Shown here piece after piece: positions 1-64,000 of a stretch of DNA of 64,000 bases. A program made the position numbers and the translations under genes. How positions within the stretch are numbered: the first letter of the stretch is position 1; every line of letters begins with the position of its first letter. This stretch comes from a virus: the IMG/VR virus record IMGVR_UViG_3300043777_000365, positions 1-64,000 of that record; one strand, 5' to 3'. Below the pieces are notes generated by a model. That model was not told the origin of the DNA, ran no database searches, and was given only the letters and a program-made list of their open reading frames with translations.

Positions 1-93
1 GGTTTCCAACTCCGGCTGCCTGGGGTCCACCGCCGGCTGCTGCCCGACCTGCCTCGCCGCCGCGGCGGCCTCACTCCTGCGTCGCAATGCCAT
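1..93 (-). CDS. Partial small ORF at window edge
   Basis: An ATG at 91-93 opens a frame that runs off the left edge (31 codons, Ala/Arg/Gln-rich). It overlaps the end of the polymerase gene. Support comes mainly from the CATGAT hexamer (101-106) followed by 7 nt and ATG, the spacing seen at many other starts here. Its last visible bases are the first half of the 20-bp palindrome, so the frame would have to cross that site. The product is unknown. Confidence 0.35.
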   Translation of the reverse strand, partial: MALRRRSEAAAAARQVGQQPAVDPRQPELET

Positions 94-2482
94 GCGGCCC
101 ATCATGCCGCGCGGGCAGGAGGGACAGGCTGCGCTTGGCCGCGGGGGACTCCTTCTTCGCCCGGGGCTTCCTCGGCCGCGCCACCTTGAAGCCCGACCAG
201 TCGTGGCCCGGGAACGCCGCCACGAGCAGCCGCTCGGTCGCCGGCCACACCCGCCTGTTCCAGAGGTCCAGCCGGTCCACCGTCCCGTCGTACTGGCTCG
301 CCGGGACGATCCGCTTCGCCTCCGCGTCCACCACCACCCACTCCACCTTGATGCCCGCGTGCACCTCGTCGCCGGCCTCCTGCATCTGCTGGGCGATGCG
401 GGCCTGGATGGGCAGGGCGCTCCGCGTCCCGTCCTTCTTCAGCTTGGTCGCGTACTGGCCCACCTCGCGGTTCAGCCCCTTGCTCTGCTTCACCTCGTCG
501 AGCGAGAGCGCCTCCTCGAGCGCGTGCCGTCGGTGCCTGCGCACCACCTCCTCGTAGTCCTCCACCCGGTCCGAAGGCACCGGCACCTTGGCGACCTTGG
601 CGACCTTGAGCCCGCCGACGAGCAGGTCGATGACCTCCGCCTGCAGCCGCCTCGCGAGCAGCGCCGCGTCCCCGCGCTTGTACTCCATGCCCTTGATCTC
701 GGGCTTGCTGTCGGCGGTCGCCGGCTTGCCTTTGTAAAATTGGTAGGCCCCAACATATTTCTTTGCCGACGTGAACACGAGCCTCTCGAAGCTCTTCTCG
801 TACTCGATGGCGACGTCGCACCGGGCGCACCCCTGCGACGCGGTGAGCCGCGTGAACAGCTCCGCGTTGCACCAGGCGGCGAACTCCGCGAACGCCTCCC
901 GCGACCCTCCCGTGAAGTACACCCCGTCGGTGTCGATGTAGACGACCTTGAACCCGCGCTTGTCCGCCTCGGCCACGACCTGCTTGGTCAGCCACTCGCC
1001 CCCCTTGGTCACGGCCTCGTACACCTGCTTGTCGTACCAGCGCCCGCCCTCGAGCCCCGTGACCCCGGGGAAGCTGTTGACCACCACCTTGTAGGCCGTG
1101 CTGGTGGCGCCGGCCGCGTGCCACTCCGGCGTCCCCGGCGGCAGCGTCCCCTGCAGCTTGCGGCTCTCCTTGCGCAGCCCGCCCACCCGGAGCACCGCGC
1201 TCGCGAACATCCCGAGCGGCTCGCGCGCGAAGCACGTGCCCGTGATGGGGCTGCGGCACATCCCCTCCGGGATGGGTCCGTTGACCGGCCCGTCGCGCTT
1301 GGTGTCGGACCCGACGTTCCAGCTCGTGAGGATGGACGGGTACATGCCGGCGAAGTCGAGCACGTGCACCCCGCGCAGGATGCCGAGGCCGGGCTCGGGC
1401 TTCATCACGTAGGCGCCGGATTTCTTCTCCGCCTCGAGCGTCTCCCTCGCCTTCTTGGTGCCGAAGTGCACCCCCCGATCGCGCGCGAGCTGGAACATCA
1501 TCCCGTCCACGTGGCTGCTAGGGAAGAGCCCGTAGGTGTCCGGGAACACGTTGCAGAGCTCGCACACGCTGAAGTGCTGGTCGGCGTACTTCTTCTTGGC
1601 CTCGATCTTGGGCAGGAGGATGGTGTCCTGCGCGCAGTATCGCACCATCTCCTCGAGCCGGTCGCCGCCCGCCTGCCACGCCTCCCACGTGTGCTTCGCG
1701 TCGAACTTGTCCTTGCCCTCCCCCAAGACCGCCTGGGCGATGTTGTTCAGGGCGAGCGACTGCTTCTCCTCGCCGCTCTCGGCCGAGTGCATGTTCATCC
1801 GCTCGAACAGCTTCATCTGGTCGAGCCAGAGCCACTGCCGCAGCACCGCCGGATTCCACCCCGCGAGAGCGACCCGAGCCTTGATGACCTCGAAGTCGAA
1901 CTCCTCCCCGTTCCACGCGAGCACCTGGTCGTAGTCCTTGAGGACCGTGAACATCCCCCGCAAAAGCTCCCGCTCGTCGGCGTCCCGGTCCTCCTCGAGC
2001 ACCCCGGCCTCCACGACGCGCGGCGCGGCCCCGCCGGCCCCGTCGTCGGCCACGCACCACACCAGGATCCGCATCTCCTGCTTCCGGTGGAACGGGAGCC
2101 GGCTGTCGGTCTCGAGGTCGAGGTAGCAGCGCCGCGGCCGCTGCACCTTGAGGTCGGCCCGGTCCGCGAACAGCCGCCGCACCGGCGACACGTCCCCCTC
2201 GTGCACCTTGATCCCGAGCCGGTCGTAGCGGCCGACGATCTCCTTGCGGACCACCCATGACCGGCACCCAACCCGGAGCCACCCGGGCTCCTTGTCGTCG
2301 TACCAGCACCCGTCCTCCGCCCGTAGCTGCCGGAGCACCGAAGCCGTCAGGTCCTCCGTCCTGAGAAAGAAGCTGTACTCGGCGCGGGCCCGGACCTTCT
2401 CGACGACCCCGTCGTCCCTCCGGGTGAGCAGGACGACGTGGCCCCCGTCGACGAACGCGTTGACGACCGGGCGGGGGTTCAC
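71..2482 (-). CDS. Family B DNA polymerase with 3'-5' exonuclease
   Basis: This is the replicative DNA polymerase, 803 aa with a GTG start. The exonuclease motifs are in order: DLE at about residues 122-124, NGEEFD at 191-196 and YCAQD at 282-286. Polymerase motif A is DFAGMYPSI (376-384), motif B is KVVVNSFPG (465-473) and motif C is YIDTDG (515-520). All metal-binding acidic residues are visible, so both activities should be intact. It is short for the family, like protein-independent phage PolB enzymes. Helicase, primase and ThyX elsewhere in the window fit a phage with its own replisome. The GTG lies 6 nt after a CATGAT hexamer, suggesting a leaderless mRNA. Confidence 0.95.
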   Translation of the reverse strand: MNPRPVVNAFVDGGHVVLLTRRDDGVVEKVRARAEYSFFLRTEDLTASVLRQLRAEDGCWYDDKEPGWLRVGCRSWVVRKEIVGRYDRLGIKVHEGDVSPVRRLFADRADLKVQRPRRCYLDLETDSRLPFHRKQEMRILVWCVADDGAGGAAPRVVEAGVLEEDRDADERELLRGMFTVLKDYDQVLAWNGEEFDFEVIKARVALAGWNPAVLRQWLWLDQMKLFERMNMHSAESGEEKQSLALNNIAQAVLGEGKDKFDAKHTWEAWQAGGDRLEEMVRYCAQDTILLPKIEAKKKYADQHFSVCELCNVFPDTYGLFPSSHVDGMMFQLARDRGVHFGTKKARETLEAEKKSGAYVMKPEPGLGILRGVHVLDFAGMYPSILTSWNVGSDTKRDGPVNGPIPEGMCRSPITGTCFAREPLGMFASAVLRVGGLRKESRKLQGTLPPGTPEWHAAGATSTAYKVVVNSFPGVTGLEGGRWYDKQVYEAVTKGGEWLTKQVVAEADKRGFKVVYIDTDGVYFTGGSREAFAEFAAWCNAELFTRLTASQGCARCDVAIEYEKSFERLVFTSAKKYVGAYQFYKGKPATADSKPEIKGMEYKRGDAALLARRLQAEVIDLLVGGLKVAKVAKVPVPSDRVEDYEEVVRRHRRHALEEALSLDEVKQSKGLNREVGQYATKLKKDGTRSALPIQARIAQQMQEAGDEVHAGIKVEWVVVDAEAKRIVPASQYDGTVDRLDLWNRRVWPATERLLVAAFPGHDWSGFKVARPRKPRAKKESPAAKRSLSLLPARHDGPHGIATQE

Positions 2483-2494
2483 CCACCCATCATG
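2483..2494 (-). promoter_or_regulatory. CATGAT promoter-like motif for DNA polymerase
   Basis: CATGAT (2489-2494) is followed by GGGTGG and the GTG start of the polymerase. The hexamer overlaps the TGA of the upstream gene. Confidence 0.5.
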
Positions 2495-3566
2495 CCTCGC
2501 GCTTGGCCGTCACCGTGAGCTTCATCTGCCCCGAGGGCATCCGGAGCACCTGGAAGACGAGCCGCACCCCGTTCGTCATGTCCAGCCACCCGTGCGGCAG
2601 GTCGTCGAGCTTCTTCGCCGGGACGAAGTCCCCGTGCTTGTCCTTCTTCGGGGCGTAGAGCGGCACCGTCGCCTTCTTCTCGAGCATCGTCGCGATGGCG
2701 AGCGAGTCCTTGGTCGGCTTCACCTCCGGCGCCTTCTTGGAGTTGCCCGCGCCGCCTTTGCCCGTTCGGCCCTTCGCGTCGTTCAGCTCCTTGGTGATCT
2801 GCTGGAGCTTGGCCCGGCTCGCCCCCGCCCGCGCCGCGTCCAGCACCTTGGCCCGGTGCTCCAGCGGGGCCTGCACCACGATGACGAGCCGGTTGATGCC
2901 AAACTCCTCGATGGTCGGCCGGTCGAACTCCCTCGCCGTCTTCAGCATGCGCTCGGCGTACGTGCGCGAGAACTCGAGCTCCTTGTTCGCGAAGTCCGAC
3001 CACGACTGGTAGAGCGGCGTCCCCTTGTCGTCGGTGCGCATCTTCCAGAGGTTCGAGTCGACGATCCTCCGGAACGTCATCGCGATGGCGTACATGCCGC
3101 GCGCCGCGTGGCTCTTGCCCTCGTTGATGACCGCGACCGCCTTGTCGAGCTGCTCCTCCGTCTGGGCCGTGGCCAGCCGCCCGTTGCCCCCCATCGCCTC
3201 GAGCGGGGCCCGCTCCACGTGGGCCATCGCGCGCGAGCTCGGGTCCGGCGGCTCCTCGCTCTCGGTGCCGCCCATCACGCTGCTCGGGGCGGAGCTGTCG
3301 TCGGCGGCCGCCTCCGCTCGGTCGTCGCTGCTCGTCTTCTCCTCCCGGTCCTCGTCCCCGCAGAACGGGCAGCTGCCGAGCTCCGTCGGCCACGGCCCGC
3401 CGCACACCGTGCAGTCGCCGACGTCGCCGTCGCTGTCGTTCAGCTTGGCCTTGAGAGCCTTCACCACCGTGGCGATGGTGCCGCCCGTCGGCACCTTGAA
3501 CTGCTTGGCGCTCCTCAGCACGAGCTTCTGGTCGATCTTCTTCAGGTCCACTCCGTCCGCGATCAT
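2490..3566 (-). CDS. Zinc-ribbon protein with helical DNA-binding-like domain
   Basis: A 358-aa protein of unknown function. Two CxxC pairs near residues 52-70 form a zinc ribbon, followed by an acidic Ser/Asp-rich linker. A central helical domain (about 135-250) contains LWKMR, SRTYAERML and FGINRLVIVVQAP. That domain has the same general pattern as the N-terminal half of the CRISPR-linked protein at 5306-5875 (a W-x-x-F-x-x-F stretch followed by a helix rich in Arg and Tyr). The C-terminus is basic. Its ATG overlaps the stop of the sigma-like gene (TGATG), so the two are probably co-translated. A role in DNA binding or regulation is only inferred. Confidence 0.75.
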   Translation of the reverse strand: MIADGVDLKKIDQKLVLRSAKQFKVPTGGTIATVVKALKAKLNDSDGDVGDCTVCGGPWPTELGSCPFCGDEDREEKTSSDDRAEAAADDSSAPSSVMGGTESEEPPDPSSRAMAHVERAPLEAMGGNGRLATAQTEEQLDKAVAVINEGKSHAARGMYAIAMTFRRIVDSNLWKMRTDDKGTPLYQSWSDFANKELEFSRTYAERMLKTAREFDRPTIEEFGINRLVIVVQAPLEHRAKVLDAARAGASRAKLQQITKELNDAKGRTGKGGAGNSKKAPEVKPTKDSLAIATMLEKKATVPLYAPKKDKHGDFVPAKKLDDLPHGWLDMTNGVRLVFQVLRMPSGQMKLTVTAKREA

Positions 3567-4231
3567 GGCGTTGCCTCCCGGGCCAGCCGGCCCAATCCCT
3601 GCTCAACCTCTCGCACGGCCTGCTCCACCGCGCGCACGCTTTGCCTGGGGCTCCTGAGCCCGTGGTCCGCCCGGGCCACCGGGTCGAACCAGAGGTCCAC
3701 CCCGGCCTCGACGACGTCGCCCCCGACGAGCATCCACACCCTCACCGCGTCGCGGTGCAGCGCCGTCGTCGACAGCCCCTCCAGCTGCGCCGCCACCTTG
3801 TCGTGGTCCACGCGCGCCTCCTGCTCCGGCTCCACGCTGGAGAACAGGTCGAACACCTCCGACTCGGAGAGCTCGCCGTCGGCGTTGACCCCGAGCGCCC
3901 CCATCGTGAGCGGGTGCCGGCTCGGCGCCTTGCCGTGCCTGGCCTTCCTTTGGCCGTGGATCCACTTCGCCGCCTTGTTGCACGCCGTCCAGCACACGAA
4001 CGTGGCGAGGGGGGTGCCCCGCGACGGGTCCCACCTGGCGACCCCTTGCCAAGCCCCGATGAGCATCTCCTGCCTCACGTCCTCGTCGCTGACCCCGGCC
4101 GGCAGCTGCCACCGGCCGAACATCTTGCCCGAGAGCCTGTCCCAATCTTCCCGGGTGTCCCTCGCGAACCTCGTGAACGTCGTCTCTTTGTGGTGCAGCG
4201 CGAGCAGCGCCGCCTCCAATCGCTTAGACAT
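3563..4231 (-). CDS. Sigma-70-like factor
   Basis: A 222-aa protein resembling a small sigma factor. Residues 46-97 read like sigma region 2: SDEDVRQEMLIGAW, then WDPSRGTPLATF, then a helix ending in a basic stretch. Residues 185-217 (SPRQSVRAVEQAVREVEQ) resemble the recognition helix of region 4. The linker between is acidic. The gene begins 24 nt from the trailer end of the CRISPR array on the same strand. It could direct RNA polymerase to the -10-only promoters of this phage, or work with the CRISPR effector; both are inference. Assignment rests on motif pattern only. Confidence 0.65.
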   Translation of the reverse strand: MSKRLEAALLALHHKETTFTRFARDTREDWDRLSGKMFGRWQLPAGVSDEDVRQEMLIGAWQGVARWDPSRGTPLATFVCWTACNKAAKWIHGQRKARHGKAPSRHPLTMGALGVNADGELSESEVFDLFSSVEPEQEARVDHDKVAAQLEGLSTTALHRDAVRVWMLVGGDVVEAGVDLWFDPVARADHGLRSPRQSVRAVEQAVREVEQGLGRLAREATP

Positions 4232-4254
4232 TTACACCCTGCTTTCTTGGTCGG

Positions 4255-5048
4255 CCTCCACCTTCACTCTTGCTCCACCTTCACTCCGATTCGTTTGCCA
4301 TTACGACCCGTCGGCATCGGTGGCGAGGTGCGTGCTGCGTCCCGCCTCCACCTTCACTCCGATTCGTTTGCCATTACGACTCTTTCTGTTCGAATCCCGT
4401 TCGTCCTCCGGTCCTCCGGACTCACCATCCTCCACCTTCACTCCGATTCGTTTGCCATTACGACCCAGGAAGCGCGTGCGGGCCGCCGTGGGCCACGAGC
4501 CTCCACCTTCACTCCGATTCGTTTGCCATTACGACCGAGCAGCTGGTGCGCGAGGTCCGGCAGGCGAGCATCCTCCACCTTCACTCCGATTCGTTTGCCA
4601 TTACGACGCTCGGCGCCGTGGTCGACGCGCTCAAGGTTCTGAACCTCCACCTTCACTCCGATTCGTTTGCCATTACGACCACAAGGATGCGTTCTCGGAG
4701 GCGTACCACTCGTCGCTCCTCCAACTTCACTCCGATTCGTTTGCCATTACGACTTCCGCCGCACCGGGGACCTCCGCCGGCCCCAAGCTCCGCCTCCACC
4801 TTCACTCCGATTCGTTTGCCATTACGACCGAATCCAAGCGTTTCGTCACTTGGGCAAGTGCCCGCCTCCACCTTCACTCCGATTCGTTTGCCATTACGAC
4901 TTCGCGGTGCTCGCTTTGATCAAAGCGAGAGCACACCTCCTCCACCTTCACTCCGATTCGTTTGCCATTACGACCGTTGTCATGCCATCGGGAAGCTGGC
5001 GGGTTGGGGCGTCCTCCACCTTCACTCCGATTCGTTTGCCATTACGAC
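4255..5048 (-). CRISPR. CRISPR array, 11 repeats and 10 spacers
   Basis: Eleven near-identical 36-bp repeats start at 4272, 4345, 4429, 4500, 4572, 4644, 4718, 4793, 4865, 4939 and 5013. In the likely sense (minus strand) the repeat begins GTCGTAATGG and ends GTGAAGGTGGAGG. Spacers are 35-39 nt except the second from the left (4381-4428, 48 nt). Variation is confined to single bases in the copies at 4272 and 4718, plus a truncated repeat at 4255-4271 directly abutting the first copy. Degeneration there marks the trailer end, so the leader side is at 5049. This matches minus-strand transcription together with the effector and tracrRNA region. Confidence 0.97.
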
Positions 5049-5300
5049 CCGTCTCGCCAAAGGCGCAAAACACCGAGCACTTGCGAGGTGGTTCGCGAGC
5101 GGTCGGTTCGCAGGCCCGAGAGGGGAGGCTCGGTGACGGTGGAGTGAAGGTATCCGGCGAGCCGGATGTCGCGGCAATCCCGAAGGAATCCCGCTTCGCG
5201 AGCGGAGACGGAGCTTATCCCGTCGCCCTCGCGCTCGCGCTGTGGAGTCAGCGCACCTAGCCACCACCGAAGCTCCCCAATCGGACCCGCGAACCATCGC
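5049..5300 (-). ncRNA. Probable tracrRNA and leader region
   Basis: No gene is apparent in about 250 nt between the array and the coiled-coil gene. In the minus sense it contains ACCTTCACTCC (complement of 5143-5153), an 11-nt perfect complement of the 3' part of the repeat, extended to ACCTTCACTCCACC. Just upstream is a strong hairpin, ATCCGG-CTCG-CCGGAT, preceded by further stems (CCGCT/AGCGG and GACGG/CCGTC). A possible terminator stem CCGAG/CTCGG follows the anti-repeat. This layout (hairpins then anti-repeat, next to the array) is typical of tracrRNAs of type V systems. Ends cannot be set from sequence. Confidence 0.6.
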
Positions 5301-5305
5301 CCACC

Positions 5306-5875
5306 TCACGCGTGCGCTTGCGCCGGCTCGTACTTGGCGAGCCGCTTCGCCAACTTCTCGTTCTCCTTCCTGAGCCGGCGCGCCTCCGATTCAAGCTCCT
5401 GCACCCTCGCCCGCAACTGCGACAGCTCGCCTACCTGGCGGATGGCCCCCGTCGACCCGGCTGGGGTCGACAACTCCTTGGCCCACGACTGAACCGTCTT
5501 TTCCGCCGGGGCCACGTTGTGCACTTCGAGGAATGCTCGAGCCTTGGCGGCGAACTGCTCAACGACCCCCTTGGTCGGCTCGTGCATCTTGCCCACCTGC
5601 ATCGTCCAGTGCGCCCCGTTGGCGAGCGCCTGCTCAATGCTGGTGCGCTCCACCCCCCGGGCGAAGTTCGCGTAGCGGTCGAACTCGCACAACTGGTTGC
5701 TCCGCACGAACTGCTCGAACGTCGAGCACCCGGCCTCACGCCACACGTCTTCCGCGTCCTCCTCCGCGCGCAGCAGGAAGGCGAAGAAATCCGCCTCTGC
5801 CCGCTCGCTCTTGAGTCGCAGCGCCTTTGCCGTCTCGACCAGCTCCTCGTACGTCATCTTTTTCTTGGTCACCAT
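5306..5875 (-). CDS. Coiled-coil protein of the CRISPR locus
   Basis: A 189-aa protein starting at an ATG preceded by GGAGG, 4 nt upstream. Residues 30-110 form a helical domain (DVWREAGCSTFEQFVRSNQL, then YANFARGVE). Residues 145-185 are a heptad-rich coiled coil (LRARVQELESEARRLRKEN), suggesting a dimer. The first 140 nt overlap the effector gene in another frame, so the two are translationally linked. The N-terminal domain resembles part of the 2490-3566 protein. It may be an accessory DNA-binding partner of the effector. I recognise no known Cas family in it. Confidence 0.8.
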   Translation of the reverse strand: MVTKKKMTYEELVETAKALRLKSERAEADFFAFLLRAEEDAEDVWREAGCSTFEQFVRSNQLCEFDRYANFARGVERTSIEQALANGAHWTMQVGKMHEPTKGVVEQFAAKARAFLEVHNVAPAEKTVQSWAKELSTPAGSTGAIRQVGELSQLRARVQELESEARRLRKENEKLAKRLAKYEPAQAHA

Positions 5876-7244
5876 TCGCCTCCTCCTTCGTCGTTACCGA
5901 TCGCAAACTCTCGGCCAGCTTCCGCTCCCGCTCGAACCTCTTCTCCCACGGGCCCATGTCCGCTCCACCCGATTGGAGCATCCACCAAGCGGCCACCCAG
6001 TCGGTCGGCCGCTCGAACACACATACCTTGCAGTGGAAGATGCCGGTTCGAACATTGTGGGCGCCCGCGTCGAGCGCCTTGCACCGGGGGCACTTGCTCG
6101 AGATGTACTCGCTGGGCACCTCGTCGAGACGCTTGCCTGTCTTCTCGAGTGCCGTCGCAACGCACTGCTTGAGTTGATATAGCGGACCGTGGTCGAGCAC
6201 ACGGCGGGTGGCCCGATCGTCCTCGACAATGCCGCCGTAGTCCTCGATGACCACCGACGCGCACCCGAGCTTGTCAGCCTGCGCTACGACGAACGCCGCT
6301 GCTTGCTGGCAGAACGTGTGGGTCACCCTCGCAATCTTGTCCTCGAGAGCGTCGTACGCCTCGTATCGACGCGACCGCCCATGGCCCTTGCTGCCCAACC
6401 CTCGCTCAAACTGTGACGTCCGCTTGATCTCCCGCGCCCTGGCCGAGAGCCGCCGGCGCTGAGCGAGGAGCTTCGAGCCTGGGAAGGCCATCCCTCGCTC
6501 ACCCGTCGACGCGAGCAGATAGAGCGCGTTGCGGGCGCCTCGATGCACGGCGAGCACCCGAGCGGGGTCGACCGGGACAGGTTCCGGACGCGGCTGCTTG
6601 TACGAGACGAGCGCGTACCATTTCCGCCGGCGCTCGTCGTACTGGAGCTTGGCGTCCGTGTACTCCCAAGCTTTGGAGGCCAGCGCGTCGACGACCTTTT
6701 CCTGCGCCCCCCAGCCGCGCATGACGGCGAACCGCACCGAGTTGTGCTTGCGGCCAGGCCTGAGGGTCAGCTCCAGGACGGTCCCTCGCTCGTCTCTGGC
6801 CAGATCGACGCCGGCCTGCCCGACGAGGATCCGCTTGCTGGAGAAGCGGGGGTTCCCTTGATCCCGCCGGCCATAAGCTTGGCATGCGGCGCGGGAGATC
6901 TTGGCCCCCATGTCTCCTGGGACCGAGAGGTCGCCAAACGGCCGGCCCTCTTTTTTCGCCGCCCACTCGCGCAGCTCCTCCACGGCGTGCATGACGGCCG
7001 GGTAGGTGAGCCCGTCCGCGCTGGCCGCCTTCACGGCCGGCGCGTACTCCAAGACCCTCCGGCGCAACGCCTCCGTCCCCACCACGCCCGCGGCCACCCG
7101 AGCCTCGAACGCCGCGTTGAGAAGCTTCGGGGTCGCGGCGGCGAGCTGCCGCAGCAACGGCCCCACCGTCTCCCAAGTGTCTGGAGCCAACGGCTTGACG
7201 ATCTCTAGCCGAACCGCCCGGATCAACACGTCGGCGGTGGTCAT
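5736..7244 (-). CDS. Compact Cas12/TnpB-like effector, RuvC-I Asp replaced
   Basis: A 502-aa RNA-guided-nuclease-type protein. The N-terminal half (1-225) corresponds to the wedge/recognition lobe. RuvC-I is VLAVHRGARNALYLL: the position that is Asp in this family is His234 (codon CAT at 6543-6545). The basic GSKGHGRSRR bridge (284-293), RuvC-II with Glu334 (VVIEDYGG), a zinc ribbon (C385, C388, C405, C408) and RuvC-III Asp415 (PTDWVAAWWML) are all kept. So only one catalytic residue is missing, suggesting DNA binding without cleavage. It is far shorter than Cas12a or phage CasPhi and closest in size to type V-U/V-F/V-M proteins. The array and tracrRNA argue against a plain IS605 TnpB. The C-terminal ~45 residues are encoded where the next gene overlaps and may be disordered. 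Confidence 0.88.
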   Translation of the reverse strand: MTTADVLIRAVRLEIVKPLAPDTWETVGPLLRQLAAATPKLLNAAFEARVAAGVVGTEALRRRVLEYAPAVKAASADGLTYPAVMHAVEELREWAAKKEGRPFGDLSVPGDMGAKISRAACQAYGRRDQGNPRFSSKRILVGQAGVDLARDERGTVLELTLRPGRKHNSVRFAVMRGWGAQEKVVDALASKAWEYTDAKLQYDERRRKWYALVSYKQPRPEPVPVDPARVLAVHRGARNALYLLASTGERGMAFPGSKLLAQRRRLSARAREIKRTSQFERGLGSKGHGRSRRYEAYDALEDKIARVTHTFCQQAAAFVVAQADKLGCASVVIEDYGGIVEDDRATRRVLDHGPLYQLKQCVATALEKTGKRLDEVPSEYISSKCPRCKALDAGAHNVRTGIFHCKVCVFERPTDWVAAWWMLQSGGADMGPWEKRFERERKLAESLRSVTTKEEANGDQEKDDVRGAGRDGKGAATQERAGRGGFLRLPAARGGGRGRRVA

Positions 7245-7597
7245 CTCACACCCTGCTCATGCGTCGCCTTGGACAGTTCCTGCTCTCGACCGTGCTCAAC
7301 GCACGCCCTCGCCAGCGCCTGCTGCGCCTCGGACTGCGCGGCGTTCTTGGGCCCGCCTTTGGCCAACCACACTCGGGCCAGGGCCCAAAGCGCGTCTTCG
7401 AGGCGCTCGGCCTTCGCGCTGCACACGACGAACTCCCCCTTGCCGTACGCCTTGGTGAACCGCTTCACGCTCGCGTGGAACTGCTCGCCCTGGTCGACCA
7501 CGATCCTGGCCACGTGGACCCCGGGCCCGCTCGGGTCATTCGCGTAGAACGCCGAGAGCGTCCTCGCCAGCTGCACCAGCAAAGCTTCTGCGCTCAT
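7241..7597 (-). CDS. Hypothetical protein upstream of effector
   Basis: A 118-aa, mostly helical protein with a mid-region beta segment (VHVARIVVDQGEQFHASV). Its TGA overlaps the effector ATG (ATGA), so it is in the same operon as the CRISPR effector. No known family recognised; a possible anti-CRISPR-like or accessory role is untested. Confidence 0.75.
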   Translation of the reverse strand: MSAEALLVQLARTLSAFYANDPSGPGVHVARIVVDQGEQFHASVKRFTKAYGKGEFVVCSAKAERLEDALWALARVWLAKGGPKNAAQSEAQQALARACVEHGREQELSKATHEQGVR

Positions 7598-7854
7598 CTC
7601 TCGTGCCCTCCTCCGTGAAACGCCTTGGTCAACGCCCCTTCCAAGCTCCAGTCGAAGTGCCACCGCCTCTGCTGCCCGACTTTGCACCTCCACACCTCGT
7701 GGATGCGGCGCTTGCCCTGCTTGAGCGCCGACCGCATCCACTCGGGCATGTCCTCGTGGATGGCGTCGAGGACGTAGGTCTTCGCCGAGTAGTTGTGCAG
7801 CTGCACCGCGTATGGGTTGTCGGCCACGTTCCGCAGGACCTCGTGCAAGCTCAT
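7594..7854 (-). CDS. Small hypothetical protein
   Basis: An 86-aa protein (MSLHEVLRNVADNPYAVQ start) rich in Trp, His and Arg in its second half (HEVWRCKVGQQRRWHFDW). ATG overlaps the preceding stop and its own stop overlaps the next start, so translation is coupled on both sides. Function unknown. Confidence 0.75.
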   Translation of the reverse strand: MSLHEVLRNVADNPYAVQLHNYSAKTYVLDAIHEDMPEWMRSALKQGKRRIHEVWRCKVGQQRRWHFDWSLEGALTKAFHGGGHER

Positions 7855-8231
7855 GAAGCAATCCTCCCTCTGCTCTTCTCCGCGCAGACCGCGCACACGT
7901 GCTTCCCCAGCGCCGAGCTCCACGTCGGGTTGCGCTTGGGTAGCCCCTTGCCCTTGTGGGTCCGGACCCTCATCGTCGAGCTGCACTTCGGGCACGGCTC
8001 GTCGAGGCTCGCCCAGTAGTCCTTCGACCTCGCCTCCTTCTCGTCGACGTTGCGGAACGCGGCCTCGAAGGCCGGGCCCTCGCCCTTCACCTCGAACATG
8101 AGCCCGAGCGCCAGGCGCCCGACCGCGCAACGATGGAGGAACGGGGACTCCTTCTCCAGCCGCGTTTTCCGAACCATCGCGTTGGGGCCCCAACGCTTCT
8201 TCGCCTCCAGCAAGGCCTCTCGCGGGCTCAC
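7851..8231 (-). CDS. Zinc-ribbon hypothetical protein
   Basis: A 126-aa protein with a GTG start overlapping the upstream TGA (GTGA). CPKC and CAVC pairs in the C-terminal third (about 75-118) form a zinc ribbon around a basic segment (RTHKGKGLPKRNP), suggesting nucleic acid binding. Family unknown. Confidence 0.75.
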   Translation of the reverse strand: MSPREALLEAKKRWGPNAMVRKTRLEKESPFLHRCAVGRLALGLMFEVKGEGPAFEAAFRNVDEKEARSKDYWASLDEPCPKCSSTMRVRTHKGKGLPKRNPTWSSALGKHVCAVCAEKSRGRIAS

Positions 8232-8386
8232 GGCCCCACCCGCTTGCGGCTCTCGAGCTCGGACTGGACCAGGTCCCTCGCCCTCGACTTGGCCGGCAAG
8301 GTCAGGAGCATCCTCGCCAGGGTCTCGTCGTCCACCCGCCGCATCCTCTCCCCCAGCTTCTTGAAAACGTCGTCGATGTCGCCCAT
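8228..8386 (-). CDS. Small helical hypothetical protein
   Basis: A 52-aa, all-helical charged protein (MGDIDDVFKKLGERM) too small to classify. It is coupled to both neighbours by overlapping stop/start codons (TGATG upstream, GTGA downstream). Confidence 0.7.
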   Translation of the reverse strand: MGDIDDVFKKLGERMRRVDDETLARMLLTLPAKSRARDLVQSELESRKRVGP

Positions 8387-8619
8387 CACCCAACCTCCTT
8401 TCGCGGCTCTTTGGCCGCCGTCTCCTCCAACAGGTCGATCACCCTCGCCACCTTCGCCGCCGCCCCCAAGAGGTCGGCGCGCGCGCGACTCTCGTCCCAG
8501 TTGTCCTTCACCTTGAGCCCGCACGCCCGGCACTCGTGCCCCGAGTCGTCGAGCTTCTCCGCCACCGAGTGCACCAGGTCGAACGCCCGGTGCAGCTTCT
8601 CCACGTCCTCGGGGTTCAT
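8386..8619 (-). CDS. Small CxxC hypothetical protein
   Basis: A 77-aa protein starting at MNPEDVEKLHRAF after a GGAGG site. A single CRAC pair sits between two amphipathic helices; two such pairs in a dimer could bind zinc. Part of the overlapping gene run leading to the effector. Confidence 0.7.
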   Translation of the reverse strand: MNPEDVEKLHRAFDLVHSVAEKLDDSGHECRACGLKVKDNWDESRARADLLGAAAKVARVIDLLEETAAKEPRKEVG

Positions 8620-8828
8620 CGCTTCCTCCACGGGGAGAACCCGCCACCGGACATCCACACGTCGAGCGCGTCCACCAGCTCGGCGAGTCGGAATCCGTAG
8701 TCAGCAAGGGAGCGATCTCGAGCCCCACCCTCACCGCTCCGAATGACCTTGTTGGCCAGCTCCAAGATCTGCCCCGCCAACTTCCTCTGCTCCTCTAGGT
8801 TCGCGTCGGGGTCCACGTCGAGGTCCAC
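8616..8828 (-). CDS. Small hypothetical protein, first of effector operon
   Basis: A 70-aa helical protein with a GTG start (MDLDVDPDANLEEQRKL). It is the most upstream member of an unbroken chain of seven overlapping genes ending with the CRISPR effector and its coiled-coil partner. Confidence 0.65.
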   Translation of the reverse strand: MDLDVDPDANLEEQRKLAGQILELANKVIRSGEGGARDRSLADYGFRLAELVDALDVWMSGGGFSPWRKR

Positions 8829-8865
8829 GTCGCACGTCCTTTCGTTGGGTTGGGGTCACCCGGTT

Positions 8866-8899
8866 GGAGAGGGGTCGGTGGCCCGGGCCCCCGACCACC
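8866..8899 (-). terminator. Possible hairpin after 8929-10083
   Basis: GGTCGG (8873-8878) pairs with CCGACC (8891-8896) around a GC-rich loop. It falls between the stop of the 384-aa gene and the next start. There is no clear T tract, so it may be only a structural element. Confidence 0.35.
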
Positions 8900-8928
8900 C
8901 CTCCGTCCAGGTCCTTGCGAGGCTCCGC

Positions 8929-10083
8929 TCAGGCGGCCTTCAGCGCGAGGCCGGCCGCGCGCTCGAGGTCGAGCTTCTTCTCCGGGTCTTCGGCCTGCCC
9001 GGCGAGCCAGCTGAGGACGTTGCTCGCCCTCCACGTCGACTTGCCCGCGGGGAGGTTCGTGACGTCGTCCCCCTCGAACAGCTCCTTCGCCTTCTTCTGC
9101 TCCTCCTTGTTCAGGAACTTGCCGAAGCGGTTGCCGACGGCGGCCCAGCTGACCTGCTCCTCGTTGGCCTTCTGGATGGCGGCGACCGACTGCGAGATCT
9201 TCGCGGGGCCGAGCGCGGCGCGCACGACGTCGCGGAGGGCGGAGACGCTGGCCTTGGTGTCGAGGTCGTAGGTGCGCTGGGAGAACGCGATGTCGTCGGC
9301 GAGCTTCGCCCCGAGGTGGATCTGGCTGATCATGTCCTCGCCCGTCATCCCGTTGAGGCAGCGGACGCGGAGCCCGAAGGACCGGAAGCCGTTCTTGCCG
9401 TTGCCGTAGTCGGAGTTGCTCCACTCCCCTCCGAACACGAGGAACTCGCCCGGGGTCACCTCCATGACCTCGGGGCGGATGACCTTGAGGGCGGTGCGGG
9501 TCTCGGTGAACACCCCGTCGATGGGGACGGCCCCGAGCGACTGGGCCTCCTCCATGAGGGCGGTGGCGAGTGGGCGGGAGTCGAGCCGGCGGAACTTGTC
9601 GCTGAGGAACCCGCGCACCTGGCCGACGGCGGAGCGCACGAGGTGTCGCGCGTTCGGCTGGCCCTCCTGGAAGTGGCTGTGGAGGATATGCACCGCGAGG
9701 TCGCGCTCCCAGGCATCCTTCGCCGACCAGAGCTGGCGAAGATAAGGGGCGGGGACTCCTGCGCGCTCGGCGAGCTGGCCTTGCGCGAAGGTCGAGATGC
9801 CTCGCGCCCCGGCGTCCGAGTAAGCCCGGTTGCCTTGTGCGAAGTCGAGGGTCGGTTGGAACACGTCCTTGCCGACCTCGCGGTAGCCGAACGTGAGCGC
9901 CGTGCTGCGCGCGATTTGGTCGGTCGGGCACTCGCGCTCGAGCCGCTCGAACACGTTCACGGCCTCGCGCGCCCCCGCCTGGATCTTGGCGTTGAGGATG
10001 GCGACGCGGCGGTCCGCGTCGGTCTGGCCCTGGGTGCGGGTGAGGACGTCAGCGATGAGGGCGGAATGTGTCTGAGTGGTCAT
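8929..10083 (-). CDS. DUF932-like phage protein
   Basis: A 384-aa soluble protein starting MTTQTHSALIADV after an AAAGGAG site. It contains YLRQLW, the segment FGGEWSNSDYGNGKNGFRSF, and a C-terminal KKLDLERAAGLALKAA. The pattern resembles the DUF932/TIGR03299 phage-plasmid family, whose role is not known. It has a good ribosome site just after a hairpin (GGGGC-AAA-GCCCC), suggesting strong expression. Assignment to the family is from memory of the pattern. Confidence 0.7.
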   Translation of the reverse strand: MTTQTHSALIADVLTRTQGQTDADRRVAILNAKIQAGAREAVNVFERLERECPTDQIARSTALTFGYREVGKDVFQPTLDFAQGNRAYSDAGARGISTFAQGQLAERAGVPAPYLRQLWSAKDAWERDLAVHILHSHFQEGQPNARHLVRSAVGQVRGFLSDKFRRLDSRPLATALMEEAQSLGAVPIDGVFTETRTALKVIRPEVMEVTPGEFLVFGGEWSNSDYGNGKNGFRSFGLRVRCLNGMTGEDMISQIHLGAKLADDIAFSQRTYDLDTKASVSALRDVVRAALGPAKISQSVAAIQKANEEQVSWAAVGNRFGKFLNKEEQKKAKELFEGDDVTNLPAGKSTWRASNVLSWLAGQAEDPEKKLDLERAAGLALKAA

Positions 10084-10144
10084 GGTCGGTTCTCCTTTGC
10101 GGGGCTTTGCCCCGGTGCTGCTTGGTCGGGTTGAAGGGGAAAGA

Positions 10145-10348
10145 TCACTCGTCGTTCGTGACGGCGTCGACGATCGCCTGCTCCAGGGTGCGTTTGCGCG
10201 AGACGCGCTCGAGCACCGACTCGATGGCGGCCGCGATGCTGAACGCCTCGTCCTCGTCCTCGGCCGCCACGAAGAAGACCCGCCGGGGACTCCCATCGGC
10301 CCAAGGCTTGGCGTCAGTGGGGAGAAAGGTCACGCGGTACCGGTTCAC
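10145..10348 (-). CDS. Small hypothetical protein
   Basis: A 67-aa protein with GTG start (VNRYRVTFLPTDAKP), ending in an acidic/helical tail. The N-terminus reads as a short beta sheet followed by helix (FFVAAEDEDEAFSIAAAIE), similar to small DUF proteins of phages. Coupled to the 28-aa ORF upstream. Confidence 0.65.
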   Translation of the reverse strand: MNRYRVTFLPTDAKPWADGSPRRVFFVAAEDEDEAFSIAAAIESVLERVSRKRTLEQAIVDAVTNDE

Positions 10349-10431
10349 ACCGCCCTCCGGATCGCGAGGAGCAACCTGAGCGCGCCCAGCCGGGCGATGA
10401 CCCGCATCATGTCGAGCTCGACGGCGCTCAT
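10345..10431 (-). CDS. Tiny coupled ORF, 28 aa
   Basis: ATG overlaps the TGA of the upstream gene and the TGA overlaps the GTG of the downstream gene. The peptide (MSAVELDMMRVIARLGALR start) is one amphipathic helix. It may serve mainly for translational coupling. Confidence 0.45.
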   Translation of the reverse strand: MSAVELDMMRVIARLGALRLLLAIRRAV

Positions 10432-10688
10432 CGGAGCACCACGATCGTCTGCTCGCCCTCGCCCCGGCCGCCGTCCTCGTCATCCCTCGGGAGTGCGAAC
10501 TTGTCGTGGTACGCGGACCAGCTCACGTCGAGCTGGTCGACCTGCCCCACCTCGGCGACGACCGTCGTGCGCCAGTAGTCGCCGGACGGGTACGCGAACC
10601 CGACCTCGGCCTCGGGGTTGTCCAACATCTGGAGCATCTCGATGAGCTGCCCCACCGTCATCCCCTGGAACTTCCGCGGCGCGCTCAT
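10428..10688 (-). CDS. Small hypothetical protein
   Basis: An 86-aa protein starting MSAPRKFQGMTVGQLIEM. The phrase MTVGQLIEMLQMLDNPEAEVGF followed by a beta strand is a pattern seen in many small phage proteins of unknown role. Acidic tail. Coupled to neighbours by overlaps. Confidence 0.65.
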   Translation of the reverse strand: MSAPRKFQGMTVGQLIEMLQMLDNPEAEVGFAYPSGDYWRTTVVAEVGQVDQLDVSWSAYHDKFALPRDDEDGGRGEGEQTIVVLR

Positions 10689-10918
10689 GATTGCCCCCGA
10701 CCGTCGACCAGGGCCTCCCATGCCGCCGCAAACTCGGCGCGCTCGACAACGGCGAGATCCGCACACGTCTGCGCGTCGCCGGCCTGACCCGCGGCGCGCT
10801 CCCAGTTGTCGTACGCCTTAGCACCGTCTTGCTCGACGGGGACCTCGTCGGAGCGGCTCATGTCGTCGGCGAAAAGGATCTTGGCAAGCTGCGCGGCGGT
10901 CTTGGTCTTGGTGTCTAT
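10685..10918 (-). CDS. Small hypothetical protein with apparent AUA start
   Basis: A 77-aa frame beginning ATA-GAC-ACC at 10918. AAAGGAG lies 6 nt upstream of the ATA, in the same position as for the ATG of the 8929-10083 gene, and no ATG/GTG/TTG occurs nearby. The first in-frame ATG (10859-10861) gives a 58-aa protein but has no ribosome site. Either AUA is used or the start codon is mutated. The protein is acidic and helical, function unknown. Confidence 0.55.
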   Translation of the reverse strand: MDTKTKTAAQLAKILFADDMSRSDEVPVEQDGAKAYDNWERAAGQAGDAQTCADLAVVERAEFAAAWEALVDGRGQS

Positions 10919-10960
10919 CTCGGTCTCCTTTGCGGGCCCTTTGTCCCGCCGACAAGGATC

Positions 10961-10988
10961 AATCTAGCCCATCGCGAGCTAGTTGCAA
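10961..10988 (-). promoter_or_regulatory. Sigma-70-type promoter
   Basis: TTGCAA (10983-10988) is separated by 16 nt from TAGATT (10961-10966), reading towards the gene at 10685-10918. A hairpin GCGGG/CCCGC follows just before the AAAGGAG site. This is one of few places with both -35 and -10 boxes. Confidence 0.5.
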
Positions 10989-10999
10989 CCCGAAATCGT

Positions 11000-11033
11000 A
11001 CAAGCCCCCCGAAATAGTCACGGGAGGGCTTGT
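11000..11033 (-). terminator. Intrinsic terminator-like hairpin
   Basis: ACAAGCCCtCCCG pairs with CGGGgGGCTTGT, overlapping the end of the 11018-11248 gene and followed by ACGATTT. It would end the upstream transcript before the promoter at 10961. Confidence 0.6.
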
Positions 11034-11248
11034 TTCGAAGCCTTTCCTGGGCGCCGGCCCACGCTCACCTTGGGCCGGATCCGCCCCAGCCGGGCGTCCT
11101 CCACGACCCACCGCTTCAGCGTCGACTCCGGCACCCCGAGCGCCTTCGCCGCCGCCGGCAGGCGCCCGTGGGACGAGATGAGCGCCGCGCTCACCTGGCG
11201 GAACCAAGTCTCCGGCTCGCACTGCCGCAAGTACGTGAGCTTGGTCAC
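11018..11248 (-). CDS. Fis-type helix-turn-helix protein
   Basis: A 76-aa protein, GTG start (VTKLTYLRQCEPETWF). Residues 28-50 (GRLPAAAKALGVPESTLKRWV) form a Fis/NtrC-type helix-turn-helix; the tail is basic (KVSVGRRPGKASKQ). Probably binds DNA. It overlaps and is paralogous in layout to the next gene, also a short helix-turn-helix protein. Confidence 0.75.
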   Translation of the reverse strand: MTKLTYLRQCEPETWFRQVSAALISSHGRLPAAAKALGVPESTLKRWVVEDARLGRIRPKVSVGRRPGKASKQALP

Positions 11249-11454
11249 GCTCCGCCCCGCATCCGCTCGAGGGCCATCTCCCACACCTCGCGCTCGCCGA
11301 GCAGCGACGCGTAGCCGCGGAGCGTGCACGGGTGGACACCGAGGACCCTCGCGGCGAGCGTGGTGCTGCCCGTCGTCGCGATGGCGTCGGCCACGACGCG
11401 CATCGCCCGGTGCGGCTGCGCGTGCACGAGGGGGGACAGGCTCGTCTTGATCAT
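11245..11454 (-). CDS. Helix-turn-helix protein
   Basis: A 69-aa protein (MIKTSLSPLVHAQPHR). TTLAARVLGVHPCTLRGYASLL (about 30-51) is a helix-turn-helix of the same type as in 11018-11248; the two may form a heterodimeric regulator. A CATGAT hexamer lies 12 nt upstream and the 20-bp palindrome beyond that. Confidence 0.7.
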   Translation of the reverse strand: MIKTSLSPLVHAQPHRAMRVVADAIATTGSTTLAARVLGVHPCTLRGYASLLGEREVWEMALERMRGGA

Positions 11455-11732
11455 GGCTCCCACCCCATCATGGTGCCCCGGTTGGAAACCCGGGTTTCCA
11501 AGACGGGCCTGCGGTGCACCGCGCGCAGCTCCCGCGCCCGCCGGCACTCCTCCCGGAGGAACACCGCCCACGGGGCCCGCCGCGAGTACCCGCACATCGC
11601 GCTCAAGTACTTCACCCCCAGCTCGTCGCACGTGTCGCGGCCGCGGCCACCGTGCTCCCGCGCGGCCTCGATGATCCGGGCGCGCGCCGCCTCCTCGTCG
11701 CACGCCCACCAGTCGGCGAGCGCGATGCTCAT
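11451..11732 (-). CDS. Hypothetical protein running through a palindrome
   Basis: A 93-aa frame starting MSIALADWWACDEEAARAR. The N-terminal 70 residues are helical with two Cys. The last residues (VLETRVSNRGTMMGW) are translated from the palindrome and the following promoter, so the true C-terminus carries a tag encoded by the control region. Function unknown. Confidence 0.55.
   Translation of the reverse strand: MSIALADWWACDEEAARARIIEAAREHGGRGRDTCDELGVKYLSAMCGYSRRAPWAVFLREECRRARELRAVHRRPVLETRVSNRGTMMGWEP
11455..11501 (-). promoter_or_regulatory. CATGAT motif plus palindrome upstream of HTH gene
   Basis: CATGAT at 11467-11472 and the perfect palindrome at 11482-11501. The spacing from hexamer to ATG is 12 nt, longer than usual. 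Both elements lie inside the 3' part of the 11451-11732 frame. Confidence 0.5.
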
Positions 11733-11789
11733 GCCACCCATGCTTCCGTGTCTCCCGGACGGAAACGCTAGCACCGGATGCGGCCGCGT

Positions 11790-12734
11790 TCACCACACAT
11801 CGGCGACGGCCTCGGAGAGCTTCGTCGTGAGCAGGTCGGGCGGGGCGTTGGCCGGGTCCATCCCCTCGGGCAGCCGCGCGCGGGCCACCGGCACGTAGCT
11901 CGACAGCGCCGCGAGCAGCTGCTGGGCCGCCCTGTCCCCCGCCGGGTCCGCGTCCGTCGCCACGACCACGAACCTGAACCGCGACAGCTTGGCCACGGCG
12001 ACCGGGTCCACGCGCGAGCCGCCGAGGGCGAGCACCGGCCCCTCGCACACGCGCTCCACCGCCAGCGCGTTGAGCGCCCCCTCGACCACCACCACGCCGG
12101 CCCCGCCCGCCTCCCACGCGTGCTCCTCGCCGAACAGCACGCTCGTGTCCGGCCCCTCCTCCTCGCGCGGCGTCAGGTAGCGCACCGGCTGCCCCGCGTA
12201 GGCCCGCGCCGTGTAGCTGGCCACCCTGCCCGAGCCGTCCCGCACGGGGACCACGATGCGGCCGTCCAGGCGGCCCCCCAGCGCGTGGCCGAGCCCCCAG
12301 CGCTCCACCTGCCAGGGCTCGATGCCGCGCTTGTCCTGGGCGTACTGGCGCGCCGGCGTGGGCCAGTCCTCGAGCGGGGCAAGGATGACCTCCGGCGGCA
12401 GCTGAAACCCGCCCGGCCGGGGCGGGACGGTCACCCGGACCGCCGTCGGCGGGAGCTCGGCCACCTCCGCGTGGTCCGCGACCCACTGCCGCGCCACCCC
12501 GAACCCGACCCCGACGATGCGGGCCGCGAGCTGGACGGCGTTGCCCCCTTCTCCACAACTTCTGCATATCCACAAGCCCATCTTGTCCGGGTCGTCGTGC
12601 CGGATCGCGAAGCTTGGCTTGTTGTCCACATGGGTGCCGAGCGGGCACCGGCAGACGAGGTGGACGTCGTCGGAGAGCCTCTCGTCCACCTGCACCTCGA
12701 GCGAGGCTAGGAGCCTGCGGACGTCGAGGGTCAT
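11790..12734 (-). CDS. DnaG/TOPRIM-type primase
   Basis: A 314-aa primase that should make RNA primers for the phage replisome. The N-terminal zinc domain has C28, C30, H35, C57 and C60 (CRSCGEGGNAVQL). The TOPRIM domain shows VVVVEGALNAL with Glu218 and VVVATDADPAGD with Asp261 and Asp263. It is shorter than host DnaG, lacking the C-terminal helicase-binding domain. The ATG overlaps the stop of the small winged-helix gene upstream (TGATG), and the DnaB-type helicase is 500 nt upstream in the same direction. Confidence 0.92.
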   Translation of the reverse strand: MTLDVRRLLASLEVQVDERLSDDVHLVCRCPLGTHVDNKPSFAIRHDDPDKMGLWICRSCGEGGNAVQLAARIVGVGFGVARQWVADHAEVAELPPTAVRVTVPPRPGGFQLPPEVILAPLEDWPTPARQYAQDKRGIEPWQVERWGLGHALGGRLDGRIVVPVRDGSGRVASYTARAYAGQPVRYLTPREEEGPDTSVLFGEEHAWEAGGAGVVVVEGALNALAVERVCEGPVLALGGSRVDPVAVAKLSRFRFVVVATDADPAGDRAAQQLLAALSSYVPVARARLPEGMDPANAPPDLLTTKLSEAVADVW

Positions 12735-12955
12735 CAGCTGGACGGGAGCCCCAAGGCGACTCGCCCCGCCGGCGTGAGCACCCACAGTCGCCTCGGGACG
12801 CTGGGGCCGTCGACGAAGCCGATGCTCTTCAGCTGCCGGAACACCATCTCCACCGGGGGGTCGGCCGCCGTGCACGGCCCTCGCTCCCCGAGCAGGACTA
12901 GGGCTTTGAGCTGCGGCGGGGTCAGCGCCGCCCGGAGCGAGGGGTGGATGCTCAC
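12734..12955 (-). CDS. Small winged-helix-like protein
   Basis: A 73-aa protein, GTG start (VSIHPSLRAALTPPQLK). The pattern helix-helix-FVDGPSVPRRLWVLTPAGRVAL (a beta wing ending in LTPAGR) is common in small winged-helix regulators. Lies between primase and helicase genes with overlaps on both ends; perhaps a replication accessory factor. Confidence 0.65.
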   Translation of the reverse strand: MSIHPSLRAALTPPQLKALVLLGERGPCTAADPPVEMVFRQLKSIGFVDGPSVPRRLWVLTPAGRVALGLPSS

Positions 12956-13143
12956 CCTTCCTCCGCCAGGACGGCGACCCGCAGCGACGCCTCGCTCAGG
13001 ATGCGGTCGCACTTCGCCCGCATCGTCTCGAACTCGTCCACCCCGCGCGCCCCGGCGAGGAGCCCGAGCTCGAAGTTCAGGACCAGCTCCCTGGCGACGT
13101 CGATCTGCTCGACGATGTCGATGGCCGTGTCGCGCTTGCTCAT
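12952..13143 (-). CDS. Small helical hypothetical protein
   Basis: A 63-aa, fully helical acidic protein (MSKRDTAIDIVEQIDVAREL). Start chosen at the ATG 7 nt after CATGAT (13151-13156). Confidence 0.7.
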   Translation of the reverse strand: MSKRDTAIDIVEQIDVARELVLNFELGLLAGARGVDEFETMRAKCDRILSEASLRVAVLAEEG

Positions 13144-13209
13144 GACCCCCATCATGCCGCGCTTTGTTCCGATGCGTGGCATGATGATCCTCGGAGTGAA
13201 GGTAGAGGG
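13144..13209. promoter_or_regulatory. Two opposed CATGAT motifs and a CRISPR-repeat-like segment
   Basis: Minus-strand CATGAT at 13151-13156 serves the 63-aa gene. A plus-strand CATGAT lies at 13180-13185. Right after it, 13191-13208 reads TCGGAGTGAAGGTAGAGG, matching 17 of 18 bases of the CRISPR repeat end. A plus-strand transcript would carry this segment into the helicase 3' end as antisense RNA. Confidence 0.5.
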
Positions 13210-14664
13210 TCAGCGCTTGCTCTTTCCCTTGCGGCCCGCCGGGGGCTGGCTCACGTTGCCGTCCGCGTCGAGGAAGTCCCCGATCTCGCCGGACGGCCCC
13301 TCCTGCCTCGCCGCCCGCACGAACGGCACCGTCGTCCCCTGCCCGTACCAGCCCTTGTCCGGGTCGTAGGAGACCTCGACCCTCTGCGGGTAGGGACCGT
13401 AGCGGCGCTTCAGCACGTCGACCTCGAGCACGTCGTCCGGGATCTCCTTGAACTGCGACGGCCGGTGGATGCCGAGCTGCGTGTCGCCCACGTCCGTCCA
13501 CGAGCTCGACCCCTTGATGCCCTCGCGCGTCGGGTGGGGGTCGTCCCGGGTCTCGATGTCCTTGAGCCGCTGCTGGGCGAGCAGGATGAGGTGGCTCTGC
13601 GTCTCCTGCGCGATGGCCTGCGTGCGCTCGAGCGCGCGCTTCTCCTCCTCGGGCCGCTGGTCCACGAGGCACCGGTCCCAGAGGTCGCACACCATCACGT
13701 CGGCCCCCGTGTCGGCGACGTACTGGTGGATCAGGTCGAGGTTGGCCGCGTTGCTGCTGCGCTCCTTCTGCTGCCGCCCGAAGGGGTTCTGCATGAACCT
13801 CACGTGCCGCCCGACGACGGCGGCGGCCTTGCCGACGAGCTCCTGCTCCTCGTCGGAGTGCTCGCCGTGGAGGAACCGGGTCCGGCTCACGGCGTAGCCC
13901 TTCAGCGCGAGGAACATGATCGCCAGGAGCTCGAGGCTTATCCGGTCCCCCATCTCCCACGCCCCGTAGAGCACCCGCCGGCCGCGCATCGCCTGGCCGA
14001 GCGCGATGCGCGCGGCCATCGTGCTCTTGCCCCCTCCCGAGACCGCCGTCAGCACCGTGAGCATCCCCGGCTTGGCCCCCGGGGCCAGCCGGCTCTTGCC
14101 CGTGCGCTCGTCCACGTCGAGCGCCTCGATGCCGTACGGGTAGACGGCCTCGCCGCGCCTCCGGGCCTCGAGCTCGTCGAGCATCTCGGTCACGACCGCG
14201 GACGAGTCGCGCAGGTAGCGGCGGTCCCGGTGCTCGCCGAGCGCCTCCGCCACCTGTCGCGCCAGCGCCTTCACCCGCTCGTGCGGGGTGGAGCGGTCCT
14301 TCAGCGCGCCGAGCAGGGCGTTGAGCGGGCCGCGCGTGCACTCCGCCCGGGCCGAGTCCCAGAGCAGGCTCTCCACGGCGTGCTCGAGGTTGCGGGGCGG
14401 CCCGCCGAGCGCGAGCTGCTCGGCGTAGGCGACGTCGAGCTCGGGGAAGAGCCCCTTGGCCGTCTGCGGGTCCCACTCGAGCCGCCGCCGCTGCACCTCC
14501 TCGATCGCCTGCCACGCCACCTGGTGCTGCCGGTGCTGGAAGCGGTCGCTCTTGATCCGCCGCACCAGCGACGCTCTCGCCTCGGGGTCGCGCATCGCGG
14601 CGGCCACCACGATGCTCTCCCCCAGGACGTCGACTTGGACCTCCGCCTCGCGCGGGTCGCTCAC
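13210..14664 (-). CDS. DnaB-type replicative helicase
   Basis: A 484-aa hexameric helicase. The N-terminal helical domain spans about 1-150. The RecA-like motor has Walker A SGGGKST (209-215), a Walker-B-like VMVCDLWD near 330 and the segment LILLAQQRLKDIE typical of DnaB motif 3. The C-terminus is basic (RKGKSKR). The GTG start overlaps the stop of a 47-aa gene. Works with the TOPRIM primase just downstream. Confidence 0.92.
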   Translation of the reverse strand: MSDPREAEVQVDVLGESIVVAAAMRDPEARASLVRRIKSDRFQHRQHQVAWQAIEEVQRRRLEWDPQTAKGLFPELDVAYAEQLALGGPPRNLEHAVESLLWDSARAECTRGPLNALLGALKDRSTPHERVKALARQVAEALGEHRDRRYLRDSSAVVTEMLDELEARRRGEAVYPYGIEALDVDERTGKSRLAPGAKPGMLTVLTAVSGGGKSTMAARIALGQAMRGRRVLYGAWEMGDRISLELLAIMFLALKGYAVSRTRFLHGEHSDEEQELVGKAAAVVGRHVRFMQNPFGRQQKERSSNAANLDLIHQYVADTGADVMVCDLWDRCLVDQRPEEEKRALERTQAIAQETQSHLILLAQQRLKDIETRDDPHPTREGIKGSSSWTDVGDTQLGIHRPSQFKEIPDDVLEVDVLKRRYGPYPQRVEVSYDPDKGWYGQGTTVPFVRAARQEGPSGEIGDFLDADGNVSQPPAGRKGKSKR

Positions 14665-14804
14665 GCGGAATGTTCGGACTTTTTGATCATCGCAACGGCC
14701 CGCTCGTAAACCACCGGGAGTCGCGCGTTCGCAGGACTCGGAATCCTCGCAAGTGCCGCGTCATCCGGAATCTTCGATTCATCGAAACCGAACGCCTCGC
14801 TCAC
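14661..14804 (-). CDS. Small hypothetical protein, 47 aa
   Basis: GTG start overlapping the TGA of the 14801-15148 gene; its own TGA overlaps the helicase GTG. The peptide begins VSEAFGFDESKIPDD and ends in a basic helix (VAMIKKSEHSA). Its AT content is higher than that of the helicase. Confidence 0.6.
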   Translation of the reverse strand: MSEAFGFDESKIPDDAALARIPSPANARLPVVYERAVAMIKKSEHSA

Positions 14805-15148
14805 AGCCTCACCTCATAAAGCGCATCATCCAACGCGGTGTTGCCAAGTCCGTTTACAGCCCCATTGTCCTCGCGGATGCCTTCTTTGGCGTTCCAAACC
14901 TTCACGATTCGCTTCGCCTCCAAAAACTTCCGCATCGCCATCCCGATTGGAATGACTTGCAGCTCAGGTTTCCCGGCCTCTGCACTCGCGATCACGATCG
15001 CAGGTCCATTTACGAACGCGATGTCATCCGGATAGCCACCCTTACCGTTCTCTACGCATCGCCTCGCCCTACCTTGCAACGCTTTCACGAGATCCATCGG
15101 GCGGGCACTCGTCGAGGTCTTCTTCGAAATCTTCTTCAACGTCTTCAT
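14801..15148 (-). CDS. Hypothetical protein of lower GC
   Basis: A 115-aa protein starting MKTLKKISKKTSTSARP with a basic N-terminus and alternating beta strands (AIVIASAEAGKPELQVI). Start set at the ATG 8 nt after a CATGAT hexamer (15157-15162). GC is clearly below the surrounding genes, suggesting recent acquisition. Confidence 0.7.
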   Translation of the reverse strand: MKTLKKISKKTSTSARPMDLVKALQGRARRCVENGKGGYPDDIAFVNGPAIVIASAEAGKPELQVIPIGMAMRKFLEAKRIVKVWNAKEGIREDNGAVNGLGNTALDDALYEVRL

Positions 15149-15157
15149 TGTCAACCA

Positions 15158-15232
15158 TCATGCCGCGCGGCCTTCTTTCGGATCGCCGAATCTTCGAACG
15201 GTCCACTTGTACCAACTCGCACCGTCGCTCAT
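15158..15232 (-). CDS. Tiny ORF, 24 aa
   Basis: ATG overlaps the stop of the gene above (TGATG). Peptide MSDGASWYKWTVRRFGDP; the stop lies within the next CATGAT motif. Possibly a real micro-protein, possibly only coupling. Confidence 0.4.
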   Translation of the reverse strand: MSDGASWYKWTVRRFGDPKEGRAA

Positions 15233-15699
15233 CACCCCACCTTCCCCGCGGTGGCCACCCTCCAGTCGGACACGAGCCCGGCGCAGAACTGGAGCCGGGC
15301 CCCGATTCGCCGCCCGTCGGGCCGGCGCTTCTTCTGCTCCACCTCCCGCCGCCACACCCACCGCATGAACCCGACCATCCTCGCCGCGTCCCCGCCGAAC
15401 GACTCCCTCAGCGTCCGGCCCGCGAGCAGCGTGCTCGCCGAGAACGCCTTGGGGGACATGTCCCCCGGCTCCGGCGCCACCTTGTAGACCTGCTCGTGCA
15501 GCCACGCCCAGAGCGCGACCAGGTGCGACGGCCTCATCTCCCCCCACCGCTGCGCCCTCCGGAGCTCCTCGGCCTCCGCCCTCACCACCTCCACGTGGGC
15601 CCTGCTCCCGATGCAGCTCGTCGCCTTTCTCTTCGGCCGCTTGAGCCTGATGGAACTCTCCAGCTCGTTGGCGCAGAAGTCGATCGAGAGCATCGCCAT
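15232..15699 (-). CDS. Hypothetical protein
   Basis: A 155-aa basic, Trp-rich helical protein (MAMLSIDFCANELESSIRL). Start placed at the ATG after GGAGG; the CATGAT motif at 15740-15745 is about 40 nt further up, so here the leader is longer than usual. Function unknown. Confidence 0.7.
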   Translation of the reverse strand: MAMLSIDFCANELESSIRLKRPKRKATSCIGSRAHVEVVRAEAEELRRAQRWGEMRPSHLVALWAWLHEQVYKVAPEPGDMSPKAFSASTLLAGRTLRESFGGDAARMVGFMRWVWRREVEQKKRRPDGRRIGARLQFCAGLVSDWRVATAGKVG

Positions 15700-15853
15700 G
15701 GGCACTACCTCCTTCGGGTTGGTCGGGGACGCGGACACCATCATGCCGCCGACGGATGAGCCGCCGTCGGCGCGCAAGGAGACGACTATGCGCCGGCGCT
15801 CAGGCGGTGGGAACCGCGCGGCGCGTCACCCGTTGGAAACCCGGGTTTCCAAA
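15700..15853 (-). promoter_or_regulatory. CATGAT motif and palindrome
   Basis: CATGAT at 15740-15745, GGAGG just before the 15699 start, and a perfect palindrome at 15833-15852 directly after the stop of the gene at 15854. Nothing else is visible in this 154-nt gap. Confidence 0.5.
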
Positions 15854-16099
15854 CTAGTCCCCGATCGTCACGTCCAACTCAATCCACCGGAACGGCTCGA
15901 CGACGTCGACCATGCACCGACCCTTCCAGACGCCGGTCTTGCAATCATCCGGGCTGGACGTGCAGGCGAGCTCGCCGAACCGGAGCGCGCTCCTCGGCAC
16001 CCACCCGCAGTCCGGGATGTCGGACGGGATCTCGCAGCCCATCCCGCGCAGCTCCCCAGCCGTGATGCACGTCCGCTCGTCGTACTCGGGCTCGGTCAT
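15854..16099 (-). CDS. Cys-rich small hypothetical protein
   Basis: An 81-aa protein (MTEPEYDERTCITAGELRG) with six Cys in CEIPSDIPDC, C..DDCKTGVWKGRC. Acidic, no signal peptide. ATG overlaps the SF2 helicase stop, so it is co-translated with it. Confidence 0.7.
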   Translation of the reverse strand: MTEPEYDERTCITAGELRGMGCEIPSDIPDCGWVPRSALRFGELACTSSPDDCKTGVWKGRCMVDVVEPFRWIELDVTIGD

Positions 16100-17577
16100 T
16101 CGGCCACCGTCACCTGCTTCGCCCACGCTCGCATGTTGCGCAGGTGCTCGTAGAACACCCGCTCGTCCCAGAGGTAGTGGAGGACCGCGTCGACCTTGCC
16201 CGCGCTGTTCCTGCAGAGCCGCCCTCGCACCTGGTTGAACAGCTGCTTGTTCGCCGCGATGGGCATCGCGCACACGCCGCGGCTCACCGTCGGCAGGTCG
16301 AGCCCGAGCCCCACCGCCTGCACCGTGCCCACGGCGCAGGCGAGCTCGCCCGCCTTCATCCTCCTCACCGTCTCCCGGAACTCCGTCCGGTTGTCCTGCC
16401 CCCCGAGCAAAAGCCCCGAGCGCACCCCGCGCGCGTTGAGCTGCACGTCCATCCGCCGGCAGTGGTCCACCCGGTGGCTGAAGACGAGCACCTGGTGGCC
16501 GGCGCGCGCCTCCCGCTCGGCCACGTCGACGGCGAGCTTGGTGCGCGAGGCGTCCGCCTCCATCGCGTCGAGCAGTGGCTTGTAGTCCTTGGCGAAGTCG
16601 AGCTCCCGCGGGCCGAGCAGCGCGTCCGCCTCGGGGTCGCCGGCGAGCGTCGGCCTCCAGCCCGTCTCGTACACGACCACCGCCACGTCGACCACGCGCC
16701 CCAGCCTCACCAGCTCGTCGTGCCCGACCTCGAGCGACACGTCGCCGAACTCGTCCTTGATGAGGAACGTCATCCCGTCCTTCCTCCGCTCGTCGGCCGT
16801 GATCCCGATCCGGTAGCGGGACGCGAACGGGTCGATGCTCGCGACGAACGTCTTGGCCGCGAAGCGTGACAGCTCGTCCGCCCCGACCATCCCCCACCAC
16901 CTGTAGAACTTGGGGTCCTTGATGCGGGCGATGGTCTGCTGCATCGCGACCGTCACCGGCGAGTAGGTGGGCGCCTTGCCGCCGCCCACCCGCCCTATAA
17001 GCCTCCGGTCCACCCCGAGCTCCGACTCGACTCGGTCCACCCACTGGTCGAGCAGGGCCGCGCTCCACACCACCACGAGCGTGGGGAACTTCTTCCGCAC
17101 CGCGCACGCGAGGAACGACGTCGTCTTGCCGCCGCCGACTCCGCCGCGGATGGAGCAGTTCTCCTCCGCGAGCATCGCCTGCACGAGCCGCTCTTGGTCC
17201 GGGTAAAGCGCGCGGTCGTCGTTCGGGAAGATGTCCTTGGGCCACTCGAACCCGGTCCGGTACCGCTCCGGCAGCTCCCCCTCCGTCCGCTCGTCGACCA
17301 CGTGCATCGCTTGGCCGGCGGCCTCGAGCGCCTCGCGCACGCGCCCCAGCCCGCCGCGGGGGAAGGACGCCTCGTCGTCGACCTCGGACCGCCACGTCGC
17401 GATCGTGGGGGGGTGCTCGCGGTGGTCGAACCGCTTGCCCATCGCCTTGAGCTTCCAGTGCCTCGGGTTGCGGTGGGTGAACGCCGCCTTGAGGGCGGCC
17501 ATCGCCTCGGGCTCGACCTGGCTGGGGGAGAGCCGGATGCGGTCGTCGACGACCACCCGGGCGACGCGGTCCGCCAT
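16096..17577 (-). CDS. SF2 DEAD/DEAH-type helicase
   Basis: A 493-aa ATP-dependent helicase of the UvsW/RAD25-like kind. Walker A GGVGGGKTT (145-153), a DE motif in GADELSRF, the segment GITADERRKDG, VLVFSHRVDHC as motif IV region and QVRGRLCR as motif VI are visible. The long N-terminal region (1-125) may read damaged or branched DNA. Likely roles are recombination or replication restart. The ATG overlaps the stop of the upstream gene. Confidence 0.88.
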   Translation of the reverse strand: MADRVARVVVDDRIRLSPSQVEPEAMAALKAAFTHRNPRHWKLKAMGKRFDHREHPPTIATWRSEVDDEASFPRGGLGRVREALEAAGQAMHVVDERTEGELPERYRTGFEWPKDIFPNDDRALYPDQERLVQAMLAEENCSIRGGVGGGKTTSFLACAVRKKFPTLVVVWSAALLDQWVDRVESELGVDRRLIGRVGGGKAPTYSPVTVAMQQTIARIKDPKFYRWWGMVGADELSRFAAKTFVASIDPFASRYRIGITADERRKDGMTFLIKDEFGDVSLEVGHDELVRLGRVVDVAVVVYETGWRPTLAGDPEADALLGPRELDFAKDYKPLLDAMEADASRTKLAVDVAEREARAGHQVLVFSHRVDHCRRMDVQLNARGVRSGLLLGGQDNRTEFRETVRRMKAGELACAVGTVQAVGLGLDLPTVSRGVCAMPIAANKQLFNQVRGRLCRNSAGKVDAVLHYLWDERVFYEHLRNMRAWAKQVTVAE

Positions 17578-18164
17578 CAGTCGACCGCGACGCACTCCCC
17601 GCCGGGCTCGCGCGGCAGCCAGACGCGGGCGTTCGGCTTGGGGTAAGCGCCGAACAGAACATCGCTCAACCGGGCCCGGAAAAACCCGTCCCACTCTCCA
17701 TCGTACCGATTCCACGAGATGCGCTTCCCCACGGCGTCGAGGTCGGCGCCCATCAGCACCAACAACAACTTCCTCCACAACGGAGCCTTGCCCGCCAGCA
17801 CGTCGGACAAGGACGGAGCGCGCTCGAGATAAGTCCGCGCGGAATCGGTTGCGGCGTCGACCTCGGCCTTCGACTTCTTCGGCCGGACGGCGGCCGTCGC
17901 CTCCACCGGCTCAACGTGGAGACCGATCCCGTCGAAGGCCATGCGCTTGAAGTCCACCCCTTGGGCGAGCAGGTCGCCGGCCCGGTGCCTGCGGACCCAC
18001 TCCTCCTTGTCGAGCTGGACGCCGACGTGGAGCTCACCACGCCACCCCAGCCCGCTCCTCGCCCCGGCCCGCTGCCTCGCGGCCCCCTTGCACGACTCCA
18101 GGTCGCACGTCCCGGGCCGGTCGACGCTCCTCAGGCAAACCTTGCAATAGCTCTGCAGCGGCAT
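17577..18164 (-). CDS. Zinc-binding hypothetical protein
   Basis: A 195-aa protein (MPLQSYCKVCLRSVDRPG). C7, C10, C20 and C25 form an N-terminal zinc finger, followed by basic segments and a mixed alpha/beta region. Overlap with the helicase start suggests a linked role in DNA metabolism; not recognised. Confidence 0.7.
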   Translation of the reverse strand: MPLQSYCKVCLRSVDRPGTCDLESCKGAARQRAGARSGLGWRGELHVGVQLDKEEWVRRHRAGDLLAQGVDFKRMAFDGIGLHVEPVEATAAVRPKKSKAEVDAATDSARTYLERAPSLSDVLAGKAPLWRKLLLVLMGADLDAVGKRISWNRYDGEWDGFFRARLSDVLFGAYPKPNARVWLPREPGGECVAVD

Positions 18165-18176
18165 GCCCCCATCATG
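18165..18176 (-). promoter_or_regulatory. CATGAT leaderless promoter motif
   Basis: CATGAT (18171-18176), GGGGGC, then the ATG of the 195-aa protein; preceded by GCGCGG as in most copies. Confidence 0.55.
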
Positions 18177-18181
18177 CCGCG

Positions 18182-18424
18182 CTACCGGGCCGGCACGAGG
18201 CGGGAACCGCACATGTTGCAGCACCCGGCCCAGACCCGGTGTGGGGGGTGCGGGCAGCCGAGCCCGAGGTCGGCGCGCGCCCAGAGGTAGACCTGGTCGT
18301 CCGAGACCTCGATCTTCCTCTCGTCCCGGACCTGGAGCAGCCGGACCACATGCCTCCCGAGCAGCACCTCGAACATCCGCTCCGTGCGCTCCCTAAGGTC
18401 GTCCTCCTCCTCGTCATCGCTCAC
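18182..18424 (-). CDS. Small zinc-binding hypothetical protein
   Basis: An 80-aa protein (MSDDEEEDDLRERTERMF) with an acidic N-terminus and a C-terminal Cys/His cluster (CPHPPHRVWAGCCNMCG). GTG start overlapping the upstream gene's end. Confidence 0.65.
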   Translation of the reverse strand: MSDDEEEDDLRERTERMFEVLLGRHVVRLLQVRDERKIEVSDDQVYLWARADLGLGCPHPPHRVWAGCCNMCGSRLVPAR

Positions 18425-19070
18425 GGGTCCGCTCCTCCACCTCGCCGGGCCTCTTCCCCGGGAGCACGTAGTGCTGCCGCACCCCTCCCCTCCACTGCCG
18501 GATCGCGTCGAGGCAGTCGTCCACGAACCTCCTCGCGTCGTCGACCATGCCCACCTCGTAGCCCGCGTGCTGGAGCATCGACGACGCCGTCCCCGACTGC
18601 GACGCCACCATCCGGAACCGCGACAGCATCGCCTCGAGCTTGCCCATCGCCCGGTAGATGTCCGCCTCCGCGTACCCGTGCATCCCCTCCGTCGGCTCCC
18701 AGTTGTACCAGCGCACCCGCGTCTGCCCGTGGCTCAGACCCATCTGCACCGGGCGGAACCGGATGTACTGCATGTACCGGGAGCCGAAGTTGAGGCTGCC
18801 CTCCAGCACGCTTTGCGCGTAGTGCCGCTCCATCACCGGCACCTCGACGACCGGCCTCCTCGGCACCCACCGGTCGCCCCGCTGCTCCATCCCGAAGAAG
18901 TCCACCTCGTAGAGGCCCTCGTGCGTCCGCGGGTCGCCGAACCACCGGCCGAGCTCCACGGCCGGCTCGACTCGGGCGGGGTGCCGCTCCGCCCACGCCC
19001 GGAGCTTCTCCTGCCGCTTGGCCTCCGCCGTCATGCGGCGGGCGCGCTTTTTCTCCTGCCTGTGCGTCAT
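18414..19070 (-). CDS. Hypothetical protein with basic N-terminus
   Basis: A 218-aa protein (MTHRQEKKRARRMTAEAK). The first 35 residues are very basic, followed by an aromatic-rich domain (YMQYIRFRPVQMGLSHGQTR) and a helical end. DNA or RNA binding is possible; no family recognised. Confidence 0.7.
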   Translation of the reverse strand: MTHRQEKKRARRMTAEAKRQEKLRAWAERHPARVEPAVELGRWFGDPRTHEGLYEVDFFGMEQRGDRWVPRRPVVEVPVMERHYAQSVLEGSLNFGSRYMQYIRFRPVQMGLSHGQTRVRWYNWEPTEGMHGYAEADIYRAMGKLEAMLSRFRMVASQSGTASSMLQHAGYEVGMVDDARRFVDDCLDAIRQWRGGVRQHYVLPGKRPGEVEERTRER

Positions 19071-19264
19071 CGCAACACCCTCCCCCGCTTGGCCACCACG
19101 TTCAGCAAGTTCAGGAGAGCCAGGTCCCACGCGCACGGCTCCGCGTTCGGGTTCGCGTTCAAGCTCGCCAAAGAGATGCCGTTCACGTCCACGATGTCCG
19201 CATGCTCGATGGTGTACGGGCCGTGCTCCACGAGCGGGCTCTTGCTCCTCTTCAGCTTCTTCAT
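19067..19264 (-). CDS. Small hypothetical protein
   Basis: A 65-aa protein (MKKLKRSKSPLVEHGPYTI). CATGAT at 19271-19276 with 6 nt to the ATG. Overlaps the following gene by 4 nt. Confidence 0.65.
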   Translation of the reverse strand: MKKLKRSKSPLVEHGPYTIEHADIVDVNGISLASLNANPNAEPCAWDLALLNLLNVVAKRGRVLR

Positions 19265-19277
19265 CCCCCCATCATGC

Positions 19278-19475
19278 TCACCCGAAGGATCCTTCTCGGC
19301 GGGATCGGCGGATGACCTCGAGCAGCGCCGGGGCCGACATCGCCATCGCCCGGGCCAGCGCCTCCGTCTCGTGGTGTTCCACCCCCAGGCCGAAGTCGCG
19401 GTCGTCCAGCGCCCGCTCCACGTGGGCCGCCAGCGCCTCCAGGTTCGGCCGGTACAGCTCAGAGAGCCCGCTCAC
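19278..19475 (-). CDS. Small helical hypothetical protein
   Basis: A 65-aa protein, GTG start (VSGLSELYRPNLEALAAHVE), two amphipathic helices. Overlaps the upstream stop (GTGA). Confidence 0.6.
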   Translation of the reverse strand: MSGLSELYRPNLEALAAHVERALDDRDFGLGVEHHETEALARAMAMSAPALLEVIRRSRREGSFG

Positions 19476-19918
19476 TTGCCCACCCCGTCGATGAACGCGA
19501 CGAGCTCGTCGTCCAGCTTCGACCCCGTGGGCTGGTTCTCCCACCCCCGGACCCGGCCGAACGCGGCCAGGGCAGCCTGGCGGTACCGGGAGAGCTTCTC
19601 CCCCTCCTTCGTCACGGCCGGGTCCCGCATCCCGTCGTTGTGCCCGGCCGTGTCCGGCCAGTGCAGACCGGCCGCGTTCCCCTCCGGCAGGTAGACCGCC
19701 GTCACCTCCGGCCTGCCCACCATCCTCCAGCCCCGGATCGCGTGCGGGTGCGAGCCGATCGACCCGCTCGTCGCGTTCTGCACCCGCTGCTCGCAGCTCC
19801 TCGCCGCCTCCTCGTACACCTGCTTCGCGGTGCACTTCGTCCCCCACACGTCCGGGAGCAGAGCCTCCAACCGCACCGTCACCACCGCCCGAGCCGACAC
19901 GTCCTTCTCTTCGCCCAT
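19472..19918 (-). CDS. Hypothetical protein
   Basis: A 148-aa protein (MGEEKDVSARAVVTVRLEA). Beta-rich N-terminus, central GSHPHAIRGWRMVG segment, helical C-terminus. It sits 7 nt below a CATGAT hexamer, with the palindrome just upstream. Confidence 0.7.
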   Translation of the reverse strand: MGEEKDVSARAVVTVRLEALLPDVWGTKCTAKQVYEEAARSCEQRVQNATSGSIGSHPHAIRGWRMVGRPEVTAVYLPEGNAAGLHWPDTAGHNDGMRDPAVTKEGEKLSRYRQAALAAFGRVRGWENQPTGSKLDDELVAFIDGVGK

Positions 19919-19957
19919 GCCCCCCATCATGCCCTCGTTGGAAACCCGGGTTTCCAA
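19919..19957 (-). promoter_or_regulatory. CATGAT motif with adjacent palindrome
   Basis: CATGAT (19926-19931) to ATG spacing is 7 nt; the perfect palindrome (19938-19957) begins 6 nt upstream of the hexamer, covering the place of a -35 box. Confidence 0.6.
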
Positions 19958-19965
19958 CACCCCCC

Positions 19966-20184
19966 TCAGGAGAGCAGCGTCGTCCACCACCGGTGCAAGC
20001 ACGCCGGGCAGCCCACCAGGGTCAGCGTCCGCAGCACCGACCCCCGCCGCGTCGACCTCCACGCCTTCCGCTGCTCGGCCAACACGATCCGGACCGGGCT
20101 CTGCTCCCCCGACCTGCCCTCGTGCAGGTACATCCCCCGCTTGCACGACGGGCACTTCAACGAGAGCGGGCGGCCCGTGGGCAC
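19966..20184 (-). CDS. Zinc-ribbon small protein
   Basis: A 72-aa protein with GTG start. CPSC (about 11-14) and CPAC (about 59-62) pairs frame a basic middle, a typical treble-clef/zinc-ribbon layout. Function unknown. Confidence 0.65.
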   Translation of the reverse strand: MPTGRPLSLKCPSCKRGMYLHEGRSGEQSPVRIVLAEQRKAWRSTRRGSVLRTLTLVGCPACLHRWWTTLLS

Positions 20185-20187
20185 CGG

Positions 20188-20394
20188 TCAAGCCTTCCTG
20201 CTCTGCTCGTCGAGCTTAGCCACCTGCCCCGCCGCCGCCTCCCGCTCCGGGGTGCTCAGGGTCAGGTTGTTCGACCGCTTTGCCCAGTAGACCCGCTGGT
20301 CTTGCAAGAGCACCCGCTTCGTCATCCGGTCCGCCACCACCAGTGCCCCCACCATCACCGCCCCGACCACCACCATCCCCAGCTCGATGATCAT
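20188..20394 (-). CDS. Single-pass membrane protein
   Basis: A 68-aa protein: hydrophobic helix at residues 2-22 (ELGMVVVGAVMVGALVVA) followed by a basic and coiled segment. An N-terminal anchor with a cytoplasmic or periplasmic tail fits a small lysis or membrane accessory protein, but no specific role can be assigned. Confidence 0.65.
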   Translation of the reverse strand: MIIELGMVVVGAVMVGALVVADRMTKRVLLQDQRVYWAKRSNNLTLSTPEREAAAGQVAKLDEQSRKA

Positions 20395-20671
20395 CCGCGC
20401 ACCTCTCCCCCTTCTTCTTCCTCCAACCACTTCCTCAGGTCTTAGATTTTGTTTTCGAGATCCCCGGAAAGGGTTTGAGCTGAAGAGAACCCCCCTACCC
20501 CCCATAGAACTTTGGTGGAGGGTAGGAAGCTCAGCTCGGGGAACCCTGAGGCGCCTATTCGGAGCCCTTTTCGGAAATGGGAATCGCCGCGTCGAACCAC
20601 ACACCGCCGTGGATGTGCACCCCCCATGATGCCGCGGCATGATGAGGCCCCATGAGCGAGCCAACGTTCCG
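20395..20671. ncRNA. Structured intergenic element, possible leader RNA
   Basis: This gap holds nested complementary arms: AGGGTT (20470-20475) with AACCCT (20542-20547), GAGCTGA (20477-20483) with TCAGCTC (20531-20537), and CCTACCC (20494-20500) with GGGTAGG (20520-20526). An alternative stem pairs CCGGAAAGGG (20464-20473) with CCCTTTTCGG (20565-20574). Two exclusive folds suggest an attenuator or riboswitch-like leader, probably for the minus-strand membrane gene. A plus-strand CATGAT (20638-20643) and a 7-codon ORF (20652-20675) follow. Confidence 0.5.
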
Positions 20672-20907
20672 ATGACCGGTCCCCCGCGCTTCCAGAAGGG
20701 GGGCAAGAGCCTCAGCTACGCCGGCCAGGCGAGGCTCACCCGCATCTTGCGCACCCACACCCAGGCCTGGGCGAGCGAGCTCGTCGGGGCCAGCTACACG
20801 ACGCTGCTCAAGCTCGCCGACGGCGGCCACGGCATGCCGACACCGTCGCCTGCATCGAGGCGAGGCTCGAGTCTTTGGTGGAGCCGCCCCCGCTCTCGAA
20901 GGCTTAG
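20672..20907 (+). pseudogene. Small HTH protein with a -1 frame change
   Basis: ATG at 20672 overlaps the stop of a 7-codon ORF (MSEPTFR). The frame encodes KSLSYAGQARLTRILRTHTQ and ASYTTLLKLADGGHGMP, a helix-turn-helix. The matching continuation (DTVACIEARLESLVEPPP) lies one frame back from 20839 and ends at TAG 20905-20907, which overlaps the opposing gene's stop as TTAG. Either a 1-nt deletion broke the gene or a programmed -1 shift is used. Confidence 0.55.
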
Positions 20908-21197
20908 GGGGCCGGCGGGGGGATGGTCGACTGCCGCCTCGCGGAGATGTCGGCCGCGCGGGACTTCGCCCCGGCGATCTCCTGCTCGGGGGTCTTCGTG
21001 GGGAGGAGCGGCTTGAAGAGCGGCGACTGCATCAGCCAGAGGGCCGTCGCGCAGGCTACGACGATCAGGTGGTACGCAGTCGCTGGCAGGAGCGGCTGCA
21101 GGTACGGGAGCTGGGGGGCGAACGTCGCGACGCCGGTCACCACCAGGACGGCGTAGTGGACGAGCATCTTGGGCTGGAGCCAGGCGGGGAGACTCAT
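20904..21197 (-). CDS. Two-helix membrane protein
   Basis: A 97-aa protein with hydrophobic segments at about 13-30 and 38-58, then a soluble tail (TPEQEIAGAKSRAADI). Size and topology fit class II holins or similar phage membrane proteins, though no lysis genes surround it, so holin is only one possibility. Confidence 0.65.
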   Translation of the reverse strand: MSLPAWLQPKMLVHYAVLVVTGVATFAPQLPYLQPLLPATAYHLIVVACATALWLMQSPLFKPLLPTKTPEQEIAGAKSRAADISARRQSTIPPPAP

Positions 21198-21320
21198 GCC
21201 CCGGAGGGTACCATGGGGAGGTTGGAAACCCGGGTTTCCAACCCCCGGCGAGCTTTCTGGTTCACCGTGAGCTATATATTGGGGGTGCGGCCAAGCCGGC
21301 CGCGAAAGGAACCCCCCGCC
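21198..21320. promoter_or_regulatory. Divergent control region with palindrome
   Basis: The perfect palindrome (21222-21241) sits between the minus-strand membrane gene and the plus-strand lipoprotein. On the plus strand an AT-rich -10-like TATATATT (21274-21281) is followed by a hairpin GCGGCC/GGCCGC and GAAAGGAA before the ATG. Confidence 0.5.
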
Positions 21321-22409
21321 ATGAGCAAGCCCACCAAGCCCCTCTGCGTCGTCCTCGACCGGCCCGGGCTAGCCCCGACCGTCCACCGCTTCGACGACCT
21401 GGCCAAGGCCAACCCGGAGGCGTTCGTCGAGGGGGACGAGCAGCTCCTGCGCGACGGCCGGACCATCGCCTGGGCGGAGGGCTCCACCCTCTCGCGCGAG
21501 GAGTGCGACCTGTGCCGCGGCTGCGGCGCCCCCATCGCGGTCCGCGCCCTGCGCTGCCACGCGTGCGCCCACGCCGACGAGGGCAAAGGCTACGTCGCCA
21601 ACTGCCGCATGGCCGACCTGAAGGCCAGGCTGTTCGCCGGGGTGGTCGGGGCGCTGGCCCTGCTGGTCGCCGGGTGCAGCGGGGCCTCTCCGGGGACGCT
21701 CATCGAGCCCTTGGACAAAGCCCCCAGGACGCCCCAGGACGCCGCCGCGGACCCGGACGGGGCAACCCACGGGCCCGGCGGGCCGGACGCGTCTCCGCCA
21801 GGCCACGACGCCGCGTTGCCACCTCCCGACTCCTCCGCGCCGGACGCTCCAGACGCCGGGCCCGGCCCGACCTGCCCGACCGGGACGTGCGGCAGCTACG
21901 CCTACATGGGGCTGACCTGCGGCGGAGCTTGCCCGCCCGGGGACGGGTGCTCCACGTTCGCGTTCGGCGGGGACTCCGGGACCTGCGGGGCGCTCCCCTC
22001 GTGCGACGGGACCACCTGCGGCCCCGTCACCAACAGCTACGGCTCGGTCGACTGCTCGTGCGCGGCCGGCTCGGTCTGCACCTCGGCGTCCCCTCCGCCC
22101 AACGCGGGGTTCTGCTGCACGACGGACACCGCCCTGAACGCGACCTGCGCGAGCAACGGCTACCCAGGCACCGTCGGCCACGTGTGCCCCACGGGAGGCT
22201 TCGCCGTGCCGGGGTGCACGGAGGTGACGACGTCGGAGATCTACTGCTGCGGCGGGTTCGACGCCGGCCCGGGCACCTGCTCCCTCGACCTCGGCGACGA
22301 CGCCCTCTGCGCCGACGCCGGCCCGGGCGTCCACGCCTACGAGTGCACGGGCTCGGGGGACATGGCCGGGTGCACCTACGCCGCCCCCGGCGTCTACTGC
22401 TGCGGGTGA
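21321..22409 (+). CDS. Cys-rich lipoprotein with zinc-ribbon N-terminal extension
   Basis: A 362-aa frame. Residues 1-96 form a soluble segment with CRGC and CHAC pairs (zinc ribbon). Residue 97 onward (MADLKARLFAGVVGALALLVAGCS) is a clear lipoprotein signal with lipobox VAGC. After it come a Pro/Asp/Ala linker and about 190 residues with many Cys (CPTGTCGSYAYMGLTC), of the sort found in myxobacterial surface proteins. Either the internal ATG is the true start of the lipoprotein or two proteins are made from one frame. It is a likely moron affecting the host surface, for example superinfection exclusion. Confidence 0.75.
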   Translation: MSKPTKPLCVVLDRPGLAPTVHRFDDLAKANPEAFVEGDEQLLRDGRTIAWAEGSTLSREECDLCRGCGAPIAVRALRCHACAHADEGKGYVANCRMADLKARLFAGVVGALALLVAGCSGASPGTLIEPLDKAPRTPQDAAADPDGATHGPGGPDASPPGHDAALPPPDSSAPDAPDAGPGPTCPTGTCGSYAYMGLTCGGACPPGDGCSTFAFGGDSGTCGALPSCDGTTCGPVTNSYGSVDCSCAAGSVCTSASPPPNAGFCCTTDTALNATCASNGYPGTVGHVCPTGGFAVPGCTEVTTSEIYCCGGFDAGPGTCSLDLGDDALCADAGPGVHAYECTGSGDMAGCTYAAPGVYCCG

Positions 22410-22410
22410 C

Positions 22411-24045
22411 TCAGAACTCCCACTCGACGCAGGCGATGGTGGGGGTGACGCCCGTGTTGATGATCGAGCTCCCCACCGCCAGCGTGCCCAGGTAGCTCTG
22501 CGCCGCGGTGAGGATCGGGTAGGCCGTCTCCAGAGCCAGCCAGGGGGAGAGGATGTTCTTGACGATGCTGACGGGGCTCCCGGTAGAGTTGGGCAGGTAC
22601 ATCGAGTCGCCCGGGACGGTGTAGCCGTCGCCGGTGGAGGTGTCGGCCGAGTTGCGGAGCGACCAGTTGACGGTCGCCTCGATCGAGGTGGTGGACGGGA
22701 GGGTCAGCTCCAGGCCGACCTGGAGGCGCACGCGCTTGGCCCCCGCGGGCATGCCGCCGACGGCGTTCTCTGCCAGCGTGAACGAGACCGCGCCGGTCGT
22801 GACGCCGGTGGCGTTCGCGAGCGACGCCGGGTTGGCGTTGGGGGACTGCGCCCGGTTGGAGCTCGTGATCGACGTGAACGTCGAGGAGCTCGTCTTGTAG
22901 ACGGCCCCGATGCACACCCCCGAGGTGCTCGCCGCCCCGGCGAACCCGAACACCGCCGGCAGCACGATCCCGGCGCTCTGGCTGCCGGTCCAGTGCAGCG
23001 GCCCCGTCGCCGAGAGGATGGGGATGCCCCGGGGGGAGCGCGGCTGGCGCACGCCGAAGGACGCGTCCGTGTACCGGGCCCACCGCGGCAGGGAGAACAT
23101 CGTGACCAGGTAGAGGAAGCTCATCCCCGCGGGGAACGCGTAGCCGGACTCCTGGTTCGCCGAGTCGTAGAAGTCGACGTAGCCAGCGTGGTCGACGCCG
23201 GGGCTGCCCCGCTCGAGCCACCCCCCGAGCCTCCGGGTGCCCAGCGTGGCCGACGCCTCGACGAAGCCGTTCGCCCGGTACTGCCCCGACGTGGCCGTGT
23301 TCGAGGAGAAGTCGAGCCGCGTGTAGACGGGCAACGCGCGCGACGTGTTCCACGGGGTGAAGATCCGGTCGTTGAGGAGCGGCCTCACGTCCCAGACGGT
23401 GACCGTGTCCCAGGTGGTGGTGCCGGTGGGCACGCTCATCACCGCGATGGGCATCCACCCGGCCGCCGTCCCGGGGAAGCCCGCGCCCGCGGTGCCCGTG
23501 CGGATGCGGTACTGCAGCTGGCCCTGGCTCACCTTGTTCACGGCGGCCGCCGCGAACGTCCCGGTGACGGTGTTGAACACGTCGCGGCTGTCGGTCTCGA
23601 CGACGGTGTCCGGCTGCACGCGGGCGCACTCGAGCACGTCGACGCGGATGCTGCCCGAGGCGTTGGCCGTGAGCGTGAGCGACGGGGTGAGCGCGCTCGT
23701 CGTGCCCGGGTCGAGCAGGTACTTGTACTGGCTGTCGTCCGTGCTCGGGATGGTGTCCGGGTCGTACATGAACATCGCCCCGGCGCTCACCGCGCTGGAG
23801 GTGCCCCCGACCACCGGCGTGAACACGAGCCCGCTCAGCACCTCGGCCCACGCCGGGTTGCCCTGGCTGGTGTTCTGCGACCACGACCCGGCGGCCGACT
23901 CGTCGTCCGAGCCCTGGCCGGTGTCCAGGATCGCCCGCATCATCTCGCTCATCATCGCCTGCGAGAAGTTCTGCAGCCGGACGATGTCCCCGCTCAGGGC
24001 CCGCTCCAGAGGGTTGACGATGAGCTCTTTGCCGGCGCTGGACAT
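22411..24045 (-). CDS. Putative tail fibre or receptor-binding protein
   Basis: A 544-aa protein at the end of the baseplate run, after the gpJ- and gpI-like genes, where contractile phages encode fibres. N-terminal helix (ALSGDIVRLQNFSQAMMSEM) is followed by Ser/Thr/Gly-rich beta domains and a C-terminal segment with a final Trp-Glu-Phe. No collagen-like repeats. Starts after CCTAGGAGG. Role is inferred from position and composition. Confidence 0.65.
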   Translation of the reverse strand: MSSAGKELIVNPLERALSGDIVRLQNFSQAMMSEMMRAILDTGQGSDDESAAGSWSQNTSQGNPAWAEVLSGLVFTPVVGGTSSAVSAGAMFMYDPDTIPSTDDSQYKYLLDPGTTSALTPSLTLTANASGSIRVDVLECARVQPDTVVETDSRDVFNTVTGTFAAAAVNKVSQGQLQYRIRTGTAGAGFPGTAAGWMPIAVMSVPTGTTTWDTVTVWDVRPLLNDRIFTPWNTSRALPVYTRLDFSSNTATSGQYRANGFVEASATLGTRRLGGWLERGSPGVDHAGYVDFYDSANQESGYAFPAGMSFLYLVTMFSLPRWARYTDASFGVRQPRSPRGIPILSATGPLHWTGSQSAGIVLPAVFGFAGAASTSGVCIGAVYKTSSSTFTSITSSNRAQSPNANPASLANATGVTTGAVSFTLAENAVGGMPAGAKRVRLQVGLELTLPSTTSIEATVNWSLRNSADTSTGDGYTVPGDSMYLPNSTGSPVSIVKNILSPWLALETAYPILTAAQSYLGTLAVGSSIINTGVTPTIACVEWEF

Positions 24046-24101
24046 GTTCGGTTGGCCTCCTAGGACCTTCTACCAGGCAAGTTGGAAACCCGGGTTTCCA
24101 A
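24046..24101 (-). promoter_or_regulatory. Palindrome and ribosome site upstream of fibre gene
   Basis: Perfect palindrome (24082-24101) followed by TAGAAG (24068-24073) as a possible -10 and AGGAGG before the ATG. Confidence 0.45.
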
Positions 24102-24106
24102 ACCCC

Positions 24107-26047
24107 TCACACGCAAGGTCCGGTCATGAGCCCGACCTCGAAGAAAACCCCGGCCGCGCGGATGGCGTCCACCGCGTGGTACGCGTTCAGGTACGCGGTC
24201 GCCGCCGTCTCCGCCCACCCGTCGTAGAACGTGAGGAACGGAGCGTCGTCCCAGTAGTCGAAGCCCCCGCCCACCCCGCTCGCCGCCCCGCCCCAGAAGA
24301 ACCCGAACTCGCCGAAGTCGCTCGGCTGCACCTCCACCCGGAAGTACGCCCGGAAGCGCAGGTAGTCCAAGAACACCCGGTTGGTGGTGGGCCCGGCGTC
24401 GAGCCCGGCGGCGAAGGTCATCGGGTTGGAGCCGACCCCCGTCGCCGCCGACGACGCCCCGCTGTTCTTGCCCACGATGGGCAGCCCCGCCACGAACGCC
24501 CCGCCCGGCTGCGGGTTGATGTTCGCCACCCCGTAGAAGACCGACGGCCCCGGGATGCCCGTGGTGCCGGCCTGCCCCGGGACGAACGGCGTCGACGGGA
24601 CGGCGCTCGACACGAGCGCGTGCCCCTGGGCCACCTGCCCGTTGGAGAGCGTCTGCCAAGCCCGCTCCCCGTCGACGAACGTCCCGGTCACGGTCCCCAC
24701 GACGACGATCGCGTCGTAGTCGAACGCGTCGTGGTCGTAGAAGAACCCGGGCAGCAGCGGCGTGCCCACCTCGCGGAAGCACCAGGAGAGCCCGTCGCCC
24801 TTGGTGAGCGTGCGGTTGAGCATCCGCTTGACGGCGTTGGGGCTCACCGTGTCGGCCGGCACGGCCACGCGCTGCCGGTACACGGAGTCGGGCTCGCCGC
24901 TGTTCCTGGGCAGCTTCCGCTCGTAGCCGAGCTCGTCGAGCATGGGGCTCGTGCCGCCGGACGGCTGGGCCGCGTTGGTCACGGACAGCCCGAAGTCGAG
25001 CACCCAGTCGAGGATGCGCCAGCTGCTCGCGCCGGGCGCGTACGACACCGCCGGCGTCGGGTCGCCGAGCGGCACGGCGATGGTGAAGGTGGCGCCGCTG
25101 CTCTGCCCCGTGACGGTGTAGCCGGCGACGATCGCGGACGACACGTTCGCCACCCGGAGGATGCCGACCACGACCATCGACGAGCCGACCTGCTGCGCGG
25201 CCCGCATCGTCAGGTAGGCGACGGGCGTGCCGCCGCTGGCCACGGTCAGGATCTCCCCCGCGGCGAACGTCCCCGAGAACGTCGTGCCCGAGAACGACAG
25301 GTCGTTCTCGACGTTGACCGAGCCGCCGTTGCCCGACGCCGGCGCGACGTACGAGGTGACCCGGTAGGCCGTCGGCGTGGAGACGCTCGACAGCGTGACG
25401 TACTGGCCGACGTGCTGGGGGAGGAACACCTCGGCCTGGTTGGCGGAGGCGAGGGTGATGGTCTGCAGCGCGCTCTTGGAGAAGGTCGGGTTGACGACGC
25501 TCAGCGTCGCCCCGGAGTTCGCGTACTGGGTGCCGGGCTGCTCGACGAGGTTGATGCTGCCCGGCTGCGGGTTGTTGTAGCCGTAGCCGGGCCGCTCCGC
25601 GATGGCGGAGGCCGTGAGCGGGCCGGACTGCCCGGGCAGGAACACGAGGTCCTGCTGCAGGGTGAAGCGGCGCCCGGTGTTGACGGTGGTGCCCTGGCCC
25701 ACGGCGGGCTCGGGCTCGACCTCGTCGTACCAGACGGTGCCGGCGCCGAGCACGAGCGGCTCCTGCAGCCGCAGGGTCCTGGAGAACGTGAGCTGCACGG
25801 TGGCCTGCTGCGCGCCGGAGGCCGGCGGGGCCACCTGGCCGCTCCACGGCAGGATGTACATCGCCCCCATCGTCGTGCTGATGGCGGAGCTCACCCGGGC
25901 CAGCTGCGCCATGCCCTGGGTGTAGGCCTCGTAGCCGTTGCCCTCGCCCGCGTTGGAGAACCCCTGGCCGAAGCCGGGGTCCACGACCGACTGCCACACG
26001 GCCTCGAACTGCGCGATGGTGAGGGGGGACTGGACGTAGGCGGGCAC
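24107..26047 (-). CDS. Large baseplate wedge-like protein
   Basis: A 646-aa beta-rich protein directly downstream of the gpJ-like gene, the usual place of P2 gpI/Mu gp48 type wedge proteins, though much longer. The N-terminus has helical YVQSPLTIAQFEAVWQSV; the rest is strand-rich with PLDMPF-type loops and DHDAFDYDAIVVVG. Only 4 nt separate it from the upstream stop. Precise family is not recognised. Confidence 0.7.
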   Translation of the reverse strand: MPAYVQSPLTIAQFEAVWQSVVDPGFGQGFSNAGEGNGYEAYTQGMAQLARVSSAISTTMGAMYILPWSGQVAPPASGAQQATVQLTFSRTLRLQEPLVLGAGTVWYDEVEPEPAVGQGTTVNTGRRFTLQQDLVFLPGQSGPLTASAIAERPGYGYNNPQPGSINLVEQPGTQYANSGATLSVVNPTFSKSALQTITLASANQAEVFLPQHVGQYVTLSSVSTPTAYRVTSYVAPASGNGGSVNVENDLSFSGTTFSGTFAAGEILTVASGGTPVAYLTMRAAQQVGSSMVVVGILRVANVSSAIVAGYTVTGQSSGATFTIAVPLGDPTPAVSYAPGASSWRILDWVLDFGLSVTNAAQPSGGTSPMLDELGYERKLPRNSGEPDSVYRQRVAVPADTVSPNAVKRMLNRTLTKGDGLSWCFREVGTPLLPGFFYDHDAFDYDAIVVVGTVTGTFVDGERAWQTLSNGQVAQGHALVSSAVPSTPFVPGQAGTTGIPGPSVFYGVANINPQPGGAFVAGLPIVGKNSGASSAATGVGSNPMTFAAGLDAGPTTNRVFLDYLRFRAYFRVEVQPSDFGEFGFFWGGAASGVGGGFDYWDDAPFLTFYDGWAETAATAYLNAYHAVDAIRAAGVFFEVGLMTGPCV

Positions 26048-26051
26048 GCGG

Positions 26052-27179
26052 TCACACCAGGGTGATGCCCGAGGCGAGCGCGCGGAGCGTCTGCCCGGGG
26101 GTGGGGACGAGGTCGCCGGTGGGGCTGACGATGGTGCCCGGGGTGCTGACGATGAGCCCCTGGCTCGCGTACCGCTGCAGCACGCTGTAGAGCGCGGAGA
26201 GCTGCAGCGTGCCGTTGGCGGGCAGCGAGTTGACGTAGTTGAGCACGGCCGCCTGCACCGACGCGCTGAGCGCCGACGTGTTCACCCCGGCCGCGAACAC
26301 CAGGTGCATCGACACCGACACGATCTGCGGGACGGTCGGGAAGACGATGACCTGGATGCCGGCGGCCCTCCAGTTGCCCAGGTTCTGGACGACCGTGGCG
26401 GCGAGCACCAGGTTCGCCACCCCGCTCGAGTCGGCGATGTAGAGGTAGACGAGCCGCGCCGGGGCCCCCGTGTTCGTGATGACCTCGACGGCCTGCGCGC
26501 TGACGACGCCCGGGGTCTGGATGGCGCCGTACTGGATGGCGGAGAGGATGCCGCGCTGCTGCGCGGTCCAGTAGCCGCGGACGCGCTCGCGGAACGTGTC
26601 GTCGTCCTCGACGTCCTCGCCGCCGGCCGTGGCGAACAGGTTGTTGCACGTGATGGACGGGTCGAAGACCTGCGACGGGTTCGCGAAGGCCGTGAGGCTG
26701 TTCGCCCCCACCTGCGACAGCTTGCCCGCCTGCACCGCGCGCACGGCCGCCACGGCCACCGTGTCGCTCACGGCCCCCGTCCCCGAGGTGAAGGTGGCGC
26801 TCGTCGTCGTCAGGTAGTTGAAGCCGCTCTGGCTCTTGAGGACGGTGCCGGCGGGGATGGTGCCGGCGGGGTTGGTCGCGAGCACCCGCGAGAACGTCTC
26901 GAGCCCGAGCGCGGCCGAGGCCCCTTTGCGCAGGAGCTGGTAGCGGTCCCACGCGTAGCGGTCGAGGTCGTCGCCCTCGGCCCCGTCGAGGAAGAGCCGG
27001 TTGATGCTGTAGGCGAGCTGGAGGATGCAGAGGTAGGCGATCTCGCTGACGGACCCGACGAAGATGTTCGCGTCGGTGCCCTGCACGTCGACCTGCTGCG
27101 GGTCGATCTTGATGGCCTTCGCGATGAGATACGAGCGCCCGACCTGGTACAGGTCATTTCGGCTCACGAGATCAGCCAT
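26052..27179 (-). CDS. Baseplate J-like protein
   Basis: A 375-aa protein of the P2 gpJ/Mu gp47 wedge family. Signs are the start MADLVSRNDLY, the strand-turn segment AGTIPAGTVLKSQSG, GGEDVEDDDTFRERV (the usual G-G-x-D-x-E-x-D-x-x-x-R-x-R-V block) and the C-terminal NYVNSLPANGTL. It connects the baseplate hub to the outer wedges. Start is the ATG at 27179, with AGGCGATGG upstream; a longer frame upstream is not needed. Confidence 0.88.
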   Translation of the reverse strand: MADLVSRNDLYQVGRSYLIAKAIKIDPQQVDVQGTDANIFVGSVSEIAYLCILQLAYSINRLFLDGAEGDDLDRYAWDRYQLLRKGASAALGLETFSRVLATNPAGTIPAGTVLKSQSGFNYLTTTSATFTSGTGAVSDTVAVAAVRAVQAGKLSQVGANSLTAFANPSQVFDPSITCNNLFATAGGEDVEDDDTFRERVRGYWTAQQRGILSAIQYGAIQTPGVVSAQAVEVITNTGAPARLVYLYIADSSGVANLVLAATVVQNLGNWRAAGIQVIVFPTVPQIVSVSMHLVFAAGVNTSALSASVQAAVLNYVNSLPANGTLQLSALYSVLQRYASQGLIVSTPGTIVSPTGDLVPTPGQTLRALASGITLV

Positions 27180-27217
27180 GGTTTTGACCCATCGCCTGCC
27201 GAAGCTACCACCGACCC

Positions 27218-28213
27218 CTAAGTCTGAGGGCCGGTCGGGGCGAGCGGAGTGGCTCCGGCGGTCGGCGGGAGGGCCTGGCCGGTCTGCGTGTTGAAAGGCA
27301 TGTTGAGCTGGCGGCTCACACCCTGCCGCGTCTGCACGTACGCGGAGAACCTCGTGATCTGCGGGGTCACCGGGTCGGAGTAGGCCTGCACCGCGCACTT
27401 CAGGACCTCGGGCTCGAGGGAGAACTGCGACTGGAGCGCCGCGGCGAGCTGGTTGCGCACGGCGGCCGTGCCCAGCGTCTTCACCTTGTCGGCGAGCCCC
27501 ACCCCGTACGTGAGCGGCAGGTGCGCGAATGCCCCGGGCCGGCTCATCGCCCGGCGGTAGAGCCGCTTGAGCAGGGCGACGATCCCCTGCTCGACGGCGT
27601 AGTCGCCCGAGTCGTCCACGACGAAGGCCCCGAGCGTCACGAGGCCCCCGCCCACGCTCGTCGCGACGGCGGCGGTGCTCGCGCCGATGGTCGACCCGGC
27701 GATGCCGGACTGGCTCTGCGGGTTGGCGAAGTCGCGCGTGGGCAGAGCCTGGTCCGAGCTCGCGACGACCAGCTGCTTGAGCACCCCGTAGAGCGTGTAC
27801 GACTGGGTCAGCGGGAACATCGGCACCCCGCCCGACGTCGTCAGCCCTGAGAGCGTGATGGTGTACTGCGCCGGGTACGGGCTCATCGGCCGGTCCATCA
27901 CGACGTCGATCTCGGAGCTTTGAATGGTGTCGGAGTAGTCGACGGTGGTGCCGGCCGAGACCGCCGTCACCGTGCGGACCGGGTTGTTGTCGTAGCCGAC
28001 CGTGCCGGCCACCGCGGCGACCGTGTAGTGGGACGGGTCGGCGCCGTCGGCCGGGTCGAGCACGCCGGACACGTACGGGACGACGTTGAAGTAGAGCCGC
28101 ACGACGTTCTCGGCGACGGCGACCGCGTAGAGCAGCTCGAGCCCGCCCGTGGAGGAGTCGGGGGTGCCGCCCCAGTTCGACCCGCCCCAGTTGGCTTCGC
28201 CCCAGCCGGGCAT
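27218..28213 (-). CDS. Baseplate protein with gp25/gpW-like C-terminal part
   Basis: A 331-aa protein (MPGWGEANWGGSNWGG start). Residues 1-190 are beta-rich with repeated GWGxxNWGG. Residues 200-300 (GAFAHLPLTYGVGLADKVKTL, then a helix and ITRFSAYVQTRQG) follow the order of T4 gp25/P2 gpW wedge proteins. The gene order spike, this gene, gpJ-like supports that. ATG overlaps the upstream stop (ATGA). Confidence 0.7.
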   Translation of the reverse strand: MPGWGEANWGGSNWGGTPDSSTGGLELLYAVAVAENVVRLYFNVVPYVSGVLDPADGADPSHYTVAAVAGTVGYDNNPVRTVTAVSAGTTVDYSDTIQSSEIDVVMDRPMSPYPAQYTITLSGLTTSGGVPMFPLTQSYTLYGVLKQLVVASSDQALPTRDFANPQSQSGIAGSTIGASTAAVATSVGGGLVTLGAFVVDDSGDYAVEQGIVALLKRLYRRAMSRPGAFAHLPLTYGVGLADKVKTLGTAAVRNQLAAALQSQFSLEPEVLKCAVQAYSDPVTPQITRFSAYVQTRQGVSRQLNMPFNTQTGQALPPTAGATPLAPTGPQT

Positions 28214-28572
28214 CAGGCCGCCAGCTCGAAGTCGTCGAGGTCGGGAACGCACGCGCTCACGCGCCCGCCGACCGCCGGGAGGGTGAGCCCCGCGGTGATG
28301 TTGAAGCCGTTGCAGTTGAGCAGGAACTTCAGGAAGAAGGTCGGCAGGTTGAGGATGAACTTGATCTGCAGCGCGAAGCCCGGGAGGGCGAACGAGAAGA
28401 AGAAGCTGAAGCTCAGCGTGAACGGGATGCACGGGATGGGGATGGTGATCGAGCCGCTGAAGCCCGCGCCGACCACCCCGCCGCATCCCCCCGTCCCGAC
28501 CGACACCCCGCCCGAGGCCCCGACGAAGGTGCCGGAGCCCGGCGGCGGCAGGTCGACGATCGGCGCTCCCAT
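28213..28572 (-). CDS. Small Gly/Phe-rich virion-associated protein
   Basis: A 119-aa protein with a glycine-rich N-terminus and a very hydrophobic aromatic centre (IPFTLSFSFFFSFALPGF). It lies between spike and gp25-like genes. TAAGCT (28580-28585) stands 7 nt before the ATG. It could be a tip or membrane-contact component; not recognised. Confidence 0.65.
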   Translation of the reverse strand: MGAPIVDLPPPGSGTFVGASGGVSVGTGGCGGVVGAGFSGSITIPIPCIPFTLSFSFFFSFALPGFALQIKFILNLPTFFLKFLLNCNGFNITAGLTLPAVGGRVSACVPDLDDFELAA

Positions 28573-28582
28573 GGCGGCGAGC

Positions 28583-29539
28583 TTACACCAAGACCCCCCC
28601 GCACCCGACGCCGGAGCTGACGCCGGGAACGCGGGGCGTGGCGAGCGCGGTGGCGACGACGGGGTACACGGTGGAGTCGGGGATGACCGCGCCCAGGGGC
28701 AGGCCGGCGAGGACGTACGCGAGCGTCGTCGCCGGGGTCATCGTCGCGGCGAGGGTCGCCCCGGTGAGCGGCCCGGCCAGCGCGGCGACCGCCGCCGCCC
28801 ACGGCACCATGAAGCCCATGATGATGTTGCACACCCCCTCGATGGTCGCGACGTGGTCGGTGGGCTGGGCCCCGGCCGCCCCGAGGTAGATGCTCCCGGA
28901 CGGGTTGAGCATCGTGATGGAGCTGGTCGACGGGTCGATGGTGAACAGGATGGGCGAGTCGCCGCCGGCGACGATCGCGACGGCGTTCGACTGGGTGGAG
29001 AGCTTGATCCCGTTGGAGTCGAGCCGGACGTAGTCGCCCTCGCCCGACTGCATCGCCCAGTTGCCGCTCGCGTCCATCGCCAGCTGGGACTGCGTCGTGT
29101 CGTTGAGGACCATCCACCCGTTCTCGAACTCGAGGATGGTGTTCGGGATGGTGCGCTGGACGTTGATGTTGTTCTGGGTGACGTCGAGCCCGGCGACGAC
29201 GTTCGGCCACGTGTCGACCCCGTTGGACAGGTGCCCGGTGATGATCCCTCCCGCGCGCTCGTCCCCCTGGGGGATCTGGACGATGACCTCGTCGCCGGCC
29301 TGGATGGCGTGCCAGCTGCCCTCGCCCACGCCCGCGCTCGCCTGGGCCACGCGGCAGCGGACGGGGATGTCGCTCGGGTGCAGCCGCACGTTGACCAGCG
29401 GGTAGCCGTTGGTGAAGTCCACGGGGCTCGTGCCGCCGATGGCGTTCTCGACGATGCCGATGCTCGTCCACTGCCGGGTGTCCATGCCCGGGCGGGCGAC
29501 CGACTGGCCGATGTCGCTGGAGTCGAAGTCGTCGGGCAT
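28583..29539 (-). CDS. Baseplate spike protein
   Basis: A 318-aa protein of the gpV/gp5 spike type. Residues 45-105 form the OB-like domain with ARPG-x-x-x and IQAGDEVIVQIPQGD, GGIITGHL. Residues 120-220 alternate strands as in the trimeric beta helix (LAMDASGNWAMQSGEGDYVR). The C-terminus is helical and hydrophobic, perhaps the tip. It lies immediately below the hub gene, as expected. Punctures the host envelope. Confidence 0.82.
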   Translation of the reverse strand: MPDDFDSSDIGQSVARPGMDTRQWTSIGIVENAIGGTSPVDFTNGYPLVNVRLHPSDIPVRCRVAQASAGVGEGSWHAIQAGDEVIVQIPQGDERAGGIITGHLSNGVDTWPNVVAGLDVTQNNINVQRTIPNTILEFENGWMVLNDTTQSQLAMDASGNWAMQSGEGDYVRLDSNGIKLSTQSNAVAIVAGGDSPILFTIDPSTSSITMLNPSGSIYLGAAGAQPTDHVATIEGVCNIIMGFMVPWAAAVAALAGPLTGATLAATMTPATTLAYVLAGLPLGAVIPDSTVYPVVATALATPRVPGVSSGVGCGGVLV

Positions 29540-29572
29540 GGCCGGAGCTTAGTTGGAAACCCGGGTTTCCAA
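29540..29572 (-). promoter_or_regulatory. TAAGCT promoter motif abutting palindrome
   Basis: TAAGCT (29546-29551) is 6 nt from the spike ATG; the perfect palindrome (29553-29572) begins one base upstream of the hexamer. Confidence 0.55.
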
Positions 29573-29577
29573 ACCCC

Positions 29578-32424
29578 TCAGGTGACCCCGCTCGACTGCT
29601 GGGTCGAGGTCGGCTTCGTCCCCGCCTGCGGCATCAGCGTCGAGTCGTCGAAGCCGCTGTTCGCGTCAAGCGCCACCTCGACGAAGTTGACCGCGTCGAC
29701 CTCGATCGTGAGCCCCTGGTCCACGTCCCACGCGAGCGAGTCGCTCTTCACGACGAACTGGCTCTGGAAGCTCGTGGACGAGAACGCCTTGAGGTACGCG
29801 CTGATGAACTGCGGGTCGAACCCGAGCGCGGACAGCTGCTGCTGGGCGGCGGCCTGCTGGGTGGCGGCGTCCTCGAGCTCGCCGATGGAGTGCTGCACGG
29901 CGGTGGGCTGGCTCGTGTCCACCCGGTCGACCAGGTACTCGATGCGGTCGCCGGCGAGCATGTCGAGCACGTCCGGGTCGGAGTTGTCGCCGCCGTAGCT
30001 CGCGGTGTTGCGCGCGGTGAGCTTCACCTGCAGCTCCCCGCGGTTCAGCCCCTCGTAGTAGTGCTGCGCCGCCACCTGGAGCGTGTTGAGGTCGGTGATG
30101 CCGCTGACGGTGTAGACGCAGTACTTGGTGACGTTGCCGCCGTCGCCGGGGAGGGTGGAGACGGGGCGGATGTTCTTGGTGGGGGTGCCGGTGGAGCTGC
30201 CCTGCTTCAGCGGGGGGTGGCGCGCGACGAGAGTTTGCTTCTTGGACTCGTCGTAGCAGTTGTGGGTTATGATCCCGTCCGACGTGAACCAACCCGACCG
30301 AGTCTGGAGATTGTAGACGTGCCCCGACCAAGCAGAACGCTCGACCTTGAGGACCTTGCTCGTCGTTACGCGGACGGAGCCACGTTCGCCGAGCTCGAAC
30401 GCGCCGAGAACCTCCCGCACAACGCCTTGTGCAGGCACTTCCGACGAGCTGGGATTCCGACTCGCACCGGTGGCGTGGAGCGGAATCGCAAACATCGAAG
30501 AGAGCTGGCGATGTTGCTGGAGAAGCTTCCAGACCTTCCGCAACAATATGCGACCGGGGCCGCCTCCATCCGAGACTTGTCGAGGTCGTTCCACCTGGAC
30601 AGCAAAGTCGTCCGAGACTTGCTCGTCCTCGCCGGGGTCGAGGTCCGAACTTTGTGCGCCGCCAGCCAAAACCGCTTCCGAAAACTCGGACCAGAGGGAG
30701 CCAAAGCCCTCACCGAGCCCATGCACGCCGCCGTGCGCGGTCGCCGCTGGCCTCGTGAGCTCGTGCGCCGAATGCAGGAGGAACGAGCAAAGGCGCTGCA
30801 GAAGTCTCGTCGCCACGAAGGTCGGTTCGAGGCCGAGCTTGCCAAAATGCTTCGGCGCCGAGGACTGCGGCCCGTCCCGCAGCAAGCCGTTGGTCGTTAC
30901 AACCTCGACCTCGGACTCCATCCCATCGCCGTGGAAGTCCACCTTTCCGGTGGGTCTCCTCTCCACTCCGCCCGCCTTCGAAAGCGAGTCAAAGACCTTG
31001 CCGATCTCGGTTGGTCCAGCGTCTTCGTTTGGCTCAACCCCAGGTCCCCGCTTCGGGAGGGCGCAGCAGACAAGATCGTCGCCCTCCACGAGCTCGCCCA
31101 TCGCGACCCATCCGCGCGCCGTGAGCACTGGGTGATTCGGGGTTCCGGAGAGGACCCGCCCGTTCCAGGCACGTGCGGTTACAAGGGTCCCTGAGTACCA
31201 CCGCCGATAGGCCTTCTCGACGTCCCTGGCCGCGACGACCGAGTCGCCCACCAGGCAGCGAAGCTCGATGGCCTTGCGGGCGGTGCGGGTGTACTTGCGC
31301 CCGCACTTCGCGCTCTTGAGGTTCCGCCCCCAGACGAACGTGCGCAGCGGGTGCACCTGGCCGTCGGCCCACGTGTAGCCGGTGAACGGGTCGTCGTAGC
31401 GGGGAGGGAACCCCTTGCTCGTCGCGGAGCGGACCCGCTGGATGACGACCGTGGTCCCCTCGACGCGGCAGTTGTGCCCGACGAGGAGCATGATCTCGAC
31501 GAGGTAGTCCCACACGCTCATCTTGTTGGTGCCGCTGGTGCCGCCGCCCTTGTTCGCGGTGGGGCCGCCGAGGTCGGGCCGGTACGCGCTCGGCCCCATC
31601 GACGTCGAGAGCATCGGGATGCTGCCGGAGGGGACCGCCGGCCGGTACTCGACCGACAGCCCCTGGAACTGGGGGAAGTTGGTGAGCAGCTGGGCCACGG
31701 CCTGGTCCAGGGGCTTGGTCACGTCGATGGAGAGCATCGGCGGCATCTCCTGGTCGAGCAGGAGGCGCGTGTTGTCGACGCACTTCATCCGCACGAGCGC
31801 CGTGCCCTCCGACGAGAACTCGTAGTCCCAGTCGTCGACCCAGCCCTGGAAGCGGAGGTTCGTGCGGGGGTTGCCCTTGGAGTCGACCCACGTGTCCGGG
31901 ACCATGTTCACCGGGGTGGCGGTCTGCGTCTGGCCCTGCGTGGCGGTCTGCGTCTGCCCGGCCACCCCCTGGGAGAACTGGTCTTGGGTGAGCATGCCCA
32001 GGTAGAACTCGATGGCGACGGAGCGGAACGCGCGCGGGTCCACCGGCAGGTCGATGTAGCGGAAGGCGACGTCGAGCGTGTCGCCCTGCTTCCAGCCGTT
32101 GCGGCCCATCTTCGCGTCGTGGGGGATGATGCCCGCGACCACCTGGGTGAGCCCGTCGGAGCTCGAGCTCTGCGCCTGCGGCCCGCCGGGGGCGGCCTGG
32201 GCGCCGGCCGCCGCGATGACGTAGCGGGTGATCCCCGCCGGGGCGGTGGGGTCCTGCTGGTAGGTGAGGGGGGCGTTCTGGGAGACGGTGCCCTTGAGCA
32301 GCTGCGGGGGCTGGAGCGTGGACGGGTCGACGATGCTGTCCGCGTACTCCTCGAGCCGGAGGATGAGCCGGATCTTCGCCCCCGGGAAGTACGACTGGTC
32401 GGTCGGGTAATCTTGGTTGGGCAC
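29578..32424 (-). CDS. Baseplate hub protein interrupted by an intein
   Basis: The 948-aa precursor is the gpD/gp27-like hub that holds the spike. Extein residues 1-389 and 723-948 give a 615-aa mature protein. The N-extein contains IRLILRLEEYADSI, DVAFRYIDLPVDPRAF and RFQGWVDDWDY; the C-extein ends in a Gln-rich helix and SSGVT. The intein begins at Cys390 and ends at Asn722 with Cys723 as the +1 residue. GTG start, 7 nt after TAAGCT. Without splicing the hub would be blocked. Confidence 0.85.
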   Translation of the reverse strand: MPNQDYPTDQSYFPGAKIRLILRLEEYADSIVDPSTLQPPQLLKGTVSQNAPLTYQQDPTAPAGITRYVIAAAGAQAAPGGPQAQSSSSDGLTQVVAGIIPHDAKMGRNGWKQGDTLDVAFRYIDLPVDPRAFRSVAIEFYLGMLTQDQFSQGVAGQTQTATQGQTQTATPVNMVPDTWVDSKGNPRTNLRFQGWVDDWDYEFSSEGTALVRMKCVDNTRLLLDQEMPPMLSIDVTKPLDQAVAQLLTNFPQFQGLSVEYRPAVPSGSIPMLSTSMGPSAYRPDLGGPTANKGGGTSGTNKMSVWDYLVEIMLLVGHNCRVEGTTVVIQRVRSATSKGFPPRYDDPFTGYTWADGQVHPLRTFVWGRNLKSAKCGRKYTRTARKAIELRCLVGDSVVAARDVEKAYRRWYSGTLVTARAWNGRVLSGTPNHPVLTARGWVAMGELVEGDDLVCCALPKRGPGVEPNEDAGPTEIGKVFDSLSKAGGVERRPTGKVDFHGDGMESEVEVVTTNGLLRDGPQSSAPKHFGKLGLEPTFVATRLLQRLCSFLLHSAHELTRPAATAHGGVHGLGEGFGSLWSEFSEAVLAGGAQSSDLDPGEDEQVSDDFAVQVERPRQVSDGGGPGRILLRKVWKLLQQHRQLSSMFAIPLHATGASRNPSSSEVPAQGVVREVLGAFELGERGSVRVTTSKVLKVERSAWSGHVYNLQTRSGWFTSDGIITHNCYDESKKQTLVARHPPLKQGSSTGTPTKNIRPVSTLPGDGGNVTKYCVYTVSGITDLNTLQVAAQHYYEGLNRGELQVKLTARNTASYGGDNSDPDVLDMLAGDRIEYLVDRVDTSQPTAVQHSIGELEDAATQQAAAQQQLSALGFDPQFISAYLKAFSSTSFQSQFVVKSDSLAWDVDQGLTIEVDAVNFVEVALDANSGFDDSTLMPQAGTKPTSTQQSSGVT
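30259..31257 (-). other. Intein in hub gene
   Basis: 333 residues. Block A starts CLVGDSVV; the RRWYSGTLVTAR segment and block B GTPNHPVLTARGWV follow. Block F and G are VYNLQTRSGWF and GIITHN|C. All splicing residues (Cys1, TxxH in block B, His-Asn, Cys+1) are present. The middle ~250 residues have no LAGLIDADG or HNH motif and are the antisense translation of the endonuclease on the other strand. Confidence 0.9.
30319..31194 (+). CDS. Vsr-like homing endonuclease antisense within intein
   Basis: A 291-aa protein, GTG start 9 nt after TGGAG. Two tandem helix-turn-helix units (12-48 and 73-111) precede a Vsr/EDxHD-type nuclease: FEAELAKML (Glu171/173), GRYNLDLGL with Asp197, IAVEVHLSGG with Glu206 and His208, and GWSSVFVWL. 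It lies wholly inside the intein coding region, opposite strand, with codons exactly aligned to intein codons. It should cut intein-free hub genes to spread the intein. Lower GC than the hub. Confidence 0.8.
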   Translation: MPRPSRTLDLEDLARRYADGATFAELERAENLPHNALCRHFRRAGIPTRTGGVERNRKHRRELAMLLEKLPDLPQQYATGAASIRDLSRSFHLDSKVVRDLLVLAGVEVRTLCAASQNRFRKLGPEGAKALTEPMHAAVRGRRWPRELVRRMQEERAKALQKSRRHEGRFEAELAKMLRRRGLRPVPQQAVGRYNLDLGLHPIAVEVHLSGGSPLHSARLRKRVKDLADLGWSSVFVWLNPRSPLREGAADKIVALHELAHRDPSARREHWVIRGSGEDPPVPGTCGYKGP

Positions 32425-32480
32425 GCTCCTGAGCTTAGTTGGAAACCCGGGTTTCCAACCGATGGCGGCATGATGGGCCT
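32425..32480. promoter_or_regulatory. Divergent promoters around a palindrome
   Basis: TAAGCT (32432-32437, minus) faces the hub GTG at 7 nt; CATGAT (32469-32474, plus) faces the 32481 ATG at 6 nt; the perfect palindrome (32439-32458) lies between and touches the region of both -35 positions. Confidence 0.6.
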
Positions 32481-32822
32481 ATGTCAGGCCACGTCGACCA
32501 GCGGAACCGAGACCTGCGCGTGCTGCGCGAACTCTGCGAGGAGGGAGAGGTCGAAGGGACCTCGCTCGACGTGCCAGAGGCGTTCTACGAGATGCTCGTG
32601 CGGGTCGAGGAACGAGGCCTGGTCCTCACCCCGAAGCAGCGCAAGTGGGTGAACGACGTCGCCGCCAAGTCGGGCTTCATCGAAGAGAGCGCTGGCCCAG
32701 AAGAGGACGGGGGACCCGAGCCCGCGTGCTTCACCGACGGCCCCATCCCTCGCGGCAAGGAGGTCGAGCTGCTCGTGCGCGACAAGCCGCTGCGTCCGCC
32801 GGCGAGGACCCCAGACCGATGA
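32481..32822 (+). CDS. Hypothetical protein of plus-strand cassette
   Basis: A 113-aa protein (MSGHVDQRNRDLRVLRELC). Helical N-terminal part with VLTPKQRKWVNDVAAKSGF, then an acidic stretch and a Pro/Arg tail. First of four plus-strand genes between hub and LysM baseplate genes. Confidence 0.7.
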   Translation: MSGHVDQRNRDLRVLRELCEEGEVEGTSLDVPEAFYEMLVRVEERGLVLTPKQRKWVNDVAAKSGFIEESAGPEEDGGPEPACFTDGPIPRGKEVELLVRDKPLRPPARTPDR

Positions 32823-33010
32823 CTCGCAGACGGGAGGCCACCGTAACCATCGAGGGCTACCACCTCGGCTCCGGGCAGGTGACGGCCCTGCGGGTCGCGT
32901 GCACGAGCTGGCTGTGCGAGCTGGACGAGGGCCACGCCGCGGAGCTCGGGGAGATTGGCCGGCTCTACCAAGAGCGACTACGCGAAGTCCTCGCGATGTT
33001 GGTCGACTGA
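32819..33010 (+). CDS. Small hypothetical protein
   Basis: A 63-aa protein (MTRRREATVTIEGYHLGSG); beta hairpin then helix with two Cys. ATG overlaps the preceding TGA. Confidence 0.65.
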   Translation: MTRRREATVTIEGYHLGSGQVTALRVACTSWLCELDEGHAAELGEIGRLYQERLREVLAMLVD

Positions 33011-33213
33011 TGCCCGACTCGGAAGCGCCCGACCCGCCCGAATCCGACCCCTACTGCCGGCATTGGTCGGCGATCTGGGACTGCGAGGTCAAGTGCGCAA
33101 GGTGTGGGCACGAGTGCCGCAAGCACGACCACGATGTCTCCTTCGTGGAGGGCGAAGGAATCTCGTGCGAGGAGTGCGGGTGTCCGGCCTGGGTGGAACC
33201 ATTGGAACCATGA
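33010..33213 (+). CDS. Small zinc-ribbon protein
   Basis: A 67-aa protein with CARCGHEC and CEECGCPAW clusters, clearly metal binding. ATG overlaps the upstream TGA (TGATG). Confidence 0.7.
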   Translation: MPDSEAPDPPESDPYCRHWSAIWDCEVKCARCGHECRKHDHDVSFVEGEGISCEECGCPAWVEPLEP

Positions 33214-33479
33214 AATTAGAGATGCTCTATGCCGAATGCTGGAAGCTAAGCGGGCGAACCTTTCACTTGGAGGTCCTCACCGACCGGTTGGGATGTTGCA
33301 CGACCATCAACTGGACCGCGTTGGTGCGTGGCGTCCCTTATCAGCTCATGATCCCGATCCTCGAGAATGGTCGCACGACGGGAGACCCGATCGACTTGCT
33401 CCGGACTCTCCTCGAGCAGGCGCACTCCTGCCTGCAAGAAGTCGCCGCTAGACCGTCGTCGCCGACTGCTGGCTCGTAA
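33210..33479 (+). CDS. Hypothetical protein, lower GC
   Basis: An 89-aa protein (MKLEMLYAECWKLSGRTFH), beta strands then a helix (LLRTLLEQAHSCLQEV). Its 3' end overlaps the end of the opposing baseplate gene by about 30 nt. Lower GC than neighbours. Confidence 0.65.
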   Translation: MKLEMLYAECWKLSGRTFHLEVLTDRLGCCTTINWTALVRGVPYQLMIPILENGRTTGDPIDLLRTLLEQAHSCLQEVAARPSSPTAGS

Positions 33480-34788
33480 GCGCCGGGACGAGCAGCACGT
33501 CCCCGCCCACGAACGTCGCGAGCCCCCAGGGCAGGTGGTTCGCCCGCAGGAGGAACAGCGCCTGCTCCGCGCTCCCGTAGAACTTCCTCGCGATCCACTG
33601 CGGCGTGTCGCCGGCCTTGGCCGTGTACACCGCGACGAGCCCCGCGGTGGTCATGCCGGCCGTCTGTTGCCCGCTCACGCGGCCGCCGCCCGGGTTGCTC
33701 GAGATGCGAGGCAGCGCCTTCGTCCGGGTGTCGCTCGCGGTCTTGGCCAGCTGCGCCGCGCTCGTCATCAGGTCGGACACGTACTTGGACGCGCGCAGGT
33801 AGTCCGCCAGGCTCGACCCGTTCTGCACGTCGAGCTCGAACGGCACCGCCGACAGGCTCTGGCGGAAGTTGTTCGCCGCCACGATGGTCGTCGAGCACAT
33901 CGCGACGACGTTCTGCGACTGGGCGATGGGGGTGGTCTTCAGCTTGTTGGCGAGGGCGCTCGCCTGCGCGTAGCGGTTCTGGATCTGCTGGAGGTTGGTG
34001 TTGAGCGTGGACACGGCCGCCGTGAGCGCCGGGCTCACCGCCTCGAGCCGGCCGAGCGTGGTCGCCGTCGCCCCGAAGCCGATGCCGCTGGAGAAGCCGC
34101 TGCCCCCGCTCACCACCCCGAAGCCGAAGCTACCCCCCAACGAGGCGGACAGCCCGATGGACGCGCTAAAGAACGCCGCCGTCGGGGCCGTGAGGACCAT
34201 CGTGTCGTTCAGGGCGCCGATGACGGCGCTGCCGAGCGTGGCGACGTCGGTGTCGCGGGTGCTCGCCGCCACCTGCTGTGCGCCGCCCCGACCGTCCCAG
34301 TCGAACTTGATGGTCCAGTGGATGTCGTCGACGTCGTCGTGCGGGAACTCCCACTCCGTCGCCCGCCCCGTCCGCACGACGCTGTACTGGTAGGCGGACA
34401 CGTCCCCGCTGATCGGGTCGACCTCCTCCTTGTCCACGGTCCAGGTCACCTGCAGCCGCGCCCCCTGGAAGAACATCAGGTCGAGGAAGTTCTTCAGCAC
34501 CGTCGGGGTCGCCGTGGCCTGGTCCCCCTGCTGCGAGGAGCCGTACGTGGACGGGGCGCGCGCCATCATGTTGCGGCGCCACTGCCCCTCCCACGTGGAG
34601 GGCATCTCGCGCGGGCCGAGCACCTGCTGCGTCGCGGTGGTGCCGTTGCCCGGGTACCAGTCGGTGATGACCTTCTGCGAGGTCTTCCACGACGCCCCCC
34701 AGTTGGGCAGTGCCGGGCCGATGAGGCTGACGCGCCGCCCTTGGCTGCCGCTGATCTCGACGATGCTGATGACCGACCCGGCCGCCAT
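33448..34788 (-). CDS. LysM-containing baseplate/tail protein
   Basis: A 446-aa protein. N-terminal beta domain (GSVISIVEISGSQGRRVSL, IKFDWDGRGGAQQV), a Gly/Ser linker near 185-215, a long helical region (225-340), and a C-terminal LysM-like domain (YTAKAGDTPQWIARKFYGS, ending GGDVLLVPAL). This matches baseplate proteins such as T4 gp53 or P2 gpX relatives that lie between tape measure and hub. TAAGGT stands 6 nt before the ATG. Confidence 0.78.
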   Translation of the reverse strand: MAAGSVISIVEISGSQGRRVSLIGPALPNWGASWKTSQKVITDWYPGNGTTATQQVLGPREMPSTWEGQWRRNMMARAPSTYGSSQQGDQATATPTVLKNFLDLMFFQGARLQVTWTVDKEEVDPISGDVSAYQYSVVRTGRATEWEFPHDDVDDIHWTIKFDWDGRGGAQQVAASTRDTDVATLGSAVIGALNDTMVLTAPTAAFFSASIGLSASLGGSFGFGVVSGGSGFSSGIGFGATATTLGRLEAVSPALTAAVSTLNTNLQQIQNRYAQASALANKLKTTPIAQSQNVVAMCSTTIVAANNFRQSLSAVPFELDVQNGSSLADYLRASKYVSDLMTSAAQLAKTASDTRTKALPRISSNPGGGRVSGQQTAGMTTAGLVAVYTAKAGDTPQWIARKFYGSAEQALFLLRANHLPWGLATFVGGDVLLVPALTSQQSATTV

Positions 34789-34797
34789 GGACCGACC

Positions 34798-35142
34798 TTA
34801 CAGCAGGGACCGGAACCCCGGGCGGGAGCGGACCGGCCGCCTGGCCCGCCGCGCGCCCAAGCGCCCCTTGGGGACGCGCCGAGGGAGGACCGGGGCGTTG
34901 GGCAGGGGAGGCTCGGGCGGGGCCGCGGAGGCCAGCCAGAGCGCCGCGGGAGGGCAGCTCTTGCCCTTCGCCCCCTGCCGGTAGTGCGGCGGGGGCTCGA
35001 CCCTTGGCGGCGGGGGGATGTTGCTGGCCGCCTGGGCGTACGAGTGGCTGTACCCGAAGCTGTCCACGTAGAGGAACGTCGACGACGTCCCTTGGTACCA
35101 CTGCTGCTGGAAGCCCCCGGTGGGGAGCGGGTTCGAGACCAC
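34798..35142 (-). CDS. Pro/Arg-rich hypothetical protein
   Basis: A 114-aa protein, GTG start (MVSNPLPTGGFQQQWYQG). An aromatic N-terminal 35 residues precede a disordered, basic Pro-rich tail. Located within the tail module; function unknown. Confidence 0.6.
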   Translation of the reverse strand: MVSNPLPTGGFQQQWYQGTSSTFLYVDSFGYSHSYAQAASNIPPPPRVEPPPHYRQGAKGKSCPPAALWLASAAPPEPPLPNAPVLPRRVPKGRLGARRARRPVRSRPGFRSLL

Positions 35143-35154
35143 GACGCCTCCCCC

Positions 35155-35412
35155 TCAGTGTGTGAACCGACCTTGGTCGTCCCTCGGTTGGTCCCCGCCA
35201 GACCCGGCCAGCCCGAACTTCTCCGCGTCCGCCTTCGAGTGCACGTAGGCGGTCTTGCCTTGGGCCCTCAACTCTTTGCCGTAGGCGTGGGCTTCCTTCT
35301 TCGACGCGTGGTCCTTCACCGTCCTCGTGCCATCGGCGTTGTGCACGACCGAGACGTAGGGCGTCCCCTTGCCCTTGGGACTTTTCGACTTGGCCCAGCT
35401 GCTCAGCGACAC
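35155..35412 (-). CDS. Small basic hypothetical protein
   Basis: An 85-aa protein (MSLSSWAKSKSPKGKGTPY). The central part, VSVVHNADGTRTVKDHASKKEAHAYGKELR, reads as a short strand-helix fold seen in small DUF2188-like proteins. Ends DDQGRFTH. Confidence 0.6.
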   Translation of the reverse strand: MSLSSWAKSKSPKGKGTPYVSVVHNADGTRTVKDHASKKEAHAYGKELRAQGKTAYVHSKADAEKFGLAGSGGDQPRDDQGRFTH

Positions 35413-35422
35413 GGGCGCGGCC

Positions 35423-35896
35423 TTACTTGATGCCGGCCCACTTCTTCAGCGGGTTGGTCGACGCGCCGGCCCCGCCAGGAGACTTGCCGGGGACCGGGAG
35501 GCCAGCCGCGGCGGCCGCCGCCCGGTCGCTGCTCGAGGGGCCGTCGCTGCCCATCGGGTTGCTCGACCCCGAGGAGCTGGAGCCGGACGAGCCGGAGCTC
35601 CCGCTCGAGGACCCGCTCGACCCCGACGACGAGTCGCTCGAGTCGCTCGAGTCGCTCGACGAGGAGGACGAGTCGCTGCTGGAGCTGCTGTCGCTCGAGT
35701 CCGAGGACGACGAGCTGCTGTCGCTCGAGTCGCTGGAGCTCGAGGATGAGCCAGAGGAGCCGCTCGACCCGCCGCTGGAGTCGGAGCTGCCGCTCGAGGA
35801 CGAGTCGCTGGAGCCCGAGGAGCTGGAGCCAGACGAGCCCGAGCTGGAGCCTCCGGACGAGGGGAAGGGCATGGGGTCGAGCGGTGCGTTTGCCAT
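35423..35896 (-). CDS. Ser/Gly/Asp-rich low-complexity protein
   Basis: 157 aa from the ATG at 35896. Residues 12-115 are almost only Ser, Gly and Asp in short repeats (SSGSS, SSDSS), then a short Pro/Gly segment ending NPLKKWAGIK. Surely disordered. The repeat DNA is prone to slippage, so length may vary between isolates. Confidence 0.6.
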   Translation of the reverse strand: MANAPLDPMPFPSSGGSSSGSSGSSSSGSSDSSSSGSSDSSGGSSGSSGSSSSSSDSSDSSSSSSDSSDSSSSSDSSSSSSDSSDSSDSSSGSSGSSSGSSGSSGSSSSGSSNPMGSDGPSSSDRAAAAAAGLPVPGKSPGGAGASTNPLKKWAGIK

Positions 35897-35938
35897 GCGC
35901 CTACCCATACCAACGTCTGGGGAAACCCGCACCCAGGG

Positions 35939-36553
35939 CTACCCGTACAGGCGCAAGATCTCTCTGGCCCAGGCGACTTTGTCGGACACCCGTTGACCGG
36001 CCGGCTGGGAGCTCGTCCAGAGCTCGAGGTTGCAACACGTGGCCGGACAACCCCCGAACTCGTGCCCCTTCTTGAGCCGGTTGTCATCCTTCACTCCGTT
36101 CTTGTGGTGGGGTGTCTCGTGCTTCTCGAGTGGGCGGCCTAGCGAACGCGCCATCACGAGGCGATGCTCGAACACGTATCCAGACGTGTTCGATGGTCGA
36201 CTGCGACTCATCGCAAACAAAGGATCCGTGTGGTCAATCCACACTTCGACGTAGCCATGTTTGGTGAGTTGTCGTCCGCCCTTCCACCGCCCGCTACTTT
36301 TCCCCACGCCACCCCGGCTAGGCTGCCCGGTGAGTTCCGCTCGCAACCGGTCCCCGCGGAAACACCCACAAGATCTGCTTCTCCCGGTGAGCAAAGAAGT
36401 TCGAAGAACGATTTTGGTCCGCCCGCATTGACAACGACACATTGCCGCCGGCCAAAGATCAGATCTTCTTCCCACCAACTTCGTCGTGAGGCCCAACACC
36501 GTCCAACGATCGAACCGGGCTCCCACCTTGAGAGGTTCCACATGTCTGAACAT
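35939..36553 (-). CDS. HNH homing endonuclease
   Basis: A 204-aa nuclease. An N-terminal zinc module (CRCQCGRTKIVLRTSLLTGR, CGC) is followed by the HNH core: VFEHRLVMARSLGRPL, HHKNGVKDDNR and NLELWTSSQPAG. GC is much lower than the tape measure gene just upstream (25 nt away). Free-standing mobile gene; probably targets a tail gene nearby. Confidence 0.85.
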   Translation of the reverse strand: MFRHVEPLKVGARFDRWTVLGLTTKLVGRRSDLWPAAMCRCQCGRTKIVLRTSLLTGRSRSCGCFRGDRLRAELTGQPSRGGVGKSSGRWKGGRQLTKHGYVEVWIDHTDPLFAMSRSRPSNTSGYVFEHRLVMARSLGRPLEKHETPHHKNGVKDDNRLKKGHEFGGCPATCCNLELWTSSQPAGQRVSDKVAWAREILRLYG

Positions 36554-36577
36554 GGGATAAAGCTTACTACGATTCGT

Positions 36578-38371
36578 CTAAAAAGAAGATTGTGGCACTT
36601 GGGTTGAAGCCGACACCTTGCTTCGTGCTGCTCTACCAAACCCCTCTTTCATCACAGCGACCAGGCGGTCCGGGTCGGTGTCCTTGAAGTCCTGCTGGAT
36701 CGTGATCGCCCCCGTGAAGTTGTAGACGGGGGGAGCCTTGATGGCGCCGACCTCGGGCTCGCCCCCGCCCGCCACGCCCGTGCGCATCGCCCCGGGCCGG
36801 TCGTGCGCCATGCCGGCCCCCTGGATCTCGTGCCCGATGTCGAACGCCTCCTCGACGGTGTGCAGGAGGTCCACGAGGTGATGCTCCAGGAACGCGAACG
36901 CGTGCGCCAGGTCCGCGACGACGAAGGAGACCTCCTTCACCTTGTCCAGGAGCTCCATCCCGAGCCACTCGGCCAGCCCCTTCAGGTCCGCGCCCACGGA
37001 GTCCGACCCCTGCGTCAGCGCGTCCCACGCCTCCATCAGGTTCGACTCGATGACCTCCATCGCGACCTGCGCCTCGCCGTAGTACTCGCTCGTCTCGTCG
37101 GTCAGGTCCACGAACGCCCCGTAGACGGCCGCCACGGCCCCCGCGAGCGCGACGGCCGCCACCGCCTCGGCCGCGAGGGTGACCGGGTCGAACGCCGCGG
37201 CCACGGCCTCGCCGAGCTCGGTGACGGACGCGGACAGCCCCTTGGAGAAGAGCCCGCCGATGGCGTCCGCCGCCCCCGTCGCCGCCGCCGTGCCGACATT
37301 GGCCACGCCCGGGGCCGCCTGGAGGATCTTCCCCGCGGCGAACGCCTCCGCGATGGCCGCCTTGTGCGCGAGGATGAAGTCGACGACGGCCTTGACGTCG
37401 TGCGCCCCCTTGGAGAACGCCTCCTTGATCTGCTCGGCGTGGTCCTGCAGGTACTCGAACCCCTCCTGGATCTTGTCGGCGGCCTCGCCGATCCACTCGC
37501 CGACCTTGTCCCCCACCGTCGAGGCGAACGCCTCGATGGCCTCCTTGTGGTCCTGGAAGTAGCCGCGCAGCCGGTCGAGCGGCCCGCCCAGCGCCTTGAG
37601 GATGGGGGCGCCGAGGCTCTCGAAGATCTCCTCGCGCATCGTCTTGAGCGAGGTGACCAGCTCGTTGAAGGTGAGCGGCAGCCCCTTCATCTTCGCCCCC
37701 ATCTTCTCGACGGCGTCGATGCCGAGCTGCATCGCCTGCTCCGGGCTCATCTTCGTCATCTGCGCGGCGACCTGCTTGGCCGTGCCGGCGAGCATCCCGG
37801 TGGCCGAGATCATCTGCACGATGGGGTTGCGGGCCCGGATGATGCCGGAGGAGAGGTTGGAGAACCCCGTGGAAAGCGCGCTGATGCCGCCGGGGACGGC
37901 CTTGCCCGCGTTCGCCATCTGCTCGGTGAGCTGCTCGACGTCCTTGGTGGCGAGGCCGGTGCGCTCCGCCATCTCGTCGAACGCCGCGACCACATCCCCC
38001 TTCGCCTGGCCGGTGGTCTCGGCGAGCTCAGCGAAGCTCTCGTTCAGCTCGTGCGCCTCGCCGCCGAGCTCCTCGAGCGACGCCCCCTCCTCGTCGATCA
38101 TCGCGAGCACGCCGCGGATGGCCTTCTCCTGCTCCTCCATCCCCGCGGCGGCCTCGAACGCCTCGTGCCCGAGCTCCTTGATGCTCTCGACCGCCCCCTC
38201 CAGCTGGAACCCGAGCGCGACGGCGGCCGCGTTCTTGAACATCTCGACCAGCTCGTGGCCGGTCTCCATCACCTTCTCGTCCAGCGCCTCGAAGCCCTCC
38301 CCGATGTGGTGGAGGGCCTCGGACATGTGGTCTTCCAACCGGAGGGAAGTCTTCACCTCGTGTTCGGCCAT
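36578..38371 (-). CDS. Tape measure protein
   Basis: A 597-aa, Ala/Glu-rich, mostly alpha-helical protein with a hydrophobic patch (PVTLAAEAVAAVALAGAVAA, about 395-425). Lies directly after the frameshifted chaperone genes. By the rule of about 1.5 angstrom per residue the tail tube would be near 90 nm. The C-terminus (DPDRLVAVMKEGFGRAARSK) is usual for these proteins. Confidence 0.85.
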   Translation of the reverse strand: MAEHEVKTSLRLEDHMSEALHHIGEGFEALDEKVMETGHELVEMFKNAAAVALGFQLEGAVESIKELGHEAFEAAAGMEEQEKAIRGVLAMIDEEGASLEELGGEAHELNESFAELAETTGQAKGDVVAAFDEMAERTGLATKDVEQLTEQMANAGKAVPGGISALSTGFSNLSSGIIRARNPIVQMISATGMLAGTAKQVAAQMTKMSPEQAMQLGIDAVEKMGAKMKGLPLTFNELVTSLKTMREEIFESLGAPILKALGGPLDRLRGYFQDHKEAIEAFASTVGDKVGEWIGEAADKIQEGFEYLQDHAEQIKEAFSKGAHDVKAVVDFILAHKAAIAEAFAAGKILQAAPGVANVGTAAATGAADAIGGLFSKGLSASVTELGEAVAAAFDPVTLAAEAVAAVALAGAVAAVYGAFVDLTDETSEYYGEAQVAMEVIESNLMEAWDALTQGSDSVGADLKGLAEWLGMELLDKVKEVSFVVADLAHAFAFLEHHLVDLLHTVEEAFDIGHEIQGAGMAHDRPGAMRTGVAGGGEPEVGAIKAPPVYNFTGAITIQQDFKDTDPDRLVAVMKEGFGRAARSKVSASTQVPQSSF

Positions 38372-38381
38372 CGCGCCTTAG

Positions 38382-38407
38382 ACCTTACTGGAAACCCAGG
38401 TTTCCAA
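38382..38407 (-). promoter_or_regulatory. Variant palindrome upstream of tape measure
   Basis: CTGGAAACCCAGGTTTCCAA (38388-38407) differs from the consensus at two positions. TAAGGT (38382-38387) adjoins it, 10 nt from the ATG. Confidence 0.45.
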
Positions 38408-38418
38408 CCCAGGGTGGC

Positions 38419-39329
38419 TCACTTCCCGTTCTCGGCCTGGATGATCCTCGACAGCTCCGCGTACGCCTCCAGGAGCTCGACCACCGGCCGGTCGCCCCAG
38501 CTGCCGATGGGCTCGCTCGCGTAGTGCGAGAGGTACACTCGCTGGTGCAGCCGGCGCTCGAGCCTCTCCCCCGGGTCGATGTCGATCCGGGCCTCCCAGC
38601 CGTCCCCGTCGACCTCCTCCGCCCAGCGGCGGAGGCCGCCTACCCCACCGTCCGGTCGTCGAGACAGTTGGCGAAAAAATCCAACCGGTCCTCCTTCGCG
38701 AGCACGTGCGTCTTCACGTACCAGCTCTCGATGAGCCTTCGGTAGGCCGCCCCGATGTCGTTCCAGAACTGGTCCAAGTGCCGCGGCGACTGCTTGTTCA
38801 CCCACTCGGGCCGCTCCCCGTCGATGACCGCGATCTGCCACTTCGCCAGGACCCCGACCACCCCGCTCGAGGGCATCCCCTGCGCCTGCTTGTAGGCAAA
38901 GCCCTCGAGCTTCACCGTCAGCGGCACGAGCAGGCACTGCCGCTCGCCCAGCGCCGGCTTGGCCGTGTGCGCGGCGCGCAGCCGGAGGAACGCCACCCGT
39001 GTGCCGGGCTCGAGCTCCATGCCCTTCGGCATGTGGAACCAGTCCGGGACCCCCACGCGCGGGCCCGGGGACGGCGCCTGCGGGCTCCCGCCCCCGCCGA
39101 GCGCGGCCAGCGCGGCCTCGGCCTCCGGGTCGGTCTCGTCGTCGCCCAGGGCCGCCGCCTCGGGCCCCGGCGGGCCGTCCTCGACTTTCATCCCCGCCCC
39201 GGCGGCCAGGGAGAGGAGCGTGGCGAGGTCCTGCTTCTGCTTCTCGTTCTTCTGCATCAGCCCCGGCTGGGCGGGCGACGGCTCGGTCGCCCCCGCGGCC
39301 GGAGCGGGTCCGGTGGTGGGTTGGTGCAT
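38419..39329 (-). CDS. Tail assembly chaperone, -1 frameshift product
   Basis: The downstream frame (38419-38673) has no start codon but is well coded (VDGDGWEARIDIDPGER, ending IIQAENGK). T-TTT-TTC at 38673-38679 in the upstream gene is an ideal -1 slippery heptamer; after slipping, translation enters this frame, giving about 303 aa. Placement between tube and tape measure is exactly that of lambda G/GT-type chaperones. The long form should bring tail tube protein to the tape measure. Confidence 0.8.
38640..39329 (-). CDS. Tail assembly chaperone, short form
   Basis: A 229-aa protein (MHQPTTGPAPAAGATEPSP): disordered Pro/Ala-rich N-terminus, then a mixed domain (GTRVAFLRLRAAHTAKPAL, LDQFWNDIGAAYRRLIESW). 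It terminates 33 nt after the slippery site. Starts after CCGGAGGAC. Confidence 0.78.
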   Translation of the reverse strand: MHQPTTGPAPAAGATEPSPAQPGLMQKNEKQKQDLATLLSLAAGAGMKVEDGPPGPEAAALGDDETDPEAEAALAALGGGGSPQAPSPGPRVGVPDWFHMPKGMELEPGTRVAFLRLRAAHTAKPALGERQCLLVPLTVKLEGFAYKQAQGMPSSGVVGVLAKWQIAVIDGERPEWVNKQSPRHLDQFWNDIGAAYRRLIESWYVKTHVLAKEDRLDFFANCLDDRTVG

Positions 39330-39402
39330 CGTGCGTGTCCTCCGGGGACGAGCAGTAGCAGAAGGTCAGAGCTTCCGGCCACGGCGCGGCATGATGAGGA
39401 CC

Positions 39403-39774
39403 ATGAGCATCTCGTTCTACGCGAGGCTGCAAGGTGACGCGTTCTTCTCCTCCGCCGCCGAGGAGCGGGGGCCGCGGTACTTCAACCTCTGCAACGCGAA
39501 CGCGGCGGCGCTCCTCGGCTGGCTGGGCTTCTGCGACGAGAAGGGCGGCGGCCTCTGGGACCACGACCCGGTCCCCATCCCCGACGTCCGCCGGGCCATC
39601 GTGCGGGCCCGCAACACCGACGGGGCGGGGGCGTGGGTCCGCAAGACGGGGTACGCCAAGAACCTCACGGCCTACGGCATCGACGAGGAGAGCCTGCGCG
39701 GCCACCTCGACCGGCTGGAGGCGTTCCTGCTCGAGGCGGAGTCGAAGGGGGCGCGGGAGGTTTACTGGGCCTGA
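39403..39774 (+). CDS. Plus-strand hypothetical protein
   Basis: A 123-aa protein (MSISFYARLQGDAFFSSA). Contains FNLCNANAAALLGWLGF and GLWDHDPVPIPDVRRAIV; resembles small uncharacterised proteins of actinomycete and myxobacterial phages. CATGAT at 39390-39395, 7 nt from the ATG. A single-gene cassette between minus-strand tail genes. Confidence 0.7.
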   Translation: MSISFYARLQGDAFFSSAAEERGPRYFNLCNANAAALLGWLGFCDEKGGGLWDHDPVPIPDVRRAIVRARNTDGAGAWVRKTGYAKNLTAYGIDEESLRGHLDRLEAFLLEAESKGAREVYWA

Positions 39775-39775
39775 A

Positions 39776-39892
39776 GGAAGGCCGAGTGAGCCCAGGCGAC
39801 CACGGGGTTGGGAGGCACGCCGGCCGCGAGCGGAGCCCTCGGGACCGTGAGCAGTCACCCGCCGCCGCCTGGGCTCGCTCGGCCCCCCTTCC
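39776..39892. terminator. Long inverted repeat between convergent genes
   Basis: Arms 39776-39798 and 39866-39892 are complementary over about 22 bp (GGAAGGCCGAGTGAGCCCAG with CTGGGCTCGCTCGGCC), with one G-T pair and a small bulge. It separates the plus-strand gene from the end of the tube gene and should stop transcription from both sides. Confidence 0.65.
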
Positions 39893-39898
39893 GGGCCG

Positions 39899-40354
39899 CT
39901 ACAGGTTCCCGATCGAGAACTCGCCGCACTGCCAGTCGAGCTCGATGGTGACGTAGTCCTTCGCGCTCCCGATATCGAGCGGGAAGTCGCCGAAGTTCAG
40001 GTCCGGGAAGGTGATGGTCGGGGCCTGCGGCCCGGTCACCCCTCCCGAGTTGGGGAAGTTCAGCGTCGTCACGCACGCGAACGTCACCGTCGGGCTCACC
40101 CGCCGCGCCCGGTTCTCGAGCGCCTGCAGGTACGGGAGGAAGGACTCGGTGAAGACCCTCAGCTTGATCTTGCCCTCGCACCCGCCGAAGATCTCGTCGG
40201 TGCGGATGGTGGTCTCGCCGAGGTTCCTCCGCTGCAGCTTCTCGAACTTGAAGACGGCGTTGAAGGCGTCCACCTCGGTGAGCTGGTCCTCCAGGTTGCC
40301 GGACCGGAGGATGGTGACGACCGTCTCCTGGCCCTTTATTGCTAGCTGGCCCAT
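39899..40354 (-). CDS. Tail tube protein
   Basis: A 151-aa beta-rich protein (MGQLAIKGQETVVTILRSG) between the sheath and chaperone genes, the usual place and size of the contractile tail tube. Contains NAVFKFEKLQRRNLGETTI and a strand-rich C-terminus. Confidence 0.78.
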   Translation of the reverse strand: MGQLAIKGQETVVTILRSGNLEDQLTEVDAFNAVFKFEKLQRRNLGETTIRTDEIFGGCEGKIKLRVFTESFLPYLQALENRARRVSPTVTFACVTTLNFPNSGGVTGPQAPTITFPDLNFGDFPLDIGSAKDYVTIELDWQCGEFSIGNL

Positions 40355-40434
40355 GGCGACACCCCCATCTCTTGGCCCTTGGCGATAGTCATCTTTCGGC
40401 TCCGGTTCGACGGGTATGCAATATAATGGGGGTT
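40355..40434. promoter_or_regulatory. HEG promoter and duplicated tube 5' end
   Basis: Plus strand: consensus TATAAT (40422-40427), 7 nt, then the nuclease ATG. Minus strand: a 16-codon ORF (MTIAKGQEMGVSPWAS) overlaps the tube start and resembles the tube N-terminus (KGQE), like a scar of insertion. Confidence 0.5.
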
Positions 40435-41193
40435 ATGAAGAAGCTCGATTTGTCCGGTGAGAAGTTCGGTCAGCTCGTGGTCCTCGGACCCGGTGAGACG
40501 TTGCCCAACGGAAAAACGACCTGGCAATGCGGATGCAAGTGCGGCCACATCCGCGACTTCCGTACGAACGACCTCCGCAGCGGGAAGACCACCTCGTGTG
40601 GGTGCGCGAAGGTGGAGCGGATGAGGTCCGTTGGCCTCTCGCGCAAAGGCAAACCAAGGCACGACATCGCACTCGACCTTGTCGGGAGAACGTTCGGTCG
40701 CCTCGTGGTGCTCGAGCGGGGCCCGAACAACTCGCACAACAAGACGACGTGGATCTGCCGTTGCGTCTGCGGCGCGGAGCGCGCTTTTCTCACTGCCCTC
40801 TTGGTGAGCGGCAAGACGAGCTCGTGTGGATGTCGCCGAACAGACAGCGCCGTGCAAATGGGCACCGCGAACCTCCGACATGGTCACGCCAGACACGAAA
40901 CCATCGTTGTCGACAAACACACTCCCGAGTACGCCGTTTGGAGAGGCATGAAGGCCCGCTGCTACAACCCAAGAACTTGGAACTTCCGCGACTACGGTGG
41001 CCGAGGGATCCGCATCTGCGAGCGGTGGCTGAACTCGTTCGAGAACTTCCTCGCAGACGTTGGGCCCCGTCCCTCGGCAAGCCACACCATCGATCGGTTC
41101 CCCAACAACGATGGGAATTACGAACCGGGGAACGTCCGGTGGGCGACGAAGCGAGAGCAAGCGAACAATAGGCGACATAGAAGCTCCCGTTAG
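40435..41193 (+). CDS. AP2/HNH-type homing endonuclease
   Basis: A 252-aa protein. Two Cys-x-Cys zinc modules (CGCKCGHIRDF...SCGC and CRCVCGAERAF...SCGC) precede the HNH/AP2 part: YAVWRGMKARCYNPRTWN, GGRGIRICERWLNSF and IDRFPNNDGNYEPGNVRW, ending ATKREQANNRR. Inserted on the opposite strand between sheath and tube. Its TAG overlaps the sheath TAA as TTAG. Lower GC than its neighbours. Confidence 0.9.
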   Translation: MKKLDLSGEKFGQLVVLGPGETLPNGKTTWQCGCKCGHIRDFRTNDLRSGKTTSCGCAKVERMRSVGLSRKGKPRHDIALDLVGRTFGRLVVLERGPNNSHNKTTWICRCVCGAERAFLTALLVSGKTSSCGCRRTDSAVQMGTANLRHGHARHETIVVDKHTPEYAVWRGMKARCYNPRTWNFRDYGGRGIRICERWLNSFENFLADVGPRPSASHTIDRFPNNDGNYEPGNVRWATKREQANNRRHRSSR

Positions 41194-43478
41194 TTCGCCA
41201 GGTTGACGTTGACGCTGTCCCCGATTGTGGTATCCAAGACTATATCGTCCATCGACGGGATGGTCTGCACGAGGATGGTCGCGCGCCACAAGCCCAGCGT
41301 GGTCGGGGCCACCCCGCCGGGCGGGGCGAGGTTGGGGGTCTTCGTGTCGAGGTAGAAGCCGTTGATGCGCTGGGAGTTGCTGTTCGTCGGCGACAGCAGC
41401 CCGATGAGGAACTGCTGGATGACGAGCGTCGCGGCGGCCTGCCGGTTGATGGTCATCAGCTGCTTGACGAACGGCTGGAGCGCGATGGCGAGCGAGTCCT
41501 GGATGTAGTCCGCCATGCGGCGGCGGTGGATGGGCGCCTGGCTCGGGTAGCTCGCGTAGAGCACCGAGGTCACCCCGCTCTGGAACTGCATCACCCCGTT
41601 GGTGAACGTCGGGGCCGCGATGCCGTTGGCCTTGAAGTTGATGTAGTCCTGCAGCGCGAACGGCACGCCGTTGTTCACGGCGGTGCCGGCGCTCGTCACC
41701 TCGAAGCCGACGGCCCCGGTCGTGTAGCTCGTGAGCTGCCCCGGGTTCTGCTCCGGGTTGAGCTGGCTGAGGATGCTCGCCATGAACCCGTCCGAGCCGA
41801 TGCTCGCCGTGCCGATCGCCTGCCCCGGGATGGAGAAGCCCGTGCCCCCGGCCGACCCCACCGTCTGGATGGCGCTGATGGTCGTCGTGACCCCGGGGTA
41901 GTTGTAGATGATCCGCTCCGTCGTGTACGCGCCGACGCCCGGCTGCAGCGTGGAGCTCTCGGCCTGGGAGGCGAGGGTGCCGATGGGGGGGCGGATGCAC
42001 GCCATGCGGCCCACGACGCCCGCGCCGCCACCGCTGCCGACGGTGTTCACGTTCTGGAGCAGCTGGTTGCGCACGCTGTTCGACTGGCGAGCGCTCCAGA
42101 GGATGTTGATGCCCTGGGCGACCTGGTTGGACGACTGCAGCGTCGCGAGGATGGCCGTCGTGTAGGCGGCGTCGATGGCCGACTCGGAGAGGGCCGCCGT
42201 CGTGGGCAGGAGGTTCGTGCACGCGAAGCTGTCGAGCAGGATCGGGTTCGTGACCTGGGTGATGGTGCCGGCCGTGGCGACGGTGGAGCCGGAGTTGTCG
42301 TCCTGGGCGAAGCGGATGACCACCGGGTAGGGGCCGGCGCCGGACGGGGTCACCCCGGTCTGCGTGGCCGAGGTCACGTTGACGTCCTGCATCGTGACGT
42401 ACACGTTGCCCGACGGCACCTGGACCACCGTGCCCGCGGGGATGGTCCCCGCGTTGCCGACGGCGGCCGCGTCGGTCACCCCGATGGGGAAGCTGAAGCC
42501 GGTGGCCGTGGTCGCCGCGGTGAGCGCGATCGAGTCGGTCGCCGGGGTGGAGCTGGTCCGGTACATGCGGATCTGCCCGGTTGGGAGCAGCTCCACGTTG
42601 GCGGTGGAGACGGCCGCGTGCACGACCGTGTTGAGCTCGGCGGGGGCCACCGCGCTGATGTTCGAGACGTTGCCCGTGCCGTTGGTGGTCGCCGCGGTGA
42701 GCCCGAGGTCGGTCAGGGCGGAGCCGCCCGCGCCGATGATGATCTGGCCGCCGGTGCCGGCCTGGATGCCCGTGAGCTTGAGCTGGCCGGCCGAGTTGGA
42801 CGCGAACGTGAACCCGGCGAACGAGTTGATGCGCGAGATGACGTTTGCGATGGTCGTGTCGCCCGTCTGGAACACGACGGTGAAGGCGACGTTCTGGTCG
42901 ACGGTGAACGTTGCCGACAGCCCGGCCGTGATGCTGCCGAAGGCCGCGCCGGTGCCGGTGACGGTCGCCGCCACCCCGGTGAACGTCGCGTTGACCGCGC
43001 CGCCGCCGTCGATGGAGATGGCGAGCACCTGGCCGGTGAGCAGCGAGTAGCGGAACTGCGAGCCGCCGACGAGGTTCGCCTGCCGGGTGAACTGCACCGT
43101 GCCGACGCTCGTGTTCACGCGGCAGATGCAGAGCTGCGCGAACGCCTTGCCGTTGAGCTGCGCCGCCCCGTTGCCGTTCCAGTACTCGGCGAGCACCGCC
43201 CCGTCCGCGAAGCGCTGGCGCGCGCAGGGGTTGTTGCCGACCGTGTTCCCGTACGTGTAGCCGAACGTGCCGAAGGTGCTCTTCATCTGGGTGAAGGAGG
43301 TCACCTGCGTCACCGTGTTGAACGGCCCGTTCTCGAACTCGCCGACGATGCAGGCGAGCCCCGTGTTGACCCCGATGACCTGCTGCGGGGGCGTGTTGTC
43401 GATGATGTCGACGCCCTCGATCTGGGTGAGAACCGTGTTCCCAGGGTCATAGGTCCAGCGCCTCACAATGTTGGGCAT
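41190..43478 (-). CDS. Tail sheath protein
   Basis: A 762-aa contractile sheath subunit. The N-terminus (GVNTGLACIVGEFENGPFN, then SFTQMKSTFG) and the C-terminal domain (RRRMADYIQDSLAIALQPFV, NGFYLDTKTPNLAPPGG, LWRATILVQTIPSMDDIVL) are typical of phage sheath proteins. A large beta-rich insertion lies in the middle. The start follows TAGGAGTC. A conserved leader element shared with the capsid gene lies upstream. Confidence 0.92.
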   Translation of the reverse strand: MPNIVRRWTYDPGNTVLTQIEGVDIIDNTPPQQVIGVNTGLACIVGEFENGPFNTVTQVTSFTQMKSTFGTFGYTYGNTVGNNPCARQRFADGAVLAEYWNGNGAAQLNGKAFAQLCICRVNTSVGTVQFTRQANLVGGSQFRYSLLTGQVLAISIDGGGAVNATFTGVAATVTGTGAAFGSITAGLSATFTVDQNVAFTVVFQTGDTTIANVISRINSFAGFTFASNSAGQLKLTGIQAGTGGQIIIGAGGSALTDLGLTAATTNGTGNVSNISAVAPAELNTVVHAAVSTANVELLPTGQIRMYRTSSTPATDSIALTAATTATGFSFPIGVTDAAAVGNAGTIPAGTVVQVPSGNVYVTMQDVNVTSATQTGVTPSGAGPYPVVIRFAQDDNSGSTVATAGTITQVTNPILLDSFACTNLLPTTAALSESAIDAAYTTAILATLQSSNQVAQGINILWSARQSNSVRNQLLQNVNTVGSGGGAGVVGRMACIRPPIGTLASQAESSTLQPGVGAYTTERIIYNYPGVTTTISAIQTVGSAGGTGFSIPGQAIGTASIGSDGFMASILSQLNPEQNPGQLTSYTTGAVGFEVTSAGTAVNNGVPFALQDYINFKANGIAAPTFTNGVMQFQSGVTSVLYASYPSQAPIHRRRMADYIQDSLAIALQPFVKQLMTINRQAAATLVIQQFLIGLLSPTNSNSQRINGFYLDTKTPNLAPPGGVAPTTLGLWRATILVQTIPSMDDIVLDTTIGDSVNVNLAN

Positions 43479-43643
43479 CGCGAAAGACTCCTACGGGGCG
43501 AGTTCGTCCGGGTGGACGGTTCCGCGGCTCCCTGGGGTCCACGCTGGTCTCGATCGACCTGTCCGCCGTGGTAGCGGTGTTCGGGGGCTTGGCTTGGGGG
43601 AGAGAGTCGCGCGCGGAGGCCGGATCCGTCAAGGAGCCCACCT
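43479..43643 (-). promoter_or_regulatory. Sheath leader with element shared with capsid gene
   Basis: Within 43537-43586 (plus sense) GTCCACGCTGG and CCTGTCCGCCGTGGT-n-GCGGTGTT match the region above the capsid gene (55662-55706). TAGGAGTC precedes the ATG. No gene is seen in this gap. Confidence 0.6.
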
Positions 43644-43694
43644 TTGGAAACCCGGGTTTCCAACCCCGCCCCCGAGCGCGGCATGATGCTCCCC
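43644..43694 (+). promoter_or_regulatory. Palindrome and CATGAT motif
   Basis: Perfect palindrome (43644-43663), then GAGCGCGG and CATGAT (43682-43687), 7 nt from ATG. Confidence 0.55.
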
Positions 43695-44159
43695 ATGAGC
43701 ACCAACGGGATCACCACACGGGACAAGAAGATGCCTCTGGAGGCCTACGTCCTCGCGCACGCGTGCGGCCGGCTCGTCGTCGGGGCGGCGTGGCAGGAGG
43801 ATGAATGGCAGCCCATCCCGCCGACCATCGACCTGACCGGGCCGCACCTGCACCGGGCGCCCCTCGTGCTCTTCCCCGCCTACGACCTGCGGGTGGACCT
43901 CGTGCGCAACGGCCCCGGCATCGCCCAGAACTTCCAGGTGCTGCCGCTCTTCAACCTGCTCAACCCGGGGTCGGTCCGGGTCCTCCCCGACGACTGGCGC
44001 ATGTCGATCATGCACTGCACCGGCGAGGAGCGGCGCGTGCTCGCCGCCCAGCTCGAGAACGTGCAGGTCCTCGTCGCCGACATGCGCGCGTCGCACGAGC
44101 GGGCCACCGCCGAAGGCGGCGGCGGCGGGGCCCCCCGCATCATCGTCCCGGGCCGCTAG
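43695..44159 (+). CDS. Plus-strand hypothetical protein
   Basis: A 154-aa protein (MSTNGITTRDKKMPLEAYV). Central LVLFPAYDLRVDLVRNG and FQVLPLFNLL segments, helical C-terminus with a Gly-rich tail. Overlaps the end of the opposing virion gene by 4 nt. Function unknown. Confidence 0.7.
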   Translation: MSTNGITTRDKKMPLEAYVLAHACGRLVVGAAWQEDEWQPIPPTIDLTGPHLHRAPLVLFPAYDLRVDLVRNGPGIAQNFQVLPLFNLLNPGSVRVLPDDWRMSIMHCTGEERRVLAAQLENVQVLVADMRASHERATAEGGGGGAPRIIVPGR

Positions 44160-45034
44160 ACCGCCTCGTCCTCGGCGGTGGAGGCGCTCGCGTAGGCGGG
44201 GGTCTCCACGTCGACGGTGACGTTCGGCGTCATGAGCGCGTACGCGACGAGCCGCACGACGTTGAAGTCGAGGCGGACCTTGTGCACGGCCGAGCGCCGG
44301 TTGCGGATGGCTCCGTCGTCGCGCTCCCACTCCGACCCGGTCAGCGTGAAGCGCGCCGTCTCCCCGTAGTAGTCGGGCATCACCAGGAGGGTGCCGCCGA
44401 CCCCGTCGGCCGGGACGAGCATCTGCTCCACCATGCTCATCAGCCCGCGCAGGAGGCCGAGCTGCGACGCGTAGACGTGGAGGGTGACCTCCTCCGAGTG
44501 CGTCCACATCGGCACGACCACCGTGCCCGCGCCGTACACGTCGACGGTCGTGGCGTCCGGGTTGGGGGTGAAGCCGTGCGGCGTCTTCTCCACCGGCCCA
44601 CCCGCGCACGTGATGGACGGGTAGACCATGTCGGTCTCGGGGTCGGGGTCGTCGACGTAGAAGTTGCCCGGGGGCAGCAGCCCGGAGGCGGCCGGGGGCA
44701 GCCCCGGCTGGGCGGACGGGTCCACCTTGTTGCCCCGCCGCCGGTAGGGGACCTCGGTCAGGTACCGCCCGAGCGCCTGCAGGGCGCACGTGCGCCCGTC
44801 CACCGGGGCGCTGCCGGGGTCGGCGATGAGCGGGAGCACGTTGCCGAGCAGCGTCCCGGAGGAGGTCTGGAACTGGTACTGGGCCCCCTGCGCGAGGATC
44901 TGCGAGTGGCCGGTGGGGACGGTGGCCGGCACGAGCGGCTGCGGGGGCATGCGCGCGGGGGGCCGCGGCGGCTGCGCGGCCGAGTCGTAGGGCCAGCGCG
45001 GGTCGCGCCTCGGCGGGTTGTAGGTCGGGCGCAC
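44156..45034 (-). CDS. Putative neck/tail completion protein
   Basis: A 292-aa protein with GTG start 7 nt after TAAGCT. Pro/Arg-rich N-terminus, then a mixed domain (GRYLTEVPYRRRGNKVD, VVVPMWTHSEEVTLHVYA, GSEWERDDGAIRNRRSAV). Lies upstream of sheath, where connector or terminator proteins are expected. No family is certain. Confidence 0.6.
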   Translation of the reverse strand: MRPTYNPPRRDPRWPYDSAAQPPRPPARMPPQPLVPATVPTGHSQILAQGAQYQFQTSSGTLLGNVLPLIADPGSAPVDGRTCALQALGRYLTEVPYRRRGNKVDPSAQPGLPPAASGLLPPGNFYVDDPDPETDMVYPSITCAGGPVEKTPHGFTPNPDATTVDVYGAGTVVVPMWTHSEEVTLHVYASQLGLLRGLMSMVEQMLVPADGVGGTLLVMPDYYGETARFTLTGSEWERDDGAIRNRRSAVHKVRLDFNVVRLVAYALMTPNVTVDVETPAYASASTAEDEAV

Positions 45035-45087
45035 GCAGCAGAGCTTACCTTGGAAACCCGGGTTTCCAAGACGGCATGATGGGACCC
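45035..45087. promoter_or_regulatory. Divergent promoters around a palindrome
   Basis: TAAGCT (45042-45047, minus), perfect palindrome (45050-45069), CATGAT (45075-45080, plus) with 7 nt to ATG on each side. Same plan as 32425-32480. Confidence 0.6.
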
Positions 45088-45468
45088 ATGCCGAAGAACC
45101 CACCGGATGACATCTTGGGCGAGGTGATGTCGGGGGCTTGCCTCGCGACGTACGAAGGGTTCGTCCGGTGGGACGCTGCGCTCGACGACCGGGCCGTCCA
45201 CCACTGCGGCCACTGCATGGGGCACTTCGTGTACGTGCCGAAGGGAGCACCCCGCCGGATGAGCGACGCGTCCAACGTCGAGGGCTTGCGCATCCACGAC
45301 CTCGGCGACGAGTGCTTCGTCGTGACCAGGCGGCACCGGATGGTCCACTTCTCCCTCACCGACGAGCTGCTCGGCCGCAGGTCCCCGGTCTTCGAGGATT
45401 CGGACATCGTCTCCGTGACCACGACGCTGGCTGCGGCCGAGGCCGCGCTCAGGCTCGCGTCCCTCTAG
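45088..45468 (+). CDS. Plus-strand hypothetical protein
   Basis: A 126-aa protein (MPKNPPDDILGEVMSGACL) with HHCGHCMGHFVYV, a likely metal site, and a beta-rich C-terminal half (FVVTRRHRMVHFSLTDEL). Confidence 0.68.
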   Translation: MPKNPPDDILGEVMSGACLATYEGFVRWDAALDDRAVHHCGHCMGHFVYVPKGAPRRMSDASNVEGLRIHDLGDECFVVTRRHRMVHFSLTDELLGRRSPVFEDSDIVSVTTTLAAAEAALRLASL

Positions 45469-45489
45469 CGCACCTTCTTGAGCTCCCGC

Positions 45490-46107
45490 TCAGAGCGAGA
45501 GTCGGAGCTGCGCGTGCCTCTCGATGTACTCGGCGAGGGCCCGAAGCTTGCTCGGGCTGCCTTTCATGTGGCCCTCGGCGAGATTGCAATGCGTGCACAA
45601 GAATCCACGGACCTGCCTGGTTACGTGATCATGGTCGAGGTGAGTACCCCTCCCAGGCTTCAGCTTGTCTCTACAAGCCGCGCATCGTCCCTTCTGTTTT
45701 TCCAAGAGCCTCGCTTGGTCCTCCTTGGATATCCCGTACACGATCTTCCGCTTGGTGGCGGCTTGGCGCTCCGTGTGTCCAGGGCGAGCTCGGTGGGCAG
45801 TCGCTGCACGTTGGGCGCAATCCAAACAGTTGCCCAACCACGTAGTCCCCTTTTTAGGCTGCCCTCTTCGCAGCGATCCGCACTTCGAGCATGACCTGAG
45901 AACACCTGGCGGAGGTCGAGGCTTCATCCCTTTTTCCCTCCGCTCTTGCTCCCGTTCCGCTCGGACCTTCACGGCGTTGGCCGGCACCTTGTACCAAGCT
46001 CGGCTCCAAGCCTTCCGGTACTCGCGGATGCAAGGTGAACAATGTCCTTGCGAGTCGCGCTCACTTCCACCGCACTTGCCGCACGGATGTCGTCTACGAT
46101 CACTCAT
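45490..46107 (-). CDS. Endonuclease VII-type HNH nuclease
   Basis: A 205-aa protein. Two CxxC zinc pairs in the N-terminal half (CGKCGG, CSKCGS) precede the recombination endonuclease VII core: YGISKEDQARLLEKQKGRCA, CAACRDKL, HLDHDH and GFLCTHCNLAEGHM. It may resolve branched DNA or act as a homing enzyme; low GC and position between tail genes favour the latter. Confidence 0.85.
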   Translation of the reverse strand: MSDRRRHPCGKCGGSERDSQGHCSPCIREYRKAWSRAWYKVPANAVKVRAEREQERREKGMKPRPPPGVLRSCSKCGSLRRGQPKKGTTWLGNCLDCAQRAATAHRARPGHTERQAATKRKIVYGISKEDQARLLEKQKGRCAACRDKLKPGRGTHLDHDHVTRQVRGFLCTHCNLAEGHMKGSPSKLRALAEYIERHAQLRLSL

Positions 46108-46173
46108 CGTCGCCTCTCATCCAGGTGATGGTCGGGCCCGGAGCGTTAGTAGCGCTGCCGGGCTCACTTCATT

Positions 46174-46725
46174 TTACTTCACCTTCGCCAACTCCCGCTC
46201 TACTTCCTCTTTGATGAACGTGGGCACCCTCTTTTCCGCCTTCTCCAAAATGCGAAGACCGGTACCTCCGAAGATGCCCTTGGCCTGCATGCTCTTGGCG
46301 ATAGCCCAGGCTATGGACGTTGCCTCGGCCTTGCTGGCCTTCACTTGTCGAACTCTCCCACTCGCGCTGGTAACGGTTCTCCCGCCCAAGCCTTTCCGTT
46401 GGACCCACTCTGTGAGCGCAGCGATGAGCTTACGACCGATCTTCACATGACCAGGCCGGACTCCTAAATCCACAAACGGTGCGTGCGGCGACGAGTTTTG
46501 GACGATGACCTCACCCTCGCTCTTCACCGGCTGCACGCGCCAGCCAGCTCGGTAGGCCCCCTTGTCGACGGGCATCCGCGAGCCGAAGGACGGGATGACG
46601 TCGGCGACGATGTGCTCGACGGTCTTGTGGCCGGCCGCGACGAGGCCCCGGAACGCCGCCTCGCGGAGCCCGCCCTTGATGTCCTCGAGCATCACCCCGG
46701 CGTCCTTGAGCGAGTAACTCTTCAC
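46174..46725 (-). CDS. HK97 gp10-like neck protein
   Basis: A 183-aa protein, GTG start. Helical N-terminus (HKTVEHIVADVIPSFGSRMP), PVDKGAYRAGWRV, then SSPHAPFVDLGVRPGH and a basic helical end: the usual order of HK97 gp10/tail-completion proteins. Its C-terminal third has lower GC than its N-terminal part, next to the nuclease gene. Confidence 0.75.
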   Translation of the reverse strand: MKSYSLKDAGVMLEDIKGGLREAAFRGLVAAGHKTVEHIVADVIPSFGSRMPVDKGAYRAGWRVQPVKSEGEVIVQNSSPHAPFVDLGVRPGHVKIGRKLIAALTEWVQRKGLGGRTVTSASGRVRQVKASKAEATSIAWAIAKSMQAKGIFGGTGLRILEKAEKRVPTFIKEEVERELAKVK

Positions 46726-46742
46726 CGAGGCATCATAAGGGC

Positions 46743-47261
46743 ATGCCCAACAACGTCGAGCACCCGTACCGACCCGAGCCCGTCGTCCAGCTCAGCTATC
46801 CCGGCCGAGCCCAGCTCGGGCTCATGGCCGCGGCGATCCTCGTGCTCGTCGGTTGGTGCGCGCTCGAGATGAACAAGGTCGGGCGACTCGAGCACCGGCT
46901 GGACGAGATGGCCGCGGCGCAAGCGGCGTGGCTGGCCAACTTCCCGCCGACGTCGTCCCACCCCTTGGCGATGACCGACGGCCTGGGGGTCCTGCACCTC
47001 GAAGAGGCCGCGGCGTTCAACAAGGAGGCCCACCCGACGAGCGGGGTCATCCTCTGGGTCACCGACGACGGAGACTACGAGACGCTGCACCTCCGGGGCC
47101 CGGGCAACGGCGGCGACATCTTGTTCACGCTCGCCAAGGGTGGGGTGCGGTCGGCTTCGCCGACCGACCTCGTCATGGGACCACCGTTCATCCCGGGGCA
47201 GGCCCTCAACCTTTCCTTCCAAACTCAGGGTGGGGCTCAGCCCTCGTCGCCCAGCCCGTAG
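46743..47261 (+). CDS. Plus-strand membrane protein
   Basis: A 172-aa protein with one transmembrane helix (AQLGLMAAAILVLVGWCAL, about 23-41) and a soluble domain outside. A CATCAT variant (46731-46736) is 6 nt from the ATG. Overlaps the end of the opposing gene by 25 nt. Could be a moron acting at the host membrane. Confidence 0.68.
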   Translation: MPNNVEHPYRPEPVVQLSYPGRAQLGLMAAAILVLVGWCALEMNKVGRLEHRLDEMAAAQAAWLANFPPTSSHPLAMTDGLGVLHLEEAAAFNKEAHPTSGVILWVTDDGDYETLHLRGPGNGGDILFTLAKGGVRSASPTDLVMGPPFIPGQALNLSFQTQGGAQPSSPSP

Positions 47262-47857
47262 GCGCTCGACCCGTCGCGCGCGGGGTCCTCCGAGATCCTC
47301 TCGAGCACCAGCCTCCACTGCACGCTGGTCTCGTCGAGCGCGGGCTGGGCCGCGAGCCGGTACTTCTGCCGCAGCGGCAGCCCCTCGTGGCGGCCGTCCT
47401 CGACGATCTCGTAGAAGAAGCTCACCGGCTGCGGGACGCGGTCGGCCGGGTGCGGCCCGCACGGGAGCAGCTGGACCGTCGGGCTCGACGCGTTCACCTC
47501 CTCGAACACCCCGGCCTTGACGCTGTAGAGCCCCGTGAGCTGGCTCTCGGTGAGGGTGGCGCTCACCTCCTCGAGCCTCACCGACCCCGTCGCCAGGTAG
47601 CCGGCCCCTCCCGCCTGGAACCCGACGGAGTCGAGCCCGACGACCTTGGGCGTGGGCAGGAGCTCGAACCGGTCCACCTCGTACGGGGTCCCGTCCCCGC
47701 GCTCGTTGCCGCCCCACCGCACCCACACGAGGAACACCCGGCGCGAGCGGGCCCCGAGCCGCACGGCCATCTGGCGGATGCGGTCGACGGGGCGGGCGAG
47801 CCGGTTGGCCAGGCTCCGGGTCGCCGCGCGCGGGGTGAGCGGCTTGGGCTCGGACAT
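47237..47857 (-). CDS. Virion-associated hypothetical protein
   Basis: A 206-aa protein: basic helical N-terminus (RSLANRLARPVDRIRQMAV), then beta-rich domain (RRVFLVWVRWGGNERGDG). Sits in the neck region; a connector role is possible but not shown. Confidence 0.6.
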   Translation of the reverse strand: MSEPKPLTPRAATRSLANRLARPVDRIRQMAVRLGARSRRVFLVWVRWGGNERGDGTPYEVDRFELLPTPKVVGLDSVGFQAGGAGYLATGSVRLEEVSATLTESQLTGLYSVKAGVFEEVNASSPTVQLLPCGPHPADRVPQPVSFFYEIVEDGRHEGLPLRQKYRLAAQPALDETSVQWRLVLERISEDPARDGSSAYGLGDEG

Positions 47858-47858
47858 C

Positions 47859-47996
47859 TCAGAAGCGTACTGCGTCGTCGGACAGCTTGCTCCTCAACGT
47901 CGCCCGGAGGCATGCCCAGCAGCCAGCGACCCACCCGACGAACGTCGCCGAGTAGTACTCGCGGAAGGGGACCTTCCAGCCGAGCGAGGTCTTCAC
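47859..47996 (-). CDS. Small ORF with hydrophobic segment, 45 aa
   Basis: GTG start overlaps the previous stop. Peptide VKTSLGWKVPFREYYSATF, then GWVAGCWACLRATL. Short possible membrane segment. Confidence 0.5.
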   Translation of the reverse strand: MKTSLGWKVPFREYYSATFVGWVAGCWACLRATLRSKLSDDAVRF

Positions 47997-48232
47997 GCCG
48001 GCTCCAGGTCGACCGGCTCGTCCGCCGGCGGCTCGTGGGCCGCCTGGGGCTCCTCGAGCTTCTCGAGCGGGACGGGCTTGGGCTTCTGCCGGCCTTGGAC
48101 CATGTCGCCGAGCTCGGAGCAGAGCCGGACCATCGCGGCGGTCACGTCGTGCCCGACCCCGACCGCGTCGACGCCCTCGACGCGGGCCTCGTGCTGCCCG
48201 TGCTCGTTCTTGGTGAAGACGACCTCGCTCAC
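47993..48232 (-). CDS. Small hypothetical protein
   Basis: A 79-aa protein, GTG start (VSEVVFTKNEHGQHEARVE). Beta hairpin, helix (VTAAMVRLCSELGDMV) and a Pro/Glu tail. Coupled to both neighbours. Confidence 0.65.
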   Translation of the reverse strand: MSEVVFTKNEHGQHEARVEGVDAVGVGHDVTAAMVRLCSELGDMVQGRQKPKPVPLEKLEEPQAAHEPPADEPVDLEPA

Positions 48233-48597
48233 TTGGGGCTCGCTTTCTTGGCGGCCTTCTTGGCCTGGACGAACGGCGCCGGCTGGTACGCGGCCCCGGC
48301 CGGCGGGACGGTGCCTGCGTCGGCCTGGGAGGCCTCGAAGGACGCGACCACCTTCTCGAGGTCGGGGACGAGCGCCTCGACGAGGCCGCAGCCGACCTGG
48401 ACGTCGGCCGCGACGATGCCCACCGGGGTCCCGGCCGGGATGACGCTGCCGGCGAGGGCGGCCGAGATGCAGGCCGTGTCCGCGTCGTTGAAGATCGCGT
48501 CCGCCTCCGCGACCTCCTTCGCCGTGCAGCCCATCCACGCCCCCCAAGCGACCACCAAGAGCACGCACGCCGCCATGAAGCTCACCACGGTTTTCAT
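48229..48597 (-). CDS. Lipoprotein
   Basis: A 122-aa protein. MKTVVSFMAACVLLVVAWG with lipobox WMGC marks a lipoprotein signal; the rest is helical (VAADVQVGCGLVEALVPDL) with a basic Lys/Ala tail. Might be an outer spanin or a superinfection factor. Confidence 0.7.
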   Translation of the reverse strand: MKTVVSFMAACVLLVVAWGAWMGCTAKEVAEADAIFNDADTACISAALAGSVIPAGTPVGIVAADVQVGCGLVEALVPDLEKVVASFEASQADAGTVPPAGAAYQPAPFVQAKKAAKKASPK

Positions 48598-48637
48598 CTG
48601 GACCTCTTTCCTGAAGGTCGGGGTATAACAGCCCCGT

Positions 48638-49036
48638 TCAACCCACGCGAGCGTTGATGCCGCTTGCACCGATGCCGCCGAACCTCGCGTCGAACGGGTT
48701 GCGGTAGCAGCTCATGATCTGGAGCATGTCGTCGACGAAGAAGATGTACCGCTGCACGAGCTGCTCGAACTGCTGGGGGTTGATCTCGATGTCCCCGACC
48801 TTCGAGGCCACGAGGGTGTCCGTGTCGTCGAAGATGATCGCGTAGACCCGGTCGCACCGGTCGAGCCCCTCTCGGAGCAAGAACTCCGCGCTCGGGATGA
48901 TGGCGTCCATCGCCGCCTCGAGGATGAAGAACGGCTCCATCGCGGCCGGGTTCCCCAAGAAATACGTCTGGGCCGCGCTCACGTTGGGCCAGCCACCGTG
49001 TTTCCGAACCCTTGCCTTCTCTTCCGGGGTGAGCAC
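48638..49036 (-). CDS. Hypothetical protein
   Basis: A 132-aa protein, GTG start 6 nt after TAGCCT. N-terminal EEKARVRKHGGWPNV, central VYAIIFDDTDTLVASKVGDI, C-terminal helix (FFVDDMLQIMSCYRNPFD). In the neck/head region; not recognised. Confidence 0.65.
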   Translation of the reverse strand: MLTPEEKARVRKHGGWPNVSAAQTYFLGNPAAMEPFFILEAAMDAIIPSAEFLLREGLDRCDRVYAIIFDDTDTLVASKVGDIEINPQQFEQLVQRYIFFVDDMLQIMSCYRNPFDARFGGIGASGINARVG

Positions 49037-49071
49037 GGGACGAGGCTACCACGCGCGGCATGATGGGCCGC
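49037..49071. promoter_or_regulatory. Back-to-back promoter motifs
   Basis: TAGCCT (49043-49048, minus) and CATGAT (49059-49064, plus, 7 nt from the thyX ATG) share a core CTACCACGCG that recurs between 53762 and 53811. No palindrome here. Confidence 0.55.
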
Positions 49072-49887
49072 ATGGACACCCCGACCTCGTTCCGCCGCCA
49101 TCTCCTCGACCACGGTTACCTGAAGCTCGTGGACGCTTGGGGGCGAGACGGGCTCGAGGAGGCGGTCGGCGAGGAGTCGATCATCGCGGCCGCGCGCATG
49201 TCGACGGGCAAGGGCTTCCTCGGGTGGGGTAAGTCGACATGTCGACTTTGTCGGTGGGAAGGTCAACCGGCGGACTTCCAAAGAGGCTGCCCAGGTTGTT
49301 CTCACGAAAAGACCTATGACTATCAACCTGGCGATGAGAAGCTCCTGCGCTTCCTCTACGAGAACAAGCACGCGACCCCGTTCGAGATGGCCGGAATCAC
49401 CGTCGAGGTCATGGCTCCCATCTTCGTCTTCCGGGAATGGCACCGCCACCGCACACAATCTTTCAATGAAATGAGCGCCCGCTACATCCCGCTCCCCGAC
49501 GTGAACCACGTCCCCTCGGTCGATCGCCTGATGCTCAACTCGAAGACGAACAAGCAGGCGGGGACCGTTCAAGGCGCAGAAGAGCTGACCCCGGGGGTCG
49601 CCGAGCTCGACAGGCGGGAGCTCGAGGAGGAGTGGGCGAGGCAGGAGGCGTTCTACCAACGTCGGCTGAAGCGCGGGGTGCCGAAGGAGCTCGCGCGCAC
49701 GCACATCGGGACGGGCCGCTACTCGCGCATGAGGGCGAGCGCGAACCTCCGCAACTGGCTCGGCTTCGTGACGCTGCGCTCCGCCCCCGCCGCCATGTGG
49801 GAGATCCGGATGTACTCGGACGCGCTCGGCGAGCTCGTCGGGCAGCTCTTCCCGCGCACGTGGGCCCTCTTCCAGGAGAGGCGATGA
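49072..49887 (+). CDS. thyX: Flavin-dependent thymidylate synthase
   Basis: A 271-aa ThyX making dTMP from dUMP with FAD and folate. The signature RHRTQSFNEMSARY (125-138) is intact, with HATPFEM before it and RYSRMRASANLRNWLGF later. Between ARMSTGKG and the core is an inserted zinc ribbon (C57, C60, C73, C76). It supplies thymidine for phage replication. Plus strand, against the local direction, with its own motif promoter. Confidence 0.93.
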   Translation: MDTPTSFRRHLLDHGYLKLVDAWGRDGLEEAVGEESIIAAARMSTGKGFLGWGKSTCRLCRWEGQPADFQRGCPGCSHEKTYDYQPGDEKLLRFLYENKHATPFEMAGITVEVMAPIFVFREWHRHRTQSFNEMSARYIPLPDVNHVPSVDRLMLNSKTNKQAGTVQGAEELTPGVAELDRRELEEEWARQEAFYQRRLKRGVPKELARTHIGTGRYSRMRASANLRNWLGFVTLRSAPAAMWEIRMYSDALGELVGQLFPRTWALFQERR

Positions 49888-50051
49888 GCACCTGGAACGA
49901 CGAGCAGTCGGCCAACTGGATCGTGGTGGGCCTCGCGCTCTTCCTGTTCGTCGCGACCTCGTGCGTGCAGTGCGCCGGCCCGTGCTCCTGGCTCATGTGG
50001 GAGCCGGTGACGGACCTGCCCGCCCGCTGCCTGCCTGGGACGGGTCGCTAG
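49884..50051 (+). CDS. Small membrane protein, 55 aa
   Basis: ATG overlaps the thyX stop. One transmembrane helix (WIVVGLALFLFVATSCV), then CAGPCSWL. Function unknown. Confidence 0.65.
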   Translation: MSTWNDEQSANWIVVGLALFLFVATSCVQCAGPCSWLMWEPVTDLPARCLPGTGR

Positions 50052-50479
50052 AGCGAGTCGAACCGCCTCGGCGCCGCCTGCGGCCGCAGTGGGGCGATCG
50101 GCGGCGGGGGAACGGCCGACGGGGCGGCGAACGCCCGGACGATGCTCGGAGGCGGCAGCGCTGACTGCGGCACCCCGGCGTCCGCCGGCTGCACCGGCAC
50201 CGTCAGCACCTCGTGCTCCCGGGTGTAGCCCTCGACGTACTGGCGCAGGCGCTCGAGGTCGTCGTGCTGCTGGCGCACCTCGGCCTGCGTCTCGAGGATG
50301 CTCTTGGTCAGCTCGAGGTAGCCGGCGCGCGCCCCTTCCTCGGGCTTGAACACCGCCCCCACCGCCGTCACCAGCCCGGCCGCCGCGAGCAGCAGCGCCG
50401 CGTACCCGCGCAGGCTCGACGAGCGCGCGTGCCGCAGCGCCTCGAGCGCCGCCTCCTCCGCCTCCAAGACCTCGCCCAT
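50048..50479 (-). CDS. Membrane-anchored coiled-coil protein
   Basis: A 143-aa protein: helix, transmembrane segment (YAALLLAAAGLVTAVGAVF, about 26-44), a coiled coil (LTKSILETQAEVRQQHDDL) and a Pro-rich tail. The layout resembles an inner spanin. TAGGCT is 7 nt before the ATG. Confidence 0.65.
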   Translation of the reverse strand: MGEVLEAEEAALEALRHARSSSLRGYAALLLAAAGLVTAVGAVFKPEEGARAGYLELTKSILETQAEVRQQHDDLERLRQYVEGYTREHEVLTVPVQPADAGVPQSALPPPSIVRAFAAPSAVPPPPIAPLRPQAAPRRFDSL

Positions 50480-50548
50480 GCCACCGAGCCTACCCCAAGC
50501 CCCGGCGCGAGCATTGCTAGCTCGCCCTCCCGGAGGCACGAAACCAAG

Positions 50549-50740
50549 ATGGTCAACCACCGGCAGCAGTGGCAGGCAGAGGTGCGCGCGCGGCAGCTCA
50601 GGCTCGCCAAGTGCGAGCAACTAGGGCACTTGTGGGACGCGGGGTTCTTCGGGAGGGAGGTGCGGTGCGACCGGTGCGGCGCCTGCGCCGACCCCCCGGC
50701 CGTCGGCGAGATGCCTCCCGCCGTTGGCGAGATGCCTTAG
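50549..50740 (+). CDS. Small zinc-binding protein
   Basis: A 63-aa protein (MVNHRQQWQAEVRARQLRL) with CDRCGAC and an upstream Cys/His (CEQLGH). C-terminus repeats PAVGEMP twice. Has GGAGG upstream. Confidence 0.6.
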   Translation: MVNHRQQWQAEVRARQLRLAKCEQLGHLWDAGFFGREVRCDRCGACADPPAVGEMPPAVGEMP

Positions 50741-51048
50741 CTCCCGACCACCCCGCCGCCCGACTGCCACGTGAACTCGCCCACCGGGCGCTTGGCCCGG
50801 CAGTGGGGGCACGTCAGCTGCCCGATCACCCCTGGGTTGCGGGCCATCTCCTTGGCCACGTCCTGGGCGAGCACCGACAGGATGCCGCACTGCTTGTGCA
50901 CGACCGCGTCACGAACGGGCCGGGGGCCGGCCTGGGCTGGCTTAGGCGCGCCTGCGGCGTCGGCCTGGGGCTTTGCCGCGTCCGGGGCCGTCGGGGCTTC
51001 CTGGGGCGGGCTGGGGGCGGCGGGCGGGGGTGCTTTCGGGTCGGCCAT
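50737..51048 (-). CDS. Hypothetical protein with CxxC
   Basis: A 103-aa protein: Pro/Ala-rich disordered N-terminus, then a helix and CPHCRAKRPVGEFTW. TACAGT is 6 nt before the ATG. Confidence 0.62.
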   Translation of the reverse strand: MADPKAPPPAAPSPPQEAPTAPDAAKPQADAAGAPKPAQAGPRPVRDAVVHKQCGILSVLAQDVAKEMARNPGVIGQLTCPHCRAKRPVGEFTWQSGGGVVGS

Positions 51049-51202
51049 GGGGGGACTGTACACCAGCGTTGGAAGCCCGGGTTTCCAACCCGCGCGGCGG
51101 GACGCGGGGCGGGTCCGCGTGCACGACCACCCAATCGTTCGCGACCTCGCTCCACGCGACGTCCTTGCGGAACGCCCAGGGTGGGTGCTCCGGGAAGCTC
51201 AC
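50942..51202 (-). CDS. Hypothetical ORF crossing the palindrome
   Basis: GTG at 51202 overlaps the upstream stop. The first 35 residues (VSFPEHPPWAFRKDVAWSEV) look real; the later part is read through the palindrome and into the next gene in another frame, so the true C-terminus is uncertain. Confidence 0.4.
   Translation of the reverse strand: MSFPEHPPWAFRKDVAWSEVANDWVVVHADPPRVPPRGLETRASNAGVQSPHGRPESTPARRPQPAPGSPDGPGRGKAPGRRRRRA
51049..51088 (-). promoter_or_regulatory. TACAGT motif and variant palindrome
   Basis: TACAGT (51055-51060) plus TTGGAAGCCCGGGTTTCCAA (51069-51088), one base off the consensus. Confidence 0.5.
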
Positions 51203-51384
51203 GCGGGCTTGGGCCCGGGGCAGGTGCCTGGTCGGTCGGGGAGGTCGCCCGCGCAGAGGCAAGGTGGCCGATGCCCGACCTTTAGGCAGCACGGGCCGCC
51301 GCACGCGAGCTTCGTCCTGCACCACGGCCCCTCGCGGTTGTCGGTGGCGGGGGTGGGCCTCGGCCTCGTCGGGTCGGTGCTCAT
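51199..51384 (-). CDS. Small Cys-rich protein
   Basis: A 61-aa protein with seven Cys (WCRTKLACGGPCCLKVGH, CLCAGDLPD). Metal binding is likely. Coupled start and stop. Confidence 0.6.
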   Translation of the reverse strand: MSTDPTRPRPTPATDNREGPWCRTKLACGGPCCLKVGHRPPCLCAGDLPDRPGTCPGPKPA

Positions 51385-51686
51385 CGGCCGGTCCTCCGGA
51401 TCTCCTCCAGGATGGCGCGGGCGCGACGCACCATGGCGGCCTGGTGGAGGTCGCTCATCGACCGCACCTCCATGCGGACCTCGGCCTCGCCGAGGTTGCG
51501 GACCGGACTCCGTTGGTGTTCGCCACCATGCTTGTGGCAGAGGAGGTCCCCCACCGAATCGTCGGGGTAAACCTCGGCCGGCTCCTGGCAAAAGACGCAG
51601 GTGGCGAGGTTCCGGTTGTTGTGGAGGAACGCGAGCGCGGTCATCTCCGTGTTGAGGTCGAGGCTCCTGCGCAGCTCGTCGCTCAT
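51381..51686 (-). CDS. Hypothetical protein with CxxC/CxH
   Basis: A 101-aa protein (MSDELRRSLDLNTEMTALA). CVFC and LCHKHGGEH form a likely zinc site; helical C-terminus (MVRRARAILEEIRRTGR). Confidence 0.65.
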   Translation of the reverse strand: MSDELRRSLDLNTEMTALAFLHNNRNLATCVFCQEPAEVYPDDSVGDLLCHKHGGEHQRSPVRNLGEAEVRMEVRSMSDLHQAAMVRRARAILEEIRRTGR

Positions 51687-51964
51687 CGGGAGAGCCCTCG
51701 ACGCCGCAGCTCCTCGACGGCGTCGTCCACCTCGCGCTGCAACCGCCTGGCGAAGTTCCCGAGGTGGTCCGGGTTGAAGTCGTCCTCCGGCACACGGATG
51801 ACCGCGCTGCACTCGTGCCGGGCCATGCGCACCTCCACGACGGCCGCGTGGATCATGAGCGTCAAGAGGACCACGGCACATTCCCGTGGGGTCCAGTTCT
51901 TCGACCCAGACTCGAGCTGCACGACGAGCCTCAGCTTGGAGCAAACCTCGTTCACGGTCGGCAT
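51683..51964 (-). CDS. Helical hypothetical protein
   Basis: A 93-aa protein (MPTVNEVCSKLRLVVQLES), helix-rich with a mid hydrophobic helix (CAVVLLTLMIHAAVVEV). Overlaps both neighbours. Confidence 0.62.
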   Translation of the reverse strand: MPTVNEVCSKLRLVVQLESGSKNWTPRECAVVLLTLMIHAAVVEVRMARHECSAVIRVPEDDFNPDHLGNFARRLQREVDDAVEELRRRGLSR

Positions 51965-53253
51965 CAGACCAGCTCCGGGTTCTTGAACAGCTCCGCGAAC
52001 GTGAACGGTGGCGCGCTGACGGCCGGGTTCCACTGCTGCATCGCGGCGCAGTACTTCGCCATGATGAGGTCCTGCGACTCGGGGGCGAGCCCGGACCACC
52101 TCCGCAGCTCGTCCCCCTCCAGCGTCGACGCGAGCCGCAGGCGCAGGTCGGGGCACGTCGGCAGGTGCTGCTCGCCGGGGATGCACCGGCAGGTCGACGA
52201 CTTGCCGTGCCGGTCGGCAAGAACGGGTCCACCATCTCCAGTCCGGGTTGTGATCGTGTTCATCGCCTCCAGGTTCTCGGGGGTGTTGGGCTTGGCGACG
52301 TAGGTCTTCACCGCCTCCTCCACCTGCCGCTGGACCACGTCCTTCAAAGCTCGCTCGGCCTTCTCGAACCTGCCCCTCCAATAATCCTCGTTCGTCGCGT
52401 GGAAAGCCGCCGTCTCGACCCAGTTGGTCGCGAACTTCTCGAGCATCGCCACGTAGTCGGCCGCCGGCCCGGGGATGTCCTTGAGGTTGGGGAACCACTT
52501 GGGCCGTAACGCCTCGACGATCTCCTCGGCCATCTTCCTCCGGTCTCGGTCGATGTCCGCCTGCGGCTTGTCGAGCTGGCCGCTCGCGCTCTCGTCGACG
52601 AGGTATGCCGGGTATGCCGTGCGGCCGATCCCGCAGCGGTTGCACACCAGCATCTTCCCGTCCTCCGTCGACCAGTCGTGCTGCTCGCACGGTCGCGACG
52701 GCTGCCTTTCAGGCTGGCTGACGTCGCCCCGCGCGAGCGAGTTTCCGTAGCCCTCGGCCCGACGACGCGCGGGCTCCCGGGCCATGACCTCCTCGAACTT
52801 CTCCTTCCAATACCTCGCCCCCTTCCAGTCACACTCGGGCACGTCGACGACGGTGGTCGCGTCCCCCATGTCGACGTGGACGGTGCACGGTGGCCCGCTT
52901 CGCCCCTCTAGGTAGAGGGTCACCCGATGGGGCATCGGGGTGCCAGCGTCCACCGCGTAGAGGGTCACCCGATGGGGCATCGGGGTGCCAGCGTCCACCG
53001 CCCCCAGCGGGATCGGGACGCTGCCGACGATCCTCCCGTCGAGCGCGACGTGCACCGCGGGCCCGTCCACCTTCGCCGGCTCCTCCCGCGGGTCCAGGTG
53101 GCGGAACAGCACCCACGTCCCCTCGAGCAGAGACGGCTGCCCCGTCCCGTCGAGCCCCGTCACGTACTCGAGCCCGTCCGACCTCGCGTCGTTCAGGAAC
53201 TTGACCCTCGCCTCCCGAGAGGACCCGACGAACTGCTTGTACACGTAACCCAT
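51964..53253 (-). CDS. Hypothetical protein with internal tandem duplication
   Basis: A 429-aa protein (MGYVYKQFVGSSREARVKF). A beta-rich N-terminal domain contains a perfect 45-bp tandem duplication (52912-52956 and 52957-53001) repeating AVDAGTPMPHRVTLY. A zinc site (CEQHDWSTEDGKMLVCNRCG) near residue 185 and a helical C-terminal half follow. Function unknown. Confidence 0.7.
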   Translation of the reverse strand: MGYVYKQFVGSSREARVKFLNDARSDGLEYVTGLDGTGQPSLLEGTWVLFRHLDPREEPAKVDGPAVHVALDGRIVGSVPIPLGAVDAGTPMPHRVTLYAVDAGTPMPHRVTLYLEGRSGPPCTVHVDMGDATTVVDVPECDWKGARYWKEKFEEVMAREPARRRAEGYGNSLARGDVSQPERQPSRPCEQHDWSTEDGKMLVCNRCGIGRTAYPAYLVDESASGQLDKPQADIDRDRRKMAEEIVEALRPKWFPNLKDIPGPAADYVAMLEKFATNWVETAAFHATNEDYWRGRFEKAERALKDVVQRQVEEAVKTYVAKPNTPENLEAMNTITTRTGDGGPVLADRHGKSSTCRCIPGEQHLPTCPDLRLRLASTLEGDELRRWSGLAPESQDLIMAKYCAAMQQWNPAVSAPPFTFAELFKNPELV

Positions 53254-53366
53254 TGCCTGCCTCCGACCCTGAAATAGGAAAGGCCGGCCGAGCAAACCGT
53301 TAGCGCCCAGGCCGGCCTGGCGCCCGGACCATCCGGCCGCCTCCCCCATCATGCCGCGAGGACCGC
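53254..53366 (-). promoter_or_regulatory. Leader with CATGAT motif and hairpin
   Basis: CATGAT (53348-53353) is followed, in minus sense, by a 10-codon ORF (MVRAPGRPGR) whose stop lies in the loop of a hairpin AGGCCGGCC/GGCCGGCCT with TTTCC after it, then the 53253 ATG. This looks like a terminator or attenuator. Confidence 0.45.
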
Positions 53367-53762
53367 TCAGCCCGCGGCCTCCGCCGCCTCGGCCGCCTGG
53401 TCGATCTCCTCGAGCTTCACCCCCTGCCGGCGGATGGACGGGATGTCGAAGTACCTCTCGTCGAGCTCCTTGCCCTCGTTGATCTTGAACTGCCGGCCGC
53501 CGCGGCCGACGACGAGCTGCACCATCCCGTCCTGGTTCCGGGGCACCTTGGTCACCCGGTACTTCCTCGGGAGGGGGACGGCGTCGACCCGCTCCTGCCG
53601 CTCCTGCTGGAAGGTGCGCTGCACCTCCTGGCGGGCGAGCGGGGGCAGCGGCTGGCGCGGGCCCCCGTTCATCCCGGAGCCGGACAGCTCCTGGTCGTCG
53701 GGGTTCCCGCTGCCCCCGCCCTCCTCGTACACCTGGTTCGGCTTGCGCTCCGCTCTCGGCAT
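53367..53762 (-). CDS. Head-region hypothetical protein
   Basis: A 131-aa protein (MPRAERKPNQVYEEGGGSG). Disordered start, then KYRVTKVPRNQDGMVQLVV and DIPSIRRQGVKLEEIDQAA. Directly downstream of the capsid gene; perhaps a head completion protein. Confidence 0.62.
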   Translation of the reverse strand: MPRAERKPNQVYEEGGGSGNPDDQELSGSGMNGGPRQPLPPLARQEVQRTFQQERQERVDAVPLPRKYRVTKVPRNQDGMVQLVVGRGGRQFKINEGKELDERYFDIPSIRRQGVKLEEIDQAAEAAEAAG

Positions 53763-53810
53763 GTTCGTGGCCTCCGGAGGACGAAGCTACCACGCGGCAT
53801 GCTGGTGGGC
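53763..53810. promoter_or_regulatory. Back-to-back promoter motifs
   Basis: TAGCTT (53784-53789, minus) with GGAGG before the 53762 ATG, and CATGCT (53798-53803, plus) 7 nt from the 53811 ATG. Core CTACCACGCGGCATG matches 49037-49071. Confidence 0.5.
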
Positions 53811-54053
53811 ATGGGAGATGTCCACGCGAGCGTCTGCATCTTCTGCCTCCGGCCCGAGGGCGACGCCCGCGCCTGGTGCCCTGACAACCCCGGCCGCGGC
53901 TGCACCTACGGGCTCGCCCACGAGCACCCGGCCGGGCCGAGGCCGAAGCCCAAGACGGCCACCGTCGCCAACGCGAGGTGCCTCAAGTGCGGGCTCCACC
54001 CCAAGAACCCGGCCTACCGCGTCATCGTGTGCGCCCACGAGCACGCGGCTTGA
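53811..54053 (+). CDS. Cys-rich small protein
   Basis: An 80-aa protein (MGDVHASVCIFCLRPEGDA) with CIFC, CPDNPGRGC and CLKCG plus His residues: two zinc sites. Single plus-strand cassette next to the capsid gene. Confidence 0.68.
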   Translation: MGDVHASVCIFCLRPEGDARAWCPDNPGRGCTYGLAHEHPAGPRPKPKTATVANARCLKCGLHPKNPAYRVIVCAHEHAA

Positions 54054-54171
54054 ACCAAGGGTTTGGAAACCCGGGTTTCCAAAAAGCACGAGGGTCCGGA
54101 GGCCGTGGCCGCCGAGCCCTCGTCCGGCCATGCGCCGGTTGCCTAGCTCAGACAGAAGCTAAGTAGCTATG
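54054..54171. terminator. Palindrome and hairpin between convergent genes
   Basis: Perfect palindrome (54063-54082) then ACGAGGG (54088-54094) pairing with CCCTCGT (54117-54123) around a GC-rich inner stem. Separates the plus-strand gene from the capsid gene end. This is the one palindrome not beside a promoter. Confidence 0.5.
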
Positions 54172-55578
54172 TCACGTGGCACTTTGTAGGACCACGGCCC
54201 GCTTGAAGAGGGCCGTGCTGGTCGTCGCCCCGAGGTCCGTCGGCACCGGGAAGCAGGTGCTGATGGACCAGGTCGCGCGGACCATGTCCTGCAGTCGGTC
54301 GATCGGGCTCGCGATGACCAGGCGGATGCGGTCCGTCTGGATCGAGATGCCCTGGTTGACGACGTCGAACTCGCCCACCTTGCCCGTGACGCCGGCCTCC
54401 GAGACGTACTGGTTCTCGTTGACCCAGCGCTCGTAGAGGGCGCCGCGGCCCGTGATGAGGGTCTGCGAGATCTGCACCCCCGTGTAGTTGATGATCTCGC
54501 TGCCGAGCTCCTGCGCGTACAGCGCCGGCTGCCCGGAGACCGTGAGCGTCTGGTTGCCCGTGTTGATGGGCGCCGGCGACTCCGTGTTCATGAAGAACTT
54601 GATGCCGACCTGCGGGACGGGGAAGCCGTTGATGTAGCTCTCCGACTGGGGCAGGGCGGTGTAAAGGCGCTGGTAGGCCGGGTCCGCGAACAGCTGGGCC
54701 GCGACGTTCGGGGCCAGGTGCGCGTGGTAGAAGCCGTCCTCGTGCGGCTGGACGTTGTTCGCCCGGAGCACGGTGGCCGCGTTCAGGAAGTCCTGCATCA
54801 CGACGATGTCGGCGCTGCTGATGGCGTCGATGCTGTTGCCGCCGCCCGACCGGATGACCACCGGGGCGTTGTTGCTGTAGATGGGCGTGCGGACCGCGAG
54901 CGCCGAGCCGATCTGCGCGGACAGCTGGAGGATGCCCGGGCCGTTCAGCGGGTCGGCCGGGTTCAGGCTCGTGTACCCGATGACGTTCGCCGTCACCGTC
55001 ACCGTCGGGCTGACGATGATGCTGATGGGCAGCGGGTTGGCCGAGGACACGCCCACCGGGCGCACCGTGGAGCCCATCTGCACGACCGTCGTGAACCCGT
55101 TGAGCGACGCCACGTTGAGGACCGTGTCGGTCGTCAGCTGGGTCGCCGTCGTGAGCGTCTGCCCGGACAGGTACGCCTGGAAGAGCGCGTCGCGGGAGAC
55201 CCGGTTCACCGTCTGCCCGGCCTGCAGGCCGAGCTGCTGCAGGTTCCTCATGAACTGGTCGGCGTTCGACCAGACCGAGGTCGGCATGTGCGTGTCGATG
55301 CCGCTGCCGTAGCGCAGGAGGTTGACGTACCACTGCTCGTACTGGAGCGCCTGCGGCTGCGGGTCCTGCCCCGCGATGAGCGGGGTGATGGCCGGCGCGA
55401 GCAGGCTCGGGCGGGTCTCGATGGTCTGCACGCCGGTGTGCGCCGGCCACTCCTCGGCCATCGCCTCGGTGCGGTACAGGAGGGCGGGGTAGAGGGCGTC
55501 GTGGAACGCGCGCTCGAGCAGGCCGGTCTGCACCAGCTGGACGATCGACGGGGGGATGCCGAGGATTACACCGGCCAT
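54172..55578 (-). CDS. Major capsid protein
   Basis: A 468-aa protein placed after the scaffold-like gene. Helical N-terminal arm (IVQLVQTGLLERAFHDALY), then strands and loops as in HK97-fold capsids, SADIVVMQDFLNAATVLRAN, FYHAHLAPNVAAQLF and a C-terminal IRLVIASPIDRLQDMVR. Start after TAGGAGTC; the 5' region carries an element shared with the sheath gene, suggesting very strong late expression. Confidence 0.82.
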   Translation of the reverse strand: MAGVILGIPPSIVQLVQTGLLERAFHDALYPALLYRTEAMAEEWPAHTGVQTIETRPSLLAPAITPLIAGQDPQPQALQYEQWYVNLLRYGSGIDTHMPTSVWSNADQFMRNLQQLGLQAGQTVNRVSRDALFQAYLSGQTLTTATQLTTDTVLNVASLNGFTTVVQMGSTVRPVGVSSANPLPISIIVSPTVTVTANVIGYTSLNPADPLNGPGILQLSAQIGSALAVRTPIYSNNAPVVIRSGGGNSIDAISSADIVVMQDFLNAATVLRANNVQPHEDGFYHAHLAPNVAAQLFADPAYQRLYTALPQSESYINGFPVPQVGIKFFMNTESPAPINTGNQTLTVSGQPALYAQELGSEIINYTGVQISQTLITGRGALYERWVNENQYVSEAGVTGKVGEFDVVNQGISIQTDRIRLVIASPIDRLQDMVRATWSISTCFPVPTDLGATTSTALFKRAVVLQSAT

Positions 55579-55780
55579 GGTTGTGGACTCCTAACTTCGG
55601 GATGAACGACGACGAGAGAGGGCTTTCGCTCCTCGATCCGCTCGCTCACTTCGCCCCGGGAGTCCACGCTGGCCGCTGGGGGCCTGTCCGCCGTGGTCGC
55701 GGTGTTGGGGGTCCGTGCTCTTACGTTGGCGCCAGAATGCGGGCAGCCCCGCGGCTAAGTCAAGCGCCGGGGTTGCCCCG
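55579..55780 (-). promoter_or_regulatory. Capsid leader with shared late element
   Basis: GTCCACGCTGG (55662-55672) and CCTGTCCGCCGTGGT-n-GCGGTGTT (55683-55706), in plus sense, match the sheath upstream region. TAGGAGTC lies next to the ATG. No gene is seen in these 200 nt. Confidence 0.6.
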
Positions 55781-56029
55781 TCACTTCCCGGGCGGCCTCT
55801 TGTCCAGGCCCTTCTCGGCCAGGAGCGCGGCGAGGTCCTCCTCGTGGAGGCAGTCGACCATGCACGCGCCGCTCATGCCGGCGGTCGTGGTCGGAGCGAT
55901 GTAGCCGTTGCAGTAGTCGTTGCCGGGGGTCGCGTCGACCAGCACTCCGACAGCCGTGATGCGCCCCGTGTTGCCGAGCTGGATGACCCTGTCGCCGTTC
56001 TTCGCTTCTCTTCCGTTTCGGTAGTGCAT
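55781..56029 (-). CDS. Small hypothetical protein
   Basis: An 82-aa protein (MHYRNGREAKNGDRVIQLG), a small beta barrel (GRITAVGVLVDATPGNDY) with three Cys and a helical tail. Common as DUF-type phage proteins. Confidence 0.65.
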   Translation of the reverse strand: MHYRNGREAKNGDRVIQLGNTGRITAVGVLVDATPGNDYCNGYIAPTTTAGMSGACMVDCLHEEDLAALLAEKGLDKRPPGK

Positions 56030-56040
56030 GGTCGTTTCTC

Positions 56041-56244
56041 CTATGGTTCGAACGTGAAAACTTGCCGGGGGCAGGCCAACCCGATGCCGGGGACGTCCAT
56101 GTGGCGGGCCTTCGGCTGGTCGCAGCGCCGGCAGACTCGGTCGTTGTCCGGGTCCTCGCCCCGCTTCCTCGCCTGCTCGATCAACCTCTCGAACTCGGAG
56201 AGCCTCTCGCCCAGGGGCGGAGGGCCGCCGTACATCAGCCTCAC
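56041..56244 (-). CDS. Small CxxC protein
   Basis: A 67-aa protein, GTG start overlapping the upstream stop. CRRCDQPKARHMDV and a later Cys make a zinc site; helix before it (ERLSEFERLIEQARKRG). Confidence 0.62.
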   Translation of the reverse strand: MRLMYGGPPPLGERLSEFERLIEQARKRGEDPDNDRVCRRCDQPKARHMDVPGIGLACPRQVFTFEP

Positions 56245-56612
56245 GGGAGCACGATCTCGGCCACCGACCTGGGGAAGGAGACCCCCGCAGCCGGGGACCC
56301 GCCCCCGTCGACGGGCACCGGCGCGAAGCCGAAGTCCTCGTCGCGCCTGTAGCCCTTCGGGACGAGCGCGCCGTAGTAGCGGCGGGCCTCCTCGGGGGTC
56401 AGCTCGTCGACCCCCCTCCCCTCGAACATTACGCTGAGCAGCTTGTCGGAGAGGTGCTTCACCTCCGCCGACAGCTCGAGGATCTTGTCCTGGTCCCGCT
56501 CCCACGCGACCTCGAGCCTGCGCATGCACCTCGGGCACTCCGCCACGTGAGACGTCGCGATGGCGAGGCCCGCCCGGTGCTGGTCGCAGGCGAACGTCCT
56601 CGGCCAGCTCAT
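56241..56612 (-). CDS. Zinc-finger hypothetical protein
   Basis: A 123-aa protein (MSWPRTFACDQHRAGLAIA). HVAECPRCMRRLEVAWERD is a zinc hook followed by a helix; C-terminal domain DELTPEEARRYYGALVP. Overlaps the scaffold gene stop. Confidence 0.65.
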   Translation of the reverse strand: MSWPRTFACDQHRAGLAIATSHVAECPRCMRRLEVAWERDQDKILELSAEVKHLSDKLLSVMFEGRGVDELTPEEARRYYGALVPKGYRRDEDFGFAPVPVDGGGSPAAGVSFPRSVAEIVLP

Positions 56613-57598
56613 TGCTGCTGGACGGGCGGGGGCGCTCGCATGATGGCCTGCTGCACCTGCGCCACCTCGGCCGGGGTCAGGCTGTTCGGCCTGCCGCTCG
56701 CCATGGTCTTCCCGGGGAACATCTGCTGCACGATGCTGCTCTCCCCGGACGACGGCCGCTGCGGCGTCTGGCGGTTGTTGTTCGGGGGCGCGCCGCTGCT
56801 CATCGGCCGGCCGTTCTGCGGCTGCGCTTGGGCCGGCGGCTGCTGCGCCGGGGGCTGCTGCTGGTGCTGCGCGTCGGGCTGACCGCCGGCGTCGTCCGCC
56901 GGGGCCTGCTGCTGCGCCTGCTTGAAGCCGAGGCTCACGCACTTCTTGTCGAACCACTCGCGCAGCCGGCGCTCGCCGTGGCCGCGCTTCGGGTTGAGCT
57001 TCTTCAGGAGGTGCCGGTCGCTCCGGAGCTCGGTCTTCAGGATCTTGATGACCTCGCCCATCTTGTCGGTGGGCACGACGTCTCCGGCGACGCGCGAGAT
57101 GCGCCTGTCCCAGCGCTGCACGCTCACCTTGTCCTTGTACTTCTCCATCCGGCGGACGGCGTGGCGGGCGTGGCGCTCGGCGGCGGCCTTGTCCGCCTCG
57201 TACTTCTGCTTCTCCGTCATCGAGTCGCGCTGCCGCTGCTCCTCCGCCTCCTTGAGCTTCGCGTACTCCTGCTGCCGCGCCTTCAGCGCCTCGCGCATCT
57301 GGTCGCTGTTCGTCCCGCTCGGGAAGTCCAGCCCCATCTCCTTGCCCCACGAGCGCAGCTCCTTGCGGCCGTACTTGGACAGCTGCTTCTGGAACTCGCG
57401 CCGCGACAGCCGGTAGAAGCCGTCCTTGTCCGGGGCCGGGGGCTCGCCCGAGTCGACCGGCGGGGGCTGTCCCCCGGCCGCCTGCTGCGTCTGCGCGGGC
57501 GGAGCCGCGGGGGTCCCCGTCGCCGGGGGTGCTGCCGGCGGGGCCGCCGGCGGCGCTCCCCCCACGGGCTGGTTCGGCTGCTCCACGACCTCGGCCAT
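56609..57598 (-). CDS. Putative capsid scaffolding protein
   Basis: A 329-aa protein: Pro/Ala-rich N-terminus, a charged coiled coil (95-150, EEQRQRDSMTEKQKYEADK), a basic helical part, then a Gln/Pro-rich tail ending PPPVQQQ. Position just upstream of the capsid gene and composition fit a scaffold. Confidence 0.7.
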   Translation of the reverse strand: MAEVVEQPNQPVGGAPPAAPPAAPPATGTPAAPPAQTQQAAGGQPPPVDSGEPPAPDKDGFYRLSRREFQKQLSKYGRKELRSWGKEMGLDFPSGTNSDQMREALKARQQEYAKLKEAEEQRQRDSMTEKQKYEADKAAAERHARHAVRRMEKYKDKVSVQRWDRRISRVAGDVVPTDKMGEVIKILKTELRSDRHLLKKLNPKRGHGERRLREWFDKKCVSLGFKQAQQQAPADDAGGQPDAQHQQQPPAQQPPAQAQPQNGRPMSSGAPPNNNRQTPQRPSSGESSIVQQMFPGKTMASGRPNSLTPAEVAQVQQAIMRAPPPVQQQ

Positions 57599-57638
57599 GC
57601 GTGCTTCTCCCTTGTGCTCTCTTCGTTGTGTGCTGCTC

Positions 57639-57659
57639 GGGGCCCGGCTCCGGGGCCCC
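57639..57659 (-). terminator. GC-rich hairpin
   Basis: GGGGCCC (57639-57645) pairs with GGGCCCC (57653-57659) around CGGAGCC, after the stop of 57675-58484. No T tract. Confidence 0.45.
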
Positions 57660-57674
57660 TTCCGTCTTCCGACC

Positions 57675-58484
57675 TTAGGTGAACAGGGCCGTGTTCGGCA
57701 CCGCGCCGCCGTTGGCCTGCTCGAGGATGGAGTTGAGGTCGGTCGTCTGGGCGCTCGCCCCGGTGAGCTGCGCCCCCGGGATCTGCGTCGTCGACACGAG
57801 CCCGCTCGCGACGAGCAGGTCGACCTGGCACTGGGTCACCACGTCGGTGGCGCTGTTGAAGTAGACCTTCGTCCCGTCCTTGGAGAGGGCGGCGGTGAGG
57901 GTCGCGGTGTTCGTGGTCGCCGGCACGAGGATCTGCTTCTGGCCGGTGAAGGTCGCGACGGTGGCGTTCGCCTGCAGCAGCAGGATGGCCAGCCCGGAGT
58001 AGGGGGCCGGGATGGTCGCGACGCCGGCCGGGGCGGCGAGCGTGAGGCTCGTGATGCCGAGCTTGCTGTTCGCCTGGTTGCCGAGCACGTCGCCCTTCTG
58101 CGGCGTGTAGATGACGTCCACGCTCGTGACCGCGTCGGACGTGAGGAAGACGATGTCGCCGTTGGGGGCGATGGCCGCCTGCGTGGTGGTCGGCGTGGTG
58201 CCGTACGCGACGATGGTGAACTCGCCCGCGGCCGCGGTCGCCGTGCGGACGGTGACGCGGTGGAGGATGGCGGCCTTCGCGTCCTGCGGCAGCTGGATGG
58301 CCGAGAGCGTCGAGACCTGCTGCGGGTAGGCCGCGACGGGCGTCCTGCCGCGCAGGTAGACCGGCATCCCGCGGAGCGCGTCGCCGAAGGCGATGCTTCG
58401 CAGCATGTCGGCGAGCACGTTGGGGTCGGCGCGGTTGAGCGCCTCACGGACCGACTCGTTGCTGGAGGTCTGCGCGATCGTCAT
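57675..58484 (-). CDS. Virion structural protein, beta-rich
   Basis: A 269-aa protein (MTIAQTSSNESVREALNRA). Helical start, then strands rich in Thr/Ala/Val (HRVTVRTATAAAGEFTIVA). Shares composition with the next two genes; likely a capsid decoration or head fibre component. Confidence 0.65.
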   Translation of the reverse strand: MTIAQTSSNESVREALNRADPNVLADMLRSIAFGDALRGMPVYLRGRTPVAAYPQQVSTLSAIQLPQDAKAAILHRVTVRTATAAAGEFTIVAYGTTPTTTQAAIAPNGDIVFLTSDAVTSVDVIYTPQKGDVLGNQANSKLGITSLTLAAPAGVATIPAPYSGLAILLLQANATVATFTGQKQILVPATTNTATLTAALSKDGTKVYFNSATDVVTQCQVDLLVASGLVSTTQIPGAQLTGASAQTTDLNSILEQANGGAVPNTALFT

Positions 58485-58543
58485 GGCTTGGAATCTCCCT
58501 CGGGGGTGTTGCTGAGACTTCTATCAGCGCTCGGGCGCGCTTG

Positions 58544-58987
58544 TCACTGGGGGCCGCTCACGACGTACTCGACGTCGGCCGCCCCGGCGATGGCGATGCC
58601 CGTGCAGTAGCCCCCGCTCGGCGCCTCCCAGAGGAACGTCCCGTACACCGGGACGACGCTCGTGATGGTGCCCGAGCCCCCGAGGTTCTGGATGGTGAGC
58701 TGCACCTGCACCGGGCCGTCGGTGCGGATGTAGACCGTGTCGGCGGTGGTGACGTTGTCGGTCGCGCCCACCCCCGAGAGCGCGACGTAGGTGCCGTACG
58801 CGCTCGTGTTCGTCTTGTAGCCGCGCGCCTGCTTCGCGCTGTTCTTCGGGTTGGGCGTCGTAGCGAGCCCGGTCTGCACCGTGCCGGCGGGGATGGTCCC
58901 CTGCGCCGACACGCTCGTCGTCGTGCCCTGCACGCTCTGGGGCGTGAGGGTGAGCGTGCCGGTGAGGAGGATCTGCGCGGCGGCCAT
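58544..58987 (-). CDS. Virion structural protein, beta-rich
   Basis: A 147-aa Thr/Gly/Val-rich protein (MAAAQILLTGTLTLTPQSV), all strands: IRTDGPVQVQLTIQNLGGS. Candidate head decoration protein. Confidence 0.65.
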   Translation of the reverse strand: MAAAQILLTGTLTLTPQSVQGTTTSVSAQGTIPAGTVQTGLATTPNPKNSAKQARGYKTNTSAYGTYVALSGVGATDNVTTADTVYIRTDGPVQVQLTIQNLGGSGTITSVVPVYGTFLWEAPSGGYCTGIAIAGAADVEYVVSGPQ

Positions 58988-59020
58988 GGAATCTCCCTAG
59001 TTGGAAACCCGGGTTTCCAA
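58988..59020 (-). promoter_or_regulatory. Palindrome upstream of decoration-like gene
   Basis: Perfect palindrome (59001-59020) directly followed by TAGGGA (58994-58999), 6 nt from the ATG. Confidence 0.5.
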
Positions 59021-59022
59021 CC

Positions 59023-59412
59023 TCAGCGGCTCGAGACCTTGAAGGGCTTGTGCGCCGGCATGATCTTCGGGGCGCCAAGGTCGCGCGCGGGCGTCTGGAT
59101 GCTCGCGTCGATCTGCTCCTGCGGCCAGATGCCCCCGGCCGGGATGCTGTCCTCGCACCGGGGCGTGCCCTCAGGCTGAGCGCCCTTCTCGGTCTTCGCC
59201 GGGTTGACGGTGCCCTGGCCCGAGTCCGCGCCCGGGGGCTTCTGCCCGTCCTTGACGAAGTTGTGCCCGGCGCTCGGCCCGCCCGAGCCCGCCGGCTTCT
59301 GCACGAAGTTGTTGCCCGTGCTGGGGCCGCCGGTCTTGCCACCGGGGGCTCCGCCTCCGTTGCCGAAGGGGCTGCTCACTCCACCACCGCTGGTCTTTCC
59401 ATCGCCGGGCAT
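59023..59412 (-). CDS. Gly/Pro-rich protein with KPFKV end
   Basis: A 129-aa disordered protein (MPGDGKTSGGGVSSPFGNG). The C-terminus AHKPFKVSSR resembles that of the next gene. Head region. Confidence 0.6.
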   Translation of the reverse strand: MPGDGKTSGGGVSSPFGNGGGAPGGKTGGPSTGNNFVQKPAGSGGPSAGHNFVKDGQKPPGADSGQGTVNPAKTEKGAQPEGTPRCEDSIPAGGIWPQEQIDASIQTPARDLGAPKIMPAHKPFKVSSR

Positions 59413-59439
59413 TTGGTTTGCTCCTTGTTTCCTTGGACT

Positions 59440-59682
59440 CTACTTGACCTTGAACGGCTTGCGGGCGGCCGGCGCCTCCGGGTACGGCATCGTCGCGTGG
59501 AAGCTCGGGGTCAGCCCGGTCTTCTCGGGAGGGGCCGGGATGGGCATGTCCGGCACCCGCTCCATCGGGTCCGCGGTCGTCTTCATCGACTCGTCCTGGA
59601 TGACCCGCTGCCCGTCGTGGGGGAACTTGGCGGCGGCCGCCTTCGCGGCCCCCTGCTGCCCTGGCTTGAAGTTGCTCCTCAT
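59440..59682 (-). CDS. Small protein with KPFKV end
   Basis: An 80-aa protein (MRSNFKPGQQGAAKAAAAK), disordered, ending ARKPFKVK. ATG overlaps the previous stop. Confidence 0.62.
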   Translation of the reverse strand: MRSNFKPGQQGAAKAAAAKFPHDGQRVIQDESMKTTADPMERVPDMPIPAPPEKTGLTPSFHATMPYPEAPAARKPFKVK

Positions 59683-59852
59683 CGGCGGCCTCCAAGCGCA
59701 GAGGCTACAGCCTCCGGCGGCTGCTTGAACAGCTGCTGGCCGGCCTGGAGGATCACCTCGGTCCTCCAGCCCTGCTCGTTGGCGTCGGCCGCCCTGACGA
59801 GGCACACCGCGTCCGGGTTGAGCCACACCCCTTCGATCTCCACGAGCTCCAT
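59679..59852 (-). CDS. FlbD-like small protein, 57 aa
   Basis: MELVEIEGVWLNPDAVCLV followed by RTEVILQAGQQLFKQPPEAV: the same pattern as the FlbD-like small beta protein found in many phages. Function in phages unknown. Confidence 0.62.
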   Translation of the reverse strand: MELVEIEGVWLNPDAVCLVRAADANEQGWRTEVILQAGQQLFKQPPEAVASALGGRR

Positions 59853-59858
59853 CTCGAG

Positions 59859-60548
59859 CTAGGGGAGAACAAAGTAGAGGATGTCGATGGTGACCGAGCC
59901 CGCGGTGGCCGCGTTAACGTTCGCGCTCGTCGACGTGAAGAGCACCGTCACCTGCGTGGACGCCGAGTAGAGCGGCTGCGGGTTGGTGCCCGAGGTGCCG
60001 GCCACGAGCCCGACCGCCGTGAAGACGGACTGGCTCGACACGATGTCGATGCTCGACACCCCGCCGACCCCGATGGTCATCGCGGTCAGGCCGCCGCCGG
60101 TGAAGGCCACCGTGCCGTTGATCTCCCTCGAGACCACGCGAGCGTTCGCCGGCAGGAGCAGCGAGCCCGTGATGCCGGTCGCCGTGCCGTTGGGGCTCAG
60201 CGTCTGGGTGGTCGCGGCCGACGTGAGCGCCGCGTTGGTGATGGTGGTCGTGGCCTTCTGGATGGTGCCGTAGACGTTCGGCGTGGCCCCGCCCAGCGTG
60301 CTGCCGTTGGTGGCGGCCTCGGCCGCCGCGAGCATGAGCGGGGCGAGGATGTCGCTCGGGACGCCGCGGCGCTTCATGAGCGTGATGTTCGCGGAGGCCG
60401 CCGCGACCACCGGGTCGGCCGCCGGCCAGAGCACCCCGCCGTTCGCCTGGATCTTGGGCGTCGAGTAGATGGCGTCGTTGATCTGCTTGCCGGCGCGCAG
60501 GAGGTAGACGCCGTACTGCGTGTCGTTGAGGAGGTACCAGAGGGCCAT
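59859..60548 (-). CDS. Virion structural protein, beta-rich
   Basis: A 229-aa protein (MALWYLLNDTQYGVYLLRA). A short helical N-terminus precedes a strand-rich Thr/Ala/Gly domain similar in texture to 57675-58484. Probably part of the head surface. Confidence 0.65.
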   Translation of the reverse strand: MALWYLLNDTQYGVYLLRAGKQINDAIYSTPKIQANGGVLWPAADPVVAAASANITLMKRRGVPSDILAPLMLAAAEAATNGSTLGGATPNVYGTIQKATTTITNAALTSAATTQTLSPNGTATGITGSLLLPANARVVSREINGTVAFTGGGLTAMTIGVGGVSSIDIVSSQSVFTAVGLVAGTSGTNPQPLYSASTQVTVLFTSTSANVNAATAGSVTIDILYFVLP

Positions 60549-60621
60549 GGGGGTCCGAATCCTTCGCCGGGCTTGGTGTGTTGCCGGCCGCACTTGCAGC
60601 GTGGACGTGACCCCTAGACCG

Positions 60622-60978
60622 CTACGCGCTTCCCTCGTCCTCCGCAAGGCCGGGGTTGGAAACCCGGGTTTCCAACCTGGCCCGGTTCGCCCCGCGCACC
60701 TCCTCGAGCAGCGCCCTCACCGACCGCGCGCGCCTGCGCCGCTTCACCACCGACTTGGGCAGCTCCGGCTTGGCCGGCGGGGGCCGCTTGGCCTCCTTGA
60801 AGAACAACGACGCCGGGTACGGCACCACCGCCGCCTTGTGCGTCTCGTCCGAGGCCGACTCGAACCATCCCCCGTCGTGGCACCTGAGATGCCCTCCTCG
60901 GTTCACATGCTCGCGGTGGTGCCGCCTGCAGTGCCTGCAGAGCAGCATCGAGAGGGCGAACTCTTGGAGCCTGTTCAT
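60622..60978 (-). CDS. Zinc-binding basic protein
   Basis: A 118-aa protein (MNRLQEFALSMLLCRHCRR). C14, C17, H20/21/24 and later Cys/His form a zinc site like HNH-type or ribosomal zinc folds; the C-terminal half is basic. The last ~15 residues are read through a palindrome (60656-60675). Confidence 0.6.
   Translation of the reverse strand: MNRLQEFALSMLLCRHCRRHHREHVNRGGHLRCHDGGWFESASDETHKAAVVPYPASLFFKEAKRPPPAKPELPKSVVKRRRRARSVRALLEEVRGANRARLETRVSNPGLAEDEGSA
60656..60675. repeat. Perfect 20-bp palindrome inside a coding end
   Basis: TTGGAAACCCGGGTTTCCAA within the 3' end of the zinc-binding gene, 108 nt above the next start. No clear promoter hexamer next to it. Confidence 0.85.
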
Positions 60979-61160
60979 GTCCCGCTAAACTTTACAGCCC
61001 CCCGCGACCTGGCGAGGTCGCCGCGGATGGCCTTCTCGCGCTTGCTCAGCTCCACGAGCTCCCTCCGGACGCACACGTCTTGGTACTGGGAGAGCTGGGA
61101 CCGGAGCAGCTTGGTCAGCTTCTCCTTCATCGACGCGATGCGATCGTCCTCGGTGGTCAT
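60975..61160 (-). CDS. Small helical protein
   Basis: A 61-aa protein (MTTEDDRIASMKEKLTKLL), basic and alpha-helical, possibly coiled coil. Overlaps both neighbours. Confidence 0.6.
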   Translation of the reverse strand: MTTEDDRIASMKEKLTKLLRSQLSQYQDVCVRRELVELSKREKAIRGDLARSRGAVKFSGT

Positions 61161-61498
61161 CGACGGGGACCGTGCTCGAGGACGACGACGGCCTCGCCCA
61201 CGTCGAGCGAGGCCCACTGCTTGAACGCCTTGCGCACGACGACCCACCGGTGCGCGGCCTCCTCGGCGTGCTTGGCGACCCAGCGCGCGTGGGCCATGGC
61301 GGCGTGCGCGTCGGGCTCGGACAGGGCCAGCAAGCAATGATCGAGGAGCTCCCGGCGCATCCGCTCCGCCTCCTCCACCTCGCGGCGGGCCCAGCCTTCC
61401 GGCATCGCCCGCTTGAACCTGGACCACGCGTCGTGCTCGGCGTTCGCCATCAGCTGCAGCGCCAGCGCCTGGTAGCCCGCGTCCCCGTGCTCTCCCAT
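61157..61498 (-). CDS. Helical hypothetical protein
   Basis: A 113-aa protein (MGEHGDAGYQALALQLMAN), rich in His/Trp/Ala helices (AHARWVAKHAEEAAHRWVV). CATGAT 7 nt upstream of ATG. Confidence 0.65.
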   Translation of the reverse strand: MGEHGDAGYQALALQLMANAEHDAWSRFKRAMPEGWARREVEEAERMRRELLDHCLLALSEPDAHAAMAHARWVAKHAEEAAHRWVVVRKAFKQWASLDVGEAVVVLEHGPRR

Positions 61499-61546
61499 GC
61501 CCCCCATCATGCCGCCCGCCCAGGGTTTGGAAACCCGGGTTTCCAA
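61499..61546 (-). promoter_or_regulatory. CATGAT motif and palindrome
   Basis: CATGAT (61506-61511) preceded by GGCGGG and the perfect palindrome (61527-61546) just after the head morphogenesis stop. Confidence 0.55.
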
Positions 61547-61551
61547 ACCCT

Positions 61552-62550
61552 TCACCCGAAGCGGCTCGCCGGGATGGTCGACATCACTCGGGGCCTGCCG
61601 GGGAACTTCTTCAGCCCGTCGCGGACGGCGCGCGCGTGCACCTCGCCGGTGCCCTTGGGCCGAAGCTGCTGCGGGACGGGCCACGAGAGCCGGTGCGCCA
61701 CGACGATCTCGCGATCGTTCGGCCTGTTCGGGGGGGTGAGGAAGAGCTCGTGCTCGCCGTCGTAGGTCACGTACTCGAACGGCTCGGAGACGCGCCGCAC
61801 CTCGCCGTGCACGTTGTAGCTATCCCAAGATGTGCGGTCGTCGAACGTCGCGCTGACGATGCGCACGACGTCGCCGAGCTCTCGCTGCGCCGCCTTGTGC
61901 GTCTCGTGGGCGGCGCGGTTGCTGGCCCCGTGCAGCTCGGTCCTCGCGATCCGCTCGGCCCACGAGGCAGGCGCACCCTGGAGGAACGGGCTGGCCTCGA
62001 TGAGCTCGCCCCTCACCTCCGCGGTCGACTTGCCCTGCGCCACCCCCTGCTGGAGGACCCGCTCGAACTCGCCGACGGTGGCCTCGCCGTAGCGGGCCAG
62101 CACCCCGGGATCCCCCTGCGTCCCCAGCCGCCTCAGCAAGCTCGCCTTGGCCCCTTGGGCGGCCGCGTCGAGCATCATCGCCTCGTTCAGGGCCAGCGGG
62201 CTCGAGCCCACCCCGCGGAAGGCCTGCTCGGCGGCCTTGAGGTAGCCCAGGGCCCCCTCGCCGGCCTTGTGGGCCACCTCCCCCGCCCGATCGGAGAGGA
62301 CGTCCCTCAGGTCGTCCTCGAGCCCGCGCACCACCTCCCGCACCTGGGCGAGTGAGGCGCGCATCCTCGCCTCGGTGAAGGTCTCGGCCCTCTTGCCGCG
62401 CAGCCCCTCGGCCTGGTGCAGGCGCCGGGCGAGCTCGCCCTCGGACTGGCGGAGCACCCGGAGGAGCGCGCGCCGGCCGGTGGAGGAGGCGACGTCGAGC
62501 GCCTGCTGGCGGTTGGCGGCGAGCGCGTCGCGGATGCGGTCGATGGGCAC
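61552..62550 (-). CDS. Head morphogenesis protein (Mu gpF/SPP1 gp7-like)
   Basis: A 332-aa protein, GTG start. A long helical N-terminal part precedes the conserved region: ERIARTELHGASNRAAHET, FDDRTSWDSYNVHGEVRRV and PPNRPNDREIVVAHRLSW. These match the minor head protein family that acts in capsid assembly and DNA entry. The portal gene is expected further right. Confidence 0.8.
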   Translation of the reverse strand: MPIDRIRDALAANRQQALDVASSTGRRALLRVLRQSEGELARRLHQAEGLRGKRAETFTEARMRASLAQVREVVRGLEDDLRDVLSDRAGEVAHKAGEGALGYLKAAEQAFRGVGSSPLALNEAMMLDAAAQGAKASLLRRLGTQGDPGVLARYGEATVGEFERVLQQGVAQGKSTAEVRGELIEASPFLQGAPASWAERIARTELHGASNRAAHETHKAAQRELGDVVRIVSATFDDRTSWDSYNVHGEVRRVSEPFEYVTYDGEHELFLTPPNRPNDREIVVAHRLSWPVPQQLRPKGTGEVHARAVRDGLKKFPGRPRVMSTIPASRFG

Positions 62551-62560
62551 GGTGGGGAGG

Positions 62561-62668
62561 TTACTCCCACTCGTAGTAGGGCCACGTCGCCAGCCCGAAC
62601 CGCACCGCACGGCGCCAGGCATCGAGCTCGCCCTCTAGCTGTACGATCCGCGCCTTCAATCGCTTCAC
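62561..62668 (-). CDS. Tiny ORF, 35 aa
   Basis: GTG at 62668 overlaps the TGA of a 6-codon ORF (MSDSCA, 62665-62685, with AAGGAG upstream). The peptide VKRLKARIVQLEGELDAWR is a short coiled coil. It may exist mainly for coupling. Confidence 0.45.
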   Translation of the reverse strand: MKRLKARIVQLEGELDAWRRAVRFGLATWPYYEWE

Positions 62669-62725
62669 GCACACGAATCACTCATCGGCTGATCTCCTTC
62701 GTTTGGGCCTGAATCGCGCGCACGG

Positions 62726-62998
62726 TCACGCGCCGGCTTTCGATTCTGCACACGCAGGCACGTACGCCTCGCACGCGCATCGAGCGCATGCGTGAGGTGG
62801 GAAGCGATAGTGCTTGTGCGGTGTCGCAGCTCGCGGGTCAGACGCATTCCCCTGACATACGCATCTGTCGGGATGCTCGGCTGCACTCCGGTAGTTCCAT
62901 GACAAGCACCCCGTGGTGTCATTGAAACGTTCACTCCGCTCCCATATCGGAGTCGGTCGGAAGATGCGCTCCCATCCCTCACGGTATGCCTGCGTCAC
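62726..62998 (-). CDS. Cys-rich small protein
   Basis: A 90-aa protein, GTG start after AGGAGG. Eight Cys including CARCACEAYVPAC and HPDRCVCQ. Likely zinc or redox function. Lower GC than neighbours. Confidence 0.65.
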   Translation of the reverse strand: MTQAYREGWERIFRPTPIWERSERFNDTTGCLSWNYRSAAEHPDRCVCQGNASDPRAATPHKHYRFPPHACARCACEAYVPACAESKAGA

Positions 62999-63026
62999 TT
63001 CGTCCTCCTCTCAATCGCGCGCACGG

Positions 63027-63281
63027 TCACGCGCTCTTGTCCGAGATCCATCGTCCTCGCTTCTCGTCGATTCGAGGCTGCATGAGGTAGCGCAACGCCT
63101 CCGCGACGGTGCGCATGTCCTCGTCGAGGTCCCGGCGACGGAGGACTCGGCCGGCAGCTTCGTAGAGAGGTCGATTGGCGCGTTGCCGTTGCACCGCATA
63201 GCACCAGTGGCACCCGCCCTGGCATCCGGGGAAGTCGCAGAACTTTCGTGGGTTCCCCTTAGCTGCCCTTACCGCTGCCAT
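63027..63281 (-). CDS. Zinc-binding small protein
   Basis: An 84-aa protein (MAAVRAAKGNPRKFCDFPG) with CDFPGCQGGCHWC in the first 30 residues and a helical C-terminal half. Confidence 0.62.
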   Translation of the reverse strand: MAAVRAAKGNPRKFCDFPGCQGGCHWCYAVQRQRANRPLYEAAGRVLRRRDLDEDMRTVAEALRYLMQPRIDEKRGRWISDKSA

Positions 63282-63314
63282 GTCTCGCCTTCCTTCGCGC
63301 GCATTTTCGGTGAC

Positions 63315-63497
63315 CTACTTACCGTCGCTTCCGAGCCTCGCCCGGCGAATGAGTTGCTCGACGGCGCCGCTCCGAGACTGTCCGCGCTCATACGCAATTG
63401 CGTCGAGGCGGGCGAGCGCTTCGGGCGAGAGGGTAAGCGTCACCATGGGGCGCTTGCGGCGGTCGTTCGTGTAGGTGGGATCGGGGGCCCGGCTCAC
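63315..63497 (-). CDS. Ribbon-helix-helix repressor
   Basis: A 60-aa protein. From residue 18, MVTLTLSPEALARLDAIAYE and RSGAVEQLIRRAR form a strand and two helices, the Arc/CopG fold. It probably dimerises on the two CTGTACGTACAG sites upstream of the ParB-like gene, with which it overlaps (GTGA), forming a self-regulated pair. Confidence 0.82.
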   Translation of the reverse strand: MSRAPDPTYTNDRRKRPMVTLTLSPEALARLDAIAYERGQSRSGAVEQLIRRARLGSDGK

Positions 63498-63808
63498 ACC
63501 TCTACCTCGTAGGTTTTGCCTTCGGCGCCGCGCAGGTACGTCTCTATCTCCTCGTCCACCTCACGTCCGGCAAAGGCTCCCTCGTTGAGATCGCTGTCGT
63601 CTGGGATCCGGTCGACAAGCTCGATCTCGACGGCCAGGCCGAGCGCGTCGGCGGCGGCCATTCGGTGGACGCCTTCGACCGCGATCAGGTCGCCGCACGA
63701 CTCGTACACTCGGATGACCGGGGCTCCCCGCCCGCGCATCTCGCCGATCACTTCGGCGAGATGCGCTGGGTCGGGCCGGTGAAGCGTCGTAACGTAGCGC
63801 GTTGCCAT
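63494..63808 (-). CDS. ParB/sulfiredoxin-like protein
   Basis: A 104-aa protein (MATRYVTTLHRPDPAHLAE). GAPVIRVYESCGDLIAVEG followed by HRMAAADALGLAVEI matches the ParB N-terminal nuclease/CTPase-like core (G-x-HR motif). Lacks a HTH domain. Preceded by GGAGG and a good promoter. Confidence 0.75.
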   Translation of the reverse strand: MATRYVTTLHRPDPAHLAEVIGEMRGRGAPVIRVYESCGDLIAVEGVHRMAAADALGLAVEIELVDRIPDDSDLNEGAFAGREVDEEIETYLRGAEGKTYEVEV

Positions 63809-63927
63809 AACCTTACCTCCAGAAGTAACTATACGTGCTCTGTACGTACAGCGCAAGGGGTCCGATGTCGATTCTTGAAAGTACAGCCAGACTGTACGTA
63901 CAGGGCGAAGCGCGCAAAACCGGGTGT
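63809..63927 (-). promoter_or_regulatory. Promoter with CTGTACGTACAG operators
   Basis: TTGCGC (63851-63856), 17 nt, TATAGT (63828-63833). A 12-bp palindrome CTGTACGTACAG (63840-63851) fills the spacer; a second identical copy is at 63892-63903 with TTCGCC and TGTACT around it. This is a classic repressor arrangement. Confidence 0.7.
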
Positions 63928-64000
63928 TTACTTCCGCTGGTTATGGCTCTCGTGCCAGAGACTCGGAGAGCCGTCCGAGCCCCGCATGACGTCGATGACG
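63928..64000 (-). CDS. C-terminal fragment of an unknown gene
   Basis: The last 23 codons (VIDVMRGSDGSPSLWHESHN, then QRK and TAA) of a gene that continues beyond the right edge. Confidence 0.5.
   Translation of the reverse strand, partial: VIDVMRGSDGSPSLWHESHNQRK

Follow-up and report, generated by a model that had tools for sequence, protein, structure and literature searches.

A predicted tracrRNA beside the CRISPR array of a phage Cas12f-like effector with a substituted RuvC residue

The window analyzed here is a stretch of 64,000 nucleotides of the 86,753-base (86.7 kb) virus record IMGVR_UViG_3300043777_000365. Genes for a family-B DNA polymerase (71-2482), a DNA primase (11790-12875), a baseplate wedge protein (26052-27398) and a tape-measure protein (36578-38371), all on the minus strand, indicate that it belongs to a tailed phage. 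Reading along the minus strand, we found an effector gene (7244-5736), an accessory open reading frame (5875-5306), a gap of 257 nt, a CRISPR array (5048-4255) and a sigma-like gene (4231-3563). The array (4255-5048, minus strand) contains 11 near-full 36-nt repeats, a 15-nt repeat fragment at its distal end and 10 spacers of 35-48 nt. The repeat is GTCGTAATGGCAAACGAATCGGAGTGAAGGTGGAGG, positions 21-31 of which read GGAGTGAAGGT, and the crRNA sense is the minus strand, the same as for the effector. The 3' end of the repeat recurs with one mismatch as an 18-nt near-copy (BLAST E 0.007) at 13191-13208, where a short gap separates two minus-strand open reading frames.

The locus was compared with those of related effectors in Virus Rctr197k (L002), the IMG/VR contigs L004, L005 and L007 and the short contig L008, and with that of Alicyclobacillus phage MMB025 (L003), whose effector is a conventional relative. 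Arrays adjoin the effector in L002, L004, L005 and L007, and the array of L008 is degenerate. A search of 50,697 phage records for protospacers returned 0, and the carriers' own genomes gave no convincing match; a tRNA considered as the target of spacer 9 was dropped since its T-stem would not pair. Inverted repeats with arms of 8-10 bp, for example CTCGCTTTGATCAAAGCGAG, were seen in 3 of 25 spacers (window 4901-4938, L005 7823-7862 and L007 7885-7910), and as many spacer inverted repeats (arms of at least 7) occurred in 9 of 1000 shuffled sets. These spacers might possibly have operator- or terminator-like targets.

The initial annotation had proposed a tracrRNA next to the array, made of a minus-strand anti-repeat perfectly complementary to the repeat that follows a hairpin-rich stretch in a gap with no gene, in the orientation of the array and the effector. 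The analysis bears out this description. No supported gene lies in the 257 nt between the end of the open reading frame at 5306-5875 (minus strand) and the array, and the effector, the putative tracrRNA and the array share the minus strand. The anti-repeat ACCTTCACTCC (5151-5141) is a perfect complement of repeat positions 21-31 and leaves GGAGG, the final 5 bases of the repeat, unpaired, and four predicted hairpins precede it (5263-5152), the last one abutting it. The predicted core, H1-H2-H3-H4-anti-repeat, spans 5141-5263 (minus strand), as judged by manual delimitation, folds and a covariance-model match at 5129-5261 (minus strand); the 3' ends given by the model and by the manual core differ by about 12 bases because the model closes the last stem of the window slightly differently. 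H1 folds as GCGCTG-ACTCCA-CAGCGC (5237-5254), H2 carries the conserved arms CGCGAGGG and CCGCTCGCG (5197-5233, with the 5' arm at 5233-5228), and H4 (ATCCGG-ctcg-CCGGAT, 5152-5167), directly 5' of the anti-repeat, has an equivalent stem in the relatives whose sequence varies while its pairing is kept.

The true 5' end of the tracrRNA is probably further up, near 5290-5305. No sigma-70-type promoter consensus was found near 5290, although the host may use another consensus. On the other side, the 3' end of the tracrRNA may lie at a hairpin with a short T run behind it (5068-5107, minus strand), in the interval that separates the anti-repeat from the array; the terminator scan did not list this hairpin. 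The H2 3' arm (CCGCTCGC) recurs just 3' of the anti-repeat in the window (within 5050-5140, minus strand) and likewise in L002 and L007, and this further copy could rival the first for pairing with GCGAG.

The window by itself makes the anti-repeat plausible, not proven, and it is the comparative evidence that is decisive. Repeat matches of at least 11 letters outside the array number three genome-wide (at 5141, 13191 and 36088), and since about one is expected by chance in a genome of this size, the 11-nt match alone is weak; the probability that such a match falls within the gap is about 48 in 20000. Folding of 5152-5263 is modestly better than that of shuffled sequences (z -2.31, 5 of 200 as good). 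The anti-repeat of the window is short (11 bp), its duplex energy, taken without homologues, is not significant (142 of 2000 shuffles as good), and we rejected duplex energy alone as proof, the whole-region minimum of the window having fallen on another site. Even in the short-segment comparison, the energy minimum uses a register partly different from that of the 11 perfect pairs, so that the register given here for the window rests on inspection and analogy. An Rfam search of 4000-6000 matched no known family.

The four relatives L002, L004, L005 and L007 show the same hairpin order in the matching region, with a shared core GCGAGGG...CGCTCGC, and in all five phages, window included, the anti-repeat lies directly 3' of the same stem. 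The RNA itself is placed between the effector and the array in L002, L005 and L007, upstream of the effector in L004, and between the accessory gene and the array in the window. When the anti-repeat regions and repeats of the five phages were paired in a 5x5 duplex matrix, the best partner of each anti-repeat region was its own repeat (5/5; diagonal energies of -23.8, -34.7, -22.5, -37.8 and -42.4 kcal/mol). The anti-repeats of L005 and L007 are near full-length (-45.0 and -50.5 kcal/mol, 0 of 500 shuffles as good), and, by inspection, the final 5-7 or so repeat bases are left unpaired in each duplex.

We then relied on a covariance model, R1, built from the RNAs of L005, L002 and L007 plus a second L007 copy, with the window, L004 and all anti-repeats left out; these four well-aligning RNAs were used because MAFFT, when given all six RNAs, put the H2 arm of L004 in the wrong place. 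Searched against the whole 86.7 kb genome, this blinded model gave a sole significant match, at 5129-5261 on the minus strand (E=3.4e-6, next best 0.47), and its top match in the L004 phage lay at the expected place (E=9.4e-5), these E-values being rough given a short calibration. R1 found nothing at the L003 locus and no tracrRNA in L008. In its training alignment (A15), both sides have changed in 8 of 21 pairs, a covariation that is modest alone because there are four sequences, two of which are copies within one phage; 97.6% of the alignment cells are paired, versus 24-48% with the partner slid. Hand-chosen stem arms, which pair by construction, serve as illustration; the actual testing was done by the model search and by the control with the slid partner. 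A motif derived from the tracrRNA matched, in a viral set of 2.9 million contigs, only L005 and L007, which carry putatively dead effectors, while a looser motif gave 8 matches, 7 of them without an effector in the DNA examined. The second copy, at L007 4936-5240, shares blocks of 83-89% identity, has its own anti-repeat and lies upstream of the accessory gene; after it come a single degenerate sequence resembling a repeat and what may be a lone guide.

Complementarity to the cognate repeat, a conserved position and a covarying structure were thus found together, and the anti-repeat lies near the 3' end of the RNA and close to the effector or array, as in type V-F Cas12f systems. The structural comparison with related phages that the initial annotation had called for therefore turned out in its favor, with R1 recovering the RNAs of the window and L004 and with cognate pairing in five phages. 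These sequence comparisons support the conclusion that the stretch encodes a tracrRNA that is homologous in five phages, the window phage included.

The effector (5736-7244, minus strand) is a protein of 502 aa that resembles Cas12f1/Cas12u3. It matches Cas12u3/Cas12f in PADLOC (E 7e-32 and 1.8e-31) and PF07282 above the cut-off, and a profile of the effector family searched against the PDB ranks AsCas12f1 first (E 1.6e-51). AsCas12f is also the first structural match of the AlphaFold model, whose mean pLDDT is a modest 61.5 and which is better in the RuvC domain. Scans of genome collections for the effector gave no match. In Rctr197k, the effector (L002 5986-7389) is annotated as a transposase-like protein beside a CRISPR feature and looks like a dead Cas12f. 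With its RuvC and TNB/zinc-ribbon domains and its size (about 400-600 aa for the family), the effector has the make-up of a Cas12f; however, the first RuvC Asp is replaced by His (H234), while E334, D415 and the four zinc-ribbon Cys are kept. This broken triad goes beyond what the initial annotation had claimed. At the same position, His is present in the window, L002, L004, L005 and L007 (AVHRG, VVHRG or ALHRG), Asn in L008 and Asp in L003, and all seven, L003 included, retain the RuvC-II Glu, the RuvC-III Asp and the four Cys of the zinc ribbon. The triad is therefore H-E-D in five phages and N-E-D in one, versus the canonical D-E-D, and because D-E-D is absent we file the effector as a RuvC-inactivated Cas12f relative and not as a Cas12f nuclease.

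Another explanation could be that the tracrRNA is real and that the effector cuts like any ordinary Cas12f, with His functionally replacing the first RuvC Asp. Retention of His in five diverged phages, with the RuvC-II Glu, the RuvC-III Asp and the zinc ribbon intact, is unlike random decay. Histidine is able to ligand metals, and since it could in principle still bind one here, the loss of cutting is not proven. However, Asn stands at this RuvC position in L008, which weighs against such a replacement. In addition, Cas12m proteins whose triad is H-D-D or N-D-D bind dsDNA and show no nuclease activity on it, and one Cas12m was shown to repress transcription (PMC11013384). We consider a cutting effector unlikely. 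The substituted triad suggests instead that the effector has lost cutting and acts as an RNA-guided DNA-binding protein, a reading drawn mainly from the Cas12m precedent and thus by analogy rather than by test.

The accessory gene (5306-5875, minus strand) encodes a protein of 189 aa with a helical N-terminal domain and a long C-terminal helix predicted to form a coiled coil; its structure model is confident (pLDDT 84), with helices at 9-136 and the long helix at 145-186. All six phages mutated in RuvC-I have a homologue of about 190-205 aa at their effector locus, placed differently relative to the effector from phage to phage. An accessory profile gave one match in each of the six phages, as expected since it was built from the same six, and no match in the L003 phage, where the Asp is intact. 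What is informative is the pairwise similarity (E 5e-13 between the window and L002 proteins) and the number of copies, one in each of the six and none in L003, the contrast being with this single Asp-containing relative. Known families matched only the C-terminal helix, as generic coiled coils, and none matched the N-terminal domain; the fold search returned nothing beyond SopB/ParB-like matches, which were insignificant (best E 1.6). Homology with the nearby 358-aa protein (2490-3566) was rejected (hhalign probability 0.2%).

The gene on the other side of the array, which starts 24 nt beyond it, encodes a sigma-70 region-2 protein (3563-4231, minus strand; PF04542, E 1.4e-8). It adjoins the array on the strand of the effector, and structures named dCas12f (9n9c, 9n9m) are among the structural matches of the effector model. 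Naturally dead Cas12f proteins are reported to act with sigma factors. The locus could thus be a dCas12f-sigma system, in which the guide complex recruits this sigma factor and starts transcription at chosen sites. However, among the five other phage records, some of which are fragments, four lack a sigma gene and one has it only about 195 kb away, sigma factors of their own are common in phages, and the effector profile matched no dCas12f chain (9n9c, 9n9m) by sequence at E<0.01. As the sigma gene lies beside the effector only in the window, we rejected it as a conserved part of the system, and because this neighbor is specific to the window phage, RNA-guided transcription start is kept as a minor rival, slightly less probable still than a cutting effector. 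Finally, it is very improbable that the anti-repeat matches by chance, or is the remnant of an inverted repeat, beside an effector working with crRNA only, like Cas12m, for although the other 11-nt repeat matches in the genome occur at about the chance rate, the blinded model match, the shared position after H4 and the cognate pairing in five phages all speak against it, as does the far better match of the effectors to Cas12f, a tracrRNA user, than to Cas12m.

Altogether, we favor, with reasonable though not full confidence, a tracrRNA-dependent phage system derived from Cas12f, in which an effector that binds without cutting silences its targets together with a dedicated accessory partner. 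The effector would load the tracrRNA and crRNA together as a dual guide, and the resulting complex would bind matching dsDNA beside a PAM without cleaving it. Binding may then block transcription or replication of the targets, which could be other mobile elements or host genes, and the accessory protein would be a dedicated partner, strengthening silencing or directing it. The anatomy, homology, triad change and co-occurrence are read directly in the sequence; expression, guide loading, DNA binding, lack of cutting, silencing, the targets and the role of the partner are inferred. The guide side probably works like a tracrRNA-using Cas12f and the output like Cas12m or TldR. More tentatively, and at somewhat less than even chances, this phage-specific family of nuclease-dead, tracrRNA-dependent Cas12f with an orphan partner would be a new RNA-guided silencing or DNA-organizing module that phages program through multi-spacer arrays.

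Naturally cut-dead Cas12 proteins illustrate how CRISPR parts are re-used in regulation. In this phage Cas12f branch, as in Cas12m, His or Asn takes the place of the first RuvC Asp, and the branch adds an array, a recognizable tracrRNA and a partner gene that the one cutting-type relative in the comparison lacks. The predicted tracrRNA supplies an exact guide for binding tests, the partner gene raises the question of what phages attach to an RNA-guided DNA-binding protein, and a compact natural binder is a potentially useful tool.

No description of this tracrRNA, of the accessory gene or of the His/Asn family turned up in the open-access papers searched. A dead Cas12f in a phage is not without precedent, since a single sentence on huge phages mentions a 'dCas14', a phage Cas14/Cas12f without a catalytic residue for which repression was suggested, in a paper whose main text makes no mention of a tracrRNA (PMC7162821). 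The natural dCas12f that works with a sigma factor (PDB 9n9c, 9n9m) is alike in being a Cas12f called dead and in structure. In contrast, the phage effectors give no sequence-profile match to it, and family-wide sigma linkage was not found, the sigma gene adjoining the effector only in the window. TldR proteins, which are TnpB-like nuclease-dead repressors, take as guide a single adjacent RNA without a CRISPR array, whereas the phage system has a tracrRNA, a Cas12f effector instead of TnpB, and multi-spacer arrays in five phages, besides a degenerate one in L008. They resemble it in being RuvC-inactivated, in some cases phage-encoded, and linked to non-transposon genes (PMC13418256). Cas12m (type V-M) has His or Asn as the first RuvC residue in several members and binds DNA without cutting (PMC11013384), but it uses crRNA only and forms a separate lineage, while the phage system has a tracrRNA, ranks Cas12f1 first and shows weak similarity to a Cas12m chain (UnCas12m4a, E 7e-4). 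The closest likeness is to type V-F Cas12f1 of the AsCas12f1 branch (PADLOC Cas12u3; PDB 8j12, 8dzj, 7wju), with shared homology, TNB domain and zinc ribbon, similar size, a structured tracrRNA and a nearby array, from which the phage system differs by its RuvC-I His/Asn, its accessory protein, its phage location and its group-specific RNA core.
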